64,000 bases of DNA from Faecalibacter macacae (lineage in GTDB: Bacteria > Bacteroidota > Bacteroidia > Flavobacteriales > Weeksellaceae): positions 67,196 through 131,195 of the forward strand of contig NZ_RDOJ01000001.1 in NCBI RefSeq assembly GCF_003687725.1, given 5' to 3'. Position 1 is the first letter of the stretch, and each line of letters begins with the position of its first letter. Positions 1 through 64,000 of this stretch are shown here, in pieces. A model generated the notes under the pieces. It worked only from the letters and a program-made list of their open reading frames with translations, was not told where the DNA came from and made no database searches. The position numbers and the translations under genes are program-made.

Positions 1-350
1 GCATGCATGTTTGGTAATCCTGGATCTCCCCAACCAACAATAGCCTCATCTGTAGTTACAACGTTTAAAGTAAACAATGAACGCGTAAACTGAGATGCTC
101 CTTCATCAACACCTATGATGTCTGGTTCACCTAAAATAGGGTCTCCAGCAGGTCCCTTAGTTCCTGTAATAGCTAAAGCAGCATATACTTTAGCTAATGC
201 TGATTTTGCTTGTGTAGCATCTGCGAATACATCATTTTCTGTGATAATATCCGGATCATTTGGCATTAAATCTAAATCATCGTGACAAGATGAAATTGAG
301 AATGCTAAAGCAGCTGCTAATAAATATTTTGTTAATTTAATTTTTTTCAT
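1..350 (-). CDS. susD: SusD/RagB-family outer membrane nutrient-binding lipoprotein, partial (3' end beyond window)
   Basis: Reading the minus strand from the ATG at 348-350 gives 116 codons without a stop, so the gene runs off the left edge. The start is a lipoprotein signal (MKKIKLTKYLLAAALAFSISSC) with the lipid-bearing Cys at residue 22. It is followed by HDDLD, an acidic stretch like the lipoprotein export signals that place Bacteroidota lipoproteins on the cell surface. The rest (LMPNDPDIITENDVFADATQAKSALAKVY and onward) is the typical SusD N-terminus. SusD proteins cap the SusC channel and bind glycan. It starts 11 bp after the susC stop, so the two are co-transcribed. Its substrate is inferred as maltodextrin from the neighbouring hydrolases. 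Confidence 0.93.
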   Translation of the reverse strand, partial: MKKIKLTKYLLAAALAFSISSCHDDLDLMPNDPDIITENDVFADATQAKSALAKVYAALAITGTKGPAGDPILGEPDIIGVDEGASQFTRSLFTLNVVTTDEAIVGWGDPGLPNMH

Positions 351-361
351 GACTTGTTTGA

Positions 362-3283
362 TTAGAATTTAACATTTAAACCAAATACAAATGTTCTTGG
401 ACGTGGGTAGAAATTGTTGTCAATTCCTCTAAAAATTTCTGGATCAATACCATCGTAGTTAGTAAATACTGCTACGTTTTGTACTGCTCCGTATAAACGA
501 ACATTCATTCCTTTAATAGGCTCATCTAAGTTGTATCCTAATGTAATATTATCGATACGTAAGAATGATGCATCTTGAATGTAGTGATCACTTAATAAGT
601 TTGTTTCTGTAATGTTTACAAATCCTGTTTGGTAGTAATCTCTGTGTACGTTAGATAAATAATTTTGTCCATTACCTGTAGCTTTACGGCTGTAACCTTT
701 AGCAGAAGCTACGTTATTGTATGCGTAGTTTCCGATGTTAGCACGTGCAGAAGCAGATAAGTCCCAGTTTTTGTAACGGAAATAAGTATTGAATCCCATC
801 GTTACATCAGCAAAAGGATCTTTGTGAATGTAGCGGTCATCATCATTAATGATACCGTCATTATTTAAATCTTCGTATGCTCCTTCGATCGCTTTACCGT
901 TAGCATCATAGATTTGTTTGTAAACAAAGAAACTAAATGGATCATGTCCTTCACGGTGAATTTGGATGTTGTTTCCTGTTCCACCATCAATATCTCCTGT
1001 CCTGTTATCTGTAGATAAATTCGTTATTTTATTATCGTTTAATGCAATGTTGTAACCAATTCTGAAATCTATATCTTGAGTTTTTACGATATCAGCATTA
1101 ATACTAAATTCAACTCCTTTATTCTCCATATCACCGATGTTTTTATCGATTTTATTTCCGAAGTTCGTAAAAGGATCTACGTAAACGTTTGCAATTAAAT
1201 CTTTTGTTTTCTTTTGGTATACATCAACAGAACCGTAGATTCTATTTTTGAATAAGGCGTAATCAATACCAATGTTTAAAGTTTCAGCAATTTCCCATTT
1301 CAAATCTGGGCTGATAGTTGCTGGGCGGTATGTTTGATAAAATTGACTACCAAATTGATAATATGCTGTTGATTGAGAAATATCGTAACGAGTCATGTAC
1401 TTGAAAGTTCCTAAACCATTTACGTTACCTACTTGTCCAAAACCTGCTCTTAATTTTAAATCGTTAACAACAGTAGAACCTTTTAAGAAGTCCTCATTTG
1501 TCATGTTCCAAGCAACTGCAACAGACGGGAAATAACCCCACTGATTACCTTCGGCAAATTTAGAAGAAGCATCAGCACGTAATGTACCTGTTACGATATA
1601 TTTGTTATCGAAATTGTAGTTAAAACGTCCGTAGTAAGATAATAAAGTATGATGATCTCTGTCAATAAATTCATACTCTGGGTTACCTTGCTCAAATAAC
1701 TCGCTATCGTATCTGTGTTTAAATTCGTTAAAGTATTGGTATCCGTAACCTGCAACAACGTTTAAGTTATGTAATCCAAAATCTTTACTGAATGTTAAAT
1801 AAGCATCTAATAACTTGTTATAGTTTTGGTTATCGTATCTGTAGTAAGAACCATCCCAAGTGTTTGATGAACTAGGCATATTAGCAGAAACAATATTTCT
1901 TCCATTAGCGTTAGAAATATCATATCCAACATTAACAGTTGCAGTAACTGATGGTAAGAAATGTAACTTATAATCCATTTTTGCATTACCTACGAAACGT
2001 CTAACTTCAGATGTGTCGTTTTGCTCATTTAATAAAGCAACAGGGTTAGAAGGTGCTAAATTGTGTTTTACTGCTCCATCCATCCATGTGTGGTAACCCC
2101 CGAAAACGTTTGCCCCAGAATAAATTGGTTGAGTTGGATCGTATTCTAAAGCAGCTCCAATTGCTCCACGATTCGCAAAAGTATTTTCGATATATGATCC
2201 ACGAGCATTTAATTCAAATTTTAAGTGGTCATCTAAGAATGAAGGTGATAACGCCATAGATGCAGTTGTTCTATTGATGTTATCTCCTTTTAAAATACCA
2301 TTTTGATCTGTGTTAGATAAAGAGAAACGAGATGGCATTTTTCCACCAATATTTCCCATAGCACTGAAACTGTGATCAAAACCTACAGCTTTCTTGTAAA
2401 TTTCTCTTTGCCAGTCCGTATTTGCATTTCCTAATCGAGCAATTTCATCTGCTGTACCAACTTGTTGAACTAACTGACGGAATTCATCACCGTTCATCAT
2501 ATCAACAAATTTTGTTGGAGTATATACAGATGTTGTAGCGTTATAGTTATATGTAAATTTACGTCCTTTTCCTTTTTTAGTTGTAATCATTACAACTCCA
2601 TTCGCTGCACGAGAACCATAGATAGCAGTAGCCGATGCATCTTTTAAGATTGTCATCGCTTCAATATCGTTAGGATTAATGAAATCTAATGGGTTACGAG
2701 AACCACCAATATTATTTTCTGCTAACGGAACGCCATCAACTACGTATAATGGTTGCGAATTTAATGATAATGAACTGTTTCCACGGATAATAATGTTTTG
2801 TCCATCTCCAGGTGCACCACCTGCAGAAGTTACAACAACACCTGAAATTTTTCCTGTAACTAACTCTTGTGCAGATGTAATAGAACCTTTGTTAAAGTCC
2901 TTTTCAGAAATTTGATTTACAGATCCTGTAATATCTTCTTTCTTAGCCGTACCATATCCAATTACAACAACTTCGTCAAGATTAGTTTCAGAAGATTTAT
3001 TTAATGAAAATTGAATTTGGTTTTGACCTGTATAAGTATATTCTTGGTCATCGTAACCAAAATAGCTGATTACAATGATATCGCCATCGTTTGCCTCTAT
3101 TGTAAAGCTTCCTTTATCATCAGCAACTACAGAATCTCCAGAAGTAATGTTTGTAACTTCTGCGCCACTTAAAGTGGTTTTTGTAGACTGATCTGTAACA
3201 GATCCTTTAACAATATTTTGTGCCATTAAAATGGCTGGGCATGAAAAAACTAAAGCGATAAGAGATTGCTTTAAAACTCTCAT
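362..3283 (-). CDS. susC: SusC/RagA-family TonB-dependent outer membrane transporter
   Basis: A 973-residue protein with a signal peptide (MRVLKQSLIALVFSCPAILMAQ), an N-terminal carboxypeptidase-regulatory-like beta-sandwich (about 24-95), the family's DEVVVIGYGTAKKEDITGSV stretch near residue 105, a TonB plug (about 115-235) and a C-terminal beta barrel ending in the aromatic FVFGLNVKF. SusC proteins form the TonB-driven channel for oligosaccharides bound by SusD. Length is normal for the family. It is transcribed divergently from the LacI-type regulator and leads into susD. With two GH97, three GH13 and a maltose phosphorylase nearby, the imported ligand is most probably malto-oligosaccharide; that is inference from context. 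Confidence 0.96.
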   Translation of the reverse strand: MRVLKQSLIALVFSCPAILMAQNIVKGSVTDQSTKTTLSGAEVTNITSGDSVVADDKGSFTIEANDGDIIVISYFGYDDQEYTYTGQNQIQFSLNKSSETNLDEVVVIGYGTAKKEDITGSVNQISEKDFNKGSITSAQELVTGKISGVVVTSAGGAPGDGQNIIIRGNSSLSLNSQPLYVVDGVPLAENNIGGSRNPLDFINPNDIEAMTILKDASATAIYGSRAANGVVMITTKKGKGRKFTYNYNATTSVYTPTKFVDMMNGDEFRQLVQQVGTADEIARLGNANTDWQREIYKKAVGFDHSFSAMGNIGGKMPSRFSLSNTDQNGILKGDNINRTTASMALSPSFLDDHLKFELNARGSYIENTFANRGAIGAALEYDPTQPIYSGANVFGGYHTWMDGAVKHNLAPSNPVALLNEQNDTSEVRRFVGNAKMDYKLHFLPSVTATVNVGYDISNANGRNIVSANMPSSSNTWDGSYYRYDNQNYNKLLDAYLTFSKDFGLHNLNVVAGYGYQYFNEFKHRYDSELFEQGNPEYEFIDRDHHTLLSYYGRFNYNFDNKYIVTGTLRADASSKFAEGNQWGYFPSVAVAWNMTNEDFLKGSTVVNDLKLRAGFGQVGNVNGLGTFKYMTRYDISQSTAYYQFGSQFYQTYRPATISPDLKWEIAETLNIGIDYALFKNRIYGSVDVYQKKTKDLIANVYVDPFTNFGNKIDKNIGDMENKGVEFSINADIVKTQDIDFRIGYNIALNDNKITNLSTDNRTGDIDGGTGNNIQIHREGHDPFSFFVYKQIYDANGKAIEGAYEDLNNDGIINDDDRYIHKDPFADVTMGFNTYFRYKNWDLSASARANIGNYAYNNVASAKGYSRKATGNGQNYLSNVHRDYYQTGFVNITETNLLSDHYIQDASFLRIDNITLGYNLDEPIKGMNVRLYGAVQNVAVFTNYDGIDPEIFRGIDNNFYPRPRTFVFGLNVKF

Positions 3284-3299
3284 ATGTTATTTGTTTTGT

Positions 3300-3326
3300 T
3301 TGTGTTATTTTTAAATTATATTTTTA
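3300..3326 (+). promoter_or_regulatory. Possible promoter for the LacI-type regulator, sharing a 15-mer with the MFS promoter region
   Basis: TTG at 3300-3302, 16 bp spacer, then TATTTTTA at 3319-3326, inside the 15-mer ATATTTTTACTTCTC (3318-3332). The same 15-mer with the same TTG spacing lies at 4588-4620 upstream of the MFS gene. The -7 part only loosely fits the Bacteroidota TAnnTTTG consensus and the spacing is short, so this is a tentative call. Confidence 0.3.
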
Positions 3327-3389
3327 CTTCTCGATACGAAATTAGTTATTTAAATCGTTAGTTGTGTAGCAGTTACACTAATTATATTA

Positions 3390-3405
3390 ACGAAATCGTT
3401 TTCGT
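3390..3405. promoter_or_regulatory. Candidate LacI-family operator between susC and its regulator
   Basis: ACGAAATCGTTTTCGT has 6-bp inverted arms (ACGAAA/TTTCGT) around a central CG, and the AAnCGnTT core typical of LacI-family operators. It lies in the 222-bp divergent gap, 107 bp before the susC start and 100 bp before the regulator start, so one bound dimer could affect both. A weaker AAaCGcTT core occurs at 4649-4656 before the MFS gene. Function is inferred from sequence form and position. Confidence 0.6.
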
Positions 3406-3505
3406 GTTAATAAAAAATTAAATTTTTAGTTAAGGAAACTTAAATTGCTAAACTTTATAGTTATTTAAGTTTATGTAGAATGAATCAAAGGGGAGGGGTA
3501 ATAAA

Positions 3506-4525
3506 ATGAAAAAAAATTTAACATTAAAACAAATTGCAAAGGAGTTAGAGGTTTCTGTTTCAACAGTTTCTAAAGCTTTAAAAAATAGTGAAGAAATTAG
3601 TGAGGCTACTCGTCAAAAAATACAAGCTTTTGCAAAATTGTATAACTACAAACCAAACAATATAGCCCTTAGTTTAAAGAATAGAAAGACGAAAACGATT
3701 GCGGTAATCATACCTGAGGTAGTGCATCATTTCTTTGCGATGGTAATCAGTGGAATAGAAAGTGTATCGAATCAAAAAGGATATAATGTTATTATCTGTA
3801 TGTCGAATGAGTCGTACGAAAGAGAAGTAATCAATATGGAGATGTTAGCTTCAGGAAGTATTGATGGTTTTATAATTTCGTTATCTAAAGAGTCGCAAGA
3901 AAAAAAGGATTATCACCATATTAAAGAGGTAATAAATCAAGGAATGCCTGTTGTGATGTTTGATCGTGTAACGCGCGAAGTTTATACAGATAAAGTAATC
4001 ATTGATGATGTACTTGCTACACAAGAAGCTATTCAGTTCTTTTTGAGTAAAGAACGAAAGAAAATTGCAATGATATCTACTCCAGATTATATCTCTGTTG
4101 GCCGTTTACGCACAGAAGGATATATCCGTACTTTAGAGCAAAATGATATTTCTGTAAACGAAGATTTAATTTTAAGAATAGAGGACGAAACTAAATTAAC
4201 AGAACAGTTAGAGAACTTATTCGATACACAAGATTTTAATGCACTTATGGCTGTAAACGAAATCTATGCCGTAGCAGCTTTAAAAGTAGCATTAAGAAGA
4301 GGAATTAAAGTTCCGGAAGAATTAAATATTATCGGATTTACAGATGGAATTATCTCTCAACATTCTACACCTGCAATATCTACAGTAAAACAAAATGCCT
4401 TTAAAATGGGTGAAATTTCTGCTAAACTTCTGATTGATAAATTGGAAGCTGATAATGAACATGAACATTACATAACAGAGGTTATTGGTACTGAATTATT
4501 ACACCGTGAAACTACATCGTTGTAG
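3506..4525 (+). CDS. LacI-family transcriptional regulator of the maltodextrin locus
   Basis: A 339-residue protein with an N-terminal LacI helix-turn-helix (residues 4-25; LTLKQIAKELEVSVSTVSKALK). A hinge with the conserved YKPNNIALSLKNRKTKTIAVIIPE follows, then a periplasmic-binding-protein-like sensor domain (about 60-335). It is a soluble cytoplasmic DNA-binding protein. It is divergent from susC and directly upstream of the MFS/phosphorylase genes, so it very likely senses maltose or a derivative and controls both arms. It is not a SusR-type two-domain membrane regulator as in Bacteroides thetaiotaomicron. The ATG is preceded by a GGGGAGGGG stretch (3490-3498), unusually purine-rich for a phylum that rarely uses Shine-Dalgarno sites. 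Confidence 0.93.
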   Translation: MKKNLTLKQIAKELEVSVSTVSKALKNSEEISEATRQKIQAFAKLYNYKPNNIALSLKNRKTKTIAVIIPEVVHHFFAMVISGIESVSNQKGYNVIICMSNESYEREVINMEMLASGSIDGFIISLSKESQEKKDYHHIKEVINQGMPVVMFDRVTREVYTDKVIIDDVLATQEAIQFFLSKERKKIAMISTPDYISVGRLRTEGYIRTLEQNDISVNEDLILRIEDETKLTEQLENLFDTQDFNALMAVNEIYAVAALKVALRRGIKVPEELNIIGFTDGIISQHSTPAISTVKQNAFKMGEISAKLLIDKLEADNEHEHYITEVIGTELLHRETTSL

Positions 4526-4538
4526 TGTAATTTTTTTT
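4511..4538 (+). terminator. Hairpin plus T-run overlapping the regulator stop codon
   Basis: ACTACA-tcgt-TGTAGT (4511-4526) followed after four bases by eight Ts (4531-4538). The stem includes the last codons and the TAG of the LacI-type gene. It probably ends that transcript, so the MFS gene needs its own promoter. Confidence 0.5.
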
Positions 4539-4587
4539 CGTTAAATAATTGATTGACTTGTATTAATCCCAAAAAAAAGTCTTAAAA

Positions 4588-4614
4588 TTGTAATCTAATC
4601 AAAACATATTTTTA
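4588..4614 (+). promoter_or_regulatory. Possible promoter of the MFS-pgmB-GH65 operon
   Basis: TTG at 4588-4590, 16-bp spacer, TATTTTTA at 4607-4614. It sits in the 15-mer ATATTTTTACTTCTC (4606-4620), repeated exactly at 3318-3332. The predicted transcript would contain the two competing hairpins at 4640-4686. Tentative, because the -7 element ends in A rather than G. Confidence 0.35.
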
Positions 4615-4639
4615 CTTCTCAACAATAAAATATAGTTTT

Positions 4640-4686
4640 GATAAGCTGAAACGCTTATCGTAAATAGTTAATTATAATTACGATAA
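4640..4686 (+). promoter_or_regulatory. Two mutually exclusive leader hairpins, one covering the MFS start codon
   Basis: Hairpin 1 pairs GATAAGC (4640-4646) with GCTTATC (4653-4659). Hairpin 2 pairs TTATCGTAA (4655-4663) with TTACGATAA (4678-4686), whose last base is the A of the MFS start codon. Bases 4655-4659 belong to both, so only one can form. Both stems are perfect. The arrangement could switch translation on or off, but the overlapping arms could equally be DNA-level protein sites. Confidence 0.4.
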
Positions 4687-6032
4687 TGGAAAAGCGTAGA
4701 CTAGGGTTCTGGGAAATCTGGAACTTAAGTTTTGGATATTTTGGTATTCAAATGGGATTTGCATTACAAAATGCAAACGCAAGTAGAATCCTCCAGACTT
4801 TTGGTGCTGATGTGCATCATTTGTCTTGGTTTTGGATTGTAGCTCCATTAATGGGTTTAATAGTACAACCTATTATTGGACATTTTTCTGATCAAACATG
4901 GGGACGATTTGGTCGCCGTAAACCATATTTCTTAGTAGGAGCAGTATTAGCAAGTTTAGGATTAATCTTAATGCCGCAAGCTGGTGCTTTCACTGCATTA
5001 CTTCCAGCACTTTGGATGGGAGCAGGTTTTTTAATGATAATGGACGCCTCGTTCAATATCGCGATGGAACCTTTCCGTGCCTTAGTTGCAGATGTTTTAC
5101 CTTCAGACCAACGTACTTTAGGATTCTCAATTCAGACTTCTTTAATTGGTTTCGGAGCCGTTTTAGGTTCTTGGTTACCTTACATTTTAAGTAATTGGAT
5201 TGGTGTTGAAAGCGTAGCTGCTGAAGGTCAAGTACCATTTCATTTAATATTTTCATTTATAATTGGAGCATTAATCTTAATTCTTTCTGTAATTATTACA
5301 GTTTCGACGACAAAAGAATATTCTCCTGAAGAATTAGAAGCTTTTGATCGTGCCGAAGGTAAAGAAATTGTAAAAGAGGATAAAGCATCTTTGTCTCAAA
5401 TTTTTTCTGATTTTGGAAATATGCCAACAACAATGAAACAGTTGGGATGGGTGCAATTCTTTACGTGGTTCGGATTATTTGGTATGTGGGTTTTTGCGAC
5501 TCCAGCAATCGCTCATCATATTTATAAATTACCATTAACTGACACATCTTCTGTAACTTATAATCAAGCTGGTGACTGGGTCGGAATCATTTTTGGGGTT
5601 TATAATGCAGTTTCTGCTGTATTTGCTTTCTTTTTACCGGCAATCGCATTAAAAATTGGAAGAAAAACAACTCACACTATTTCATTAATAGCAGGTGGTA
5701 TTGGTTTACTTTCTATTTATATTATTGATAATCCATATTTATTAATCCTTTCTATGATTGGTGTTGGTGTGGCTTGGGCAAGTATTTTAGCAATGCCTTA
5801 TGCAATGTTAGCAGGTTCTATTCCAGCCAAAAAGATGGGAGTTTATATGGGAATTTTCAATTTCTTTATCTGTATTCCTCAAATCATCAACTCGATTTTA
5901 GGAGGTCCAATTGTTAAATATATCTATGGTGGAAATCCAATTTACGCAATCATGATGAGTGGTGTTGCATTTATTATTGCAGCATTATTAGTTCAACGCG
6001 TACAAGATGATGAAAAACCAATCAAAGCATAA
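4686..6032 (+). CDS. MFS sugar transporter, probable maltose/alpha-glucoside symporter
   Basis: A 448-residue, highly hydrophobic protein with about 12 membrane segments. The major-facilitator loop signature appears as QTWGRFGRRKPYF near residues 74-86 after the second segment. The family resembles the GPH/SLC45 sugar-proton symporters common in Bacteroidota sugar loci. It should move maltose or small maltodextrins from periplasm to cytoplasm, where the downstream beta-phosphoglucomutase and GH65 phosphorylase act. The pgmB start lies 5 bp after its stop. Substrate is inferred from these neighbours. Confidence 0.9.
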   Translation: MEKRRLGFWEIWNLSFGYFGIQMGFALQNANASRILQTFGADVHHLSWFWIVAPLMGLIVQPIIGHFSDQTWGRFGRRKPYFLVGAVLASLGLILMPQAGAFTALLPALWMGAGFLMIMDASFNIAMEPFRALVADVLPSDQRTLGFSIQTSLIGFGAVLGSWLPYILSNWIGVESVAAEGQVPFHLIFSFIIGALILILSVIITVSTTKEYSPEELEAFDRAEGKEIVKEDKASLSQIFSDFGNMPTTMKQLGWVQFFTWFGLFGMWVFATPAIAHHIYKLPLTDTSSVTYNQAGDWVGIIFGVYNAVSAVFAFFLPAIALKIGRKTTHTISLIAGGIGLLSIYIIDNPYLLILSMIGVGVAWASILAMPYAMLAGSIPAKKMGVYMGIFNFFICIPQIINSILGGPIVKYIYGGNPIYAIMMSGVAFIIAALLVQRVQDDEKPIKA

Positions 6033-6037
6033 TTATT

Positions 6038-6694
6038 TTGAAAACGAAAGCATTTATTTTCGACTTAGACGGTGTTATTGTTGACACAGCAAAATACCAC
6101 TTTTTAGCTTGGCAAAAGTTAGCTGTATCTTTAGGAATTACTTTTACACACGAAGACAACGAGCAATTAAAAGGTGTTTCTCGTGTACGTTCTTTAGAGT
6201 TAATTTTAGGTTTAGGAAACGTAGAAGCTACTGAAGCGCAAAAAGAAGAATGGCTAGTTCAAAAGAACGAAGATTATTTAGGTTACATCAATAAAATGGA
6301 TGATTCTGAGATTCTTCCTGATGTCATGAAGGTTTTAAATTTCTTAAAAGAAAACAATCAACCAATTATTTTAGGATCTGCTTCTAAAAATGCACGTCCA
6401 ATTTTAGAGAAAGTAAACATCTTACATTATTTCGATGATATCGTGGATGGAAACGATGTTTCGAATGCAAAACCAGATCCAGAAGTATTTTTAGTCGGAG
6501 CAAAAAAAGCAAATCAGACTAATGAAAATTCAATTGTTTTTGAAGATTCAGTTGCTGGAGTTCAAGCTGCAAATGTTGCAGGTATGATAAGTGTAGGAAT
6601 TGGAGAAGCTTCTGTTTTAAACGAGGCTAAATACAATTTTAATGATTTCACTGAAATCTCAGAAGAATTCTTGTTAGAATTAATCAATCAATAA
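6038..6694 (+). CDS. pgmB: Beta-phosphoglucomutase (HAD superfamily)
   Basis: A 218-residue cytoplasmic HAD phosphatase-fold enzyme that converts beta-glucose 1-phosphate to glucose 6-phosphate. The nucleophile/acid-base pair is D9 and D11 in FDLDGVIVDT. Later motifs are GSASKNARPILE (loop with Ser/Lys) and FEDSVAGVQAA (metal-binding acidic pair). The start is a TTG at 6038. No ATG is available, and the catalytic Asp at residue 9 forces the start to be here. It begins 5 bp after the MFS stop and ends 28 bp before the GH65 gene, so it should be translationally coupled. It takes the product of maltose phosphorylase directly. Confidence 0.95.
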   Translation: MKTKAFIFDLDGVIVDTAKYHFLAWQKLAVSLGITFTHEDNEQLKGVSRVRSLELILGLGNVEATEAQKEEWLVQKNEDYLGYINKMDDSEILPDVMKVLNFLKENNQPIILGSASKNARPILEKVNILHYFDDIVDGNDVSNAKPDPEVFLVGAKKANQTNENSIVFEDSVAGVQAANVAGMISVGIGEASVLNEAKYNFNDFTEISEEFLLELINQ

Positions 6695-6722
6695 AACATT
6701 ACAAACAACATACAATTACAAA

Positions 6723-9017
6723 ATGAATCAAGATTATATCATCCCGAATGCGTGGTCAATTATCGAAGAAGGGTTTGAAAAAGATCGTGTAAAATCGTCT
6801 GAAAGTTTATTCTCTATCGGAAACGGGGCAATGGGGCAACGTGCAAATTTCGAAGAGTTTTATTCAGGAGATACTTTTCAAGGAAGTTACATAGCCGGAG
6901 TTTATTATCCAGACAAAACAAAAGTTGGATGGTGGAAAAACGGTTATCCAGAATATTTCGCTAAAGTATTAAATGCACCAGTTTGGATCGGAATCAACAT
7001 CGAAATTAACGGTGAACAATTCGATTTAAATACGTGTAAAGAAGTTAAAAACTTCCGTCGCGAATTAAATATGCAAGAAGGTTTATTGGATCGTTCATTT
7101 GTAGCGGTTTTACCTTCAGGATTAGAAATTGAAGTTTTTGTACGTCGTTTCTTAGCTGCTGATTTAGATGAATTAGGTGCAATTAAATACGACATTAAAC
7201 CATTAAATGGTGATGCAAATATTGTCTACAAACCATACGTTGATGCTCATGTAAAGAATGAAGATGCGAACTGGGAAGAAATTTTCTGGGAATCGATTGG
7301 TTCTGAAATCAAAGGTGAACAAGGTTTTGTACAAGCACGTACATTCAAAACTCATTTCAATGTCGTAACATATATGGAGAATGCAATTTTCATCAACGGT
7401 GAAAAGCAAGCGATTACTCCATCAGCAACAAAAACAGAATGGAAAGTTGAATTTACGTACGAAGTTAATGTAAAAGCAAACGAAACAGTAACAATCCAAA
7501 AATTTGGAGGTTACGTTGTTTCGACAAATCATAAAGCAAACGAATTAGTTACTGCTGCCGAAAATGTATTAGCACAAGCCAATGCTTTAGGTTATGAACA
7601 ATTGTTAACAAACCAAAAACAAGCTTGGGCACAAACTTGGGAAATGGCAGATATCACAATTGATGGTGACGTTAAAGCACAACAAGGAATTCGTTTTAAT
7701 ATCTTTCAATTAAACCAAACATATTCTGGTAAAGATGCTCGTTTAAACATCGGACCAAAAGGTTTCACAGGTGAGAAATACGGTGGATCTACTTACTGGG
7801 ATACTGAAGCATATTGTTTACCATTTTACATGGCGACGAAGAACCAGGAAGTTGCACGTAATTTATTAACATACCGATACAACCAATTAGATAAAGCGAT
7901 TGAAAATGCTGAGAAATTAGGATTTACGAATGGAGCGGCATTATATCCGATGGTTACTATGAACGGAGAAGAATGTCACAACGAATGGGAAATTACATTC
8001 GAGGAAATTCACCGTAATGCAGCCATTGCATTTGCTGTGTTTAATTACACTCGTTTTACAGGCGATGAGTCGTATATTCCTGAAGCTGGTTTAGAAGTGT
8101 TATTAGGAATTGCTCGTTTCTGGAAACAACGTGTAAACTGGTCTACAGATAAAAAACAATACGTGATGTTAGGTGTTACTGGTCCTAACGAATACGAAAA
8201 TAATGTAAACAACAACTTCCACTCAAACTATTGTGCACAATGGTGTATGAATTATTTGATTGAGCAAGCTGAAAATGTAAAAACAAATTATCCTGAGGAT
8301 TTCGCTCGTATCGCTGCTAAAACAAACATTACTGATGCTGAATTAGCAGAAATGAAAGAAGTAGCTGCGAATATCTATTTCCCATACAGCGAAGAGTTTG
8401 ATGTTTACTTACAACAAGACGGTTTCTTAGATAAGGATTTAACTCCTGTTTCTGAATTAGCGAAAGAAGAACGTCCAATTAACCAAAAATGGTCTTGGGA
8501 TAGAATTTTACGTTCGGCTTACATTAAACAAGCAGATACGTTACAAGCATTCTATTATTTTGAGGATGATTTCTCAAGAGAACAATTAGAAAAACATTTT
8601 GATTTCTACGAACCATTAACAGTTCACGAATCGTCTTTATCTCCTTGTGTGCATTCGATTCAAGCTGCTACATTAGGTCGTATGGAACAAGCATATACCT
8701 TCTATTTAAGAACTTCTCGTTTAGATTTAGATGATTACAACAAAGAAGTTCATGAAGGATTACACATCACATCTATGGCTGGTACTTGGATGTCGATTGT
8801 AGAAGGATTTGGTGGAATGCGCGTTAAAAACGATGCATTATATTTTGAACCTCGTTTACCAGAACAATGGGAAGGATTCTCGTTCAAAATTAATTTCCGT
8901 AACCAAATCTTAAAAGTCAATGTAAATAAAGGAGAAACTACTTTCGAACTGGAAGGAACTGAACCGTTAGAGGTTTATGTTTTCGACCAAAAAGTTGTAG
9001 TGCAGCCTTCTATTTAA
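6723..9017 (+). CDS. GH65 family maltose phosphorylase
   Basis: A 764-residue cytoplasmic protein without a signal peptide. It splits maltose with phosphate into glucose and beta-glucose 1-phosphate. The (alpha/alpha)6 catalytic region contains the general acid E490 in VTGPNEYENNVNNNF. Other GH65 motifs are GGSTYWDTEAYCLPF, ECHNEWEITFEEIHRNAAIAFA and WSWDRILRSAYIKQAD. Length matches characterised maltose phosphorylases. Adjacency to pgmB and the MFS transporter supports maltose. Trehalose or kojibiose phosphorylases belong to the same family and cannot be excluded from sequence alone, but the starch-degrading neighbours make them less likely. Confidence 0.93.
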   Translation: MNQDYIIPNAWSIIEEGFEKDRVKSSESLFSIGNGAMGQRANFEEFYSGDTFQGSYIAGVYYPDKTKVGWWKNGYPEYFAKVLNAPVWIGINIEINGEQFDLNTCKEVKNFRRELNMQEGLLDRSFVAVLPSGLEIEVFVRRFLAADLDELGAIKYDIKPLNGDANIVYKPYVDAHVKNEDANWEEIFWESIGSEIKGEQGFVQARTFKTHFNVVTYMENAIFINGEKQAITPSATKTEWKVEFTYEVNVKANETVTIQKFGGYVVSTNHKANELVTAAENVLAQANALGYEQLLTNQKQAWAQTWEMADITIDGDVKAQQGIRFNIFQLNQTYSGKDARLNIGPKGFTGEKYGGSTYWDTEAYCLPFYMATKNQEVARNLLTYRYNQLDKAIENAEKLGFTNGAALYPMVTMNGEECHNEWEITFEEIHRNAAIAFAVFNYTRFTGDESYIPEAGLEVLLGIARFWKQRVNWSTDKKQYVMLGVTGPNEYENNVNNNFHSNYCAQWCMNYLIEQAENVKTNYPEDFARIAAKTNITDAELAEMKEVAANIYFPYSEEFDVYLQQDGFLDKDLTPVSELAKEERPINQKWSWDRILRSAYIKQADTLQAFYYFEDDFSREQLEKHFDFYEPLTVHESSLSPCVHSIQAATLGRMEQAYTFYLRTSRLDLDDYNKEVHEGLHITSMAGTWMSIVEGFGGMRVKNDALYFEPRLPEQWEGFSFKINFRNQILKVNVNKGETTFELEGTEPLEVYVFDQKVVVQPSI

Positions 9018-9032
9018 TAAAGGGAAAAATAG

Positions 9033-9069
9033 AATACCTTGAAGGCTCTGGCTTTCGAGGTATTTTTTT
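9033..9069 (+). terminator. Terminator of the MFS-pgmB-GH65 operon
   Basis: AATACCTTGAA pairs with TTCGAGGTATT (one G-T wobble), followed by a seven-T run. It lies 16 bp after the maltose phosphorylase stop. Confidence 0.8.
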
Positions 9070-9096
9070 ATCAGATTGTTGATGAAAGTTGATACT

Positions 9097-9162
9097 GTCA
9101 TACAGAACTCGTTTCAGGATCTGATAAAGTAGGATGAGATGTTGAAACAAGTTCAACATGAC
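9097..9162. repeat. REP-like palindromic repeat, family A, copy 1
   Basis: Imperfect inverted repeat. The left end GTCATaCaGAACTCGTTTCA is mirrored by the right end TGTTGAAACAAGTTCAACATGAC. A nearly identical copy is at 11232-11297, including the spacer AAAGTAGGATGAGATG. It has no coding capacity. Confidence 0.8.
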
Positions 9163-9174
9163 AATTTCTAAAAT

Positions 9175-9277
9175 GGCATTTAAATCTATGATGTTAAGAA
9201 ATGAAATTTAATTTTAGTCCAATAGATTTAAAGCCATGACTTTTTTGTTTCGTTTTTGTGTCAAGACAAAAATGAAA
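9175..9277 (+). repeat. Structured intergenic element, family B, copy 1 (short form)
   Basis: Outer arms GGCATTTAAATCTATGATG (9175 on) and GTCCAATAGATTTAAAGCC are near-complementary. The tail hairpin pairs TTTCGTTTTTGT (9248-9259) with ACAAAAATGAAA (9266-9277) around the loop GTCAAG. The inner hairpin seen in copies 3 and 4 is absent. It ends 23 bp before the next start codon. The upstream loop-complement reads CATGAC here, one mismatch to the loop. Confidence 0.75.
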
Positions 9278-9300
9278 ATAAATAAACAAACATTACGAGA

Positions 9301-11169
9301 ATGAAAAAACTATTTATACTAACCTCTTTACTTTCTTCCTTCGCTTTTGCGCAAATACAAAAAGTTGAGCCAATGTTTTGGTGGAAAGGAATGAAAAATC
9401 CGGAACTTCAAATTTTAGTTTACGGAAAAGATGTAAGTAAATATAACATCGAATTATCAGATCAAATTCAGATTAAGGATATCCAAAAAACGGAAAATCC
9501 GAATTATGTTTTTGTGACTATTAATACAAATCAAGTCAATAAATCTTCATTTAAAATCAACATCAAAAATAAAAACAAAGTTGTTGATTCATATACTTAC
9601 GAATTAAAAGAGCGAAATCCAAATTCAGCCAATCGTTCTTCATTTTCTTCAAAAGATGTGGTGTATTTAATTATGCCAGATCGTTTTGCAAATGGCGATG
9701 AAAGTAATGATTCAAAGAAAGAATTAATTGATAAAGCAGATCGTTCAATTCCGGATAGCCGTCATGGAGGAGATTTACGTGGTATCATTAATAATATCGA
9801 TTATCTTCAAAACCTTGGAGCAACTGCAGTTTGGTTAACGCCTGTGAATGAAGACAACGAAAAGAAGCATTCATACCACGGATATGCTCAAACCGATTTA
9901 TATAAAATTGATGGTCGCTACGGAACAAACGAAGAATATCGTGAATTATCTCGTGAATTAAACAAACGTGGAATGTACTTAATCCAAGATTATGTAACCA
10001 ATCACTGGGGAATTTCACATTGGATGATTCAGGATTTACCATCTCAAGATTGGATTCATCAATTTTCTCCGGCAGAAGGCGGGGAAGCGAAAGGTTTCAA
10101 AAGATCAAACTACCGTACAACAACTCAAATGGATGTAAATGCATCAGAAATTGATAAAAAAGGTGCGTTAAATGGTTGGTTTGATTATACGATGCCAGAC
10201 ATAAATCAAGCAAATCCATTGGTCTTGAAATACCTTACGCAAAATGCAATTTGGTGGATTGAGTATGCTGAATTAGGAGGAATGCGTGTTGATACATATC
10301 CTTACAACAACAAGGAAGGAATGGCAACTTGGGTAAAAGCTATTACAAACGAATATCCAAATTTTAATGTCGTAGGAGAAGCCTGGATGTATTCGCCAGC
10401 TCATATTTCGTATTGGCAAAAAGATTCGAAAATCGCAGAAATGACGGGATACAATTCTAATCTTCCATCAATAATGGATTTCACATTATTTGCTGAAATG
10501 CCGAAAGCTTTCAATGAAGAGGAATCTTGGGATAAAGGAATGATTAAAATTTATAATTCATTTACGAGTGATTTCTTGTATCCAGATGTAAATAATATGT
10601 TCGTTTTCTTCGAAAATCATGATACTGAACGTTGGAACGAAATCTTTAATTCTGATCCGAAAGCATACAAATTAGCAACAACTTTAATCGGTACTGTTCG
10701 TGGAATTCCACAAGTATATTATGGTTCTGAAATCGGAATGCGAGGAGATAAAAATACTGGAGGAGATGCTGCAATTCGTCAAGATTTTCCTGGAGGATGG
10801 AAATCGGATAAGCAAAATGCATTTACATCAACTGGAAGAACTGCCGAGCAAAAAGAATATCACGATTTTACAGCTAAGGTTTTTAATTGGAGAAAAAATA
10901 AAGAAGTAATCCATACAGGAAAAACAAAACATTACATGCCTGAAAAGAATGTATATGTGTATTTCCGTTACAATGCAAACGAATCTGTAATGGTTATTTT
11001 AAATTCTAATACAGAAAAACAAACTTTTAAATTAAATCGTTTTGCAGAATCTATCAACGGATTTAATTCTGGAAAAGATATTATTTCTGATCAAGTATTA
11101 CCAATTTCTTCAAAAGGAGAAATCACAATTGAGGGAAAATCATCAATGATTATTGAATTGAAGATGTAA
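9301..11169 (+). CDS. susA: Periplasmic GH13 cyclomaltodextrinase/neopullulanase, SusA-like
   Basis: A 622-residue protein with a Sec signal peptide ending FAFAQ. An N-terminal cyclomaltodextrinase immunoglobulin-like domain follows (about 20-110, VEPMFWWKGMKNPELQILVYG). The GH13 barrel has nucleophile D331 (MRVDTYP), acid/base E360 (VVGEAW) and transition-state D441 (ENHDTER), and a C-terminal beta domain closes the protein. Length and architecture match Bacteroides SusA, which trims imported maltodextrins in the periplasm. It has no lipobox and no type IX sorting tail. Family A and B repeats sit directly upstream. Confidence 0.92.
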   Translation: MKKLFILTSLLSSFAFAQIQKVEPMFWWKGMKNPELQILVYGKDVSKYNIELSDQIQIKDIQKTENPNYVFVTINTNQVNKSSFKINIKNKNKVVDSYTYELKERNPNSANRSSFSSKDVVYLIMPDRFANGDESNDSKKELIDKADRSIPDSRHGGDLRGIINNIDYLQNLGATAVWLTPVNEDNEKKHSYHGYAQTDLYKIDGRYGTNEEYRELSRELNKRGMYLIQDYVTNHWGISHWMIQDLPSQDWIHQFSPAEGGEAKGFKRSNYRTTTQMDVNASEIDKKGALNGWFDYTMPDINQANPLVLKYLTQNAIWWIEYAELGGMRVDTYPYNNKEGMATWVKAITNEYPNFNVVGEAWMYSPAHISYWQKDSKIAEMTGYNSNLPSIMDFTLFAEMPKAFNEEESWDKGMIKIYNSFTSDFLYPDVNNMFVFFENHDTERWNEIFNSDPKAYKLATTLIGTVRGIPQVYYGSEIGMRGDKNTGGDAAIRQDFPGGWKSDKQNAFTSTGRTAEQKEYHDFTAKVFNWRKNKEVIHTGKTKHYMPEKNVYVYFRYNANESVMVILNSNTEKQTFKLNRFAESINGFNSGKDIISDQVLPISSKGEITIEGKSSMIIELKM

Positions 11170-11170
11170 T

Positions 11171-11226
11171 GTCACGCAGTGCTTGTCGAAGTGTTATTTT
11201 AAGATTCTTCGACAAGCTTAGAATGA
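11171..11226. repeat. REP-like palindrome, family A variant
   Basis: Perfect 11-bp arms GCTTGTCGAAG (11181-11191) and CTTCGACAAGC (11207-11217) with a 15-nt loop. The flanks GTCAC and GAATGA resemble family A ends. It begins two bases after the susA-like stop, so it could also help end that transcript, although no T-run follows. The half-site recurs at 18111-18127. Confidence 0.7.
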
Positions 11227-11231
11227 AAAAC

Positions 11232-11297
11232 GTCATTCTGAACTCGTTTCAGAATCACATAAAGTAGGATGAGATGTTGAAACAAGTTCAAGATGAC
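11232..11297. repeat. REP-like palindromic repeat, family A, copy 2
   Basis: GTCATTCTGAACTCGTTTCA at the left and TGTTGAAACAAGTTCAAGATGAC at the right form a long imperfect stem. It is nearly identical to 9097-9162. A degraded third half (CCTGAATTTATTTCATGATC and AAATGAATTCAGCTTGA) continues to about 11385. The 418-bp gap 11170-11587 contains only these repeats and the family B copy. Confidence 0.8.
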
Positions 11298-11395
11298 AAT
11301 TACAAGACATCAATTACAAGACATCCTGAATTTATTTCATGATCACATAAAATGAGTTGAGAAGCTAAAATGAATTCAGCTTGATAAATTAAAAC

Positions 11396-11562
11396 GACAT
11401 CCGATTTGTAGACGAGAGTCAATTCATTGAGAGAAACGAAAAAATGTTTACTGAGCGATAGCGAATGATTTAAACATTTTAGTGAAACGAAATTAAAATT
11501 GACCGTCGAAAATCGAAGTCTTGACTTTTTTGTTTCGTTTTTGTGTCAAGACAAAAATGAAA
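11396..11562 (+). repeat. Structured intergenic element, family B, copy 2 (divergent)
   Basis: Outer arms GACATCCGATTTGTAGACG and CGTCGAAAATCGAAGTC are complementary but differ in sequence from the other copies. The inner stem AAAATGTTTA/TAAACATTTT (11441-11450, 11471-11480) is perfect. CTTGAC (11520-11525) complements the tail loop GTCAAG. The tail hairpin TTTCGTTTTTGT/ACAAAAATGAAA spans 11533-11562. It ends 25 bp before the next ATG. Confidence 0.75.
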
Positions 11563-11587
11563 ATTAAAATAGTAGAACTAAATACAA

Positions 11588-13693
11588 ATGAAAAAATTAA
11601 CATCAACAATATTTACCCTTTTAGCATTAGGATTACTTAATGCACAAACAATCGAATCACCTTCGAAAGAAATCAAGGTGAATTTCGAATTAACTAAAAG
11701 TGGACAACCATCGTATTCGGTAACATATAAAGGAAAAGAAATTGTAAAACCATCAACTTTAGGTTTCGTTTTAAAAGATGCCGAAGCGTTAGAAAACGGA
11801 TTTACAATTGCTAATTATTCAACGAAATCTGTAAATGAATCGTGGCAACCAGTATTGGGAGAATACAAAGAGATTAATGATATTCACAACGAAGGGACTT
11901 TTCAATTAACACAAAATTCTACGAACAGAAACATCAATGTAACGTTCAAAGTTTATGATGAAGGAGTTGCTTTTCGTTACGAATTTCCAAAGCAAGATAA
12001 TTTAAATTACTTTGTTGTTAAACAAGAGAAGACACAATTTAATTTAACGGGAGATCATAAAACTTTTTGGCTTCCAGGTGATTTTGATACGCAAGAATAT
12101 ACATTTATCGAATCTAAAATTTCAGAAATTAATCATGCGGATATTGATATGAATAATGGAATTGGAGTAAAATCTATAGCAAAACCAAATTCAGTTCAAA
12201 CGCCATTTCAGATGAAAACAGCTGATAATTTATACATCAATATTTTTGAAGCTGCTACGGTAAATTATCCAGTAATGCATTTAGAATTTGATAAAAATAC
12301 CTATCAATTTCAAGCTCATTTAGCACCAAATGCAATCGGAGATTTAGCGTATTTACAAGCGCCTTTCAATTCGCCTTGGCGCACAATTATGGTATCGGAT
12401 GATGCACGTGATATTGTAGGTAAAGGTCCACAAATGATTTTGAATTTAAATGAACCATCAAAAATTGAAGATACTTCTTGGATTAAACCAATGAAATATG
12501 TAGGAATTTGGTGGGAAATGCATGTTGGAATTTCTACTTGGGATCGTCAAGGAACACAAAATGCACAAAATCAAGTAGGGCAGGAGAAGATTAAATTTCC
12601 GCACGGAGCTACAACAGAAAATACAAAACGTTACATCGACTTTGCTGCTAAACATGGATTCGACGGAGTGTTAGTAGAAGGATGGAACGAAGGTTGGGAA
12701 GATTGGTACGGAAACTGGAAAGAAGATGTATTCGATTTTACAACGGCTTATTCAGATTTTAATATCAAAGAAGTTTCAGATTACGCCAAAGCAAAAGGTG
12801 TAAAAATGATTATGCACCACGAAACATCTGGTTCGGTTACAAACTACGAACGTCGTTTTGATCGTGCGGTTGAAGTGATGAAAGAATATGGATATCCAGC
12901 GGTAAAAACTGGTTATGTTGGTCGTATTATTCCTCGTGGAGAATACCACGATGGTCAAGCGATGGTGAATCATTTCAATTGGACTGCTGAGCGTTTTGCT
13001 GAGAATAAAATCTTAGTTAATACACACGAAAGTTCTCGTCCAACAGGATATCACCGTACATATCCAAATTATATTGCTGCTGAAGCAACACGTGGTAACG
13101 AGTTCAATGCGTGGAGTTATGGAAATCCACCAGCGCATGAAACAATTTTACCTTTTACTCGATCTTTAGGTGGACCGATTGATTATACACCAGGAGTTTT
13201 AGAAACAGAAATGAAGGTATATAATGTTGGTCGTGATACTCGAATTCATACAACTTTAGCGAAGCAATTGGCTTTATATGTAACGATTTATTCGCCTTTA
13301 CAAATGGCTGCTGATTTGCCAGAGAATTACGATAAATTTTCAGATGCATTTCAATTTATTAAAGATGTTGCTTTAGATTGGGATGATACAAAATATTTAG
13401 AAGCTGAGCCTGGAGATTATTTAACAGTTGCGCGTAAAGCGAAAGGAACTGAAAATTGGTTTGTAGGAGCAATTACAGATGAAAATTCTCGTCAATCAGA
13501 AATTAAATTAAATTTCCTAACGCCAGGAAAATCTTATGAAGCGATCATTTATCAAGATGCTAAAAATGCACATTGGGAGAAAAATCCAAAAGCATACGAA
13601 ATCAAAAAAATGAAAGTAAATGCTAAATCTAAAATTAAATTGAATTTAGCTGCAGGTGGTGGAACAGCAATCTCTATTATTCCAAAGAATTAG
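11588..13693 (+). CDS. susB: GH97 alpha-glucosidase, SusB-like paralogue 1
   Basis: A 701-residue protein with a signal peptide (MKKLTSTIFTLLALGLLNAQ), an N-terminal beta-supersandwich (about 20-285), a central TIM barrel and a C-terminal beta domain. Glutamates in MHHETSG (E412), VNTHESSRPTG (E481) and TRGNEFNAW (E505) keep the 69- and 24-residue spacing of the catalytic residues E439/E508/E532 of Bacteroides SusB, so it should be an inverting alpha-glucosidase. Compared with paralogue 2, the segment after E481 (YHRTYPNYIAAEATRGNEFNAW) departs from SusB, suggesting a different linkage or chain-length preference. It is predicted periplasmic. Confidence 0.92.
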   Translation: MKKLTSTIFTLLALGLLNAQTIESPSKEIKVNFELTKSGQPSYSVTYKGKEIVKPSTLGFVLKDAEALENGFTIANYSTKSVNESWQPVLGEYKEINDIHNEGTFQLTQNSTNRNINVTFKVYDEGVAFRYEFPKQDNLNYFVVKQEKTQFNLTGDHKTFWLPGDFDTQEYTFIESKISEINHADIDMNNGIGVKSIAKPNSVQTPFQMKTADNLYINIFEAATVNYPVMHLEFDKNTYQFQAHLAPNAIGDLAYLQAPFNSPWRTIMVSDDARDIVGKGPQMILNLNEPSKIEDTSWIKPMKYVGIWWEMHVGISTWDRQGTQNAQNQVGQEKIKFPHGATTENTKRYIDFAAKHGFDGVLVEGWNEGWEDWYGNWKEDVFDFTTAYSDFNIKEVSDYAKAKGVKMIMHHETSGSVTNYERRFDRAVEVMKEYGYPAVKTGYVGRIIPRGEYHDGQAMVNHFNWTAERFAENKILVNTHESSRPTGYHRTYPNYIAAEATRGNEFNAWSYGNPPAHETILPFTRSLGGPIDYTPGVLETEMKVYNVGRDTRIHTTLAKQLALYVTIYSPLQMAADLPENYDKFSDAFQFIKDVALDWDDTKYLEAEPGDYLTVARKAKGTENWFVGAITDENSRQSEIKLNFLTPGKSYEAIIYQDAKNAHWEKNPKAYEIKKMKVNAKSKIKLNLAAGGGTAISIIPKN

Positions 13694-13740
13694 ATTTGAT
13701 TGTCAGTTCATAATCTTTTGAATTGAGTGAGAATTTAAAT

Positions 13741-13906
13741 GGCATCTAAATCTATGACGTTAAGAAAATAAATGTAATGAAGGAAAAGAATGAATTAGTG
13801 AGCGGTAGCGAATCATTTAATTCATTCCCGAAATGAAATTTATTTTTAGTCTAATAGATTTACAGCCTTGATTTTTTGAATACTTTTTTATCAAGAAAAA
13901 AGTATT
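13741..13906 (+). repeat. Structured intergenic element, family B, copy 3 (long form, variant tail)
   Basis: The left end is GGCATCTAAATCTATGACG. The inner stem GAATGAATTA/TAATTCATTC (13788-13797, 13818-13827) is perfect, and the right outer arm is AATAGATTTACAGCC. The tail stem AATACTTTTTT/AAAAAAGTATT (13879-13889, 13896-13906) is perfect but unlike other copies. Its loop ATCAAG still matches the upstream CTTGAT (13867-13872). It ends 50 bp before the next ATG. Confidence 0.78.
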
Positions 13907-13929
13907 GAATAATCATCATCCAAAATTAA

Positions 13930-16125
<2,196 letters not shown>

Positions 16126-16136
16126 TTTTGAGTGAT

Positions 16137-16177
16137 GAGTATTAAGATGTTTTTTCTTAATACTCAAAACTTTTTTT
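16137..16177 (+). terminator. Terminator after the second GH97 gene
   Basis: Perfect 11-bp stem GAGTATTAAGA/TCTTAATACTC with a T-rich loop, then AAAAC and seven Ts, starting 12 bp after the stop. A B element follows directly. Confidence 0.7.
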
Positions 16178-16188
16178 ATTAGAAAAAT

Positions 16189-16356
16189 GGCATCTAAATC
16201 TATGGCGTTAAGAAATTAAATAGAATGTAGGACAAGAATGAATTAGTGACCAAAGGGAATCATTTAGTTCATTCCCGAAATGAAATTTAATTTTAGTCCA
16301 ATAGATTTATAGCCTTGACTTTTTTGATTCGTTTTTGTGTCAAGACAAAAATGAAT
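16189..16356 (+). repeat. Structured intergenic element, family B, copy 4 (long form)
   Basis: The left end is GGCATCTAAATCTATGGCG. The inner stem GAATGAATTA (16236-16245) pairs with TAGTTCATTC (16265-16274) through one G-T wobble. CTTGAC (16314-16319) complements the tail loop GTCAAG. The tail stem ATTCGTTTTTGT/ACAAAAATGAAT spans 16327-16356 and differs from copies 1 and 2 by a compensated outer base pair. It ends 21 bp before the amylase start. Confidence 0.78.
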
Positions 16357-16377
16357 AATTATAAAAAACTTAAATCA

Positions 16378-18039
16378 ATGATCAAAAAAATATTCGGAAT
16401 AAGTTTAGTTGCAGGAATGTTATTAACTTCTTGTTCAACGTCAAAAATTGGAGCAACACAAGAAATTCCAACCTCAGAAAATCAACCATTCGTTTGGAAT
16501 GCAGCTAATGTATATTTCTTATTAACAGATCGTTTTAATAATGGAGATACAACGAACGATGTTAATTACGGCAGAACTGATAAAACTGCTGTTTTAAGAG
16601 GTTTTGAAGGTGGTGATATCAGAGGTATTATTCAAAAAATAAACGAAGGTTATTTTACAGATTTAGGTGTTAATGCCATCTGGATGACTCCAATAGTAGA
16701 ACAAATTAAAGGATCTGTAGATGAGGGGCAAGGTGCAACTTATGGTTTTCATGGATATTGGACAAAAGATTGGACTTCATTAGACAAAAATTTCGGAACT
16801 GAAAAAGACTTACATGAGTTAGTTCAGAAAGCACATGAGAAGGGAATCCGAATCATGTTAGATGCAGTAATTAATCACACTGGTCCTGTAACAGAATTGG
16901 ATGAGGTTTTTCCTGCGGATTGGGTTCGTGTTACTCCGCAATGTACGTATGATTCGTATGTAAATACAACAGCTTGTACCTTAGTTAAGAATCTTCCAGA
17001 TATTTTAACAGAGTCTGAAAATGATGTAACGCTTCCTCTACAATTATTAGAGAAATGGCAAAAAGAAGGTCGTTTAAAGCAAGAAATTACGGAATTAAAT
17101 GAATTCTTCACAAAATATAATTTGCCGAAAGCACCAAAATATTACATCATGAAATGGTTATCAGATTATATTCGTGATTATGGTATTGATGCATATCGAG
17201 TAGATACAGTAAAACATACGGAGGAAGATGTGTGGAAAGTATTTGCTCAAGTTTGTAAAGATGCTTTGGCTGAGTATAAAGCTAAAAATCCAAATTTAGC
17301 TATCGATAATAACGAATTCTTTTTGTTAGGAGAAGTTTACAATTACACAATTAATGAAGGACAGATGTTCTCGTTTCCTGATAAGAAAGTAAACTATTAC
17401 GAGAATGGATTTGATGCTTTAATTAATTTTGATTTGCGTTCATCTCAAGAAGAAACGAATCAACAATTATTTGAAAGATACAATGATATCATTCAAAACG
17501 AGATGAAAGGTAAAACGGTAATGAATTACATTTCTTCTCATGATGATGGTTCGCCTTATGATAAAGAGCGTAAGAATACTTGGGACGCAGGAACAAAATT
17601 ATTGTTGACACCTGGGATGTCTCAAATTTATTATGGTGATGAAATTGCTCGTCCTTTAGTAGTAAATGGAGCAGATGGAGATGCGAATCTTCGTTCGTTT
17701 ATGAATTGGGAAGATATTAAACCAAATTCTGAAACAGAGTCTTTATTAAATCACTTTCAAAAATTAGGTCAATTCCGTCGTAATCATCCGGCTGTTGGTG
17801 CAGGAGTACAAACTGTTTTAAAAGCAGAACCATATATTTTACATAGAAAGTATAAAGAGGATGAAGTAATTATTGCTTTAGATTATTTTAGAGAACAAAA
17901 AGTGATTGAAGTTTTTAATCTTTGGGCAGAAGGAACTAAAGTTCGTGATGCTTATTCTGGAGAGATTTCAGTTGTAAAGGATGGAAGAGTTGTGCTTTCG
18001 TCTACAAGTGAAATTGTGTTACTTGAAAAGATTAAATAA
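16378..18039 (+). CDS. GH13 alpha-amylase family lipoprotein (periplasm-facing candidate)
   Basis: A GH13 enzyme with a lipoprotein signal (MIKKIFGISLVAGMLLTSC). The barrel shows YFLLTDRFNNGD, DAVINHTGP, nucleophile D276 (AYRVDTVKH), acid/base E319 (LLGEVYN) and D389 (SSHDDGS). I place the start at 16378, giving 553 residues. An upstream reading frame exists from 16315, but its first codons are translated from the repeat and would bury the signal peptide. The sequence after Cys (STSKIGAT) lacks the acidic export signal, suggesting the periplasmic side. A two-cysteine insert (VTPQCTYDSYVNTTACTL) is reminiscent of MalS-type periplasmic amylases. Exact specificity is unknown. Confidence 0.88.
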   Translation: MIKKIFGISLVAGMLLTSCSTSKIGATQEIPTSENQPFVWNAANVYFLLTDRFNNGDTTNDVNYGRTDKTAVLRGFEGGDIRGIIQKINEGYFTDLGVNAIWMTPIVEQIKGSVDEGQGATYGFHGYWTKDWTSLDKNFGTEKDLHELVQKAHEKGIRIMLDAVINHTGPVTELDEVFPADWVRVTPQCTYDSYVNTTACTLVKNLPDILTESENDVTLPLQLLEKWQKEGRLKQEITELNEFFTKYNLPKAPKYYIMKWLSDYIRDYGIDAYRVDTVKHTEEDVWKVFAQVCKDALAEYKAKNPNLAIDNNEFFLLGEVYNYTINEGQMFSFPDKKVNYYENGFDALINFDLRSSQEETNQQLFERYNDIIQNEMKGKTVMNYISSHDDGSPYDKERKNTWDAGTKLLLTPGMSQIYYGDEIARPLVVNGADGDANLRSFMNWEDIKPNSETESLLNHFQKLGQFRRNHPAVGAGVQTVLKAEPYILHRKYKEDEVIIALDYFREQKVIEVFNLWAEGTKVRDAYSGEISVVKDGRVVLSSTSEIVLLEKIK

Positions 18040-18069
18040 TTTTCATTTTAAATTATATTTTATAATGAG

Positions 18070-18130
18070 AAGCTGAAATAAATTCAGCTTGACAAAATGG
18101 ATATTGTCATTCTGAGTTTGTCGAAGAATC
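18070..18130. repeat. REP-like palindromic halves, family A remnant
   Basis: AAGCTGAA-ataaa-TTCAGCTT (18070-18090), then GTCATTCTGAGTTTGTCGAAGAATC (18106-18130). This is the same half-site type as 11171-11226 but without its partner arm. Confidence 0.6.
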
Positions 18131-18137
18131 TAATAAA

Positions 18138-18181
18138 AGTCTGAAACTTTATTCGTATTTGATTCAAGACAAAAATGAATA
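18138..18181 (+). repeat. Family B element, degenerate tail only (copy 5)
   Basis: TATTCGTATTTG (18150-18161) against CAAAAATGAATA (18170-18181) gives a 12-bp stem with one mismatch and one wobble around a TTCAAG-containing loop. The outer arms and inner hairpin are missing. It ends 27 bp before the next start codon, the same position as in complete copies. Confidence 0.6.
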
Positions 18182-18208
18182 ATTAGAATAAAAGGAAAAA
18201 ATATAAAC

Positions 18209-19585
18209 ATGATAAAACAATTTTTAGCTTTAGGATTAATAGCTGGTTTATTCTTAACAAGCTGTTCTAAAAAAGAAGATACTTCAGAAACTACTACTGA
18301 ATTAGCAGAAGGTTCATTCAAACCTTTTACAGCAGATGAAGCAGAAACTGCAGTTATTTACGAGGTAAATGTGCGTCAATTTTCTCCAGAAGGAACGTTT
18401 GCTGCGGTAACAAAGGAAATTCCTAACATTAAAAAATTAGGAGTAAAGATTCTTTGGTTAATGCCAGTTCATCCAATTGGAGTTGAAAAACGTAAAGAAG
18501 GTTTAGGTTCATATTACTCGATTAGTGATTATCGTGGAGTGAATCCTGAATTTGGTACTGCTGAAGATTTAAAACAATTAATAGAAACTGCTCATGCTAA
18601 CGGAATTTATGTTGTTTTAGATTGGGTAGCGAATCATACGGCTTGGGATCATCCTTGGATGAAATCGAATCCAGATTTCTATGAAAAGGACGAAAAAGGA
18701 AACTTTATTTCTCCATTTGATTGGACGGATGTTGTTTCTTTAGAATACAATAATCCAGCACTTCGTAAAGCAATGATTGCTGATATGAAGTATTGGTTAG
18801 ATGAGTTCAAAATTGATGGTTTCCGTTGCGATATGGCACACATGGTTCCTACAGATTTCTGGGCAGAAGCTAAAAAAGAATTAGCAAATGGTCGTGAAAT
18901 TTTCATGTTAGGTGAAACAGAAGAACCAGAATTATTAAAGAACGGAGTTTTTGATTCGGCTTATGGATGGGAATTACATCACATCATGAACGATATCGCT
19001 AACGCTAAAAAAGATGTTTCTGCAATTGATGTTTACATGGATAGTATTCAGCATAAATGGGAGAAAGATGATTATAAAATGTTATTTACTTCTAACCACG
19101 ACGAAAATTCTTGGGCAGGCACAGAGTTCGAAAGAATGGGAGATGCTGTGGAAACTTTCGCAGCTTTAACGTATGCATTACCATCGGTTCCTTTAATTTA
19201 TAACGGGCAAGAAGAAGATTTTAATCGTCGTTTAAAATTCTTCGTTAAAGATTCTATTGATCGTAATCCTAATGCGAAGATGCGTGGAGTTTATGAAAAA
19301 TTAGGAGATTTAAAGAATAATAATGAAGCGTTTAATGGAGCTAAAAATGCTGGTTCTTACGAACGAATTAAAACTTCGGATGATAAATCTATCTTAGCGT
19401 TTAAACGTAAGAAAAATTCATCAGAAGCTTATTTTGTTGGTAATTTTACAAAAGAAACAAAAGAGGTTACATTACCAATTACTGGAGAGTTTGTAAACTT
19501 CATGACAAAAGATGCAATTACTTTAGATGCAACAAAAAAGGTTTCTTTAAAACCTTGGCAATACTATATTTTAGTGCAGAAATAA
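18209..19585 (+). CDS. GH13 alpha-amylase lipoprotein, surface (SusG-role) candidate
   Basis: A 458-residue lipoprotein (MIKQFLALGLIAGLFLTSC) with a compact GH13 barrel: IYEVNVRQFSPEGTF, DWVANHTAWDH, nucleophile D208 (FRCDMAH), acid/base E236 (LGETEEPE) and D298 (SNHDENSW), then a short C-terminal beta domain. The residues after Cys are SKKEDTSE, a charged, acidic stretch like lipoprotein export signals that direct Bacteroidota lipoproteins to the surface. It is thus the best SusG-like candidate, cutting starch outside the cell before SusCD uptake. It is shorter than Bacteroides SusG and has no visible starch-binding insert, so the role is inferred. Confidence 0.88.
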   Translation: MIKQFLALGLIAGLFLTSCSKKEDTSETTTELAEGSFKPFTADEAETAVIYEVNVRQFSPEGTFAAVTKEIPNIKKLGVKILWLMPVHPIGVEKRKEGLGSYYSISDYRGVNPEFGTAEDLKQLIETAHANGIYVVLDWVANHTAWDHPWMKSNPDFYEKDEKGNFISPFDWTDVVSLEYNNPALRKAMIADMKYWLDEFKIDGFRCDMAHMVPTDFWAEAKKELANGREIFMLGETEEPELLKNGVFDSAYGWELHHIMNDIANAKKDVSAIDVYMDSIQHKWEKDDYKMLFTSNHDENSWAGTEFERMGDAVETFAALTYALPSVPLIYNGQEEDFNRRLKFFVKDSIDRNPNAKMRGVYEKLGDLKNNNEAFNGAKNAGSYERIKTSDDKSILAFKRKKNSSEAYFVGNFTKETKEVTLPITGEFVNFMTKDAITLDATKKVSLKPWQYYILVQK

Positions 19586-19609
19586 TAGTTTTAAATTAAA
19601 TATTTAGCG

Positions 19610-19639
19610 AGTCGATTTGGAAACAAATCGACTTTTTTT
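19610..19639 (+). terminator. Terminator at the end of the starch locus
   Basis: Perfect 10-bp stem AGTCGATTTG/CAAATCGACT with a GAAA tetraloop, then six further Ts. It lies 24 bp after the amylase stop. Confidence 0.9.
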
Positions 19640-19678
19640 GTGGTATAATGATTGTGATGATGTAATAAAACCAATCTT

Positions 19679-20206
19679 ATGAAAAAGTTAGTAGTAGCAT
19701 TATTTTTAATTCCAATTATGGGATTGATTTCTTGTACAGATAAAAAAGAAATTGTTGTTGATCCTAATGAATCTTATACAGTAGTAAAAGAAAATGGAGA
19801 AGAAAAAGTAGTATCAAAAGATACTGACGAAACAATTATTAATGCAGGTAATTTACCAGAAAAGTCGAATCAATTTCTAAAAAATAATTTCGGAAGTGAA
19901 ACAATTCAGAATGTCATTAAGGAAGCAAATATAAATGGTGATGAATATAAAGTTCAATTATCTAATGGTGTAAAGGTCGATTTTGATGCAAATGGTGATT
20001 GGAAACAAGTAGAAGCTGGTGTTGCAAATCAATCGGTGGGTGCTTTATTCTTACCTCAAATCACAAGAGATTATTTAAATAAAAATTATCCAGAAATTGG
20101 TATTAAATCAATTGACAAAGATGAGAAAGGTATAGACATCGAATTATTGCAGAATAATGTAGATTTAAAATTCGATACCAATGGAAAATTCCTTAAAATA
20201 GATTAA
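19679..20206 (+). CDS. PepSY-like lipoprotein
   Basis: A 175-residue lipoprotein with signal MKKLVVALFLIPIMGLISC and acidic residues after Cys (TDKKE). Two repeated modules are visible: 'LPEKSNQFLKNNFGS...VQLSNGVKVDFDANGDWKQVE' and 'LPQITRDYLNKNYPE...ELLQNNVDLKFDTNGKFLKI'. Each has the amphipathic helix plus two-strand pattern of PepSY-like (BLIP-like) domains found in many Bacteroidota envelope proteins. The biochemical role is not known. It is a single gene between terminators, so it tells nothing about a pathway. Confidence 0.8.
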   Translation: MKKLVVALFLIPIMGLISCTDKKEIVVDPNESYTVVKENGEEKVVSKDTDETIINAGNLPEKSNQFLKNNFGSETIQNVIKEANINGDEYKVQLSNGVKVDFDANGDWKQVEAGVANQSVGALFLPQITRDYLNKNYPEIGIKSIDKDEKGIDIELLQNNVDLKFDTNGKFLKID

Positions 20207-20349
20207 TATATTAACTTATTATCATAATTGTTTTTGATTTAAATTTCTGAAATTGATTAATTTATAATTATTTATCTAAAATACTATATTAATCCAATAG
20301 AGTTTAAAGTCTATTTAATTATATTTACAAAAGAAATTTAGCAAAAGCT

Positions 20350-21945
20350 ATGGATAAAAAATTTTTAAGATCATTAATTTTTAGACACCTTGACGGTATC
20401 GTTACAGCTCCTGTTGTAGCGGCTTTAGCTCATAAAGGAATCTTACATTATATTATAGAGAATAAAAAAATATCATTAACGCAACTTTCAAATCAATTTC
20501 AAACAAATGAAGGGTATTTAAATGTTGCTTTACGTGTATTGGCATCTCAAAATATGTTGAATTATAATTTAATTCAAGAGAATAATCAAGTAATAATAGA
20601 AATCAATAAATATTCAGAACGTGCATTTACGAATTTGGATATTTATGAAGATTTATCCACATTTTTAAAATCAGATGAGGTGATTAATCGCAAAGATTTT
20701 TCTGATGATTTTTGTAAAAAATGGACACATTTATTTGATAAATACGAAACTTACTTAAAATCAAGTAACGAACCTGAATTTGTTGAAAAGCATTTACATT
20801 TTCAGATTTGTAAACATATCGAAGGTGCTTTAGTTGGGCCTTTAATTGTCCGACTAGGCATGAGTGGATTGTTTCATAAATATTTTATGGAAGCGTCATT
20901 TAGTGCTGATGAGTTTCATAAAAATCCACAATTTTTTGAGAAGATTTTAGATTGTTTAGTTAAACTAGATTGGTTTACAAAACAAGGAAAAAATTATCAG
21001 TTTACAGAAACAGGATTATTTTTTGCTCGTCGCGCATCAGCCTACGGAGTAACGGTTTCTTACTTACCTATGTTCTCTAAATTAGACGATTTATTATATG
21101 GATCTCCATCAAAAATAAGAGAAATTAAAGATGGTGAAGACGAAATACACGTAGATCGTGAAATGAATGTTTGGGGTAGTGGAGGAGCACACGCAACTTA
21201 TTTTAAAGTGATAGATGAATTTATCATGGATATTTTTAATCGTCCTTTAGAAGAACAACCAAAAGGTATCTTAGATATGGGATGTGGTAATGGAGCTTTA
21301 CTGCAACATTTATACGAAGTTGTAGAACGTTACACATTACGTGGTCGTCATTTAGATGATTATCCTTTGTTTTTGGTAGGTGCAGATTATAACCAAGCCG
21401 CTTTAAAAGTAACGCGTGCTAATTTGATTAAAAATGATATTTGGGCAAAAGTAATTTGGGGTGATATAGGTGATCCAGAACGATTATCAAATGATTTACA
21501 AAATGATTATAATATCTCTTTAAGTGAACTTTTAAATATCAGAACTTTCTTAGATCATAATCGTATTTGGACAGATATTGAATCAACAAATCGTGTATCT
21601 ACTTCTACAGGAGCATATGCTTTTAGAGGTAAAAGATTATTGAATGGGGAAGTGGAAGAAAGCCTTAAACAACACTTACAAAAGTGGGCGCCTTATGTAC
21701 AACGTTACGGATTATTATTGATTGAATTGCATACATTAGCTCCAGATTTAGTTGCTAAAAATTTCGGGAATACCGCTGCGACAGCTTATGATGCTACACA
21801 TGGTTTTTCAGATCAATATATATTAGAAGTTGATGTTTTTCACAGAATATGTCAAGAAGCAGGTTTAAATCCTGATAATAAATTATTCAAGAAATTTCCA
21901 GATAACGAATTAGCGACTGTAAGTATTAATTACTTGAAAGCATAA
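20350..21945 (+). CDS. Putative class I SAM-dependent methyltransferase with N-terminal winged-helix regions
   Basis: A 531-residue soluble protein. The N-terminal half has two segments resembling the winged-helix dimerisation domain of O-methyltransferases (about 8-75 and 155-240; HLDGIVTAPVVAALAHKGILHYI and HIEGALVGPLIVRLGMSGLF). The second half has a Rossmann motif I, GILDMGCGNGALLQ (about 314-327), with an acidic residue in LVGADYNQAALKV as expected for motif II. It may be related to AprA-type polyketide methyltransferases, but no biosynthetic genes are near. Substrate is unknown. It has no signal peptide and is followed by a strong terminator. Confidence 0.7.
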   Translation: MDKKFLRSLIFRHLDGIVTAPVVAALAHKGILHYIIENKKISLTQLSNQFQTNEGYLNVALRVLASQNMLNYNLIQENNQVIIEINKYSERAFTNLDIYEDLSTFLKSDEVINRKDFSDDFCKKWTHLFDKYETYLKSSNEPEFVEKHLHFQICKHIEGALVGPLIVRLGMSGLFHKYFMEASFSADEFHKNPQFFEKILDCLVKLDWFTKQGKNYQFTETGLFFARRASAYGVTVSYLPMFSKLDDLLYGSPSKIREIKDGEDEIHVDREMNVWGSGGAHATYFKVIDEFIMDIFNRPLEEQPKGILDMGCGNGALLQHLYEVVERYTLRGRHLDDYPLFLVGADYNQAALKVTRANLIKNDIWAKVIWGDIGDPERLSNDLQNDYNISLSELLNIRTFLDHNRIWTDIESTNRVSTSTGAYAFRGKRLLNGEVEESLKQHLQKWAPYVQRYGLLLIELHTLAPDLVAKNFGNTAATAYDATHGFSDQYILEVDVFHRICQEAGLNPDNKLFKKFPDNELATVSINYLKA

Positions 21946-21975
21946 AAAAAGCGAGGTTAAAAACCTCGCTTTTTT
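21945..21975. terminator. Bidirectional terminator
   Basis: A-run, GCGAGGTT-aaa-AACCTCGC, T-run (symmetrical). It serves the methyltransferase-like gene on the plus strand and probably the coiled-coil gene on the minus strand. Confidence 0.92.
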
Positions 21976-22003
21976 AAAATCTATAATATTTATTGGAATT
22001 GAA

Positions 22004-22954
22004 TTATCTTAAAACTACGTCAGCTTGACTAATTTTAAAACCATTCTGGTAAATGTCAATTTTGTAAGTTCCTGCTTCAAAAGCCGCATCTTCCCAATCA
22101 AAACTTACTGTTTGTCCAGCACCATTTTGATAGTTAATTTTTACTTTATCAGAGTAAGCAACTTCATCACCCGAGTGTAATTTTAAAGTTCCAGATTCAG
22201 CTCCACCAAATTTTCCAATTTGTCCGTTTGGTTTACGAATAGCAACATAAATCTCTTTGTCTCCACTTACAGCACGAGAGTTTCTATCGATATCAAATGA
22301 TACTCTAATTTTATCCACTTTCGTTGCTTTATTTTTAGTAACCTCTTTTCCGTTGTTACGTACTTTTAAAGGAGCAATTTTGTGGTTAGATACAGATAAA
22401 GTTGTACTTAATTCTTCTTCTTTTTGTTGTGCAATTTGTTTTTCAGCAACACGTTCAGTTCTTTCATTAGCTAAAGTAGTAGTAATACTATCGCGCTCTG
22501 TAGTTAATAATGCATTGTTTTTAACTAAGATTGCGTTTTCTTTTTCTAAACGAACAATTTCTGATTTATAAGTTGAAATTTCTGATTTTAAATTTTTAAT
22601 CATCGCTTCAGCTTTAGCTAAATCTTCTTTTGATGCATTTGCATCATTTAAGATTTTGTTGATTTCTTCTTGCTGAATTTTGATGTCGTGCTCTTTGTTT
22701 GCTAATAATCCATCGTTATCAACAATAGAACTTTTTAAAGTTTCGTACTCGTCTTGTAAGTTTTTGTAGTCAAATTCTAATTGAGATTTTTCAGAAGAAA
22801 TAGCTGATAATTCTTTTACAGATTTTTCTAAAGTATCTTGATTGTTTTTGCTATCCATAAACTGATAAGCATTAAAACCTAAACTCAATAATAAACCAAC
22901 TCCTAAAGCAATTGGTAGTGTGGAGTTGTTTGATTTCTTTTGTTCTTGTTCCAT
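22004..22954 (-). CDS. Membrane-anchored coiled-coil protein of unknown function
   Basis: A 316-residue protein. A short polar N-terminus is followed by one membrane helix (about 14-33, LPIALGVGLLLSLGFNAYQFM). A long heptad-rich coiled coil covers about 38-190 (KSQLEFDYKNLQDEYETLKSS and KSEISTYKSEIVRLEKENAIL). A C-terminal beta-rich domain (about 200-316) contains VRNNGKEVTKNKATKVDKIRVSFDIDRN and IYVAIRKPNGQIGKFGG. The orientation suggests the coiled coil lies in the periplasm. It belongs to no family I can name with confidence. It is monocistronic, with its own upstream gap and a terminator downstream. Confidence 0.75.
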   Translation of the reverse strand: MEQEQKKSNNSTLPIALGVGLLLSLGFNAYQFMDSKNNQDTLEKSVKELSAISSEKSQLEFDYKNLQDEYETLKSSIVDNDGLLANKEHDIKIQQEEINKILNDANASKEDLAKAEAMIKNLKSEISTYKSEIVRLEKENAILVKNNALLTTERDSITTTLANERTERVAEKQIAQQKEEELSTTLSVSNHKIAPLKVRNNGKEVTKNKATKVDKIRVSFDIDRNSRAVSGDKEIYVAIRKPNGQIGKFGGAESGTLKLHSGDEVAYSDKVKINYQNGAGQTVSFDWEDAAFEAGTYKIDIYQNGFKISQADVVLR

Positions 22955-23017
22955 TGTAATGAATTTTTAGATGTGTTTTTTAAATATTTTCAAGTTGTAA
23001 TTTAGCAAAATTAGTTC

Positions 23018-23049
23018 CAAAAATTAAGGCAGTCAATAAAGACTGCCTT
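23018..23049 (-). terminator. Terminator of the M16 peptidase gene
   Basis: Perfect 9-bp stem AAGGCAGTC/GACTGCCTT (23026-23034, 23041-23049). On the minus strand the stem is followed by TTTAATTTTTGG. Confidence 0.7.
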
Positions 23050-23069
23050 ATGTATTGATATTAAGTGAA

Positions 23070-25811
23070 TTATTTTTTAAATGTACCTGTGTAAACTGAA
23101 ATGATTTTTTCTAAATCAATATATTTTTTAACCACATCATTTACTTCTTTCAGGCTTAATCTCTCTACTTTTTGTTCAAGAGTAGTGAAATCGTCAAACG
23201 AAGTTCCATTTAAAAGGTAACCATTAGATAAACCAATTAAGGTCCCGTCGCTTCCTAAATTCGTTGCACGTCCAGTTTTCCAGCTCGAGATATTTGTTTT
23301 TAATTCCTCTGCTGTGAAACCATCTTTAATCGCTTTTTGGATTTCATCTTTTACTGCATCTTCTACATCTTTACGTTTTGTAGGATTTAAGAATGCGTAA
23401 TAACCCCAAGTTGCGCTTTCGTTTTTATGATCGTTAGAAATATTTAAATACGAACCAGCTCCATAACTAATTCCTTCTTTTTCACGTAAACGCATTGGTA
23501 TACGAGCAGATAAGAAGCCACCGCTACCGATCATTTCGTTGGCAATAACTAATGCTGGATAATCGGGATGATTACGATTCATTTTGAAATTAATTATACC
23601 AACAGCCGCAGCATTTTCTTTGTCTGCAATGTTGATAATTTTATCTTGTTTTGCCGAATTTTGAATTACTGGATAAGCTTTTTCGTATTTAGATTTACTG
23701 TTCCACTTTCCAAAAGTTTCATCTAATGACGATTTAACTTTCGCTTTATCATTAATTCCAATTACTGTTGCTACACCATTATTTGCACCAAAAATATTTT
23801 TATGAAAATCAACAAGATCTGTGCGTTTTACCTTCTTAACAGCATCAATCATTTCTTGATATGTAGGAGTATAAAAAAGTGATGATTTTGGATAATTTGA
23901 ACTGATTCGTTGAGCTTCAGCAAAAGCTAAAGATTGTGGATCGTTCATGTTTCCTTCTAAATAAGTTACATTTTCGTTGATTGTTTTTTGTAACTCAGTT
24001 TCAGGGAAAATAGGTTCAGTGATCATTTGGTTTACAATTTTCATTGTTTCATCCAATGATTTTTTATAGGTACTAATTGATACATGTAAAATTTGTCCAG
24101 AGAACGAGAAATAAACTGAAGATTTTAATTCATCTAAACGATCTTTGATTTGTTCATTCGTCATCGATTTAGTTCCTGCATTCATCAACTGTGCAGTTAA
24201 ATCTCCGATCATTTGTTTGTTCGCTAGATCTTTCTCATTAGATACTGGTAAATTCAACGCAATGGTTACTTTTTCACCTTTAATTTCTTTATCTATAATT
24301 CCGAATTTTAAACCATTATTTAACTTTCCTTCAGCGTAATTAGCTTTTAAATTAGCAATTGAAGCTTCAAAAGCTTTGGCTTCTTTTTCAACCTCTCGTC
24401 CTTTATAATTAGTAACTAAATTTTTGATTTCTTTAGAAGAAACTTCGTTTGGTAACACACGGATTTCATCTTTAGTCGGAATAAAAATTCCAACTGTTCT
24501 GTTATTCTCTCTAAAGTATTTTTCTGCTACACGTTTTACATCTGCTAATGTTACTTTTTCAACATTATCACGGTAAATAAAGTTTAAGCGATAATCTCCA
24601 GAACCAATAATTTCAGTCAAGTTAACTGCTTGTCCAATCGTATTATTTTTTAGATTTTCTAATTGTTTAGAAATTGAAGCTTGCGCACGTTTGACATCAG
24701 CTTCAGTATAATTGTTTGAAGCAATTTTATTTAATTCGGCACGAACATCTTCACGTGTTTTCTTGATGTCTTTATCTTTACTTACCTCTGCACCGATAAA
24801 CATAAATCCTGCATCACGTAATTGTGGAGAAAATGACCAAATTGAAGAAACTTTATGTGTATCTACTAAAGATTTATATAAATATCCAGACGGATTAGAA
24901 GTTAAAATTTCATCCAAAACTGATAAGGCAGCGTAATTTTTGTCGGCAAATGGAGCTGTGTGGTACATGATTCCTACCGCTTGACTATCTCCGGCACGTT
25001 TTACTTCAACAAATTTTTCACCATCTTGTGCAGGTTCTTTTGTTTGTATTTCCTCTAAAACTCTTGAAGGTTTTGCAATTGATCCGAAATATTGATTGAC
25101 ATATTCTAATGCTTTTTTCTCATCAAATTTTCCTGCAACAACTAAAACTGCATTATCTGGCTGATAATATTTTTCGTAAAATTTACGTAATTGCGGTGCT
25201 TTTACACGTTCTATATCTTCTCGAGAACCGATGGTTGAATTTCCGTAATTGTGCCAAACATATCCAGCATTAATTACTCGTTCCATTAATACACTCATTG
25301 GATTATTTTCTCCAATTTCAAATTCATTTCTTACGACAGAGAATTCTTTATCTAAATCCTCTTGAAGAATTGTAGCATTCAACATACGATCTGCTTCCAT
25401 TTCAATACTCCAACGTAAATTTTCATCAGAGTAGGGGAAGATTTCGTAGTAATTTGTACGATCGTACCAAGTAGTTCCATTCGCATTTCCTCCTTTATCC
25501 GATAACATTTTTTTGATATCTCCTAAGTTTTTTGTGCTTTTAAAAAGCATGTGTTCTAATAAATGCGCCATTCCTTTTTCACCATATCCTTCGTGTTTAG
25601 AACCTACATGATAGGTAATATTTACAACAACGTTACTTTGTGATGCGTCCGGAATAAATAAAACTTGCAAACCATTGTTTAATTTATATTCTTTTATTCC
25701 TTCAACTTGAGTAACAAATTGCGCTGTATTGGTTGTTGATTTTTGGGCAAATGCAGAAGGTGCTGTCCCAAGTATAAAGGCGAATACAAGACTGTATAGT
25801 GTTTTTTTCAT
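23070..25811 (-). CDS. M16-family zinc metallopeptidase (tandem insulinase-like)
   Basis: A 913-residue protein with signal peptide MKKTLYSLVFAFILGTAPSAFAQ. The N-terminal half carries the inverted zinc motif HLLEH (H83, E86, H87 in GMAHLLEHMLF) and downstream acidic residues in WSIEMEADRML. The C-terminal half is a second, motif-less M16 domain (about 490-910) with the R/Y-type substrate site KEGISYGAGSYL. This is the full-length two-halves form found in the periplasm of Bacteroidota. It likely degrades peptides into smaller pieces. It is transcribed divergently from the E1 dehydrogenase gene. Confidence 0.93.
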   Translation of the reverse strand: MKKTLYSLVFAFILGTAPSAFAQKSTTNTAQFVTQVEGIKEYKLNNGLQVLFIPDASQSNVVVNITYHVGSKHEGYGEKGMAHLLEHMLFKSTKNLGDIKKMLSDKGGNANGTTWYDRTNYYEIFPYSDENLRWSIEMEADRMLNATILQEDLDKEFSVVRNEFEIGENNPMSVLMERVINAGYVWHNYGNSTIGSREDIERVKAPQLRKFYEKYYQPDNAVLVVAGKFDEKKALEYVNQYFGSIAKPSRVLEEIQTKEPAQDGEKFVEVKRAGDSQAVGIMYHTAPFADKNYAALSVLDEILTSNPSGYLYKSLVDTHKVSSIWSFSPQLRDAGFMFIGAEVSKDKDIKKTREDVRAELNKIASNNYTEADVKRAQASISKQLENLKNNTIGQAVNLTEIIGSGDYRLNFIYRDNVEKVTLADVKRVAEKYFRENNRTVGIFIPTKDEIRVLPNEVSSKEIKNLVTNYKGREVEKEAKAFEASIANLKANYAEGKLNNGLKFGIIDKEIKGEKVTIALNLPVSNEKDLANKQMIGDLTAQLMNAGTKSMTNEQIKDRLDELKSSVYFSFSGQILHVSISTYKKSLDETMKIVNQMITEPIFPETELQKTINENVTYLEGNMNDPQSLAFAEAQRISSNYPKSSLFYTPTYQEMIDAVKKVKRTDLVDFHKNIFGANNGVATVIGINDKAKVKSSLDETFGKWNSKSKYEKAYPVIQNSAKQDKIINIADKENAAAVGIINFKMNRNHPDYPALVIANEMIGSGGFLSARIPMRLREKEGISYGAGSYLNISNDHKNESATWGYYAFLNPTKRKDVEDAVKDEIQKAIKDGFTAEELKTNISSWKTGRATNLGSDGTLIGLSNGYLLNGTSFDDFTTLEQKVERLSLKEVNDVVKKYIDLEKIISVYTGTFKK

Positions 25812-25900
25812 AGTAGATTTTATCTTGTTTGGTTAATAATTTTATTAAATATAGCGTCTAATAAGTTGTAAATAGTATGGTTATGTTACAAATCTTTTGT

Positions 25901-25908
25901 TAAATTTG
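25901..25908 (+). promoter_or_regulatory. -7 element for the E1 dehydrogenase gene
   Basis: TAAATTTG fits the Bacteroidota TAnnTTTG box. The expected transcription start is near 25914, leaving a leader of about 15 nt before the ATG at 25929. No good -33 TTG was found at the usual distance. The box argues against translation starting at the upstream TTG (25911). Confidence 0.5.
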
Positions 25909-25928
25909 TTTTGCAACAAACAAATGAA

Positions 25929-28346
25929 ATGGAAACACAAGAGGTAAATAAAATTACTTTCGAGGAATTCAAAAATCAAATCGTAAACGATTATCGTTTA
26001 GCTTTTTTGTCACGTGAAGTGAGTCTGCTTGGTCGTAGAGAAGTATTAACTGGAAAAGCTAAATTTGGGATTTTTGGAGACGGAAAAGAGTTACCACAAA
26101 TCGCTATGGCTCGCGTTTTTAAAAACGGAGACTTTAGATCAGGATACTATCGTGATCAAACTTTTATGTTTGCGATTAATGAATTAACAGTAGAAAACTT
26201 TTTCGCACAATTATACGCTTTAACTGATTTAGAGCACGAACCTGCATCTGGAGGTCGTCAAATGACTTCACATTTTGCTACTCGATCTTTAAACGAAGAT
26301 GGTAGTTGGAAGAATTTAGCAGATCAAAAAAATTCGAGTTCAGATATTTCTCCAACAGCTGGACAAATGCCTCGTTTATTAGGTTTAGCTCAAGCTTCAA
26401 AAGTGTATCGTCAAGTAAAAGGTGCAGATGATAAAGAGCAATTTTCTAGAAATGGAAATGAAATCGCATTTGGTACAATTGGTGACGCAAGTACTTCTGA
26501 AGGGCATTTTTGGGAAACTGTAAATGCAGGTGGAGTATTACAAGTACCAATGATTATTTCTATTTGGGATGATGGATACGGAATTTCTGTTCCTGCTCAA
26601 TTTCAAAGAACAAAATCAAATTTATCAGAATTATTATCTGGATTTCAACGTACAGAGCAAGAACGTGGTTACGAAATTATTTCTGTAAAAGCATGGGATT
26701 ATCCAGGTTTAATTGATGCTTATACAAAAGCAGAAGAATACGCAAGAAAACATCATATTCCATGTATTGTTCACGTTTCAGAATGTACACAACCACAGGG
26801 TCATTCAACTTCTGGATCTCATGAGCGTTACAAATCAAAAGAGCGTTTAGCTTGGGAAAAAGAATATGATGGTATCGCAAAATTCCGTGAATGGATGATT
26901 AAATTTGGAGAAACTGCTCCAGAACCAATTATCTCTTCAGAGGATTTATTAGCGTTAGAAAACCAAGTGAAAAAAGAAGTGCGTGATGCGCAAAAGAAAA
27001 CTTGGGATTTATACTTGAATCCAATAATCGAGTTAAAAAATGAAGCGATTGCATTAATTGAAAAAGTTGTTGGAGAAAGTGCTAATGGTGCATTTTTAAC
27101 AATTGAAATCAATCAATTAAAAGCAAAATCAACTCCATTTAAACGAGATATTTTCTCAGCGATTCGTAAAGTTTTACGTATTGTTCGTGAAGAAAAATTA
27201 ACATCAAAAGTTGAATTAATTAATTGGTTAACTAATCAATTAGAAATTCAAGAAGATATATATTCTTCTCATTTAGTTTCAGGAACTGCTGTTAAAGTTC
27301 CTCAAGTTGAGATTAAATATGAAGGTAAAGAAGTTGTAGAAGATGGACGTGTTATTGTTCGTGATAACTTTGATAAAATCTTCGAAAAATATCCAAATAC
27401 ATTAATTTTTGGTGAAGATGCCGGTAATATTGGAGATGTAAACCAAGGTTTAGAAGGTTTACAAGAAAAATACGGAATCGAAAGAATTATGGATACCGGA
27501 ATTCGTGAAGCTACAATTCTTGGTCAAGGTATCGGAATGGCAATGCGTGGACTACGTCCAATCGCTGAAATTCAATATTTAGATTACGTTTTATATTGTT
27601 TACAAGGAATTTCTGATGACTTAGCTTCTGTACTTTATCGTACAAAAGGTGGGCAAAAAGCTCCATTAATTATCCGTACTCGTGGTCACCGTTTAGAAGG
27701 TGTTTGGCATTCTGGTTCTCCAATGGGAGGAATTTTAAACTTAGTTCGTGGTGTAAACGTTTTAACGCCTCGTAACCTAACAAAAGCAGCTGGTTTTTAT
27801 AATACATTATTACAATGTGATGAACCTGCAATTGTTGTTGAAAGTTTAAATGGTTACCGATTAAAAGAGCAAAAACCATCTAATATTGGTGAATTTACAA
27901 CTCCAATAGGTGAAGTTGAAATCACGAAAGAAGGAGCAGATGTTACATTATTAACTTATGGTTCTACTTGGCGTATTGTAATGGATGCAGCAAAAGAGTT
28001 AGAACAATTGGGGATTTCTGCAGAAGTTATCGATGCGCAATCGTTATTACCTTTTGATATTAATCATGATGTAGCAAAATCTTTGGCCAAAACAAATCGT
28101 TTAGCTATTATTGATGAAGACGTTCCGGGGGGAGCTACTGCGTTTTTATTACAAGAAATCATCGAAAAACAATCGGCTTACTTTAGTTTAGATAGTAAAC
28201 CAATGACGATTACTGCGAAAGCGCATCGTCCTCCGTATGCAACAGATGGAGATTATTTCTCTAAACCTTCTGTTGATGATATTGTAGAACGTGTTTATGC
28301 AATGATGAATGAGTCGAATCCGACAAAATATCCATCAATTTATTAA
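25929..28346 (+). CDS. Branched-chain-type 2-oxoacid dehydrogenase E1, fused alpha and beta subunits
   Basis: An 805-residue thiamine-diphosphate enzyme. The alpha half (about 1-370) has the TPP motif GDASTSEGHFWETVNAGG...SIWDDGYGIS. The beta half (about 475-805) has FGEDAGNIGDVNQGLEGLQEKYG and RTRGHRLEGVWHSGSPMGG. Such alpha-beta fusions are common in Flavobacteriia. The enzyme decarboxylates branched-chain or related 2-oxoacids and passes the acyl group to a lipoyl E2. A matching E2 lies about 25 kb away at 53849. The frame is open from a TTG at 25911, but that codon sits beside the -7 box, so I use the ATG at 25929. Substrate is not determined by sequence. Confidence 0.92.
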   Translation: METQEVNKITFEEFKNQIVNDYRLAFLSREVSLLGRREVLTGKAKFGIFGDGKELPQIAMARVFKNGDFRSGYYRDQTFMFAINELTVENFFAQLYALTDLEHEPASGGRQMTSHFATRSLNEDGSWKNLADQKNSSSDISPTAGQMPRLLGLAQASKVYRQVKGADDKEQFSRNGNEIAFGTIGDASTSEGHFWETVNAGGVLQVPMIISIWDDGYGISVPAQFQRTKSNLSELLSGFQRTEQERGYEIISVKAWDYPGLIDAYTKAEEYARKHHIPCIVHVSECTQPQGHSTSGSHERYKSKERLAWEKEYDGIAKFREWMIKFGETAPEPIISSEDLLALENQVKKEVRDAQKKTWDLYLNPIIELKNEAIALIEKVVGESANGAFLTIEINQLKAKSTPFKRDIFSAIRKVLRIVREEKLTSKVELINWLTNQLEIQEDIYSSHLVSGTAVKVPQVEIKYEGKEVVEDGRVIVRDNFDKIFEKYPNTLIFGEDAGNIGDVNQGLEGLQEKYGIERIMDTGIREATILGQGIGMAMRGLRPIAEIQYLDYVLYCLQGISDDLASVLYRTKGGQKAPLIIRTRGHRLEGVWHSGSPMGGILNLVRGVNVLTPRNLTKAAGFYNTLLQCDEPAIVVESLNGYRLKEQKPSNIGEFTTPIGEVEITKEGADVTLLTYGSTWRIVMDAAKELEQLGISAEVIDAQSLLPFDINHDVAKSLAKTNRLAIIDEDVPGGATAFLLQEIIEKQSAYFSLDSKPMTITAKAHRPPYATDGDYFSKPSVDDIVERVYAMMNESNPTKYPSIY

Positions 28347-28368
28347 GTAACGAATTAATTTAAATTAT

Positions 28369-28402
28369 AAAGTGTTCAATTGAAAAGTTGGACACTTTTT
28401 TT
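28369..28402 (+). terminator. Terminator after the E1 gene
   Basis: AAAGTGTTCAA/TTGGACACTTT stem (one G-T wobble) with a loop rich in A, then a T-run. Confidence 0.85.
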
Positions 28403-28431
28403 ATTGTTGTATTTTAGTAAAAAATATAGAA

Positions 28432-29697
28432 ATGAAGTTTTTAAAAATATTCTTTTTTGTAGCAACTATAGTTTTTTCAAATACAATTTTTGCACAAGAA
28501 CTTGAAGTTAAACCTCCAAAAAATATAGGAACAGTTCAAGTTTTTAATCCATCAAAAAATGATAATACACCAATTATTCGTCTAAATTCAAATGAAACTT
28601 TACTTTTTTTATTTGATGATTTGGATGCTGGTTATAAACGATACAATTATAAAATAGAACACAGAAATGCTGATTGGTCTGAATCTGGAATTTTCCAATC
28701 AGAATTTTTAGTTGGTATTAATAGTGATTATGTTCGTACACACAAAAATTCATTTAATACATATAAAAGATATACAAACTATCAAATTCAGTTTCCAAAC
28801 AGAGATATGAATGTGAAATTAGGAGGGAATTATTTGTTAAAAGTGTTTTTAAACGACGAAAATAATCCTGTTTTCACCAAACGATTTGCTGTTTATGAAG
28901 GAAACGTGGATGTAGGTATGAGTTCATCTCGTTTTATCAATCCAAGAGTTAAAGATTTAAATCAAAAAATTCAAACAGTTGTTTCAAGTGGATATCAAAA
29001 TTTTACTGAAACTCCGGATGGCGCAAAATTGTTCATCATGAAGAACAATAATTGGAATGAACATATTACAGATTTATCACCAGATTTTACACGTACCAAT
29101 CAATTAACATATAATAATGTTGATTGGACTTTTGAGGGTGGAGCTGAATACAATTGGTTTGATACTAAAAATTTAGATGTTCCGGGATTAACTACTGAAC
29201 GTAATTTCAGAAAAGATTCTGTTTATCATACTGTTTTACGTGTAGATTTTCCAAAATATAATCTTCCTTATGATGATTTTGGCGATGTAAATGGTAATTT
29301 TTATATCCGTAGTAATCGTTACGGGAATGAATATTTAGCTGCTTCAGAAGCAGATTATACTTGGGTTTATTTTGCTTTAGATGCTTTTGAGGATCAAAAT
29401 GGATTGTATGTGCCATATGTAGTTGGTGCATTTAATAATTGGGAAATTTCTGAAGCTTCGAAACTAAAATTTAATAAAGATTCTCAACTTTGGGAAAACG
29501 AATATTTCTTGAAACAAGGATATTATAACTATCAATATGTAGTTGTAAATACAAAAACCAAACGCGTAGAACCAAGTTATGTTAGTGGAAGTTTTTGGCA
29601 GACAGAAAACATGTATCAAGGTTTATTTTATTACCGTCCTTGGGGAGGACGATATGATATATTAATGGGATATGGAGAAGTAAATACAAGAAATTAA
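28432..29697 (+). CDS. Type IX secretion system plug protein (DUF5103)
   Basis: A 421-residue exported protein (signal peptide ending NTIFAQ). It has the DUF5103 features LFLFDDLDAGYKRYNYKIEHRNADWSES, the NSFNTYKRYTNYQIQFPN segment, VDWTFEGGAEYNWFDTK, and a C-terminal region with YVPYVVGAFNNWEISEASKLKF, which resembles an early-set/CBM48-like fold, and ends with MGYGEVNTRN. This family is the plug that closes the SprA translocon of the type IX secretion system. Length is typical. It implies the organism has a T9SS, although no other T9SS gene and no sorting-tail cargo is in the window. Confidence 0.88.
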   Translation: MKFLKIFFFVATIVFSNTIFAQELEVKPPKNIGTVQVFNPSKNDNTPIIRLNSNETLLFLFDDLDAGYKRYNYKIEHRNADWSESGIFQSEFLVGINSDYVRTHKNSFNTYKRYTNYQIQFPNRDMNVKLGGNYLLKVFLNDENNPVFTKRFAVYEGNVDVGMSSSRFINPRVKDLNQKIQTVVSSGYQNFTETPDGAKLFIMKNNNWNEHITDLSPDFTRTNQLTYNNVDWTFEGGAEYNWFDTKNLDVPGLTTERNFRKDSVYHTVLRVDFPKYNLPYDDFGDVNGNFYIRSNRYGNEYLAASEADYTWVYFALDAFEDQNGLYVPYVVGAFNNWEISEASKLKFNKDSQLWENEYFLKQGYYNYQYVVVNTKTKRVEPSYVSGSFWQTENMYQGLFYYRPWGGRYDILMGYGEVNTRN

Positions 29698-29702
29698 ATA
29701 GT

Positions 29703-29729
29703 AACCTGGTCAAAATGATCAGGTTTTTT
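29703..29729 (+). terminator. Terminator after the T9SS plug gene
   Basis: AACCTGGTCA-aaa-TGATCAGGTT (one wobble) followed by a T-run, six bases after the stop. Confidence 0.85.
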
Positions 29730-29745
29730 ATTTTAAATTTATAGA

Positions 29746-30729
29746 ATGAAAAATCCAATCTACTACATTTTTGTCTATTTATCTCTTTTTAGTTGTTCGA
29801 AGGAAAGGAATCATCCAATTGATTTCTATTATTGGCGATCTAATTTTCAAGTGAACGAATCTGAAAAGAAAGTTGTTCAAGATTTAAAAGTTGAAAATAT
29901 TTATATCCGTTTTTTTGATGTGGATAAAACAGATATTCAACCAAAACCAATCGGAACAATTAAAAATTTTAATGCATCAGTTTTAAATGTTAATTATATT
30001 CCTACAGTTTTTATTACCAATCGAACATTTCAAAGTTTATCTTCAGAGGAAGTCAAAAAATTAGCTGCTAATGTAAATAAGTTGATTAATGAAATTGCTT
30101 TTGCAAGTGAATTAAAATCTTTTTCAGAAATTCAAATTGATTGTGATTGGACCAAATCAACGAAAGCTAATTATTTTTTATTCTTAGAAGAATTAAAGAA
30201 AATTTCTGACAAAAAACTTTCAGCAACTTTGCGTTTACATCAAGTCAAATATAAAGATAAGGAAGGGGTTCCGCCTTTAAATAAAATGGTTTTGATGTGT
30301 TATGCAACTGAAAATCCAACTGAAGTTGAAGAAAAAAATTCGATTTTAGATGTAGAAATCGCAAAAAATTATCTGCAAAATTTAGAGCAATATCCATTTC
30401 AGTTAGATGTGGCTTTGCCAATCTATTCGTGGGCGATTGTTACGAATCATCTAGGAAAAGTAAAATTAATTAATTCTTTTTCGAAAGATGATTTAAAAGA
30501 TAAACCTGTAATTGATAAAGGAAACGGAATTTATGAAGTAACAGAAGATTTCTTCCTAGAAAAATTTTATCTTAGTAAAGGATTCAAAATCAAAGTTGAA
30601 ACAATTTCTGAAGATGTTTTAAAAGAAACAATCTCATTTTTGGATTCAAAATTGAAAAATGATTATCGAATTATTTATTATCATTTAGACGAAAAGTTTA
30701 CTCAAAACTATAACCTTAAAAACCTTTAA
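29746..30729 (+). CDS. Lipoprotein of unknown function, possible TIM-barrel hydrolase-like
   Basis: A 327-residue protein with a lipoprotein-like start (MKNPIYYIFVYLSLFSC, Cys at 17). Visible features are FYYWRSNFQVNESEKKVVQDLKVENIYIRFFDVD, EIQIDCDWTKSTKANYFLFLEELKK and QLDVALPIYSWAIV. This beta-strand/helix alternation with acidic strand ends is like a TIM-barrel glycoside-hydrolase-type fold, perhaps near DUF3142. I do not recognise the family with confidence. The next gene starts 3 bp after its stop, so the two proteins are probably made together. Confidence 0.7.
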   Translation: MKNPIYYIFVYLSLFSCSKERNHPIDFYYWRSNFQVNESEKKVVQDLKVENIYIRFFDVDKTDIQPKPIGTIKNFNASVLNVNYIPTVFITNRTFQSLSSEEVKKLAANVNKLINEIAFASELKSFSEIQIDCDWTKSTKANYFLFLEELKKISDKKLSATLRLHQVKYKDKEGVPPLNKMVLMCYATENPTEVEEKNSILDVEIAKNYLQNLEQYPFQLDVALPIYSWAIVTNHLGKVKLINSFSKDDLKDKPVIDKGNGIYEVTEDFFLEKFYLSKGFKIKVETISEDVLKETISFLDSKLKNDYRIIYYHLDEKFTQNYNLKNL

Positions 30730-30732
30730 AAA

Positions 30733-33267
30733 ATGAAAAAAATACTACTTGGTCTAGCTACAGTTTTTGGATTCAGTTTCCAAGGATTGGCTTGTGCAGA
30801 TTATAGCGAAGATTATACTTACTATAATTTATTTAATCAAGCAATTGTTCATTCTCCTCAGTATCAACCTTTTTTAATGGTTATGGATAGTCCTTTTTAT
30901 GATACTTCTGATGTACGAATTCAGGACGAAAAAATAGAGGATTGGTCAAATTACTTAGGAATTAGTTACGATGAAGCGCATTATTTAGTTTATAAATCGA
31001 CTAAATCTTCGATTGATCAATTGACTAAATCAGGAAAATCTTCAGATTCAAAATTAAAATTTGCGAATGCAGATTTCATAAAAAAACACAAACAAGCACT
31101 TTTATATTTATCGTACGCGAAATATTTAGAACCGTACATGAATCACAATTACATAGATACAGGTGATTCGTGGTCATATATTGAAAGAAGTGATAAAAAT
31201 GCCACACAATTAGATAATCTAAAAGTGATGAAGGTGTTAGAAAGTAGTTATAAAGCCGAAACAGATTCAGCTTTAAAAATGCGTTATGCGTACCAAATGG
31301 TTCGTTTTGCACATTATTCTAATCAATACAATGAAGCAATTAATTTGTTTAATAAATATGTAGTTCCGCTAAATCAAAAGTCAGTGATGTATTACTATGC
31401 TTTAGATCAAAAAGCAGGAGCAGAGCGTGCAGTCGGGAATTACATTCAAGCGAATTATGATTTTTTTGAAGTGTTTTCACACACTAAAAACAGAAAAGAA
31501 AGTGCTTTCAATTCAATGAAAGTAACGCAAGATTTGGATTATGAAAAATTGTTGAAAAACGCTAAAACGAATCAAGAAAAGATAGATTTGTACTTACTAA
31601 TTGGATACAAAGAATTTAATAATCCGTTAGCAGCTATGCGTCAAATTTTAAAATTAGATCCTAATGCAGAGCAAGCAAAGGTTTTATATGCGCGTGCGGT
31701 TAATTTAGTAGAAAGACATTACTTAAATCAATATGTGAATGGAAGTAATTGGAGCGAATCTCAAATGAAACCAATGAAATTACCAGCTTTATCTCAATAT
31801 GATTATGGTTCTGATTTACCTGCTAATTTTATTTTAGAAACGATTACTCTTGGAAAAGAGCAAGCGAATAAAACAAATGATAAAGATTTTTGGAATCTTT
31901 CGGTGGCTTATTTATCAACCTTAAATAAAGATTTTAAACAAGCGAATTCTTATTTATCAAAAGTAAATAGTCAACATTCTGATTTTGTTTTACATAAAAA
32001 AATGATTGAAATGTTGATTGATTTAAATCAGCAAGACAAAATAACACCAGCTTTCGAACAAACGATTATGACGAAATATGGTGATATATTAAAGTCAGAA
32101 TTAGTTTATCCAGCCGAATATGAATACGGAGCAAAATTGTTTACTGACGAACAATTATTAAAAGATAGATTTAAGGATGTAGCGAAAGATATTTTAGCGA
32201 ATCGTTATTTTTTACAAGGCGATAAGGCAAAAGCTTTCTTGTTACATAATACAATTTATGATCTTGCTTCGAATGTAAATTGGGATTTATTAAATTCGAT
32301 TGATGCTTTTGATAAAAAGTCAAACAAAAATAGTTTTGAACAATATTTAGCCTCAAATATTACATTCTTTAAATATAATTCAACAACATACCAATCAACT
32401 TACGAAAACTCTAAATTTAAATTGGCAGATTTTATAGCGAACTATAAAGGAACGTTATATTTAAAAGAAAGAAAGTTTGATTTAGCAAAAGCAGAATTCA
32501 AGAAATTACCACAAGATTTTAGGTTAGAAGAAATCGGATATTATACGGATGATAATACAAATCCATACGATTGGTACAGTCATATCTCGAACGGAATTTT
32601 CGGTTACAATAAAATAGAATGTTTTACGTGTCCTGAATCTCAGGTTATTGCAAAGCCTTATGTGAATGAATTTAGTTTTATTCCAAAAGAAATGAACAAA
32701 CTACAGTTGACTGATATTTTGATTCAATTAACTGATTTAGCTAAAAAGAATGATGATAAAGGTGTGAAGGCAAATTATTTGTTATCGAATTTTTATTATA
32801 ACACAACTTCATTAGGATATTTTAGAGAGTTACTTTCTTTTGATCGTAACAATTGGAATGGTCCAAAATTCCATGATTTTATAGAAGCTAAAAATGAAAA
32901 CAAAGCTGGGAATTTGATTTTTGTAAACTATTATAAGAATTATACGATGAATGCGCAGTACATAAATAATTTTGATTTGAGTTTGGATTATGCAAAAGCT
33001 GCGTTAGCAAAAGTTACAGATTCTGAATTAAAAGCTCAGATTTTATTTACTGCGGCAAAAGCAGATCAAGGGAAGTTTTATACTCATGCAACCAATTATT
33101 TATCAGAAGATAGTTGGTATGTACCTTACGACGAACCAAAATTTGTAGCGTATAAAGTGAAAAATCATAGAACGTATTTCAATCAATTAAAATCATTGTC
33201 AAATACTAAAGCGTATAAAGAAGTAAAATCAAATTGTAAATATTTTGATACGTATGTCAATCTTTAA
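30733..33267 (+). CDS. Large secreted helical-repeat protein of unknown function
   Basis: An 844-residue exported protein (signal MKKILLGLATVFGFSFQGLACA; the Cys is not a good lipobox). Repeated helix pairs resemble degenerate TPR units, for example MRYAYQMVRFAHYSNQYNEAINLFNKYV, KGTLYLKERKFDLAKAEFKKLP and NNFDLSLDYAKAALAKVTDSELKAQILFTAAKADQ. A CXXC pair occurs in IECFTCPES. I see no catalytic motif. It begins 3 bp after the unknown lipoprotein gene and is followed by a terminator, forming a two-gene operon. The pair may act together in the envelope; that is inference from spacing only. Confidence 0.72.
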   Translation: MKKILLGLATVFGFSFQGLACADYSEDYTYYNLFNQAIVHSPQYQPFLMVMDSPFYDTSDVRIQDEKIEDWSNYLGISYDEAHYLVYKSTKSSIDQLTKSGKSSDSKLKFANADFIKKHKQALLYLSYAKYLEPYMNHNYIDTGDSWSYIERSDKNATQLDNLKVMKVLESSYKAETDSALKMRYAYQMVRFAHYSNQYNEAINLFNKYVVPLNQKSVMYYYALDQKAGAERAVGNYIQANYDFFEVFSHTKNRKESAFNSMKVTQDLDYEKLLKNAKTNQEKIDLYLLIGYKEFNNPLAAMRQILKLDPNAEQAKVLYARAVNLVERHYLNQYVNGSNWSESQMKPMKLPALSQYDYGSDLPANFILETITLGKEQANKTNDKDFWNLSVAYLSTLNKDFKQANSYLSKVNSQHSDFVLHKKMIEMLIDLNQQDKITPAFEQTIMTKYGDILKSELVYPAEYEYGAKLFTDEQLLKDRFKDVAKDILANRYFLQGDKAKAFLLHNTIYDLASNVNWDLLNSIDAFDKKSNKNSFEQYLASNITFFKYNSTTYQSTYENSKFKLADFIANYKGTLYLKERKFDLAKAEFKKLPQDFRLEEIGYYTDDNTNPYDWYSHISNGIFGYNKIECFTCPESQVIAKPYVNEFSFIPKEMNKLQLTDILIQLTDLAKKNDDKGVKANYLLSNFYYNTTSLGYFRELLSFDRNNWNGPKFHDFIEAKNENKAGNLIFVNYYKNYTMNAQYINNFDLSLDYAKAALAKVTDSELKAQILFTAAKADQGKFYTHATNYLSEDSWYVPYDEPKFVAYKVKNHRTYFNQLKSLSNTKAYKEVKSNCKYFDTYVNL

Positions 33268-33280
33268 ACAATATAGTATA

Positions 33281-33306
33281 AAAAAGTCCTCTAATGAGGA
33301 CTTTTT
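33281..33306. terminator. Bidirectional terminator between convergent genes
   Basis: AAAAAGTCCTC-taat-GAGGACTTTTT is perfectly symmetrical. It serves the 844-residue protein gene (+) and the small lipoprotein gene (-), whose stop codon begins at 33307. Confidence 0.92.
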
Positions 33307-33762
33307 TTATTTTGAAAATGTAATAAATCTTTCAGCAGGTATATTGATACTTTTGGTAGGATAAGTTCTTCCCATATCATAGGAAAGTTGTAAAAATCCA
33401 GTTATAGTATCTTTTTCAGTTAATTGATTGGTTAAATCATTTTGTTTATTAAGATCTGTAATCATTACATCAACTAAATAGTAATATTTATTGTTTTTTA
33501 TAACTTGATTATTTGTGTTAAAATTTCCAGTTACAATTATGCTTTTATCTCTAAAATCTCTGTTTTTAATTTCTCCGATAAAATCTTGTTGAGTAAATTG
33601 ATGTTTCTTTTTTATTTCATCCAAATTAGTTTCAGTAGAAACAACAAGTTGGTAGTTATTTTTCTCTTTTTTTAAAGATTCAAATTGTAATGTGTATACT
33701 TTATTATCTAAAGAGCATCCAAACAAAAGCAATATGGCAATAAAACAGAAGGAATATTTCAT
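33307..33762 (-). CDS. Small lipoprotein of unknown function
   Basis: A lipoprotein signal MKYSFCFIAILLLFGC (Cys at 16) sets the start at 33762, giving 151 residues. The frame stays open upstream to 33795, but the extra residues (MIIMHKYTFSR) would displace the signal peptide. The mature part is beta-rich with KDKSIIVTGNF-like strands (DKSIIVTGNFNTNNQVIKNNKYYYLVDVMITDL). No family was recognised. It is divergent from pruA. Confidence 0.68.
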   Translation of the reverse strand: MKYSFCFIAILLLFGCSLDNKVYTLQFESLKKEKNNYQLVVSTETNLDEIKKKHQFTQQDFIGEIKNRDFRDKSIIVTGNFNTNNQVIKNNKYYYLVDVMITDLNKQNDLTNQLTEKDTITGFLQLSYDMGRTYPTKSINIPAERFITFSK

Positions 33763-33876
33763 TCTTGAAAACGTATATTTATGCATTATTATCAAAGTGT
33801 CAAATGTAATTGATTTATTTTTACTAATTTTGAAATTAGAAAATAAAACAAAACAAAAACATAATTAGTATTAAAA

Positions 33877-35505
33877 ATGGCTAAATCATTCGCTAAAATT
33901 CCTTCTGTTGTTAATGAAGAGGTAAAATCGTATGCACCTGGTACACCAGAAAGAACAGAATTGTTAGAGACATACAAGAAAATGTACAATGAGGTAATTG
34001 AAGTTCCTCAATACATCGGTTCTGAAGAGATTTTCAGTGGAGTAAAAAAAGAAATTCGTCCACCACACGACCACCAAAAAGTTGTTGGTTACTACCACGA
34101 AGGTACTCAATCAGATGTTCAAAAAGCAATTGAAACTGCATTAGAAGCAAGAAAATCTTGGGCAAATATGGCTTGGGAAGATCGTGCAGCTATCTTTTTA
34201 AAAGCAGCTGATTTAATCGCAGGTCCTTACCGCGCAAAAATTAATGCAGCTACAATGATTGGTCAATCTAAAAATGCTATGCAAGCTGAAATTGATTCTG
34301 CTTGTGAGTTAATTGACTTTTTACGTTTCAACGTGAAATTCATGACAGAAATTTACGCAGATCAACCAATTTCTTCTCCAGGAGTTTGGAATAAAGTAGA
34401 ATACCGTCCATTAGAAGGTTTCACTTTTGCAATTACTCCATTTAACTTTACTGCAATTGCAGGTAACTTACCATCTTGTATGGCTTTAATGGGTAACGTT
34501 GTTGTTTGGAAACCATCTGACAAACAAGTTTACTCTGCACAAGTTACAATGGAAGTTTTCAAGAAAGCAGGTTTACCTGATGGTGTAATTAACATGGTAT
34601 TAGGTGATCCAGCAGAAACTGCAACAACTTGTATTTCTCACCCAGATTTTGCAGGTTTACACTTTACAGGATCAACACACGTTTTCAAACACTTATGGAA
34701 ACAAATCGGAAATAACGTAGATATTCACAAAACTTACCCTCGTGTAGTTGGTGAAACTGGAGGTAAAGATTTCGTAATGGTTCACAAATCAGCTTGTCCA
34801 ACAGAAGTTGCTGTAGGATTAGTGCGTGGAGCATTCGAATACCAAGGACAAAAATGTTCGGCAGCATCTCGTGCATACATTCCATCTAACTTATGGCCAG
34901 AAGTTGAAAAACAAGTTAAAGAGATGTTAGCAACGATTAAAGTTGGTTCTCCTGAAGATTTTTCAAACTTCGTTACAGCTGTAATTGATGGAAATTCATT
35001 CAAAAAAATCACAGGATTTATCGATCGTGCTAAAGCATCTACAGAAGCAGAAATTATTGCAGGTGGAACTTATGATGATTCAGTAGGATACTTTATTGCT
35101 CCAACTGTTATCGTAACAACTAATCCAACTTATGAGTCTATGACAGATGAAATTTTTGGACCTGTATTATCTATCTATGTTTATGACGAAGATAAATATG
35201 AAGAAACATTACAATTAGTAGACGAAACATCAGCATACGCTTTAACAGGTTCTATCTTCTCTCAAGATCGTGCTGCTGTTGAGGTTGCTTACAAAGCGTT
35301 AGAAAATGCTGCTGGTAACTTCTATATTAATGATAAACCAACTGGTGCAGTTGTAGGACAACAACCATTTGGTGGTGCTCGTGCATCAGGAACTAACGAT
35401 AAAGCAGGTTCTGCAATGAACTTATTACGTTGGGTTTCTGTACGTACAGTAAAGGAAACTTTAGTACCAGCTAAAGATTACCGATATCCATTTTTAGCAA
35501 AATAA
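33877..35505 (+). CDS. pruA: 1-pyrroline-5-carboxylate (L-glutamate gamma-semialdehyde) dehydrogenase
   Basis: A 542-residue aldehyde dehydrogenase. It oxidises L-glutamate 5-semialdehyde to glutamate with NAD in proline and arginine breakdown. Recognised segments are FTFAITPFNFTAIAGNLP, the glycine motif HFTGSTHVFKHLW, VGETGGKDF with the active-site Glu, and the nucleophile C327 in GQKCSAASRAY. ENAAGNFYINDKPTGAVVGQQPFGG near the C-terminus is characteristic of the mitochondrial-type P5C dehydrogenase. It is a cytoplasmic, monofunctional enzyme without a proline dehydrogenase domain. It is monocistronic. Confidence 0.96.
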   Translation: MAKSFAKIPSVVNEEVKSYAPGTPERTELLETYKKMYNEVIEVPQYIGSEEIFSGVKKEIRPPHDHQKVVGYYHEGTQSDVQKAIETALEARKSWANMAWEDRAAIFLKAADLIAGPYRAKINAATMIGQSKNAMQAEIDSACELIDFLRFNVKFMTEIYADQPISSPGVWNKVEYRPLEGFTFAITPFNFTAIAGNLPSCMALMGNVVVWKPSDKQVYSAQVTMEVFKKAGLPDGVINMVLGDPAETATTCISHPDFAGLHFTGSTHVFKHLWKQIGNNVDIHKTYPRVVGETGGKDFVMVHKSACPTEVAVGLVRGAFEYQGQKCSAASRAYIPSNLWPEVEKQVKEMLATIKVGSPEDFSNFVTAVIDGNSFKKITGFIDRAKASTEAEIIAGGTYDDSVGYFIAPTVIVTTNPTYESMTDEIFGPVLSIYVYDEDKYEETLQLVDETSAYALTGSIFSQDRAAVEVAYKALENAAGNFYINDKPTGAVVGQQPFGGARASGTNDKAGSAMNLLRWVSVRTVKETLVPAKDYRYPFLAK

Positions 35506-35519
35506 TATCGTATATTTAT

Positions 35520-35550
35520 AGCCCTGCAATTGCAGGGCTTTTTTTTTTTT
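35520..35550 (+). terminator. pruA terminator abutting the next start codon
   Basis: Perfect 20-bp palindrome AGCCCTGCAATTGCAGGGCT followed by eleven Ts. The CDF gene's ATG (35555) lies five bases after the T-run. Confidence 0.93.
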
Positions 35551-35554
35551 GACA

Positions 35555-36463
35555 ATGAGTAAAAATTCAGAAACCGCTATAAACGCTTCTATATTCAGCA
35601 TTTTAGGAAATGCTTGTTTAGCTGCTATTAAATTTTTAGGTGGTTATTTCGGAAATTCTTATGCATTAATCGCAGATGGAATAGAATCAACAACTGATGT
35701 TTTTTCATCAATCTTAGTTTTTTTAGGATTAAAATATTCATCTCGACCTGCAGATGAGAATCACCCATACGGACATGGAAAAGCTGAAGCTTTAATTACT
35801 TTTTTAGTTGTTTTATCTTTAATTGTAGCTGCTTGTGTAATTGCTTACGAAAGTTTCCATAATATTTTCACTCCTCATGAAAGCCCAAAACCATTTACTT
35901 TATTAATTCTTGGAGGAATTATTCTTTTTAAAGAAGCTTCTTTTCATTATGTTATGAAAAAAAGTAAAGAAACCAATAGTTCTGCTTTAAAAGCAGATGC
36001 TTGGCATCATCGTTCAGATGCAATTACATCTTTAATGGCTTTTGTTGGTATTACAGTTTCTTTAGTGATGGGAGATGGATGGGAAATAGCTGATGATGTT
36101 ACAGCGCTTTTAGCTTCAGGTTTTATCATTTTCAATGCATATAAAATTTTGCGTCCTGCTTTAGGAGAAATTATGGATGAAGATTTATATGGTAAAGAAA
36201 ATGAAGATATAAAAGTAATTGCTCGTAAAGTTCCAGGCGTAAAAGCTGTTGAAAAATGTGTAATTCGAAAATCAGGAATGGTTTATTTTGTAGATATGCA
36301 TGCTGTAGTAAGAGGTAGCCTTTCGGTAGCAGAAGGTCATGCAATTAGTCATTTAATTAAAGATCGTGTGATGGAAGAAATTCCTCAAGTACAAGATGTT
36401 TTAGTGCATATAGAACCAGATTTTCTTTCGATAGAAGAATATTATAAAAACTTTAAAAAGTAA
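35555..36463 (+). CDS. Cation diffusion facilitator family transporter
   Basis: A 302-residue inner-membrane protein with about six membrane helices and a cytoplasmic C-terminal ferredoxin-like domain (about 205-295; VKVIARKVPGVKAVEKCVIRKSG-like). Metal-site motifs are ALIADGIESTTDVFSS in helix 2 and ADAWHHRSDAITS in helix 5, the CDF pattern for Zn, Fe or related divalent metals. It exports divalent cations against the proton gradient. The frame is open from a TTG at 35549 inside the terminator T-run, but the ATG at 35555 (MSKNSETAINASIF) is the natural start. The metal cannot be told from sequence. Confidence 0.92.
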   Translation: MSKNSETAINASIFSILGNACLAAIKFLGGYFGNSYALIADGIESTTDVFSSILVFLGLKYSSRPADENHPYGHGKAEALITFLVVLSLIVAACVIAYESFHNIFTPHESPKPFTLLILGGIILFKEASFHYVMKKSKETNSSALKADAWHHRSDAITSLMAFVGITVSLVMGDGWEIADDVTALLASGFIIFNAYKILRPALGEIMDEDLYGKENEDIKVIARKVPGVKAVEKCVIRKSGMVYFVDMHAVVRGSLSVAEGHAISHLIKDRVMEEIPQVQDVLVHIEPDFLSIEEYYKNFKK

Positions 36464-36497
36464 AAAAGAGAACTCCAATTAAGTAGTTCTCTTTTTT
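36462..36497. terminator. Bidirectional terminator between CDF and OmpW genes
   Basis: AAAAAAGAGAACT pairs perfectly with AGTTCTCTTTTTT around a 10-nt loop. It overlaps the CDF stop codon. Confidence 0.9.
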
Positions 36498-36528
36498 ATT
36501 GTTTGAATATATAGTTAGAAAAAAATGA

Positions 36529-37164
36529 TTAGAATAATTTAAATCCAATACCAGTACTGATTAACCATGGATTTAAATCTACTGCTGCTGGTACTTCAAC
36601 TCCTAATGTAGTTCCTACAGCTACGTCTGTATCCATATATAATTTCTTCACGTCAACGTTCCAGTACATTTTATCAGTGATTTTATAATCAAATCCTAAT
36701 TGAAAACCGTATCCAAATGCATTTTCGTAATCTACATCTGTTACTGCTGCATGTCTTCCTTTTCCTTGACCTTGATCGTAGAATATTGTATAGTTAGCAC
36801 TTAAACCTACGTAAGGTTTTAATTTTTGAGTTGGGTAAAAGTGATATTGTAAATTTAAAGTTGGAGGTAATAACATTACACGACCTAAATCTATATTACC
36901 TAAAGATGTATTCGTAGCAACAACTTCGTGTTTAGAAGTACCTAAAATTAATTCGGCTGCTACATTTTTTGTGAAATAATAAGTGAAATCTACTTCCGGA
37001 ATTAAGTTATTTGTTACCTCTACGTTTCCTCCAATAGCACCTACTGTTGCATTTTCCATTGGAACAACTCCAGTTGCACGAACTCTCATATGTAATTCAC
37101 CAGCATTTTGAGCAAATGTTACTACTGATCCTAATAGTGTCGCAAGTATTAAATATTTTTTCAT
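36529..37164 (-). CDS. OmpW-family outer membrane beta-barrel protein
   Basis: A 211-residue protein with signal peptide MKKYLILATLLGSVVTFAQ and alternating strands ending in IGFKLF. The OmpW pattern is visible in DFTYYFTKNVAAELILGTSKHEV, LLPPTLNLQYHFYPTQKLKPYVGLSANYTIFYD and LNPWLISTGIGFKLF. OmpW proteins are eight-stranded barrels with a hydrophobic channel for small molecules. It is a single gene convergent with the CDF gene. The substrate is unknown. Confidence 0.9.
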   Translation of the reverse strand: MKKYLILATLLGSVVTFAQNAGELHMRVRATGVVPMENATVGAIGGNVEVTNNLIPEVDFTYYFTKNVAAELILGTSKHEVVATNTSLGNIDLGRVMLLPPTLNLQYHFYPTQKLKPYVGLSANYTIFYDQGQGKGRHAAVTDVDYENAFGYGFQLGFDYKITDKMYWNVDVKKLYMDTDVAVGTTLGVEVPAAVDLNPWLISTGIGFKLF

Positions 37165-37376
37165 GTTATATTTTATTTCGTCGTTAGTATTTTTGTTTGA
37201 AGCAAATCTCGGATAATTTTATCCGAGTTAAAATGTCAAAAATCATTTCACGATATGATTCATTTCATAGAATTAGTATAGCTGATTTGTTATATTAATG
37301 CGCTGATAATCAGTTATTTTTACTCATTATAAATAATTAAGACATTTTTATCCTTTTTATAACTATTGCATTAATT

Positions 37377-37405
37377 TTGCAGTTGATTATATTTTGTTAA
37401 ATTTG
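37377..37405 (+). promoter_or_regulatory. Promoter of the acyl-CoA dehydrogenase gene
   Basis: TTG (37377-37379), 18-bp spacer, TAAATTTG (37398-37405). This matches the Bacteroidota housekeeping promoter consensus. The expected start of transcription leaves a leader of about 18 nt before the ATG. Confidence 0.7.
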
Positions 37406-37428
37406 GTATTATCAAACCGAACAAAAGA

Positions 37429-38571
37429 ATGAATTATTTAGAAAACGAAAACTTAAAGTTAGTAGCTCAGTCAGCAAGAGAGTTTGCAGAGCAATACATT
37501 CGCCCTAATATTATGGAATGGGACGAAGCACAAACCTTCCCTGTAGAATGTTTCAAAGAATTAGGTAAAATGGGATTCATGGGAATCGTTGTTCCGGAAG
37601 AATACGGAGGAAGCGGATTATCTTATGATGAATATGTTACTATTGTTGATGAAATTTCACAAGTAGATCCATCTATCGGATTATCTGTTGCAGCACACAA
37701 TTCTTTATGTACTAATCATATTTTAGCTTTCGGAAATGAAGAGCAAAAACAACGATGGTTGCCAAAATTAGCAACTGCAGAATGGATTGGTGCTTGGGGA
37801 TTAACTGAGCATAATACAGGATCTGATGCAGGAGGTATGTCTACAACGGCTGTAAAAGATGGTGATGAGTGGGTGATTAATGGAGCAAAAAACTTTATTA
37901 CACATGCAATTTCTGGAGATGTAGCTGTAGTTATGACTCGTACCGGAGAAAAAGGAGCAAAAAATAACGCAACAGCTTTTGTTATAGAGAAAGGAACACC
38001 AGGTTTTACATCAGGTAAAAAAGAAAATAAATTAGGAATGCGTGCCTCAGAAACTGCAGAGTTAATCTTTGACAATGTTCGTGTTTCAGATGCAAATCGT
38101 TTAGGAGAAGTAGGAGAAGGTTTTAAACAAGCTTTAAAAATCTTAGATGGCGGACGTATTTCTATTGCTGCATTATCTTTAGGTATTGCAAAAGGTGCTT
38201 ATAAAGCAGCTTTAAAATATGCACAAGAACGTCACCAATTTGGTCAGGCAATCGCAAACTTCCAAGCAGTAAATTTCAAATTAGCAGAAATGGCTACAGA
38301 AATTGAAGCTTCTGAATTATTAATTAGAAAAGCATCATACTTAAAAAATAATCATTTACCAATGGCTACAGAAGGTGCTATGGCTAAATATTATGCATCT
38401 GAAGCTTGTGTTAAAATAGCTAATGACGCAGTGCAAGTGTTTGGTGGATATGGATATACAAAGGATTTCCCTGTAGAGAAATTCTACCGTGATTCTAAGT
38501 TATGTACGATAGGTGAGGGGACTACTGAAATACAAAAATTAGTAATTGGACGAAATATTTTAAAAGATTAA
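37429..38571 (+). CDS. Acyl-CoA dehydrogenase (short-chain type)
   Basis: A 380-residue flavoprotein that removes two hydrogens from an acyl-CoA thioester in fatty-acid or branched-chain amino-acid breakdown. FAD-binding motifs are AWGLTEHNTGSDAGGMSTTA and NFITHAISGD. The C-terminal signature is FGGYGYTKDFPVEKFYRDSKLCTIGEGTTEIQKLVIGR, whose GEGTTEIQ supplies the catalytic Glu. Length fits butyryl/isovaleryl-type enzymes. It is monocistronic with its own promoter. Chain-length specificity is not readable here. Confidence 0.95.
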   Translation: MNYLENENLKLVAQSAREFAEQYIRPNIMEWDEAQTFPVECFKELGKMGFMGIVVPEEYGGSGLSYDEYVTIVDEISQVDPSIGLSVAAHNSLCTNHILAFGNEEQKQRWLPKLATAEWIGAWGLTEHNTGSDAGGMSTTAVKDGDEWVINGAKNFITHAISGDVAVVMTRTGEKGAKNNATAFVIEKGTPGFTSGKKENKLGMRASETAELIFDNVRVSDANRLGEVGEGFKQALKILDGGRISIAALSLGIAKGAYKAALKYAQERHQFGQAIANFQAVNFKLAEMATEIEASELLIRKASYLKNNHLPMATEGAMAKYYASEACVKIANDAVQVFGGYGYTKDFPVEKFYRDSKLCTIGEGTTEIQKLVIGRNILKD

Positions 38572-38581
38572 TTAAAAAGGA

Positions 38582-38612
38582 TTTGTTTAATTATTAAAGA
38601 GTTGTATATTTG
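38582..38612 (+). promoter_or_regulatory. rpsU promoter
   Basis: TTTG (38582-38585), 19-bp spacer, TATATTTG (38605-38612). This is a textbook Bacteroidota promoter and leaves a leader of about 22 nt before rpsU. Confidence 0.85.
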
Positions 38613-38639
38613 CATTCTTAAAAAGAAATAGATAAAATT

Positions 38640-38834
38640 ATGTTGATTATACCAGTAAAAGACGGAGAGTCAATTGAAAGAGCTCTTAAAAAATACAAAA
38701 GAAAATTTGACAAAACAGGAACTGTACGTCAATTAAGAGCACGTCAGCAATTCACTAAGCCATCTGTTGCAAACAGAATTAAGATGAGTAGAGCAATCTA
38801 CAAGCAATCTTTATTAGCTAAAGAAGAGGCTTAA
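38640..38834 (+). CDS. rpsU: 30S ribosomal protein S21
   Basis: A 64-residue basic protein (MLIIPVKDGESIERALKKYKRKFDKTG...) with the bS21 pattern of an acidic N-terminal strand, then Arg/Lys-rich helices. It binds the 30S platform near the anti-Shine-Dalgarno end of 16S rRNA. In Bacteroidota, bS21 helps hide the anti-SD, in line with the weak SD use seen across this window. It is followed by a hairpin terminator and the xerC-like gene, a conserved flavobacterial order. Confidence 0.97.
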   Translation: MLIIPVKDGESIERALKKYKRKFDKTGTVRQLRARQQFTKPSVANRIKMSRAIYKQSLLAKEEA

Positions 38835-38875
38835 TTGTCACAAAAAAAATAATAGGAAATCTATTGATTTTCTGT

Positions 38876-38919
38876 AAACCTATTTGTTAAAGTTTTATCT
38901 TTGATAAATAGGTTTTTTT
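38876..38919 (+). terminator. Terminator of rpsU, overlapping the xerC-like promoter and reaching its start codon
   Basis: AAACCTATTT (38876-38885) pairs perfectly with AAATAGGTTT (38906-38915), continued by four more Ts to 38919. A -7-like box TATCTTTG (38896-38903) lies in the loop, and the next gene's ATG is at 38920. Confidence 0.7.
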
Positions 38920-39819
38920 ATGGAATATACTCAACGATTCTTAGATTATTTAGCGCTCGAAAAGAACTATTCTTCACTTACTATAACGAGTTATCAAAAA
39001 GATTTACAAGATTTTATTACATTCTATTCCCAGGAAGAGGGAAATGAGAATATACATGACGCAAAAAAAACACATATTCGTGCATTTGTAATGTCTCTTT
39101 CACAATTAAATAAATCAGAAAAAACAATCAATAGAAAATTAAGTACACTTCGTAGTTTTTATAAATATTTAGTCAAAGAAAAGATCTTATTAATTAATCC
39201 AATAGAACAGGTTCATTCGATGAAGCGTAAAAAGGAAGTAGTTGTTCCTTTTACAGAGCAAGAGATAAGTACATTGTTAGATACGGAAGAATATTTTACA
39301 AAAGACTTTGATGGAGTTAGAGATAGATTAATGATTGATTTGTTGTATCAAACAGGTATTCGTCGTGCCGAATTAATAAATCTGAAGGAATCTGATATAG
39401 ATGCAATCCAATGTTCTATAAAAGTATTAGGAAAGAGGAATAAAGAGCGATTAGTGCCTATATCTAAATATTTATTGCAGGAAATTGAAATTTACAAGCA
39501 ACAAAAACTGAAGTTTAACTTAATCGCTACGCCAAATTTATTTGTTACATTAAAGGATAAACCATTGTATGATACTCTTGTTTATTCCAAAGTAAAATAC
39601 TATCTTAGTTTAATAAGTGTAAAACATAAGAAAAGTCCTCATATGTTGAGGCATTCTTTTGCAACCCATATGTTAGATTCCGGTGCGGATCTGAATGCTG
39701 TAAAAGATTTATTAGGGCATTCAAGTTTGTCGTCAACTCAGGTTTATACACATGGTAGCATAGAAAATCTTAAAAAAGTGTTTAATCAAGCTCACCCACG
39801 TGAGCAAAAAAAAGAGTAA
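38920..39819 (+). CDS. xerC: Tyrosine recombinase, XerC/XerD-like
   Basis: A 299-residue protein with an N-terminal SAM-like core-binding domain (about 1-90) and a tyrosine-recombinase catalytic domain (about 105-285). The catalytic residues are R148 (TGIRRAEL), the K172 region (GKRNKER), H241 and R244 (HMLRHSFATH), H267 (LLGHSS) and nucleophile Y276 (QVYTH). Length and residues fit the chromosome-dimer resolvases. The housekeeping location between rpsU and hpf, with no phage genes or repeats, argues for a Xer function, not a mobile-element integrase. Which Xer it is cannot be settled here. Confidence 0.92.
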   Translation: MEYTQRFLDYLALEKNYSSLTITSYQKDLQDFITFYSQEEGNENIHDAKKTHIRAFVMSLSQLNKSEKTINRKLSTLRSFYKYLVKEKILLINPIEQVHSMKRKKEVVVPFTEQEISTLLDTEEYFTKDFDGVRDRLMIDLLYQTGIRRAELINLKESDIDAIQCSIKVLGKRNKERLVPISKYLLQEIEIYKQQKLKFNLIATPNLFVTLKDKPLYDTLVYSKVKYYLSLISVKHKKSPHMLRHSFATHMLDSGADLNAVKDLLGHSSLSSTQVYTHGSIENLKKVFNQAHPREQKKE

Positions 39820-39821
39820 CT

Positions 39822-40121
39822 ATGACAATTAATGTACAAGCAGTAGGCTTCGATTTTAAACCAGGTTTAGAGGAGTATTTAGGAAAGAAATTATCAAAGT
39901 TAGAAACGTTATCAGATAAGATCATTTCTGCACAAGTAACCATGAAAGTGGAGAATTCTTCTGATAAAAATGATAAATGTGTTGATATTATTTTAGAAGT
40001 ACCAGGTGATGATATTGTTGTAAAAAAATGCGGACAATCATTCGAGGAATGCATTGATTTGTCGGTAGATACATTAAAAAAGCTAATTGTTCGTAAAAAA
40101 GAAAAGGTAAGCGAGAGATAA
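39822..40121 (+). CDS. hpf: Ribosome hibernation-promoting factor, short form
   Basis: A 99-residue HPF/YfiA-family protein (MTINVQAVGFDFKPGLEEYLGKKLSKLETL...VDIILEVPGDDIVVKKCGQSFEECIDLSVDTLKKLIVRKKEK). It has the beta-alpha-beta3-alpha fold that sits in the decoding centre of idle ribosomes. It lacks the C-terminal dimerisation domain of long HPF. It starts 2 bp after the recombinase stop, so it is co-translated with it and may be expressed in slow growth. Confidence 0.93.
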   Translation: MTINVQAVGFDFKPGLEEYLGKKLSKLETLSDKIISAQVTMKVENSSDKNDKCVDIILEVPGDDIVVKKCGQSFEECIDLSVDTLKKLIVRKKEKVSER

Positions 40122-40159
40122 AAAATCTCAAAAAAAATCTAAATTATTTTTCAAAAAAA

Positions 40160-40190
40160 TTTGGATTATTCAAAAAACAGCGTAAATTTG
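40160..40190 (+). promoter_or_regulatory. Promoter of the tRNA-Thr/tRNA-Tyr operon
   Basis: TTTG (40160-40163), 19-bp spacer, TAAATTTG (40183-40190). This is a full consensus match. Transcription should start near 40197, about 64 nt before tRNA-Thr. Confidence 0.85.
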
Positions 40191-40260
40191 CAGTCCGTTA
40201 AACAAAGAGAAGTACATTGCTCTATCTAACGGACTGTTCTTTTGAAACAATAGATTTTTC

Positions 40261-40334
40261 GCCGATGTAGCTCAGTTGGCCAGAGCAGCTGATTTGTAAT
40301 CAGCAGGTCGTGGGTTCGAATCCCTCCATCGGCT
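40261..40334 (+). tRNA. tRNA-Thr (anticodon TGT)
   Basis: Acceptor GCCGATG pairs with CATCGGC, the T arm carries GGTTCGAATCC, and the anticodon loop TTTGTAA lies on a 5-bp stem GCTGA/TCAGC. CCA is not encoded. Confidence 0.97.
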
Positions 40335-40360
40335 CGAAAAGAAAAATTAAGTAATTTAGC

Positions 40361-40441
40361 GGGGAGATACTCAAGCGGCCAACGAGGACGGACTGTAAAT
40401 CCGTTGGGTAACCTTCGCAGGTTCGAATCCTGCTCTCCCCA
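40361..40441 (+). tRNA. tRNA-Tyr (anticodon GTA)
   Basis: Acceptor GGGGAGA/TCTCCCC, anticodon stem ACGGA/TCCGT with loop CTGTAAA, and a long variable arm (GGGTAACCTTCGC) as in bacterial tRNA-Tyr. T arm GGTTCGAATCC. CCA is not encoded. Confidence 0.97.
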
Positions 40442-40469
40442 CATTAACTTAATTTTAATCATAAAAGGT

Positions 40470-40499
40470 TTTGTTAATTTAAATTAATGATTAAATTTG
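40470..40499 (+). promoter_or_regulatory. Promoter for tRNA-Gly and tuf
   Basis: TTTG (40470-40473), 18-bp spacer, TAAATTTG (40492-40499). Transcription is expected near 40506, 14 nt before tRNA-Gly, and there is no terminator before tuf. Confidence 0.75.
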
Positions 40500-40519
40500 C
40501 AAAGCTTTAAATGAAGTAT

Positions 40520-40592
40520 GCGGGAATAGCTCAATTGGTAGAGCGTCAGCCTTCCAAGCTGAATGTTGCGAGTTCGAGTCTCGTTTCCCGCT
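40520..40592 (+). tRNA. tRNA-Gly (anticodon TCC)
   Basis: Acceptor GCGGGAA/TTCCCGC, anticodon stem TCAGC/GCTGA with loop CTTCCAA, T arm GAGTTCGAGTCTC. CCA is not encoded. It is probably processed from a transcript shared with tuf. Confidence 0.97.
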
Positions 40593-40749
40593 CAACTTTT
40601 TATACAAAGGTTGAGCGCTTGCAGGTAAATGAATTTTATCATGAGCTCTTCAAAGTGAAATACTTTATCTAAGGCGTGATGTGTAAAATATCATTTTTAG
40701 ATATAATATTTATTTTAAGTATAACAATAGAAATTAATAAAAAAGTAAA

Positions 40750-41937
40750 ATGGCAAAGGAAACTTTTAACCGTAATAAGCCGCACTTAAATATTGGTACT
40801 ATTGGTCACGTTGACCACGGTAAAACAACTTTGACTGCAGCGATTACTAAAGTATTAGCTGATGCTGGATTCTCAGAAGCAAAAGCTTTTGATCAAATCG
40901 ATAACGCACCAGAAGAAAAAGAAAGAGGTATTACAATTAATACATCTCACGTAGAGTACGAAACTGCAAACCGTCACTACGCTCACGTTGACTGTCCAGG
41001 TCACGCGGATTACGTAAAGAACATGGTTACAGGAGCTGCACAAATGGATGGTGGTATCTTAGTAGTAGCTGCTACTGATGGTCCAATGCCTCAAACTCGT
41101 GAGCACATCTTATTATGTCGCCAGGTAAACGTTCCTCGTATCGTTGTTTTCTTAAACAAAGTTGATATGGTTGACGATGCTGAGTTATTAGAGTTAGTTG
41201 ATATGGAAGTAAGGGATTTATTATCTTCTTACGAGTATGACGGAGATAACACTCCAGTTATCCAAGGATCTGCTTTAGGAGCTTTAAACGGTGAGCCTCA
41301 ATGGGTTGAAACTGTATTAAGCTTAATGGCTTCTGTTGATGAGTGGATTGAAGAGCCAGTTCGTGACTCTGAAAAGCCATTCTTAATGCCAATCGAAGAC
41401 GTATTCTCTATTACAGGACGTGGTACTGTAGCTACAGGACGTATCGAAGCAGGTGTTATCAATACAGGTGATGCAGTTGATATCGTAGGTATGGGAGAAG
41501 AAAAATTAACTTCTACTGTAACTGGGGTTGAGATGTTCCGTAAGATCTTAGATCGTGGTGAAGCTGGTGATAACGTAGGTATCTTATTAAGAGGTATTGA
41601 TAAAGCTGATATCCGTCGTGGTATGGTTATCGCTAAGGCTGGATCTGTAACTCCACACAAAAAATTCAAAGCTGAGGTTTATATCTTAACTAAAGAAGAA
41701 GGTGGTCGTCACACTCCATTCCACAACCGTTACCGTCCACAGTTCTACGTACGTACAACTGACGTAACAGGAGAAATCTCTTTACCAGAAGGTGTTGAGA
41801 TGGTATTACCAGGAGATAACTTAACTATTACAGTTGAATTATTACAACCAATCGCATTAAACGAAGGTTTACGTTTCGCAATCCGTGAAGGTGGACGTAC
41901 AGTTGGTGCTGGTCAGGTAACTGAAATCTTAGACTAA
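40750..41937 (+). CDS. tuf: Elongation factor Tu
   Basis: A 395-residue GTPase that delivers aminoacyl-tRNA to the ribosome. G1 GHVDHGKTT (about 18-26), switch [15 protein letters not shown]3 [13 protein letters not shown]4 NKVDMV and G5 [10 protein letters not shown] are all intact. Domains 2 and 3 follow, with [17 protein letters not shown] near the end. It lies between tRNA-Gly and tRNA-Trp, the common bacterial tRNA-tuf-tRNA-secE order. Codon use is strongly biased, as expected for one of the most abundant proteins. Confidence 0.99.
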
Positions 41938-41966
41938 TTATTAGTTTAAAAATATAATCAGAAGAC

Positions 41967-41997
41967 GTGGTAGTCTTCATAGACTACCACTCTTTTT
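41967..41997 (+). terminator. tuf terminator
   Basis: Perfect 10-bp stem GTGGTAGTCT-tcat-AGACTACCAC followed by TCTTTTT. tRNA-Trp begins 5 bp downstream, so partial read-through may feed the secE-nusG operon. Confidence 0.85.
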
Positions 41998-42002
41998 ATT
42001 CT

Positions 42003-42073
42003 ACGGGCATAGTTCAATGGTAGAATAGCGGTCTCCAAAACCGTTGATCAGGGTTCGAATCCTTGTGCCCGTG
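42003..42073 (+). tRNA. tRNA-Trp (anticodon CCA)
   Basis: Acceptor ACGGGCA/TGCCCGT, anticodon stem GCGGT/ACCGT with loop CTCCAAA, T arm GGGTTCGAATCC. It is 16 bp before secE, a position seen in many bacteria. The 3' CCA is not encoded. Confidence 0.97.
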
Positions 42074-42089
42074 CTAATTTCACAACGAT

Positions 42090-42278
42090 ATGAAAATCGT
42101 AAATTACATTAAAGAATCTTATGTGGAGTTTAAAGATAATGTGACATGGCCATCATTCTCTAAACTACAACAAGATACATTAATTGTTGCAATAGCTACA
42201 GTTTTGTTAGCTATATTTTTGTATGCGGTAGATACATCTTTTGCTAAGTTATTAGATGTTATTTATAGCGCATTTTAA
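42090..42278 (+). CDS. secE: Protein translocase subunit SecE
   Basis: A 62-residue protein with the conserved amphipathic stretch YIKESYVEFKDNVTWPSFSKLQQDTLIV followed by a single membrane helix (IATVLLAIFLYAVDTSFAKLL). It clamps SecY in the inner-membrane translocon. This is the short single-helix form usual outside enterobacteria. It is the first protein gene of the secE-nusG-rplKAJL series, right after tRNA-Trp. Confidence 0.96.
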   Translation: MKIVNYIKESYVEFKDNVTWPSFSKLQQDTLIVAIATVLLAIFLYAVDTSFAKLLDVIYSAF

Positions 42279-42316
42279 TTGTTTAAACAAATTACCCGTT
42301 CAGTAATAGAAGAATC

Positions 42317-42865
42317 ATGAGTGATAAAAAATGGTATGTGATCAAAACTGTAGCTGGTCAAGAGCTTAAGGTTAAAGATTATATTGAAAGAGAAATTCAA
42401 TACCAAAATTTGAATGATTATATAGGACAGATTGTTGTTCCTATGGAAAAAGTGATTCAAACTAGAAACGGTAAAAAATATCAAAAGGAGAAAGTACACT
42501 TTCCTGGTTATGTGATGATTGAGGCAGCCTTACAAGGTGAAGTTCCTCACGTTATCAAAAATATCTCAGGAGTTATTAGTTTCTTAAGTGCAACTAAAGG
42601 TGGTGATCCTGTTCCAATGAGACAATCAGAGGTGAACCGTATGTTAGGTATTGCTGATGAATTAGCTGTAAATGTAGATAACTCTTACATGACACAATAT
42701 ATCATTGGTGAGACTGTTAAGGTAATTGATGGTGCTTTCAACGGATTCAACGGAACTGTTGAAAAAATTATTGAAGACAAACGCAAATTAGAGGTAATGG
42801 TTTTAATCTTCGGAAGAAAAACACCTTTAGAGTTAAACTTCAACCAAGTTGAGAAGATAGTATAA
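42317..42865 (+). CDS. nusG: Transcription termination/antitermination factor NusG
   Basis: A 182-residue protein. The NGN domain (about 3-115; KKWYVIKTVAGQELKVKDYIERE, HFPGYVMIEAAL) binds the RNA polymerase clamp. The KOW domain (about 125-180; GETVKVIDGAFNGFNGTVEKIIEDKRKLEVMVLIFGRKTPLELNFNQVEKI) contacts Rho or ribosomal S10. It sits between secE and rplK in the standard order, consistent with coupling of translation and transcription genes. Confidence 0.98.
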   Translation: MSDKKWYVIKTVAGQELKVKDYIEREIQYQNLNDYIGQIVVPMEKVIQTRNGKKYQKEKVHFPGYVMIEAALQGEVPHVIKNISGVISFLSATKGGDPVPMRQSEVNRMLGIADELAVNVDNSYMTQYIIGETVKVIDGAFNGFNGTVEKIIEDKRKLEVMVLIFGRKTPLELNFNQVEKIV

Positions 42866-42937
42866 TCTTTCAACAAAATTTAAAGTAGAATAAATTTAGG
42901 CTGCTTCCACATAACGCTTAATTTTAAGATAAAAAAA

Positions 42938-43378
42938 ATGGCAAAAAAAATTGAAAAAGTTGTAAAACTTCAAGTTAAAGGAGGACAAGCAAATCCTTCA
43001 CCTCCAGTAGGTCCTGCTTTAGGTGCTGCTGGTGTTAACATTATGGAGTTTTGTAAGCAATTTAACGGACGTACACAAGATAAACAAGGGGCAGTTTTGC
43101 CTGTTGTTATTACTGTGTATCAAGATAAATCATTTGATTTCGTAATTAAAACTCCACCGGCTGCTGTACAGTTAATGGATGCTGCGAATTTAAAGAAAGC
43201 TTCTGGTGTTCCAAACCGTCAAAAAGTTGGTACTGTTACTTGGGATCAAGTAAAAACTATTGCTGAGGACAAGTTAGCAGATATGAACTGTTTTACTATC
43301 GAGTCTGCAATGAAAATGATTGCTGGAACTGCACGTTCTATGGGTATAACTGTAAAAGGTGGTCAAGCTCCAGAATAA
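42938..43378 (+). CDS. rplK: 50S ribosomal protein L11
   Basis: A 146-residue protein with the N-terminal proline-rich [28 protein letters not shown] segment and a C-terminal 23S rRNA-binding domain ([26 protein letters not shown]). It forms the GTPase-associated centre with 23S rRNA and L10/L7/L12. It is followed 16 bp later by rplA. Confidence 0.98.
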
Positions 43379-43394
43379 TTAAAAACATTTAGAC

Positions 43395-44090
43395 ATGGCA
43401 AAGTTGACAAAAAGACAAAAGGAAGCACAAGCTAAAGTAGAAAAAAACAAATTATACTCAATTGAAGAAGCATCTTCATTAGTAAAAGAAGTTAACTACG
43501 CAAAGTTTGATGCATCAGTAGATATCGCTGTTCGTTTAGGAGTAGATCCTAAGAAAGCAAACCAAATGGTTCGTGGTGTAGTTTCATTACCTCACGGAAC
43601 AGGGAAAGATGTTAAAGTATTAGCATTAGTTACTCCAGATAAAGAAGCAGAAGCTAAAGCTGCAGGTGCTGATTATGTTGGATTAGACGAGTACTTACAA
43701 AAGATTAAAGAAGGTTGGACAGATGTTGACGTTATCGTTACAATGCCAGCTGTTATGGGTAAATTAGGACCATTAGGACGTGTCTTAGGACCACGTGGTT
43801 TAATGCCTAACCCAAAATCAGGTACTGTTACTTTAGAAGTTGGTAAAGCTGTTGCTGAAGTAAAAGCAGGTAAAATTGATTTCAAAGTAGACCGTTACGG
43901 TATCATCCATGCAGGAATTGGTAAAGTATCTTTCGATGCTAATCAAATTAAAGAAAATGCGAACGAATTAGTTCAAACTTTAATTAAATTAAAACCAACT
44001 GCTGCTAAAGGTACTTACGTAAAAAGCATCACGCTTTCTACAACTCAGTCAGTAGGAGTTCCAGTTGATCCAAAAAGTGCAAACGCTTAA
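43395..44090 (+). CDS. rplA: 50S ribosomal protein L1
   Basis: A 231-residue protein of the L1 stalk, which moves deacylated tRNA out of the E site. Signature segments are [30 protein letters not shown] and [26 protein letters not shown]1 often represses its own operon by binding the rplK leader. I did not identify a convincing mimic site in 42866-42937. Confidence 0.98.
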
Positions 44091-44102
44091 AATTAGTAGA
44101 CT

Positions 44103-44633
44103 ATGGCAATGACAAAACAAGATAAAGCATCTATGATCGCAGAATTACAAGGTGTTTTAGATTCTTCAAAAATTATCTATTTAGCAGATATCGAAGGATT
44201 AAACGCTGTTAATTCTACTGAATTAAGAAGAGCATGTTTCAAAAGCAATGTATCTTTACGCGTTGTAAAAAACACTTTATTAAAGAAAGCTATGGAGAAC
44301 GTCGAAGACAAGAACTTCGAAGAACTTTATGGATCTTTAAAAGGTAACACTGCATTAATGACTGCTGAAGTAGGAAACGCTCCTGCTAAAGTAATCGATA
44401 CTTTCAGAAAGAAGGCTGAAAAACCTTTATTAAAAGGTGCATGGATTGAAGATAACGTATTTGTTGGTGATGATAAATTACCTCAATTAGTAGCATTAAA
44501 ATCTCGTGAAGAATTAATCGCGGATATCGTAATGTTACTTCAGTCTCCAATCAAGACTGTTGTTTCTCAATTAGAGAACAAAGAAAATGCATCTACTGCA
44601 GAATCAACTGAAGAAGTTGCTGCAGCTGAATAA
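44103..44633 (+). CDS. rplJ: 50S ribosomal protein L10
   Basis: A 176-residue protein with the L10 N-terminal rRNA-binding domain (IIYLADIEGLNAVNSTELRRACFKSNVSLRVVKNTLLKKAM). A C-terminal helix that carries L7/L12 dimers follows (ALKSREELIADIVMLLQSPIKTVVSQLE), then an acidic, Ala-rich tail. It starts 12 bp after rplA and is followed by rplL, making the stalk complex stoichiometrically. Confidence 0.97.
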   Translation: MAMTKQDKASMIAELQGVLDSSKIIYLADIEGLNAVNSTELRRACFKSNVSLRVVKNTLLKKAMENVEDKNFEELYGSLKGNTALMTAEVGNAPAKVIDTFRKKAEKPLLKGAWIEDNVFVGDDKLPQLVALKSREELIADIVMLLQSPIKTVVSQLENKENASTAESTEEVAAAE

Positions 44634-44673
44634 GACGCACTCATATATTATATAATAAAGTAAAAAAAACAAA

Positions 44674-45039
44674 ATGGCAGATTTAAAAAAATTAGCTGAA
44701 GAGTTAGTAAACTTAACAGTATTAGAAGTTAACGAATTATCTACAATCTTAAAAGACGAGTACGGAATCGAACCAGCTGCTGCTGCAGTTGTTGTTGCTG
44801 CTGGTGGAGCTGAAGCTGCAGAAGAGCAATCAGAATTCGACGTAATCTTAAAAGACGCAGGTGCATCTAAATTAGGTGTTGTTAAATTAGTTAAAGAATT
44901 AACTGGTAAAGGATTAAAAGAAGCTAAAGATTTAGTTGATTCAGTTCCAGCAGTAGTTAAAGAAGCAGTTTCTAAAGACGAAGCTGAAGCTTTAAAGAAA
45001 CAGCTTGAAGAAGCTGGTGCAGTAGTTGAATTAAAGTAA
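44674..45039 (+). CDS. rplL: 50S ribosomal protein L7/L12
   Basis: A 121-residue acidic protein. The N-terminal dimerisation helices ([33 protein letters not shown]) join through an Ala-rich hinge ([19 protein letters not shown]) to the C-terminal factor-binding domain ([35 protein letters not shown]). It recruits translation GTPases. A strong hairpin with T-run follows and separates it from rpoB. Confidence 0.98.
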
Positions 45040-45059
45040 TTTTACTTCCAACAAGATAT

Positions 45060-45101
45060 AGGTTAGGACCTTCACAGCTAGTGAAAGGTCTTAACCTTTT
45101 T
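45060..45101 (+). terminator. Attenuator-like hairpin between rplL and rpoB
   Basis: AGGTTAGGACCTTCAC pairs with GTGAAAGGTCTTAACCT (one wobble, one bulge) over a 5-nt loop, then TTTTT. No promoter box of the TAnnTTTG form is evident between it and rpoB, so it should set the rplL:rpoB expression ratio by partial termination. An analogous attenuator is known in E. coli. Confidence 0.8.
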
Positions 45102-45140
45102 ACGCATAAAGTCATTATATAAACCAAAATTCATTCGAAA

Positions 45141-48100
45141 TTGGCCACTAAAGCAACAACAAACAACTCGACTGAGAAAAAGCAAAGATTGAGTTTTTCA
45201 TCTGCTAAAGCAGTAGCTCAGTTCCCTGATTTCCTTGACATACAGATTAAATCTTTTGAAGATTTTTTCCAGTTGGAAACAAGACCAGACCAACGTGGAA
45301 ACGAGGGTCTATACAGAACATTTGCTGAGAATTTTCCAATCACGGATACTCGCAATCAGTTTGTTTTAGAATTTTTGGACTACTTCGTAGATCCACCTCG
45401 TTACACAATTGATGAGTGTATTGAAAGAGGATTAACTTACAGCGTGCCATTAAAAGCTCGTCTAAAACTTTACTGTACAGATGATGAGCACGAAGATTTC
45501 GAAACTGTAGTACAAGACGTGTACTTAGGAACTATTCCTTACATGTCTCCTTCAGGATCGTTTATCATCAATGGTGCAGAACGTGTAATCGTTTCACAAT
45601 TACACCGTTCTCCTGGTGTTTTCTTCGGTCAATCTTTCCATGCTAATGGTACGAAATTATATTCATCTCGTATCATCCCATTCAAAGGATCATGGATTGA
45701 ATTTGCTACTGATATCAATAGCGTAATGTACGCATACATCGATCGTAAGAAAAAATTACCTCTTACGACTTTATTACGTGCAATTGGTTACGAAAGAGAT
45801 AAAGACATCTTAGAGATTTTCGACTTAGCTGAAGAAGTTAAAGTTAATAAAGCAAACTTAAAGAAAGCGATTGGACGTAAGTTAGCTGCTCGTGTATTAA
45901 ACACATGGCATGAAGATTTCGTAGATGAAGATACTGGTGAAGTAGTATCTATTGAGCGTAATGAGATTATTTTAGATCGTGAAACTATCATCGAAAAAGA
46001 TCACATCGATCAAATCGTTGATTCAGGGGTTAAAACAATCTTATTACACAAAGAGGATATTAATTCTGCTGATTACAGCATTATCCACAACACTTTACAA
46101 AAAGACCCTACTAACACTGAAAAAGAGGCAGTAGAGTATATCTATAGACAATTACGTAACGCTGAGCCACCAGATGAGGAGACAGCACGTGGAATCATTG
46201 AAAAATTATTCTTCTCTGATCAACGATACTCATTAGGTGAAGTAGGTCGTTACCGATTAAATAAAAAATTAGGTTTAAATATTTCGGACGAAATTCAAGT
46301 ATTAACGAAAGAGGATATTATCTCTATCATTAAATATTTGATTGAATTAATCAACTCTAAAGCAGAGGTAGATGATATCGACCACTTATCAAACCGTCGT
46401 GTACGTACAGTTGGAGAGCAAATGGCTTCTCAATTCGGTGTAGGTTTAGCTCGTATGGCTAGAACTATCCGCGAAAGAATGAACGTTCGTGACAATGAGG
46501 TGTTTACGCCGATTGACTTAATCAACGCGAAAACATTATCATCTGTTATTAACTCTTTCTTTGGTACGAACCAGTTATCTCAGTTCATGGACCAAACGAA
46601 TCCATTATCAGAGATTACACACAAACGTCGTTTATCGGCATTAGGACCAGGAGGTTTATCTCGTGAGAGAGCAGGATTCGAGGTACGTGACGTTCACCAT
46701 ACACACTATGGTCGTTTATGTCCAATTGAAACTCCTGAGGGACCAAACATTGGTTTAATTTCATCTTTATGTGTATTTGCGAAAGTAAATAACTTAGGTT
46801 TCATTGAAACTCCTTACCACAAAGTAGAAAATGGTATCGTTGATTTAGGGTCAGAACCAATCTATTTATCTGCAGAAGAGGAAGAGGAAAAAGTTATTGC
46901 ACAAGCAAACGTTGATATAGCTGATAATGGACAAATCTTAACTGAACGTGTTACTGCTCGTGAAGACAGTGATTACCCAGTTGTAGAGCCATCTGAAGTA
47001 GATTTAATGGACGTAGCTCCAAACCAGATCGCTTCTATTTCAGCATCTTTAATTCCATTCTTAGAGCACGATGATGCTAACCGTGCGTTAATGGGATCTA
47101 ACATGATGCGTCAGGCTGTACCATTATTACAACCACAAGCACCTATCGTTGGTACAGGTTTAGAGAAGCAAGTTGCCAAAGATTCTCGTATCTTAAACAA
47201 TGCTGATCGCGACGGTATCGTAACTTACGTAGATGCTAATAAAATCGTAGTTAAATACGATCGTTCTGAAGACGAAGAGTTAGTAAGCTTTGACATTGCA
47301 GAGAAAACTTATAGCCTAACTAAATTCCGTAAAACGAATCAAGGTACTACTATTACATTAAAACCAATTGTAAAAGTTGGAGATAGAGTAGAAAAAGGTC
47401 AAGTATTATCTGAAGGTTATGCTACTGAAAATGGAGAATTAGCAATTGGTCGTAACATGGTTGTTGCCTTCATGCCTTGGCAAGGGTACAACTTCGAGGA
47501 TGCCATTGTTATCTCTGAAAAAGCTGTTCGTGAGGACTGGTTTACTTCTATCCACATCGATGAGTATTCATTAGATGTACGTGACACTAAATTAGGTATG
47601 GAAGAATTAACTTCTGATATTCCTAACGTTTCTGAAGAGGCTACTAAAGACTTAGACGAAAACGGTATGATCCGTATCGGTGCTGAAGTTAAACCTGGTG
47701 ATATCTTAATTGGTAAGATTACTCCAAAAGGAGAATCTGATCCAACTCCAGAAGAAAAATTATTACGTGCAATCTTTGGAGATAAAGCAGGTGATGTAAA
47801 AGACGCTTCATTAAAAGCATCTCCATCATTACGTGGTGTTGTTATCGACAAAAAATTATTTTCACGTAGTATTAAAGATAAGCGTAAACGCTCTCAAGAT
47901 AAGGCAATCATTGATAGCATCGAAGCTGAATACGATGTTAAATTCAATGAATTAAAAGAGATTTTACTAGAAAAACTTTACGTTTTATTAAACGGTAAAA
48001 CATCTCAAGGTGTATACAACGACTTGAATGAGGAAGTAATCAAGAAAGGAGTTAAGTACACTCAAAAAATCTTATCTAGTGTTGATGAATTCTTAAACTT

Positions 48101-48983
48101 ATCAGGTGCTGAAACAATGTGGACGACTGATGAAGACAAGAATGAATTAGTAAAAGAGTTATTACACAACTATAAAATTAAGTACAACGACTTACAAGGT
48201 GCATTAAACCGTGAACGTTTCACAATCTCAGTTGGTGATGAGTTACCAGCAGGTATTGTTAAATTAGCTAAAATTTACATTGCTAAGAAACGTAAATTAA
48301 AAGTAGGGGATAAAATGGCCGGACGTCACGGTAACAAAGGTATTGTTGCTCGTATCGTTCGTGACGAAGATATGCCTTTCTTAGAAGACGGAACACCTGT
48401 AAACATCGTACTTAACCCATTAGGGGTACCTTCTCGTATGAATATCGGTCAGATTTATGAAACGGTATTAGGATGGGCTGGTATGAAATTAGGTCGTAAG
48501 TTCGCAACACCTATCTTCGATGGTGCTACTGCAGAACAAATCGATGACTTAACTGAAGAAGCTGGATTACCACGTTTCGGTACAACGTACTTATACGACG
48601 GTAATACAGGTGAGCGTTTCGCTCAAAAAGCTACAGTTGGTGTAATTTACATGCTGAAATTAGGACACATGGTAGATGATAAAATGCACGCGCGTTCTAT
48701 CGGACCATACTCTTTAATTACACAGCAACCATTAGGAGGTAAAGCACAATTCGGAGGTCAGCGTTTTGGAGAGATGGAGGTATGGGCATTAGAAGCATTC
48801 GGTGCTGCTAATATCTTACGTGAAATCTTAACTGTTAAATCGGATGACGTAATCGGACGTGCTAAAACTTACGAAGCAATCGTAAAAGGAGAGCCAATGC
48901 CAGAACCTGGTATTCCAGAATCATTTAACGTATTGTTACATGAGTTACAAGGTCTTGGATTAGACATAAACTTGGAAGAATAA
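45141..48983 (+). CDS. rpoB: DNA-directed RNA polymerase subunit beta
   Basis: A 1280-residue core polymerase subunit. The fork/rifampicin region is readable as [68 protein letters not shown], with wild-type-like S, H and S positions. The C-terminal clamp segment is [25 protein letters not shown]. The start codon is TTG at 45141. No ATG occurs nearby, and the N-terminus ([23 protein letters not shown]) has the length expected for flavobacterial RpoB. It is followed by rpoC after 61 bp. Confidence 0.98.
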
Positions 48984-49044
48984 TAGGGCAACCTATTATT
49001 CTACCATTTCGTTATAATAATAATATTGTTAGATACATTTTTAT

Positions 49045-52000
49045 ATGTCAACAAAAAACAAAACAAGTCAATTCTCAAAAATTCGTATTGGGTTAGCTTC
49101 TCCAGAATCGATTCTTCAAGAATCTAAAGGTGAAGTTTTAAAGCCTGAAACGATTAACTATAGAACGCACAAACCAGAGCGTGATGGGTTATTCTGTGAG
49201 CGTATCTTTGGACCTGTAAAAGATTACGAATGTGCCTGTGGAAAATACAAAAGAATCCGCTATAAAGGTATCGTTTGTGACCGTTGTGGGGTTGAAGTTA
49301 CTGAAAAGAAAGTTCGTCGTGAGCGTATTGGACATATTAACTTAGTTGTTCCAATTGCACACATTTGGTATTTCCGTTCACTTCCTAATAAAATTGGTTA
49401 CATCTTAGGATTACCTTCTAAGAAATTAGACATGGTAATTTACTATGAAAGATATGTTGTAATCCAACCAGGTATCGCTAAAGGACCAGAAGGTGAAGAA
49501 TTAAATAAATTAGATTTCTTATCTGAAGAAGAGTACTTAGACATCTTAGAAACTCTTCCAATCGAGAATCAATATTTAGAAGATACAGATCCTAATAAGT
49601 TCGTTGCGAAAATGGGAGCTGAAGCTTTAGAAGATTTATTATCTAGAGTTAATTTAGATGAGTTATCTTACGAATTAAGACATAAAGCACACCACGAAAC
49701 GTCTAAACAACGTCGTACTGAAGCGTTAAAACGTTTACAAGTTGTTGAGTCGTTACGTGAATCAAATATGCACCACGTAAACCGTCCAGAATGGATGGTA
49801 ATGCGCGTTATTCCGGTTATTCCACCAGAATTACGTCCATTAGTTCCATTAGATGGTGGTCGTTTCGCAACTTCAGATTTAAATGATTTATATCGTCGTG
49901 TAATTATCCGTAACAATCGTTTAAAACGATTAATGGAGATCAAAGCGCCAGAGGTAATCTTACGTAATGAAAAACGTATGTTACAAGAAGCGGTTGATTC
50001 ATTATTCGATAACACGCGTAAAGCATCTGCTGTTAAAGCTGATGGTAACCGTCCGTTAAAATCATTATCTGATTCATTAAAAGGTAAACAAGGTCGTTTC
50101 CGTCAAAACTTATTAGGGAAACGTGTAGATTATTCTGCTCGTTCTGTAATTGTTGTAGGACCGACTTTAAAATTACACGAGTGTGGTTTACCTAAAGATA
50201 TGGCAGCTGAATTATATAAACCATTCGTAGTTCGTAAATTAATCGAGCGTGGAATTGTTAAAACAGTTAAGTCTGCTAAGAAAATTATCGATAGAAAAGA
50301 GCCAGTTGTTTGGGATATTTTAGAAAATGTAATTAAAGGTCACCCAGTTTTATTAAACCGTGCCCCAACGTTACACCGTTTAGGTATCCAAGCATTCCAA
50401 CCGAAATTAATCGAAGGTAAAGCAATTCGTTTACACCCATTAGTATGTACTGCCTTCAATGCCGATTTCGATGGTGACCAGATGGCCGTTCACTTACCAT
50501 TAGGACCAGAGGCTGTTTTAGAAGCACAATTATTAATGTTAGCTTCTCAAAACATCTTAAACCCTGCTAATGGTTCTCCTATTACTGTACCTTCTCAGGA
50601 TATGGTTCTTGGTCTATACTATATGACTAAAATCCGTTACTCTACAGAAGAAGTAAAAGTAAAAGGTGAAGGATTAACATTCTATTCTGATGAAGAAGTT
50701 CAAATTGCTTACAACGAAAAAGCAATTGATTTAAATGCGGCGATTAAAGTTAAAACTATCGTTCGTGAAGGTGAAGAATTATTACCAAAAATTATCGAAA
50801 CTTCAGTAGGACGTGTATTATTTAACCAAATTGTACCAAAACAAGTAGGATACATTAATGAAGTATTAACGAAAAAATCGTTACGTACTATTATTAATAA
50901 AATCATCAAGATTACTGATTTCCCTACAACGGCAGCGTTCTTAGACGATATGAAAGGTTTAGGATACCGTAATGCCTTTGAAGGTGGTTTATCATTCTCT
51001 TTAGGTGATATCTTAATCCCAGAACAAAAGAAAGATCTTATCTCTGGTGCAATCTCTCAAGTAGAGAACATCAAGATGAACTATAACATGGGTCTTATTA
51101 CAAATAACGAGCGTTACAACCAGGTTATTGATGTTTGGACAACAACAAACGCAACTTTAACTGAAATTGTAATGAAACGTATGACTGAAGACCAACAAGG
51201 ATTCAACTCTGTATTCATGATGCTTGATTCTGGAGCACGTGGTTCTAAAGAGCAGATTCGTCAGTTATCAGGTATGCGTGGATTAATGGCAAAACCTCAG
51301 AAAGCTGGTTCAGCAGGAGGGGACATCATTGAAAATCCAATTGTTTCTAACTTCCGTGAAGGATTATCAATTTTAGAGTACTTTATTTCTTCGCACGGTG
51401 CACGTAAAGGTCTTGCCGATACTGCGTTAAAAACAGCCGATGCCGGATATTTAACACGTCGTTTAGTTGACGTTGCTCAAGACGTTATCGTAATGTCTAA
51501 AGATTGTGGTACTTTAAGAGGTTTAGAAGTTACAGCTCTTAAGAAAAAAGAAGAAATTGTTGAAAAGATTTCTGATCGTATCTTAGGACGTACTTCATTA
51601 CAAGAGGTATATGATCCAGAAACAGGTAATTTAATTGCTGCTGCAGGTGACTTAATTAATGAAGAGATTGCTGCTGCTATTGAAGCTGCAGGAATTGAAA
51701 CTGTAGAAGTTCGTTCTCCATTAACTTGTGAAGCTAAAACAGGTATCTGTGCTAGCTGTTACGGACGTAACTTAGCAACAGGTAAACTTGTACAAAAAGG
51801 TGAGTCTGTTGGTGTAGTTGCTGCACAATCTATTGGTGAGCCTGGTACACAGTTAACATTACGTACTTTCCACGTTGGGGGTACAGCCGGAAACGTTTCT
51901 GAGCAAAATACATTAAATGCTAAGGCAGATGGTGTTGTAGAATTTGATGATTTACGTACAGTTAAATCTGAAACAGAGGAGGGTAATATCGTTGATATTG

Positions 52001-53319
52001 TTGTTTCTCGTTCTACAGAGATGAAGTTAATTGACGCTTCAGGAAATGTTCGTCAAACAACTAACATTGCTTATGGTACTATCTTAATTGTAGATAACGG
52101 TGCTAAAGTAACTAAAGGTCAAGAAATTGGTAACTGGGATTCATATAATGGGGTAATTGTTGCAGAATCTACTGGACGTATTGAATACGAACAATTAGAG
52201 CAAGGTATTACATTCCAGATCGAAATCGATGAGCAGACAGGATTCCAAGAAAAAGTAATTTCTGAATCTCGTAACAAAAAATTAGTTCCAGCTTTACGTG
52301 TTATCACTTCAGATGGAGAGGAAAAAACTTACAACCTACCAGTTGGTGCCCACTTAATGGTTAATGACGGTGACTCAATTAAAGCAGGTAAAGTATTAGT
52401 TAAGATCCCTCGTAAATCTGCTAAGACAGGGGATATTACAGGAGGTTTACCTCGTATTACAGAGTTATTAGAAGCTCGTAATCCATCTAACCCATCAGTA
52501 GTTTGTGAGATGGATGGTGTTGTAACATTTGGTAAAATTAAGCGTGGTAACCGTGAGATCATCGTTGAATCTAAAAATGGTGAAATCCGTCGTTACTTAG
52601 TTAAATTATCAGCTCAGATTTTAGTTCAAGAAAATGACTTTATCCGTGCAGGTGAGCCGTTATCTGATGGAGCTATTACTCCAGAAGATATCCTTAAAAT
52701 TAAAGGACCTACAGCTGTACAAGAGTACTTAGTAAACGAAATTCAAGATGTTTACCGCTTACAAGGGGTAAAAATCGACGATAAACACTTTGAAATCATC
52801 GTACGTCAAATGTTACGTAAGGTTAGAATTGTTGACTCAGGAGATTCTCGTTTCTTAGAAGATAGTTTAGAGCACAAAGACGACTTCATGGTTGAAAACG
52901 ATCGTTTATTCGGTATGAAGGTAGTTGAAGATGCTGGTGATTCTTCAGAATTACATCCAGGACAAATCATCACTGCACGTGAGTTACGTGATGAAAACTC
53001 TAAATTAAAACGTGAAGACAAGAACTTAGTAACAGCTCGTGAAGCATTGCCAGCAACAGCTGAAGCAGTTTTACAAGGTATTACAAGAGCATCGTTACAA
53101 ACAAAATCTTTCATGTCTGCGGCATCGTTCCAGGAAACAACTAAAGTTTTAAATGAAGCTGCAGTTGCTGGTAAAATTGATGACTTAAGAGGATTGAAAG
53201 AAAATGTTATCGTTGGTCACTTAATTCCAGCTGGAACAGGTCTTAAAGAATATGAAGACATAATCGTAGGATCTAACCGTGAATACGAGGAATTAATAAA
53301 CGCAAAACAAGAATTATAA
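49045..53319 (+). CDS. rpoC: DNA-directed RNA polymerase subunit beta'
   Basis: A 1424-residue subunit holding the active site. The N-terminal zinc ribbon is [23 protein letters not shown]. The catalytic loop [12 protein letters not shown] carries the three Mg-binding Asp. The trigger-loop/bridge-helix region includes [23 protein letters not shown]. The second zinc site is [14 protein letters not shown], followed by [13 protein letters not shown]. It ends with the omega-contacting region and [20 protein letters not shown]. The stop overlaps the next ATG by one base. Confidence 0.99.
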
Positions 53320-53609
53320 TGTCAGAAAATCAACAAAACGAAGGATTAAACATCGAGTTAAACGAATTAGTAGCTCAAGGAGTTTATGCAACAGGAGCAA
53401 TCATCAACCACTCAGCATCTGAGTTCGTTGTAGATTTCGTACAATTTATGCCAGGTGCAAGACCAAGCGTAAAATCACGTATCATTTTATCTCCATTACA
53501 AGCAAAACAATTAGCTTCTTCATTAGCTGAAAATGTAGCTACATTCGAAAACAATTTTGGTGAGATTAAACAACCTCAACAAAACGGTACAGCAAACTAC
53601 GAAGCTTAA
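53319..53609 (+). CDS. DUF3467 family protein
   Basis: A 96-residue protein: LNIELNELVAQGVYATGAIINHSASEFVVDFVQFMPGARPSVKSRIILSPLQAKQLASSLAENVATFENNFGEI. This is the DUF3467 pattern, conserved next to rpoC in Bacteroidota. Its function is not known to me. The ATG shares its A with the rpoC TAA (overlap TAATG), so translation is coupled to beta' synthesis, which hints at a role with RNA polymerase or at equal dosage. A terminator follows. Confidence 0.88.
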   Translation: MSENQQNEGLNIELNELVAQGVYATGAIINHSASEFVVDFVQFMPGARPSVKSRIILSPLQAKQLASSLAENVATFENNFGEIKQPQQNGTANYEA

Positions 53610-53635
53610 TTAATTTAAAGCTTTTATAAGATAAG

Positions 53636-53667
53636 GCCGTTGGATTTATATCCAACGGCTTTTTTTA
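53636..53667 (+). terminator. Terminator of the rpoBC-DUF3467 operon
   Basis: Perfect 10-bp stem GCCGTTGGAT-ttat-ATCCAACGGC followed by eight Ts. Confidence 0.93.
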
Positions 53668-53789
53668 TGCCTTTTTTACGATAATGACAATTAATTAGCT
53701 AAATCAATAAGTTGTTTTATTGTTTTCGTAATATTAATAAAGATGTATTGCTAATTCATTAAAAATTTAAATTACAGAATTTGAATGCT

Positions 53790-53823
53790 TTTGTGAAATC
53801 ATTTAAAAAAATGATTAGATTTG
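53790..53823 (+). promoter_or_regulatory. Promoter of the E2 gene
   Basis: TTTG (53790-53793), 22-bp spacer, TAGATTTG (53816-53823). This fits the Bacteroidota consensus with slightly wide spacing, leaving a leader of about 20 nt. Confidence 0.65.
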
Positions 53824-53848
53824 TAGTACAAGCTAAATACATTATATA

Positions 53849-55168
53849 ATGTCTGACTATAAATTAATTTTACCTTCTATGGGTGAAGGTGTAATGGAAG
53901 CTACTGTTACAAATTGGATTAAAAATATTGGTGATTCAATTACTGAAGACGAATCGGTTGTAGAGATTGCAACGGATAAAGTAGATTCTGATGTTCCATC
54001 TCCAATAGCAGGAATATTAAAAGAAATTTTAGTTCCAGTTGATGGAATTGCTAAAGTAGGTGAACCAATTGCTATATTAACTGTAGAAGGTGCAGTTACA
54101 GAACAAGAAGATGTTAAATCTGTAGAAACTGTAATCGAAACTCCTAAAGAAGTAGTTGAAGCTGCGAAAGAAATTCAACAAGAAATTAAATCTGTATTAC
54201 CACAAAAAAATGATGATTTTAAATCAGATAAATTCTATTCTCCATTAGTTCGTTCTATAGCCAAAGAAGAAGGTATATCAGATACTGAATTAGATTCAAT
54301 TTCAGGTACTGGAGCTTCAGGTCGAGTAACGAAAGAAGATATTAAAAAGTATTTAACTAATCGTGCAAACGGTGTACAGTCAATAAAAGTTGAAACTCCG
54401 AAGGTTAATACGCCTGTTGCTGCTACTCCAGTTCAACCACCTGTTGCTTTTATAGATGGTGAAGACGAAATTATCGAAATGGATAGAATGCGTAAATTAA
54501 TTGCGCAAAACATGGTTTCGGCAAAACAAGTTGCTCCACACGTAACATCTTTTGTAGAAGTTGATATGACAAACGTAGTGTTATGGAGAGAAAAAAATAA
54601 AAAAGAATTCGAGAAAAAGCATGGAGAGAAAATTACTTTCATGCCTATTTTTATAGATGCAGTAACACGTGCAATACAAGATTTCCCAATGATTAATGTT
54701 TCTGTTGATGGTGATAAAATCATTAAGAAAAAAAATATTAATATTGGTATGGCAGCAGCTCTACCTTCAGGAAATTTAATTGTTCCAGTTATTAAAAATG
54801 CAGATCAGTTTAATTTAGCAGGTTTGGCGAAACAAGTTAATGACTTAGCTGTACGTGCAAGAGGAAACAAATTAAAGCCAACAGATATCCAAGGTGGTAC
54901 TTACACTATTACAAACATTGGAACTTTTGGAAACGTATTAGGAACTCCAATTATTCCACAACCGCAAGTTGCTATCTTAGCAGTTGGTGCAATTGTTAAA
55001 AAACCAGCAGTTATAGAAACTCCTACAGGTGATGTTATTGGTATTCGTCACAAGATGTATTTATCTCATGCATACGATCATCGTGTGGTTGATGGTGCTT
55101 TAGGGGGTATGTTTGTAAAGCGAGTAGCTGAATACTTAGAGGCTTTTGATATTAATACTCCAGCTTAA
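53849..55168 (+). CDS. Dihydrolipoamide acyltransferase, E2 of a 2-oxoacid dehydrogenase complex
   Basis: A 439-residue protein. The N-terminal lipoyl domain (about 3-77) has the lipoylated Lys in EIATDKVDSDVPSP. A flexible linker leads to a peripheral-subunit-binding domain (about 130-170; FYSPLVRSIAKEEGISDTELDSISGTGASGRVTKEDIKKYL). The catalytic domain (about 205-439) has the conserved AYDHRVVDG with the active-site His. It transfers the acyl group from E1 to CoA. The likely partner E1 is encoded at 25929-28346; E3 is not in the window. Branched-chain versus other 2-oxoacids is not resolved by sequence. Confidence 0.94.
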   Translation: MSDYKLILPSMGEGVMEATVTNWIKNIGDSITEDESVVEIATDKVDSDVPSPIAGILKEILVPVDGIAKVGEPIAILTVEGAVTEQEDVKSVETVIETPKEVVEAAKEIQQEIKSVLPQKNDDFKSDKFYSPLVRSIAKEEGISDTELDSISGTGASGRVTKEDIKKYLTNRANGVQSIKVETPKVNTPVAATPVQPPVAFIDGEDEIIEMDRMRKLIAQNMVSAKQVAPHVTSFVEVDMTNVVLWREKNKKEFEKKHGEKITFMPIFIDAVTRAIQDFPMINVSVDGDKIIKKKNINIGMAAALPSGNLIVPVIKNADQFNLAGLAKQVNDLAVRARGNKLKPTDIQGGTYTITNIGTFGNVLGTPIIPQPQVAILAVGAIVKKPAVIETPTGDVIGIRHKMYLSHAYDHRVVDGALGGMFVKRVAEYLEAFDINTPA

Positions 55169-55192
55169 TAGATTTTTCTTAACAATATTTTC

Positions 55193-55223
55193 AAAACCTT
55201 TGATTTCGGTCAAAGGTTTTTTT
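55193..55223 (+). terminator. E2 terminator
   Basis: Perfect 11-bp stem AAAACCTTTGA-tttcgg-TCAAAGGTTTT, then further Ts. It lies inside the frame that is open upstream of the next gene, which supports the later start for that gene. Confidence 0.88.
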
Positions 55224-55256
55224 ATACCTTTAGTAAACCAAAGCTATTATTCATTT

Positions 55257-55763
55257 ATGGGATCATTCATATCATTACTTATTATCTTATTAGGATTTAT
55301 TATATTCTGTTCAATTTTCTTTTTTGTAGCTGTTTCGGATGCAAAAGTGAGAGAAAAAAGTACGTTAGAAATTTTAAAAGCGTTACCTAATAGCATTACG
55401 GATAAATGGGTAGTTAGATACAATATTGGTAGACCACAAGGAAGATTTTTAAAGATGAAAACTTTCCAAGGAAGTGGTGTGTTATATATTGATAAAAATG
55501 AAATTCATTTTGAAGATGTATTGGGAAATGAATCTCACGTTTTTCAATTAAATGATTGTAAAATTTCTTGGGTAGAAAATAAAATCAATGGGATTACAAA
55601 TTCTTTCAAAATTGTAGATCCAAATCGTGCAATGTTTTTTTATGTAGAAAAAGGAATGTTTGTTGTTAATTCTATCGAAGAAAATGCTTCAACATCCGAA
55701 TTGTATTCTTATCTAAAAATGCTTCGTAAATCTAATAAAAAGCAATCTAAAATAACTGAGTAG
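55257..55763 (+). CDS. Small membrane-anchored protein of unknown function
   Basis: From the ATG at 55257 the product is 168 residues: one N-terminal membrane helix (MGSFISLLIILLGFIIFCSIFFFVAVSD), then a soluble domain with WVVRYNIGRPQGRFLKMKTFQGSGVLYIDKNEIHFEDVLGNESHVFQLNDCKISWV, a PH-like or GRAM-like strand pattern (weak resemblance only). The frame is open from 55146, but that would overlap the E2 gene and the terminator at 55193-55223. The 3' end overlaps the convergent gene by 17 bp. Confidence 0.65.
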   Translation: MGSFISLLIILLGFIIFCSIFFFVAVSDAKVREKSTLEILKALPNSITDKWVVRYNIGRPQGRFLKMKTFQGSGVLYIDKNEIHFEDVLGNESHVFQLNDCKISWVENKINGITNSFKIVDPNRAMFFYVEKGMFVVNSIEENASTSELYSYLKMLRKSNKKQSKITE

Positions 55764-56229
55764 GAAGATGAATTGTTAATCCAGCACGGAAACCATTCAT
55801 ATCCTTAAAGTCTTCGTATTCTCTAAATTCAAATGCATATCCTGCATTAAACTCTAACAAACTTAAAACAGCAAAACCTACTTTTGGTGTAATTGTCCAT
55901 GGAGAAATGTCAGCGCGTACTGTATAGAAAGCAGAACTGATATTACTTGAATAAGGATCTCCAGGATTATTTTTAAAGTTAAATAAATAACCAAATCCTA
56001 CTTCAGGAATTACACGAAATTTATCTTTCATGTATCCTAAATTCACATTTGCATTAACTGTGAAAATATTGTCGTTTGGCTGAACTAAATATAAATCTGT
56101 TCCAAGTCGACCATAATTTCCATTCCAATATTCATATCCAGCATTTAGTACAAAATATGGAGTTGTTTTCTTTTGTGCATGAACAAAGAAAGAAGTCAAA
56201 ACGAATAATAATGCAAATAATCTCTTCAT
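55747..56229 (-). CDS. Small outer-membrane-protein-like exported protein
   Basis: A 160-residue protein with signal peptide MKRLFALLFVLTSFFVHAQ. Amphipathic strands rich in Tyr/Gly/Phe follow (YFVLNAGYEYWNGNYGRLGTDLYLV, FRVIPEVGFGYLFNF, ITPKVGFAVLSLLEFNAGYAFEF, GFRAGLTIHLPTQLF), suggesting an eight-stranded porin-like barrel ending in Phe. The exact family was not recognised. Its stop lies inside the end of the convergent membrane-protein gene and there is no terminator between them. Confidence 0.75.
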   Translation of the reverse strand: MKRLFALLFVLTSFFVHAQKKTTPYFVLNAGYEYWNGNYGRLGTDLYLVQPNDNIFTVNANVNLGYMKDKFRVIPEVGFGYLFNFKNNPGDPYSSNISSAFYTVRADISPWTITPKVGFAVLSLLEFNAGYAFEFREYEDFKDMNGFRAGLTIHLPTQLF

Positions 56230-56292
56230 GTTGTAAAATTACAATTTATCAGCTAAAGAATTAATATTTATAAGACTGATATTATTCAAAAT

Positions 56293-56332
56293 AAAAATCG
56301 GACAATTGCTTTTAGTCAATTGCCCGATTTTT
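56293..56332 (-). terminator. htrA terminator
   Basis: AAAAATCGGaCAATTG pairs with CAATTGcCCGATTTTT (one mismatch). On the minus strand it gives a stem followed by TTTTTAT. Confidence 0.82.
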
Positions 56333-56369
56333 CCTCTGTATAAAAAATCTAAATTTGAATCGTATTTAC

Positions 56370-57878
56370 TTAATCCATTTGGAAACCTTTAGTATAAATT
56401 CTACCGTAAAAATCAGCGAATTTAATACTTACACGACCTTTGTGGTTCTTTAAAATCTTCTCTATATCTTGTTGAGAAGAAACTTCTTTATCATTAATAG
56501 ATAAGATGATAAATTCTTTTTGAACACCAGCTCCAGCTAATTTTCCATTTGGTTCGATATCCTTAACCATAACTCCATAATTAATACCGAAATTATCTTT
56601 TTGTCTTTCTGTTAATGGCTCAAAAGTAGCTCCTAAAACTTCAGCAGGAGTTAAATCAGCTTTACTTCTTGTAGAAGCATTTCCTTTAGCATCTTTTAAA
56701 GTTAAAGTGAAATCACGCTCTTTTCCATCTCTTAAAACAGTAACGTTTACTTTATCTCCAGGGCGTTTACTACCAATTTGGAAAGATAAGTTAGAGAATG
56801 TATTGATTGATTTCCCATCAATTCTTGTAATAATATCTCCATTTTTAATTCCTGCATCAATTGCAGAACCATTATTAGTTACATTTGTAACCATAACTCC
56901 TTTACCAGTTTTAATATTTTTCTTTTCCTGAGCATTGTAAGCTTTTACTGCTTGGTCATCAGATAAATCAAAACCTTGGATTCCTAAATATCCTCTTTGT
57001 ACTAAACCGTATTTTTTAATATCCTCAACAACTTTCTTCACTAAGTTTGCAGGAACGGCAAAACCGTAACCAGCGTAAGAACCAGTTGGTGAAGAAATAG
57101 CTGTATTAATACCGATTAAATCTCCGTTTGCATTAACTAATGCACCACCAGAGTTTCCTGGATTAATAGCAGCATCCGTTTGGATAAATGATTCGATTGG
57201 AGAATCAGAGTTTTGTCTTAATAAATTGATACTTCTACCTTTTGCAGAAATAATACCTGCAGTTACAGTAGAATTTAAACCGAATGGATTACCAACAGCT
57301 AAAACCCAATCACCAACGTTAATTACATCAGAATCTACGAATTTGATGAACGGTAAACCTTTGTCTTCAATCTTTAATAAAGCAATATCTGTACTTGGAT
57401 CAGATCCAATTAAATCGGCAGTATAAGTTTTTTGATTGTTTAATTTAACTTCAATTTTATTAGCACCCTTAATTACGTGATTATTTGTTACAATGTAACC
57501 ATCAGCCGAAATAATTACCCCAGATCCAGATCCAGCTGGCTGATTTTCTTCTGATTGTTGTCCACGTCCTTGTTGTCTTTGTTCTGGGAAACCAAAGAAG
57601 AAATCAAAAGGATCCATTCCTCTTTGTTGTCTTTGAGACTGCGCTTGGTAATTGTTTACAGCAACAACAGTATTTACCGTTTTATTTGCTGCATCCACAA
57701 AACTTGGGGCATTGTAATTATAGTTACCTTTGTAGTCTACAAATTCGAAATCTCCATTTTGTTGATTTGCATTTGTAACTAAAGGATTTTCGATTTTATC
57801 TTGTAATAAATAGAAACCTCCTAAAGTAGTCATAGAACTCATAAGTCCTACTAACATGTAGTTTGTATATTTTTTCAT
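56370..57878 (-). CDS. degP: Periplasmic serine endoprotease HtrA/DegP (Do family)
   Basis: A 502-residue protease-chaperone for misfolded envelope proteins. The N-terminus is hydrophobic (about 8-25). The trypsin-like domain has the triad H134 (TNNHVIKG), D164 (STDIALLKI) and S243 (GNSGGALVN). Two PDZ domains follow (about 290-385, GYLGIQGFDLSDDQ; and 410-500, NYGVMVKDIEPNGKLAGAGVQ). The Q/G/F-rich insert at about 78-115 (SQRQQRGMDPFDFFFGFPEQRQQ) corresponds to the LA loop that controls activation. It is monocistronic with a clear promoter and a terminator. Confidence 0.95.
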   Translation of the reverse strand: MKKYTNYMLVGLMSSMTTLGGFYLLQDKIENPLVTNANQQNGDFEFVDYKGNYNYNAPSFVDAANKTVNTVVAVNNYQAQSQRQQRGMDPFDFFFGFPEQRQQGRGQQSEENQPAGSGSGVIISADGYIVTNNHVIKGANKIEVKLNNQKTYTADLIGSDPSTDIALLKIEDKGLPFIKFVDSDVINVGDWVLAVGNPFGLNSTVTAGIISAKGRSINLLRQNSDSPIESFIQTDAAINPGNSGGALVNANGDLIGINTAISSPTGSYAGYGFAVPANLVKKVVEDIKKYGLVQRGYLGIQGFDLSDDQAVKAYNAQEKKNIKTGKGVMVTNVTNNGSAIDAGIKNGDIITRIDGKSINTFSNLSFQIGSKRPGDKVNVTVLRDGKERDFTLTLKDAKGNASTRSKADLTPAEVLGATFEPLTERQKDNFGINYGVMVKDIEPNGKLAGAGVQKEFIILSINDKEVSSQQDIEKILKNHKGRVSIKFADFYGRIYTKGFQMD

Positions 57879-57926
57879 TTTGATAAATTAAATTAATTGA
57901 GTTTAGTTTTATTGTTTTGTTTATTT

Positions 57927-57958
57927 CAAATTTAAGACCAAAACTTTAACATATACAA
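57927..57958 (-). promoter_or_regulatory. htrA promoter
   Basis: On the minus strand: TTG (57956-57958), 21-bp spacer, TAAATTTG (57927-57934). It has the Bacteroidota housekeeping form with a leader of about 42 nt. No extra stress-factor site was recognised. Confidence 0.65.
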
Positions 57959-58055
57959 CGTGTTTAACTCATATTTAACAATTTTGTCAATTTTATTAAA
58001 TAATACTTAAGAGTGAAGAAAATTTGTTTATTTTGTAAAAATTAAGAAAAAAGAA

Positions 58056-58832
58056 GTGAAAATTAAATTCTATAAATATCAAGGGGCTGGAAATGATTTT
58101 GTGATGATCGATAATAGAGATGGCAATTTTCCAGTAAATAAAGATACTATTGAACATATTTGTGATCGTAATTTCGGAATCGGTGGCGATGGATTAATTT
58201 TATTACAAAACGATTCTGATACAGATTTCAGAATGGTTTATTTTAATTCAGACGGAAACGAAAGTACAATGTGTGGAAATGGAGGACGTTGTATTGTTCG
58301 TTTTGCACATGACTTAGAGGTTACAGATGAAAACATGACTTTTAATGCGATTGATGGATTACATCATGCAGTAGTTGATGGTGAAACGATTCGTTTACAA
58401 ATGATCGATATTAAAGAAGTAGAAGATCACGACAAATATTTATTCATGAATACAGGTTCACCACATCACGTAGAATTTGTTGATAACGTTAAAAATGTTG
58501 ATGTATATAAAAAAGGTAAAAAAATCCGAAACGGAGCACCATATTACGAAACTGGTTCTAATGTAAATTTTGTTGAAGTTTTACCAAATCAAACGTTAAA
58601 AATTAGAACTTACGAACGTGGAGTTGAAGACGAAACTTTAGCTTGTGGAACTGGAATTACAGCGGCTGCAATCGCTTCTTATATAAGAGGATTCGTAAAA
58701 GATAATAATATTAATGTAGAAGCTTTAGGAGGAAAATTATCTGTAAATTTTGACGAAAAAAATAATACCTTTGAGAATGTTTGGTTAAATGGACCAGCAA
58801 AAAGAGTTTTCGAAGGAGAAATTGAAATTTAA
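58056..58832 (+). CDS. dapF: Diaminopimelate epimerase
   Basis: A 258-residue cytoplasmic enzyme that converts LL- to meso-diaminopimelate for lysine and peptidoglycan. It has two pseudo-symmetric halves, each with a catalytic Cys: CGNGGRCIVRF (with MCGN) and LACGTGITAAA. Other conserved segments are YQGAGNDFVMIDNR at the N-terminus and NFGIGGDGLILL. The start is GTG at 58056, fixed by the family N-terminus (MKIKFYKYQGAGNDF). It ends 2 bp before mltG, so the two cell-wall genes form an operon. Confidence 0.97.
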   Translation: MKIKFYKYQGAGNDFVMIDNRDGNFPVNKDTIEHICDRNFGIGGDGLILLQNDSDTDFRMVYFNSDGNESTMCGNGGRCIVRFAHDLEVTDENMTFNAIDGLHHAVVDGETIRLQMIDIKEVEDHDKYLFMNTGSPHHVEFVDNVKNVDVYKKGKKIRNGAPYYETGSNVNFVEVLPNQTLKIRTYERGVEDETLACGTGITAAAIASYIRGFVKDNNINVEALGGKLSVNFDEKNNTFENVWLNGPAKRVFEGEIEI

Positions 58833-58834
58833 AA

Positions 58835-59854
58835 ATGACTAAAAAGTTAATTTTATTAGCAATCATGTCAGTTTTTACACTGACAAGTTGTGATTTTATA
58901 AAAGGTTTTAAAGGAAATACAACAAAAGAGGGAGCAATTTTTATTCCTCGTGGTGCAGATTTTAACCAAGTATTAGACTCAATAAAACCTTATTTAAAAA
59001 ACGTAGAAGAATTTAAAAAATTTGCTGAATCTGCAGATTATCCAGCGACTATAAAACCTGGAAAATATAAAATTTTAGCAGATGATAGCAGCAGTTCTAT
59101 TATCGATCGTTTACAAGGAGGAGAACAAGAAGAAGTGAAGCTTCGTATCAAAAACGAACCTACTTTATATCATATGATAGGTTCAGTTTCTCGTCAAGTA
59201 AATGTAGATTCTACCGCATTAGCAACTTCTATTATGGAATGGGCTGCTGAAAAAGATACTGCGTTAAATGCAGAAACTGTTAAGCAATATTTTATTCCAG
59301 AAACATATTTTGTGTATTGGTCGTTAACGCCAGAAAAGTTTATTGAACGAATGGAAACGCAATACAACAAAGTTTGGAATGCAGATCGTTTAGCAAAAGC
59401 AAAAGCTATGAACATGACTCCGCTTGAAGTAACAATTTTAGCATCTATCGTTCAGTTAGAATCATCAGATCATGAAGAAGATCAAAAGCAAGTTGCAAGA
59501 GCTTATCTTAATCGTTTAGCGATTGATATGCGTTTAGAAGCCGATCCAACTTCAATTTATGCTCATAAATTAGAAAACGGATTTGATCAAAAAGTTCAAC
59601 GTGTTTATAAGAAATTAACATGGTCTTCTAATGAGTATAATACATATCGTAATAAGGGATTACCGCCAGCCCCAATTTGTTTGCCAAACGTGCCAATGAT
59701 TGATGCGGTTCTTAATCCAGCAGATCACGATTATATTTATTTTGCTGCAGATCCTGATAGACCAGGATATCATACTTTTGCAAAGACTTTTGAAGAGCAT
59801 AAAGTAAATGCTGACAAATACCGAAAATGGGTTAAAGAAAACAATATCAAATAA
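58835..59854 (+). CDS. mltG: Endolytic murein transglycosylase MltG
   Basis: A 339-residue YceG/MltG-family enzyme that cuts nascent glycan strands and so ends their elongation. The catalytic region reads EVTILASIVQLESSDHEEDQKQVARAYLNRLAIDMRLEADPTSIYA, with the active-site Glu in QLES. The C-terminal signature is YNTYRNKGLPPAPICLPNVPMIDAVLNPADHDYIYFAAD. The N-terminus (MTKKLILLAIMSVFTLTSCDF) looks like a lipoprotein signal with Cys at 19, not the usual plain membrane helix. It is co-transcribed with dapF. Confidence 0.95.
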   Translation: MTKKLILLAIMSVFTLTSCDFIKGFKGNTTKEGAIFIPRGADFNQVLDSIKPYLKNVEEFKKFAESADYPATIKPGKYKILADDSSSSIIDRLQGGEQEEVKLRIKNEPTLYHMIGSVSRQVNVDSTALATSIMEWAAEKDTALNAETVKQYFIPETYFVYWSLTPEKFIERMETQYNKVWNADRLAKAKAMNMTPLEVTILASIVQLESSDHEEDQKQVARAYLNRLAIDMRLEADPTSIYAHKLENGFDQKVQRVYKKLTWSSNEYNTYRNKGLPPAPICLPNVPMIDAVLNPADHDYIYFAADPDRPGYHTFAKTFEEHKVNADKYRKWVKENNIK

Positions 59855-59859
59855 GTAGA

Positions 59860-59885
59860 AAGCCACTCGTAGAGTGGCTTTTTTA
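59860..59885 (+). terminator. dapF-mltG terminator
   Basis: AAGCCACTC-gta-GAGTGGCTT perfect stem, then TTTT. It starts 5 bp after the mltG stop. Confidence 0.92.
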
Positions 59886-59945
59886 TGTTTATAAACAAGG
59901 TTATTAACAGTTGTTAATAATGTTGATAAGTTGATATTTTGTTAG

Positions 59946-60074
59946 CTAATTTGCAAAGCAAATTAGTTTTTCGAGTTCTTGCACCAAAGTATTTTGTATT
60001 AATAGCTTTATAGGAAAGCAATTAGTACAAAATAATCAGGTCATCGATTATGACCGACATCTAAATCTATGACG
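59946..60074. repeat. Gene-free hairpin cluster with a solitary family B left end
   Basis: In order: CTAATTTGC-aaa-GCAAATTAG (59946-59966); a long stem TATTTTGTATTAAT/ATTAGTACAAAATA (59990-60003, 60021-60034) with an inner GCTTT/AAAGC; GGTCAT/ATGACC (60039-60055); then CATCTAAATCTATGACG (60058-60074), which matches 17 consecutive bases of the B-element left end at 13743-13759. No frame of useful length occurs in 59886-60085. Confidence 0.6.
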
Positions 60075-60085
60075 AATTAAATTAA

Positions 60086-60493
60086 TTATAGAGCTTCCCT
60101 TTTTTGTAGAATGTTGTATTTAGTCACTTTAATAGAATCACGGCAATGTTCAATATTTCCTAAACAGATTGAACGATCCAATTGTATAATATGTATTTCT
60201 TTATTTTCTGAAAGTTTAATCTTCTCAATGATTTGATTGTTTGTTGGTATTTTTTGAAATAAAAATAAAATACTAAAAGAAATAGAAAGAATAGTGAGAC
60301 TTTTTTTTATAATACTATTTTTTATATTTGTTATCACCCAGTTATAGAAGATTATTCCAAAAGATATAACCATTGTTAATAATTCTAACGAGTTTAATTC
60401 AACTTTTTGAAATTCCCAATTTAGAAATAGTATTTTCTTAAACAATAGAATTGTAAATAATAGAAGAGAGATTTTTGTGATTGTTATTTTCAT
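60086..60493 (-). CDS. Small membrane protein of unknown function
   Basis: A 135-residue protein with three hydrophobic segments (about 5-25, 35-55 and 65-82; ISLLLFTILLFKKILFLNW, LLTMVISFGIIFYNWVIT, SLTILSISFSILFLFQ). A short polar C-terminus contains two Cys (RSICLGNIEHCRDS). No family was recognised. It is very AT-rich and next to the repeat cluster, so it may be a recent or poorly conserved gene. There is an 86-bp gap to the upstream barrel-protein gene, with a terminator between. Confidence 0.5.
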   Translation of the reverse strand: MKITITKISLLLFTILLFKKILFLNWEFQKVELNSLELLTMVISFGIIFYNWVITNIKNSIIKKSLTILSISFSILFLFQKIPTNNQIIEKIKLSENKEIHIIQLDRSICLGNIEHCRDSIKVTKYNILQKREAL

Positions 60494-60528
60494 ATTATTA
60501 AATAGGTATTTAAAGATACGTTTTAAAA

Positions 60529-60557
60529 TAAAAAAGCTCAGATTAATATCTGAGCTT
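60529..60557 (-). terminator. Terminator of the barrel-protein gene
   Basis: AAGCTCAGAT-taat-ATCTGAGCTT perfect 10-bp stem. On the minus strand it is followed by a T-run. Confidence 0.9.
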
Positions 60558-60579
60558 ATAAAGTTTTTATAAAGTTTTC

Positions 60580-63300
60580 TTAGAACTTATATCTTAAATT
60601 AACTAAGAAATATCGTCCTAAAACATCAGTAGTAGTTGTTTGACTAAAGTTATCGTTAAATGAGTTATTAACAATTACATTATTCCCTAAAATGTTACCA
60701 GCAACTAATGTGATGTATGTTTTCTTAAAAGCATTGTAGCGTAGAGATGCATTTAATTCTTTCGCTTCGTTGATTCTTTCGCCATCACGATTCTGAATTC
60801 TGTAAGAGAAATCTGATTGTAATAATAATTTATCAGTTACATTCCACGCGATATCTCCAAATGGTCTCCAGTTTGCAAATTCTTGCTCGAATTGCGATTC
60901 GAATTTCGAGAAAGAAGCATTTAATCCTGCTTTTAATTCTAACTTCTTTTTAATCGTAAATGTATTTGTTAACGTATAATTTTGGCTAAAACTTTTGTTG
61001 TTTACATTTACAAAATCAGTATTGTTAATACCTTTTATATAAGTGTATGAATTAGACCAAGAAATATTACCATTAAAACGAGCTTGATACCATTTCTTGA
61101 AACGTTTACCTAAGTTTAAATTCGCTCCATAACTTTCTTCTTCGTAATCTGAATTGATTAATGAATTCTCTTGAATTATAGAGAATGCATCCGGATTATT
61201 TTCGTCTAAGAAAACTCTGTCCATACGAGAAGCCGTTTGTATACTTTTATCACGTTTTGTGTAAGTTAATCCAGCAAAAACATTAAAGAAATTGAACGAA
61301 TTAAAGTGATGGAAATTTAAAGATGAATTATGCGTTAATGCTTGTCTTAAATTTTGATTTCCTATAAATACCGAACGATAGTTTTGTAACGTGTAAGATT
61401 CTGTTAAATCCTTAGCATGTGGAAAACTATAGTTTTGATTGTAGTTAGCGAATACACTTGTCGCATTATTAAAATTATATTTTAAGTTCGCGTGTGGTAA
61501 AATTTTTGTTTCGTCGAATTTCACACTACTTCCATCAACAAAATTTGCCTTTTCATTAAAGAAAGAAACTCCAGCTCCTAAATCAGCCTGAAACTTTCCT
61601 AATTTCTTTGTAATCGTAGCATCAGCAAAAGTTTCGTTATAATCAAATTCTGTATCAGAAACCATTGGACGACCATTAATACTTTGAGTAACTAAATTTC
61701 CTAAATCATAAATTTTATTGTCAAAATCTTGCATAGAAAAATTAGTTCCAACTTTTAATTTCAAGTTGGTTGTATTGTTTATTAAATGGTTGTAAACAGA
61801 ATAAATCTGGAAAGTATTTGTTACATATTTCTGATCTTGATTAAGTAAATAACGTCCAGTATTAGATGCTGTTGATTCGAAAATATTAAATATTTTTTCT
61901 TCAGAATCCATAAATAAATCTGGCGTTTCTTTTTGGTATTGATGTCTTAAATAGAAACCAATATTATGATCACGACCAACTTTACGGATATAAGATAACG
62001 TTTGGCTTAAGCTATAATTTTTACGATCTGTTAAGTTTTTATTGAAACCTGTAAACTCACCATTTCTGTAACGATCAACACCTTGTTCGTCATCATTACC
62101 TGTATAGTTTAAGTTTAAACGATATTTAACTTCACCTTTATTATTCGGATTCCAATCAATACGTAATCGACCCATTGCAGATAATAAATTGTTTTTATTT
62201 TCTGAACGATCTTCCTCTGTAAATCCATCATTGTATTTACGTTCTACAATGGAATTGTATCTGATATTATTAGTATTAACTAATCCAAATCCAGAAATTT
62301 TTAATGATTTCTTTGGTTCATATCCGAAGTGAGCAGCTCCATTGTAGGTATTCATTTCAGAGGCATTTGTATTTCCTCCAAAACTTAAAGCTGAATTTCC
62401 TCCACGTAAAGAGTAAATACTTCCTTCAGAACTAAATTCTGAAAATCCTCCGAAGAAGCTAAAGTAATCTTCACGGTCAAAAACTTCTTTTCCGTAGGTA
62501 TTAAAATCATTGATGACAGTAGCATCCATTTTTTCGGAGAAGTAGAACATTTTTAATTGCGCATCGGCATGTTCGTCGGCATCACCACCAAGTGTTGCAT
62601 TACCAAATACAAGACTTTTCATATCCTCTTTTAACTCAATGTTTAAAGAAGCTTGTTCGTCCTCTTGTAAAGATGAAGCAAATGGATTTGATTTGAATTT
62701 AGTATTCAATTGGATTTTTGAAACCGCATCTGAAGGTAAATTTTTGTTTAAAAGTTTCGTGTTTCCACCTAAAACCTCACGTCCACCAACTGTAATTGTA
62801 GTGATTTCTTTTCCTTTGTGGTAAACTTTTCCGTTTTCAACTTCGATTCCTGGAAGTTTTTTCAAGATATCTTCTAAAACCTCTTCGTTTCCAACTTTAA
62901 AAGAATCGGCATCATATTCAATCGTATCACCTTTAATTTTGATTGCTTGTTGCGCTTTGATAATTGTTTCTTTTAAAGAAATAGATTCAGAACCGCGAAC
63001 TAATTTTATCTTTTCGGTTTTATTTCCGTTTAAATCAATTTTCTTGACTAAAGTTTCAAAACCAGGTTGTTCAATTTCAATTTCGTAAGGTTGATTACAA
63101 GGAAGATTTAATTCGAATTCGCCATTATTATTTGTGAAGACGAATCCTTTTCCATCATTTTTGGAATCAAATGCAGATACAGAAGCATCAGTAATAGGAA
63201 TTCCATTTTCATCCAAAACAGTTCCTTTTAATTTACAATCTTGCGCATATGTAAACACAGTCGCAAATTGAAAAAGAATAAAGTAGAGTAAATTTTTCAT
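60580..63300 (-). CDS. Outer membrane beta-barrel protein with carboxypeptidase-like N-domain (TonB-receptor-like)
   Basis: A 906-residue protein with a signal peptide ending FTYAQ and an N-terminal carboxypeptidase-regulatory-like domain (about 21-100; CKLKGTVLDENGIPITDASVSAFDSKND). A plug-like segment follows (about 120-215; IKGDTIEYDADSFKVGNEEVLEDILKKLPGIEVENGKVYHKGKEITTITVGGREVLGG), then a large barrel ending RYFLVNLRYKF. This is the OMP_b-brl_3-like class of TonB-receptor relatives without a SusD partner. It starts 18 bp after the GLPGLI gene, so they share an operon. The ligand is unknown. Confidence 0.88.
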   Translation of the reverse strand: MKNLLYFILFQFATVFTYAQDCKLKGTVLDENGIPITDASVSAFDSKNDGKGFVFTNNNGEFELNLPCNQPYEIEIEQPGFETLVKKIDLNGNKTEKIKLVRGSESISLKETIIKAQQAIKIKGDTIEYDADSFKVGNEEVLEDILKKLPGIEVENGKVYHKGKEITTITVGGREVLGGNTKLLNKNLPSDAVSKIQLNTKFKSNPFASSLQEDEQASLNIELKEDMKSLVFGNATLGGDADEHADAQLKMFYFSEKMDATVINDFNTYGKEVFDREDYFSFFGGFSEFSSEGSIYSLRGGNSALSFGGNTNASEMNTYNGAAHFGYEPKKSLKISGFGLVNTNNIRYNSIVERKYNDGFTEEDRSENKNNLLSAMGRLRIDWNPNNKGEVKYRLNLNYTGNDDEQGVDRYRNGEFTGFNKNLTDRKNYSLSQTLSYIRKVGRDHNIGFYLRHQYQKETPDLFMDSEEKIFNIFESTASNTGRYLLNQDQKYVTNTFQIYSVYNHLINNTTNLKLKVGTNFSMQDFDNKIYDLGNLVTQSINGRPMVSDTEFDYNETFADATITKKLGKFQADLGAGVSFFNEKANFVDGSSVKFDETKILPHANLKYNFNNATSVFANYNQNYSFPHAKDLTESYTLQNYRSVFIGNQNLRQALTHNSSLNFHHFNSFNFFNVFAGLTYTKRDKSIQTASRMDRVFLDENNPDAFSIIQENSLINSDYEEESYGANLNLGKRFKKWYQARFNGNISWSNSYTYIKGINNTDFVNVNNKSFSQNYTLTNTFTIKKKLELKAGLNASFSKFESQFEQEFANWRPFGDIAWNVTDKLLLQSDFSYRIQNRDGERINEAKELNASLRYNAFKKTYITLVAGNILGNNVIVNNSFNDNFSQTTTTDVLGRYFLVNLRYKF

Positions 63301-63318
63301 TTAATTTGGTTGTATATT

Positions 63319-64000
63319 TTATTGGGTATCGACACCGCTACCCATCATTTCTTTGTATTGTTCTTGTAACTTTTTCATTTCTTCCATGAACTGAGCTTCT
63401 GTTACAACAGTACCTTTTGTAGGTAAATTAATTTTTAATTCTTTATCAGAGATTTTAAGATCTTTTAATGTGAAAATCATTTTAGCATTATTGACCTCAT
63501 ATTCCGCTTTTACAATTAAACCTGGTAAACCTCCCAAGTTTTGTGGACCATCTTTAAAAGTAATTTCTGGTGCATACCAAGCATCAACTTTGATAGAATC
63601 CATCATTACACCTTCAGCTTTTGTTACTTTATAACCAGCAATCTCAGCTTTTTCTCTTGTTATTTTCCAATTGAAGTTTGGTGCATCTTTAATTAAGTAT
63701 TGTTTAACTCCCATATCAATTTCTTTGTAATATGAAATTGGAGTAGTAGTTAAATCTTTATAATATGGATTTTTGTCCATAGCAGTCATTTGTTGAACAA
63801 TCATTCCGCCAGCAGATTGCGAATTTGAAATTTTTTGTTCTAGCTTGAATGTAGAAGTTTTACCATTACTATTTAAGAAATAATTCATAAAAATTCCTGC
63901 ATCAATTTCAGCTTTTAACATACCTTCAACTTGTGAACGATAAGCTTGAGGTATTTGTTTCATTGTTTCCTCTAAATCAAGTTTCATTTCACAAACGTAA
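63319..64000 (-). CDS. GLPGLI family protein, partial (5' end beyond window)
   Basis: The frame is open from the stop at 63319 to the right edge (about 227 codons visible). The Met at 63987 is internal, because in-frame codons YVCE precede it without a stop and no signal peptide is seen. The family motif is exact: NLGGLPGLIVKAEYEVNN, followed by KMIFTLKDLKISDKEL. Such proteins are exported and very often lie beside TonB-receptor-like barrel genes in Bacteroidota, as here. Molecular function is not established to my knowledge. The C-terminus is Met/Lys/Glu-rich (TEAQFMEEMKKLQEQYKEMMG). Confidence 0.9.
   Translation of the reverse strand, partial: YVCEMKLDLEETMKQIPQAYRSQVEGMLKAEIDAGIFMNYFLNSNGKTSTFKLEQKISNSQSAGGMIVQQMTAMDKNPYYKDLTTTPISYYKEIDMGVKQYLIKDAPNFNWKITREKAEIAGYKVTKAEGVMMDSIKVDAWYAPEITFKDGPQNLGGLPGLIVKAEYEVNNAKMIFTLKDLKISDKELKINLPTKGTVVTEAQFMEEMKKLQEQYKEMMGSGVDTQ

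Follow-up and report, generated by a model that had tools for sequence, protein, structure and literature searches.

Structured repeats before starch-hydrolase genes of Faecalibacter macacae belong to a large intergenic family of Bacteroidota

Our analyses show that the repeats preceding the starch-hydrolase genes in a stretch of 64,000 nucleotides of the Faecalibacter macacae genome (hereafter the window) are members of a large Bacteroidota family of non-coding structured repeats located between genes, and not a feature of starch genes. The reading that we prefer, with a probability of roughly 0.4, is that of a structured repeat that proliferates and travels within operon mRNAs, where it would probably act as an RNA barrier between cistrons.

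Copies in the window and across the phylum

The earlier note had described four copies and a tail-only remnant in the orientation of the genes, and all five are present on the + strand. Copy 1 (9175-9277; 85.5 bits with the covariance model) is a member of subfamily B1 with its inner part deleted, and reads CATGAC at the hexamer (9235-9240) and GTCAAG at the loop (9260-9265). Copy 2 (11396-11562; 146.4 bits) belongs to subfamily B2, with CTTGAC at 11520-11525 and GTCAAG at 11545-11550. Copies 3 (13741-13907; 168.5 bits) and 4 (16189-16356; 164.9 bits) are again B1, the former with a different tail type, CTTGAT at 13867-13872 and ATCAAG at 13890-13895, the latter with CTTGAC at 16314-16319 and GTCAAG at 16339-16344. 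The remnant (18138-18181) retains the tail hairpin and has lost the CTTGAC hexamer; it was not reported by the covariance model and was matched by blastn (G000:C1:85343-85375, E 6.4e-5). The five lie 23, 25, 50, 21 and 27 bp before the next ATG, in agreement with the range of 21-50 bp previously claimed. The hydrolase genes are, in order, GH13, GH97, GH97, GH13 and GH13, preceded by MFS, HAD hydrolase and GH65 genes that have no element in front (covariance model, E <=0.5), as had been proposed for the MFS, pgmB and GH65 genes. The string TTTTTGTGTCAAGACAAAAA occurs four times with up to three mismatches against 0.12 expected from shuffles; for CTTGACTTTTTTG, with up to two mismatches, 11 occurrences against 6.75 expected are not a clear excess over chance.

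Beyond the window, the element has 33 matches in its own genome and is found in 12 of the 14 genomes of the genus (its own counted) and, at the level of the order, in 106 of the 395 genomes sampled. An exact tail of 42 nt, with one free base, is common to four Bacteroidota classes, each with different heads. Neither the window copies nor 17 phylum-wide loci reach a gathering-score match among 4227 Rfam families; the four such matches in the window are tRNAs, and three weak ones at E <=1 all lie outside the copies. Plasmid and phage collections gave no match to one copy used as blastn query, and a literature search that included tail sequence strings had no paper on this element among those listed.

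The starch operon occurs in 11 of the 14 genus genomes and holds good elements in only four of them, which rules out a starch-specific signal and goes against the earlier suggestion that the repeats tune this locus. Starch genes lack the element in six of the 11, and a seventh has a weak fragment only; even relatives rich in elements have none in this operon. The final two starch gaps measure 18-25 bp in G003, G005 and G012, where an element would not fit, and G011 possesses five hydrolase genes in the order of the window and no elements. The other suggestion made for the locus, insertion into tolerated operon gaps, is supported by the empty sites in related genomes.

Fold and probable hexamer-loop pairing

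One strand of the element folds into a long bulged hairpin, with outer arms mostly of the form GRC...GYC, joined to a tail composed of CTTGAN, a U tract and a hairpin. Covariation supports the plan first drawn from the window (outer arms, inner hairpin, hexamer, and an A/T hairpin with a complementary loop): double changes affect 18 of 31 pairs among 22 own-genome copies and 30 of 36 pairs among 137 aligned copies (136 distinct), with 95.5% of cells paired in the latter against at most 56.3% in a slid control, although here, as in all covariation and site counts below, the copies are kin, so that neither cells nor sites count as independent. Two window copies have fold z-scores of -4.3 and -4.9, and 11396-11562 only -1.6; testing the outer arms at loci across the phylum gave a mildly positive outcome only (15 of 77 below 0.05; mean 15.2 vs 12.1). 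Among 52 representatives, G-U outnumbers A-C by 64 to 17, under a model that chose and aligned the copies and itself favours G-U; this implies that the element's own strand folds and, since G-U exceeds A-C in DNA also, it does not tell RNA from single-stranded DNA. At one orthologous site, all 42 tail positions were conserved and the head differed at 16 of 126; six pairs had changed there, of which two were compensated, three kept as G-U and one broken. The site with this in-place compensation is antisense to both neighbour genes, a point against the RNA-barrier reading.

The alignment also suggests that the loop of the tail hairpin, N'TCAAG, pairs back to the hexamer CTTGAN as a pseudoknot or a switch, a pairing with good support that comes chiefly from a single varying pair. 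Taken alone, this helix is 94.4% paired (slid control, at most 47.3%), with double changes in 84 cells, and its covariation comes mostly from one pair (UA 45, AU 43, CG 27). By one shuffle measure it does no better than the control (10 additional pair types, compared with 9.9). The rarer hexamer classes TGTC, AGAG, AGTC and AGCG form only 3-4 bp with the loops that belong to them, in most cases no more than with other loops, and were dropped as pairing evidence.

Spread, orientation and possible roles

Gains and losses of copies have occurred in intergenic gaps, and copies form closely spaced direct and inverted clusters. At four own-genome sites the element is present in none of the four relatives read, and at a fifth site in two of the four. 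Sites that hold an element carry REP-like repeats too, for which reason insertion ends are not readable exactly. Inspection by eye of locus L104 also revealed an IS110 gene that seems to interrupt a REP-like repeat, not the element. In co-directional gaps the elements are mostly sense, with 36 sense, 16 antisense and 7 mixed cases (36 vs 16, binomial p 0.008), and phylum-wide 38 are sense and 5 antisense. The absence of orientation bias that the earlier note associated with an inert repeat is thus not what the copies elsewhere display.

If the element acts as an RNA barrier, those copies whose tail ends about 20 nt before a start codon would lie within the operon mRNA, read through during transcription. 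A 3'-to-5' exonuclease would first meet the A/U-rich tail, with the long hairpin behind it, and tail and hairpin together may shield the mRNA upstream of them, or set it apart, in a REP-like manner; neighbour genes would then be expressed unequally. The folded strand of the element itself, either RNA or single-stranded DNA, would be the likely substrate for its multiplication. Against the RNA barrier, antisense copies are no more decayed than sense ones: intactness of structure reaches 0.944 of 36 pairs in 19 antisense copies and 0.935 in 39 sense copies (p 0.74), and per-copy selection as mRNA is therefore not shown. Bacteroidota are dominant in many gut, soil and aquatic habitats and, to our knowledge, how their multi-gene operons yield unequal protein amounts is poorly understood. 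A tail unchanged across several classes, and mostly sense between genes, makes a testable candidate for such unequal output, and the spread of the element without a known transposase raises a separate question.

An alternative reading, somewhat on the unlikely side, is a mobile DNA repeat, non-autonomous and either REP/REPIN-like or derived from IS200/IS605, whose folded single strand would be recognised by a HUH (Y1) transposase, gene effects being side effects and antisense copies being removed by selection. It would account for the tight direct and inverted clusters, the folding of a single strand and the equal intactness of antisense copies, as well as for the lack of target-site duplications (mean flank match 3.62 vs 3.67 shuffled, 136/137 copies), which is expected of this class. 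The atypical flanking structures of the Bacteroidetes TnpA_REP subclass 2.6, as reported in PMC6006769, would also be in line with it. However, Y1_Tnp is encoded in 6 of the 14 genus genomes, including G004 with 0 copies and not G012 with 48, and seven Y1 loci have no convincing element within 1.5 kb (a single match, E 0.035), so that Y1 was rejected as the resident mover. Insertion in a fixed replication orientation was likewise discarded, elements in G003 and G005 having no consistent one (origin taken at dnaA, terminus at the point opposite). Copy number does not follow the IS110 or reverse-transcriptase families, the two others searched, which were also rejected as resident movers; an autonomous parent with the same ends, as a DDE-type MITE would have, was not seen at the loci read.

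More speculative, and in our opinion improbable in its entirety, is a class of mobile intercistronic RNA spanning the phylum, with a fast-evolving hairpin head and a slow-evolving pseudoknotted tail, possibly containing a U.A-U triple helix because the U tract adjoins the A-rich strand of the stem. Such a class would spread sense-wise through Bacteroidota operons, copy itself via the folded strand by some enzyme and set neighbour-gene dosage.

It seems quite unlikely that the element is an RNA leader or attenuator acting in cis to govern translation or transcription of the next downstream gene and fixed by selection at particular operons. Five records do have it between PaaD-like and enoyl-CoA hydratase genes; in three the hydratase start (by ORF call) lies 19-21 nt beyond the tail, in the other two an ATG is in the matching position, and the heads have diverged, their pairs being compensated in part; the phylum-wide sense bias and the 29 of 31 tested sense sites devoid of an upstream intrinsic terminator point in the same direction. 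Nevertheless, downstream genes appear unrelated, the start codon lies anywhere between 11 and 1220 nt away (median 92; 47 sites with the downstream gene sense), genes are convergent or divergent at 19 of 62 sites, and most starch operons of the genus do without the element, as described above. Very improbable is a variant intrinsic terminator, with the head hairpin and U tract stopping transcription: a long hairpin does precede CUUGAN and a U tract, and the upstream gene is sense at 48 of 62 sites, but the U tract begins 5 nt past the stem, a terminator scan of 8900-18400 (GC stem, T run within 2 nt) picks up none of the copies, and a tail that ends only some 20 nt from the start codon would leave scant room for a new promoter.

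Comparison with known systems

The element shares with Rfam families, Flavo-1 included, the condition of a conserved structured element in Bacteroidota, and differs in the lack of a gathering-score match. Integron attC sites are bulged hairpins that conserve shape on variable sequence in a gene-repeat-gene order, and the element resembles them in all these respects, although R-box ends are not seen in it. As G011 has its five hydrolase genes in window order and no elements, the genes need not be cassettes, and the six starch operons without elements, that of G011 among them, rule out an integron-like cassette array.

REP repeats protect upstream mRNA in E. coli. Together with BIME and REPIN sequences and their RAYT (TnpA_REP), they share with the element many intergenic palindromic copies, direct and inverted clusters and one folding strand, but they measure 20-65 nt, compared with ~165-200 nt for the element. 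The latter also differs by its CTTGAN hexamer, putatively paired to the tail-hairpin loop, by the absence from the inspected alignment of a REP/RAYT-type short hairpin with a GTAG/CGTC tag, and by not being tied to Y1 genes in the genus. ERIC, NEMIS, RUP and MITE-like repeats, an intergenic class described in PMC3733652, are similarly 100-200 nt long, non-coding, structured and gene-adjacent. Compared with them, the element has no target duplications found, such as a DDE-type MITE would leave, carries the predicted hexamer-loop pairing, and has one exact tail that recurs across several classes with differing heads.

Copies in the starch operon

The earlier note had described a structured repeat before each of five consecutive starch-hydrolase genes, and the copies are where it placed them. 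Those at 9175-9277, 13741-13907 and 16189-16356 (subfamily B1) and at 11396-11562 (subfamily B2), together with a tail remnant at 18138-18181, lie on the + strand of the window and end 21-50 bp ahead of the next start codon, as claimed. The genes are also confirmed as starch hydrolases (GH13, GH97, GH97, GH13 and GH13, in window order) and are preceded by MFS, HAD hydrolase and GH65 genes. The full element combines a head, a long bulged hairpin with outer arms, and a tail composed of a CTTGAN hexamer, a U tract and an A/T hairpin whose loop complements the hexamer. In the window, the tail hairpin pattern is far more frequent than chance, and the hexamer pattern taken alone is not clearly above it. 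A second, REP-like palindromic repeat of the GTCATTCTGAACTCGTTTCAGAATC type, unrelated to the element (9097-9166, 11232-11301, 11320-11389 and 18096-18137), shares some gaps with it, on its upstream side. Between the second GH97 gene and the element that follows it there is a terminator-like hairpin (16136-16166), so that a separate transcript may serve the gene downstream.

Family size, fold and distribution

The repeats constitute a large family with a conserved and covarying fold, found in intergenic gaps and mostly in sense orientation to the flanking genes. In the F. macacae genome, blastn matched the B1 query 39 times (E <= 1) and the B2 query 20 times (E <= 0.01), with lists that overlap in the tail, and a covariance model (R1) built from 22 copies retrieved 36 matches at E <= 1, including 33 at E <= 0.01. 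Twelve of the 14 genomes of the genus, this one included, contain 6-48 matches and the other two none. Across the order sample, 106/395 genomes and 37/109 genera have a match at E <= 0.001, figures that express presence and not copy number, with seven candidates scored per genome. The open-access literature yielded no account of the element.

Among 137 copies from the genus and other genera, 95.5% of the cells of the full structure are standard pairs, with both-sided changes at 30 of 36 pairs, and sliding the partner strand as a control lowers pairing to at most 56.3%. Pairing of the hexamer with the loop of the tail hairpin is well supported: taken by itself, this helix has 94.4% of its cells paired and 84 changed on both sides (slid control <= 47.3%). 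Two further measures are less clear, namely four pairs with double change vs 2.1 in shuffles, a value reached by 18 of 500 shuffles, and 10 further pair types vs 9.9 in the control. One pair holds most of the variation (UA 45, AU 43, CG 27, UG 2, unpaired 8), the remaining hexamer positions being nearly constant, and the rarer hexamer classes form only 3-4 bp with their own loops, mostly no better than with other loops, and thus provide no evidence for the pairing. The two tail helices have no base in common, which is compatible with either a pseudoknot or a switch. G-U pairs exceed A-C on the element's own strand (64 vs 17 in 52 representatives of <85% identity), whereas folding of the other strand would predict the opposite, a comparison limited by the model that selected and aligned the copies, which favours G-U to some degree.

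Between two genomes, the element at a pirin-like site differs at 16/126 head and 0/42 tail positions, and the starch copy 11396-11562 differs from its counterpart in the relative G012 at 7/126 and 0/42. Comparison of three species at the pirin-like site shows changes in six head pairs, of which two are compensated, three retained through G-U and one broken; this copy runs antisense to its neighbours. Overall, antisense and sense copies are equally intact. Five copies in a PaaD-like/enoyl-CoA hydratase gap (families checked in one record) show four pairs double-changed, nine one-sided but kept and seven with some break; this set was picked by exact tail, so that tail identity there proves nothing.

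Co-directional gaps of the genus and other sampled species (non-redundant) carry 36 sense vs 16 antisense elements (binomial p 0.008) and seven mixed, while 21 convergent and 19 divergent gaps include mixed ones. Both flanking ORFs, called by length alone, were available for 62 of 85 phylum-wide sites: 38 sense vs 5 antisense (binomial p 2.5e-7, some orthologous sites being counted repeatedly), 10 convergent and 9 divergent. Orientation to replication is inconsistent in two relatives, with 8 + / 2 - in one replication half and 15 + in the other in G003, and 12 + / 14 - and 11 + / 5 - in G005.

The exact tail, with one free base, occurs in 90 stretches of the genome collection, and the 80 loci listed (85 tail matches) include Galbibacter, Sphingobacterium, Flammeovirga and Carboxylicivirga, genera that belong to four classes. 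An exact search gives no measure of how fixed the tail is; the genus itself holds other tail types. Heads differ among these loci, many finishing alike with a helix ending on the C of CTTGAC, often GRC..CT to CA..GYC (mildly above control). Rfam returned no match among 17 phylum-wide tail loci. Two metagenome bins with the labels Helarchaeota and Saccharospirillaceae (L297, L306) also contain exact tails, on contigs that are probably mis-binned Bacteroidota. Viral contigs lacked the exact tail; nine viral-collection stretches (L320-L328) carry a CTTGAA-type tail, which is common in genus g21.

Gain, loss and spread

Gene names at gain and loss sites are our labels, except where a family search is stated. 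At the tpiA/prmA, lepA-like/beta-lactamase-like, helicase and GH25-like sites, none of the four relatives read has a match at E < 0.2; the helicase site has two tandem copies in F. macacae and an array of another repeat in G003. The pirin-like site has the element in G003 and G012 and none in G008 and G009.

The first GH13 gene of the starch operon occurs in 11/14 genomes, always with the operon around it, sometimes one hydrolase short. Four of these genomes have good elements within it, namely F. macacae, G003, G005 (one full element plus two fragments) and G012. A single weak fragment (E 0.0057) is present in G009, and there is no match at E < 0.1 in the remaining six, which include G002 and G010 with 34 and 44 matches elsewhere. 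By eye, the other subfamily occupies all of the first three gaps in G003 and one of three in G012. The third hydrolase of G005, and a similar gene in G003 and G012, is GH31, not GH97, so that this gap is comparable on its upstream side only. The last two gaps measure 18-25 bp in G003, G005 and G012.

Among candidate movers, neither Y1 nor IS110 nor reverse transcriptase tracks copy number across the 14 genomes. A target-duplication signal is absent from 136 copies. Their 5' flanks are rich in A, and in 133 of them the base at -1 is a pyrimidine. In L104 (4960-6200), an IS110 transposase gene appears inserted in a REP-like repeat between two element copies. Elements or exact tails occupy gene gaps of integrative-element-like regions (L114 90-4260, L240, L252, L233, L257, L301), that of L114 encoding a tyrosine integrase, an HTH_17 gene and, after these, proteins of the MNYIKHL and MINYQK types that match no Pfam family; such hosts occur in the genus, and similar proteins were seen by eye in distant Bacteroidota. 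Tandem arrays in L097 (4282-7879) and L105 (7673-10115) have near-constant spacing (about 257, 374 and 298 bp), some copies looking truncated by eye. Several clusters (L101, L106, L109, L112) adjoin, by eye, sugar-nucleotide/polysaccharide-like genes.

Proposed action and known systems

We infer that the element may act once transcribed as part of the operon mRNA. In the simplest case, it would form a barrier to 3' exonucleases or mark a processing site. REP repeats protect mRNA, and attC sites are bulged hairpins of variable sequence and conserved shape, in the order gene-repeat-gene. In other members of the genus (L198, L199, L190, L191, L195), element orientation alternates, with many neighbours ~60 bp apart, an arrangement that resembles BIMEs.
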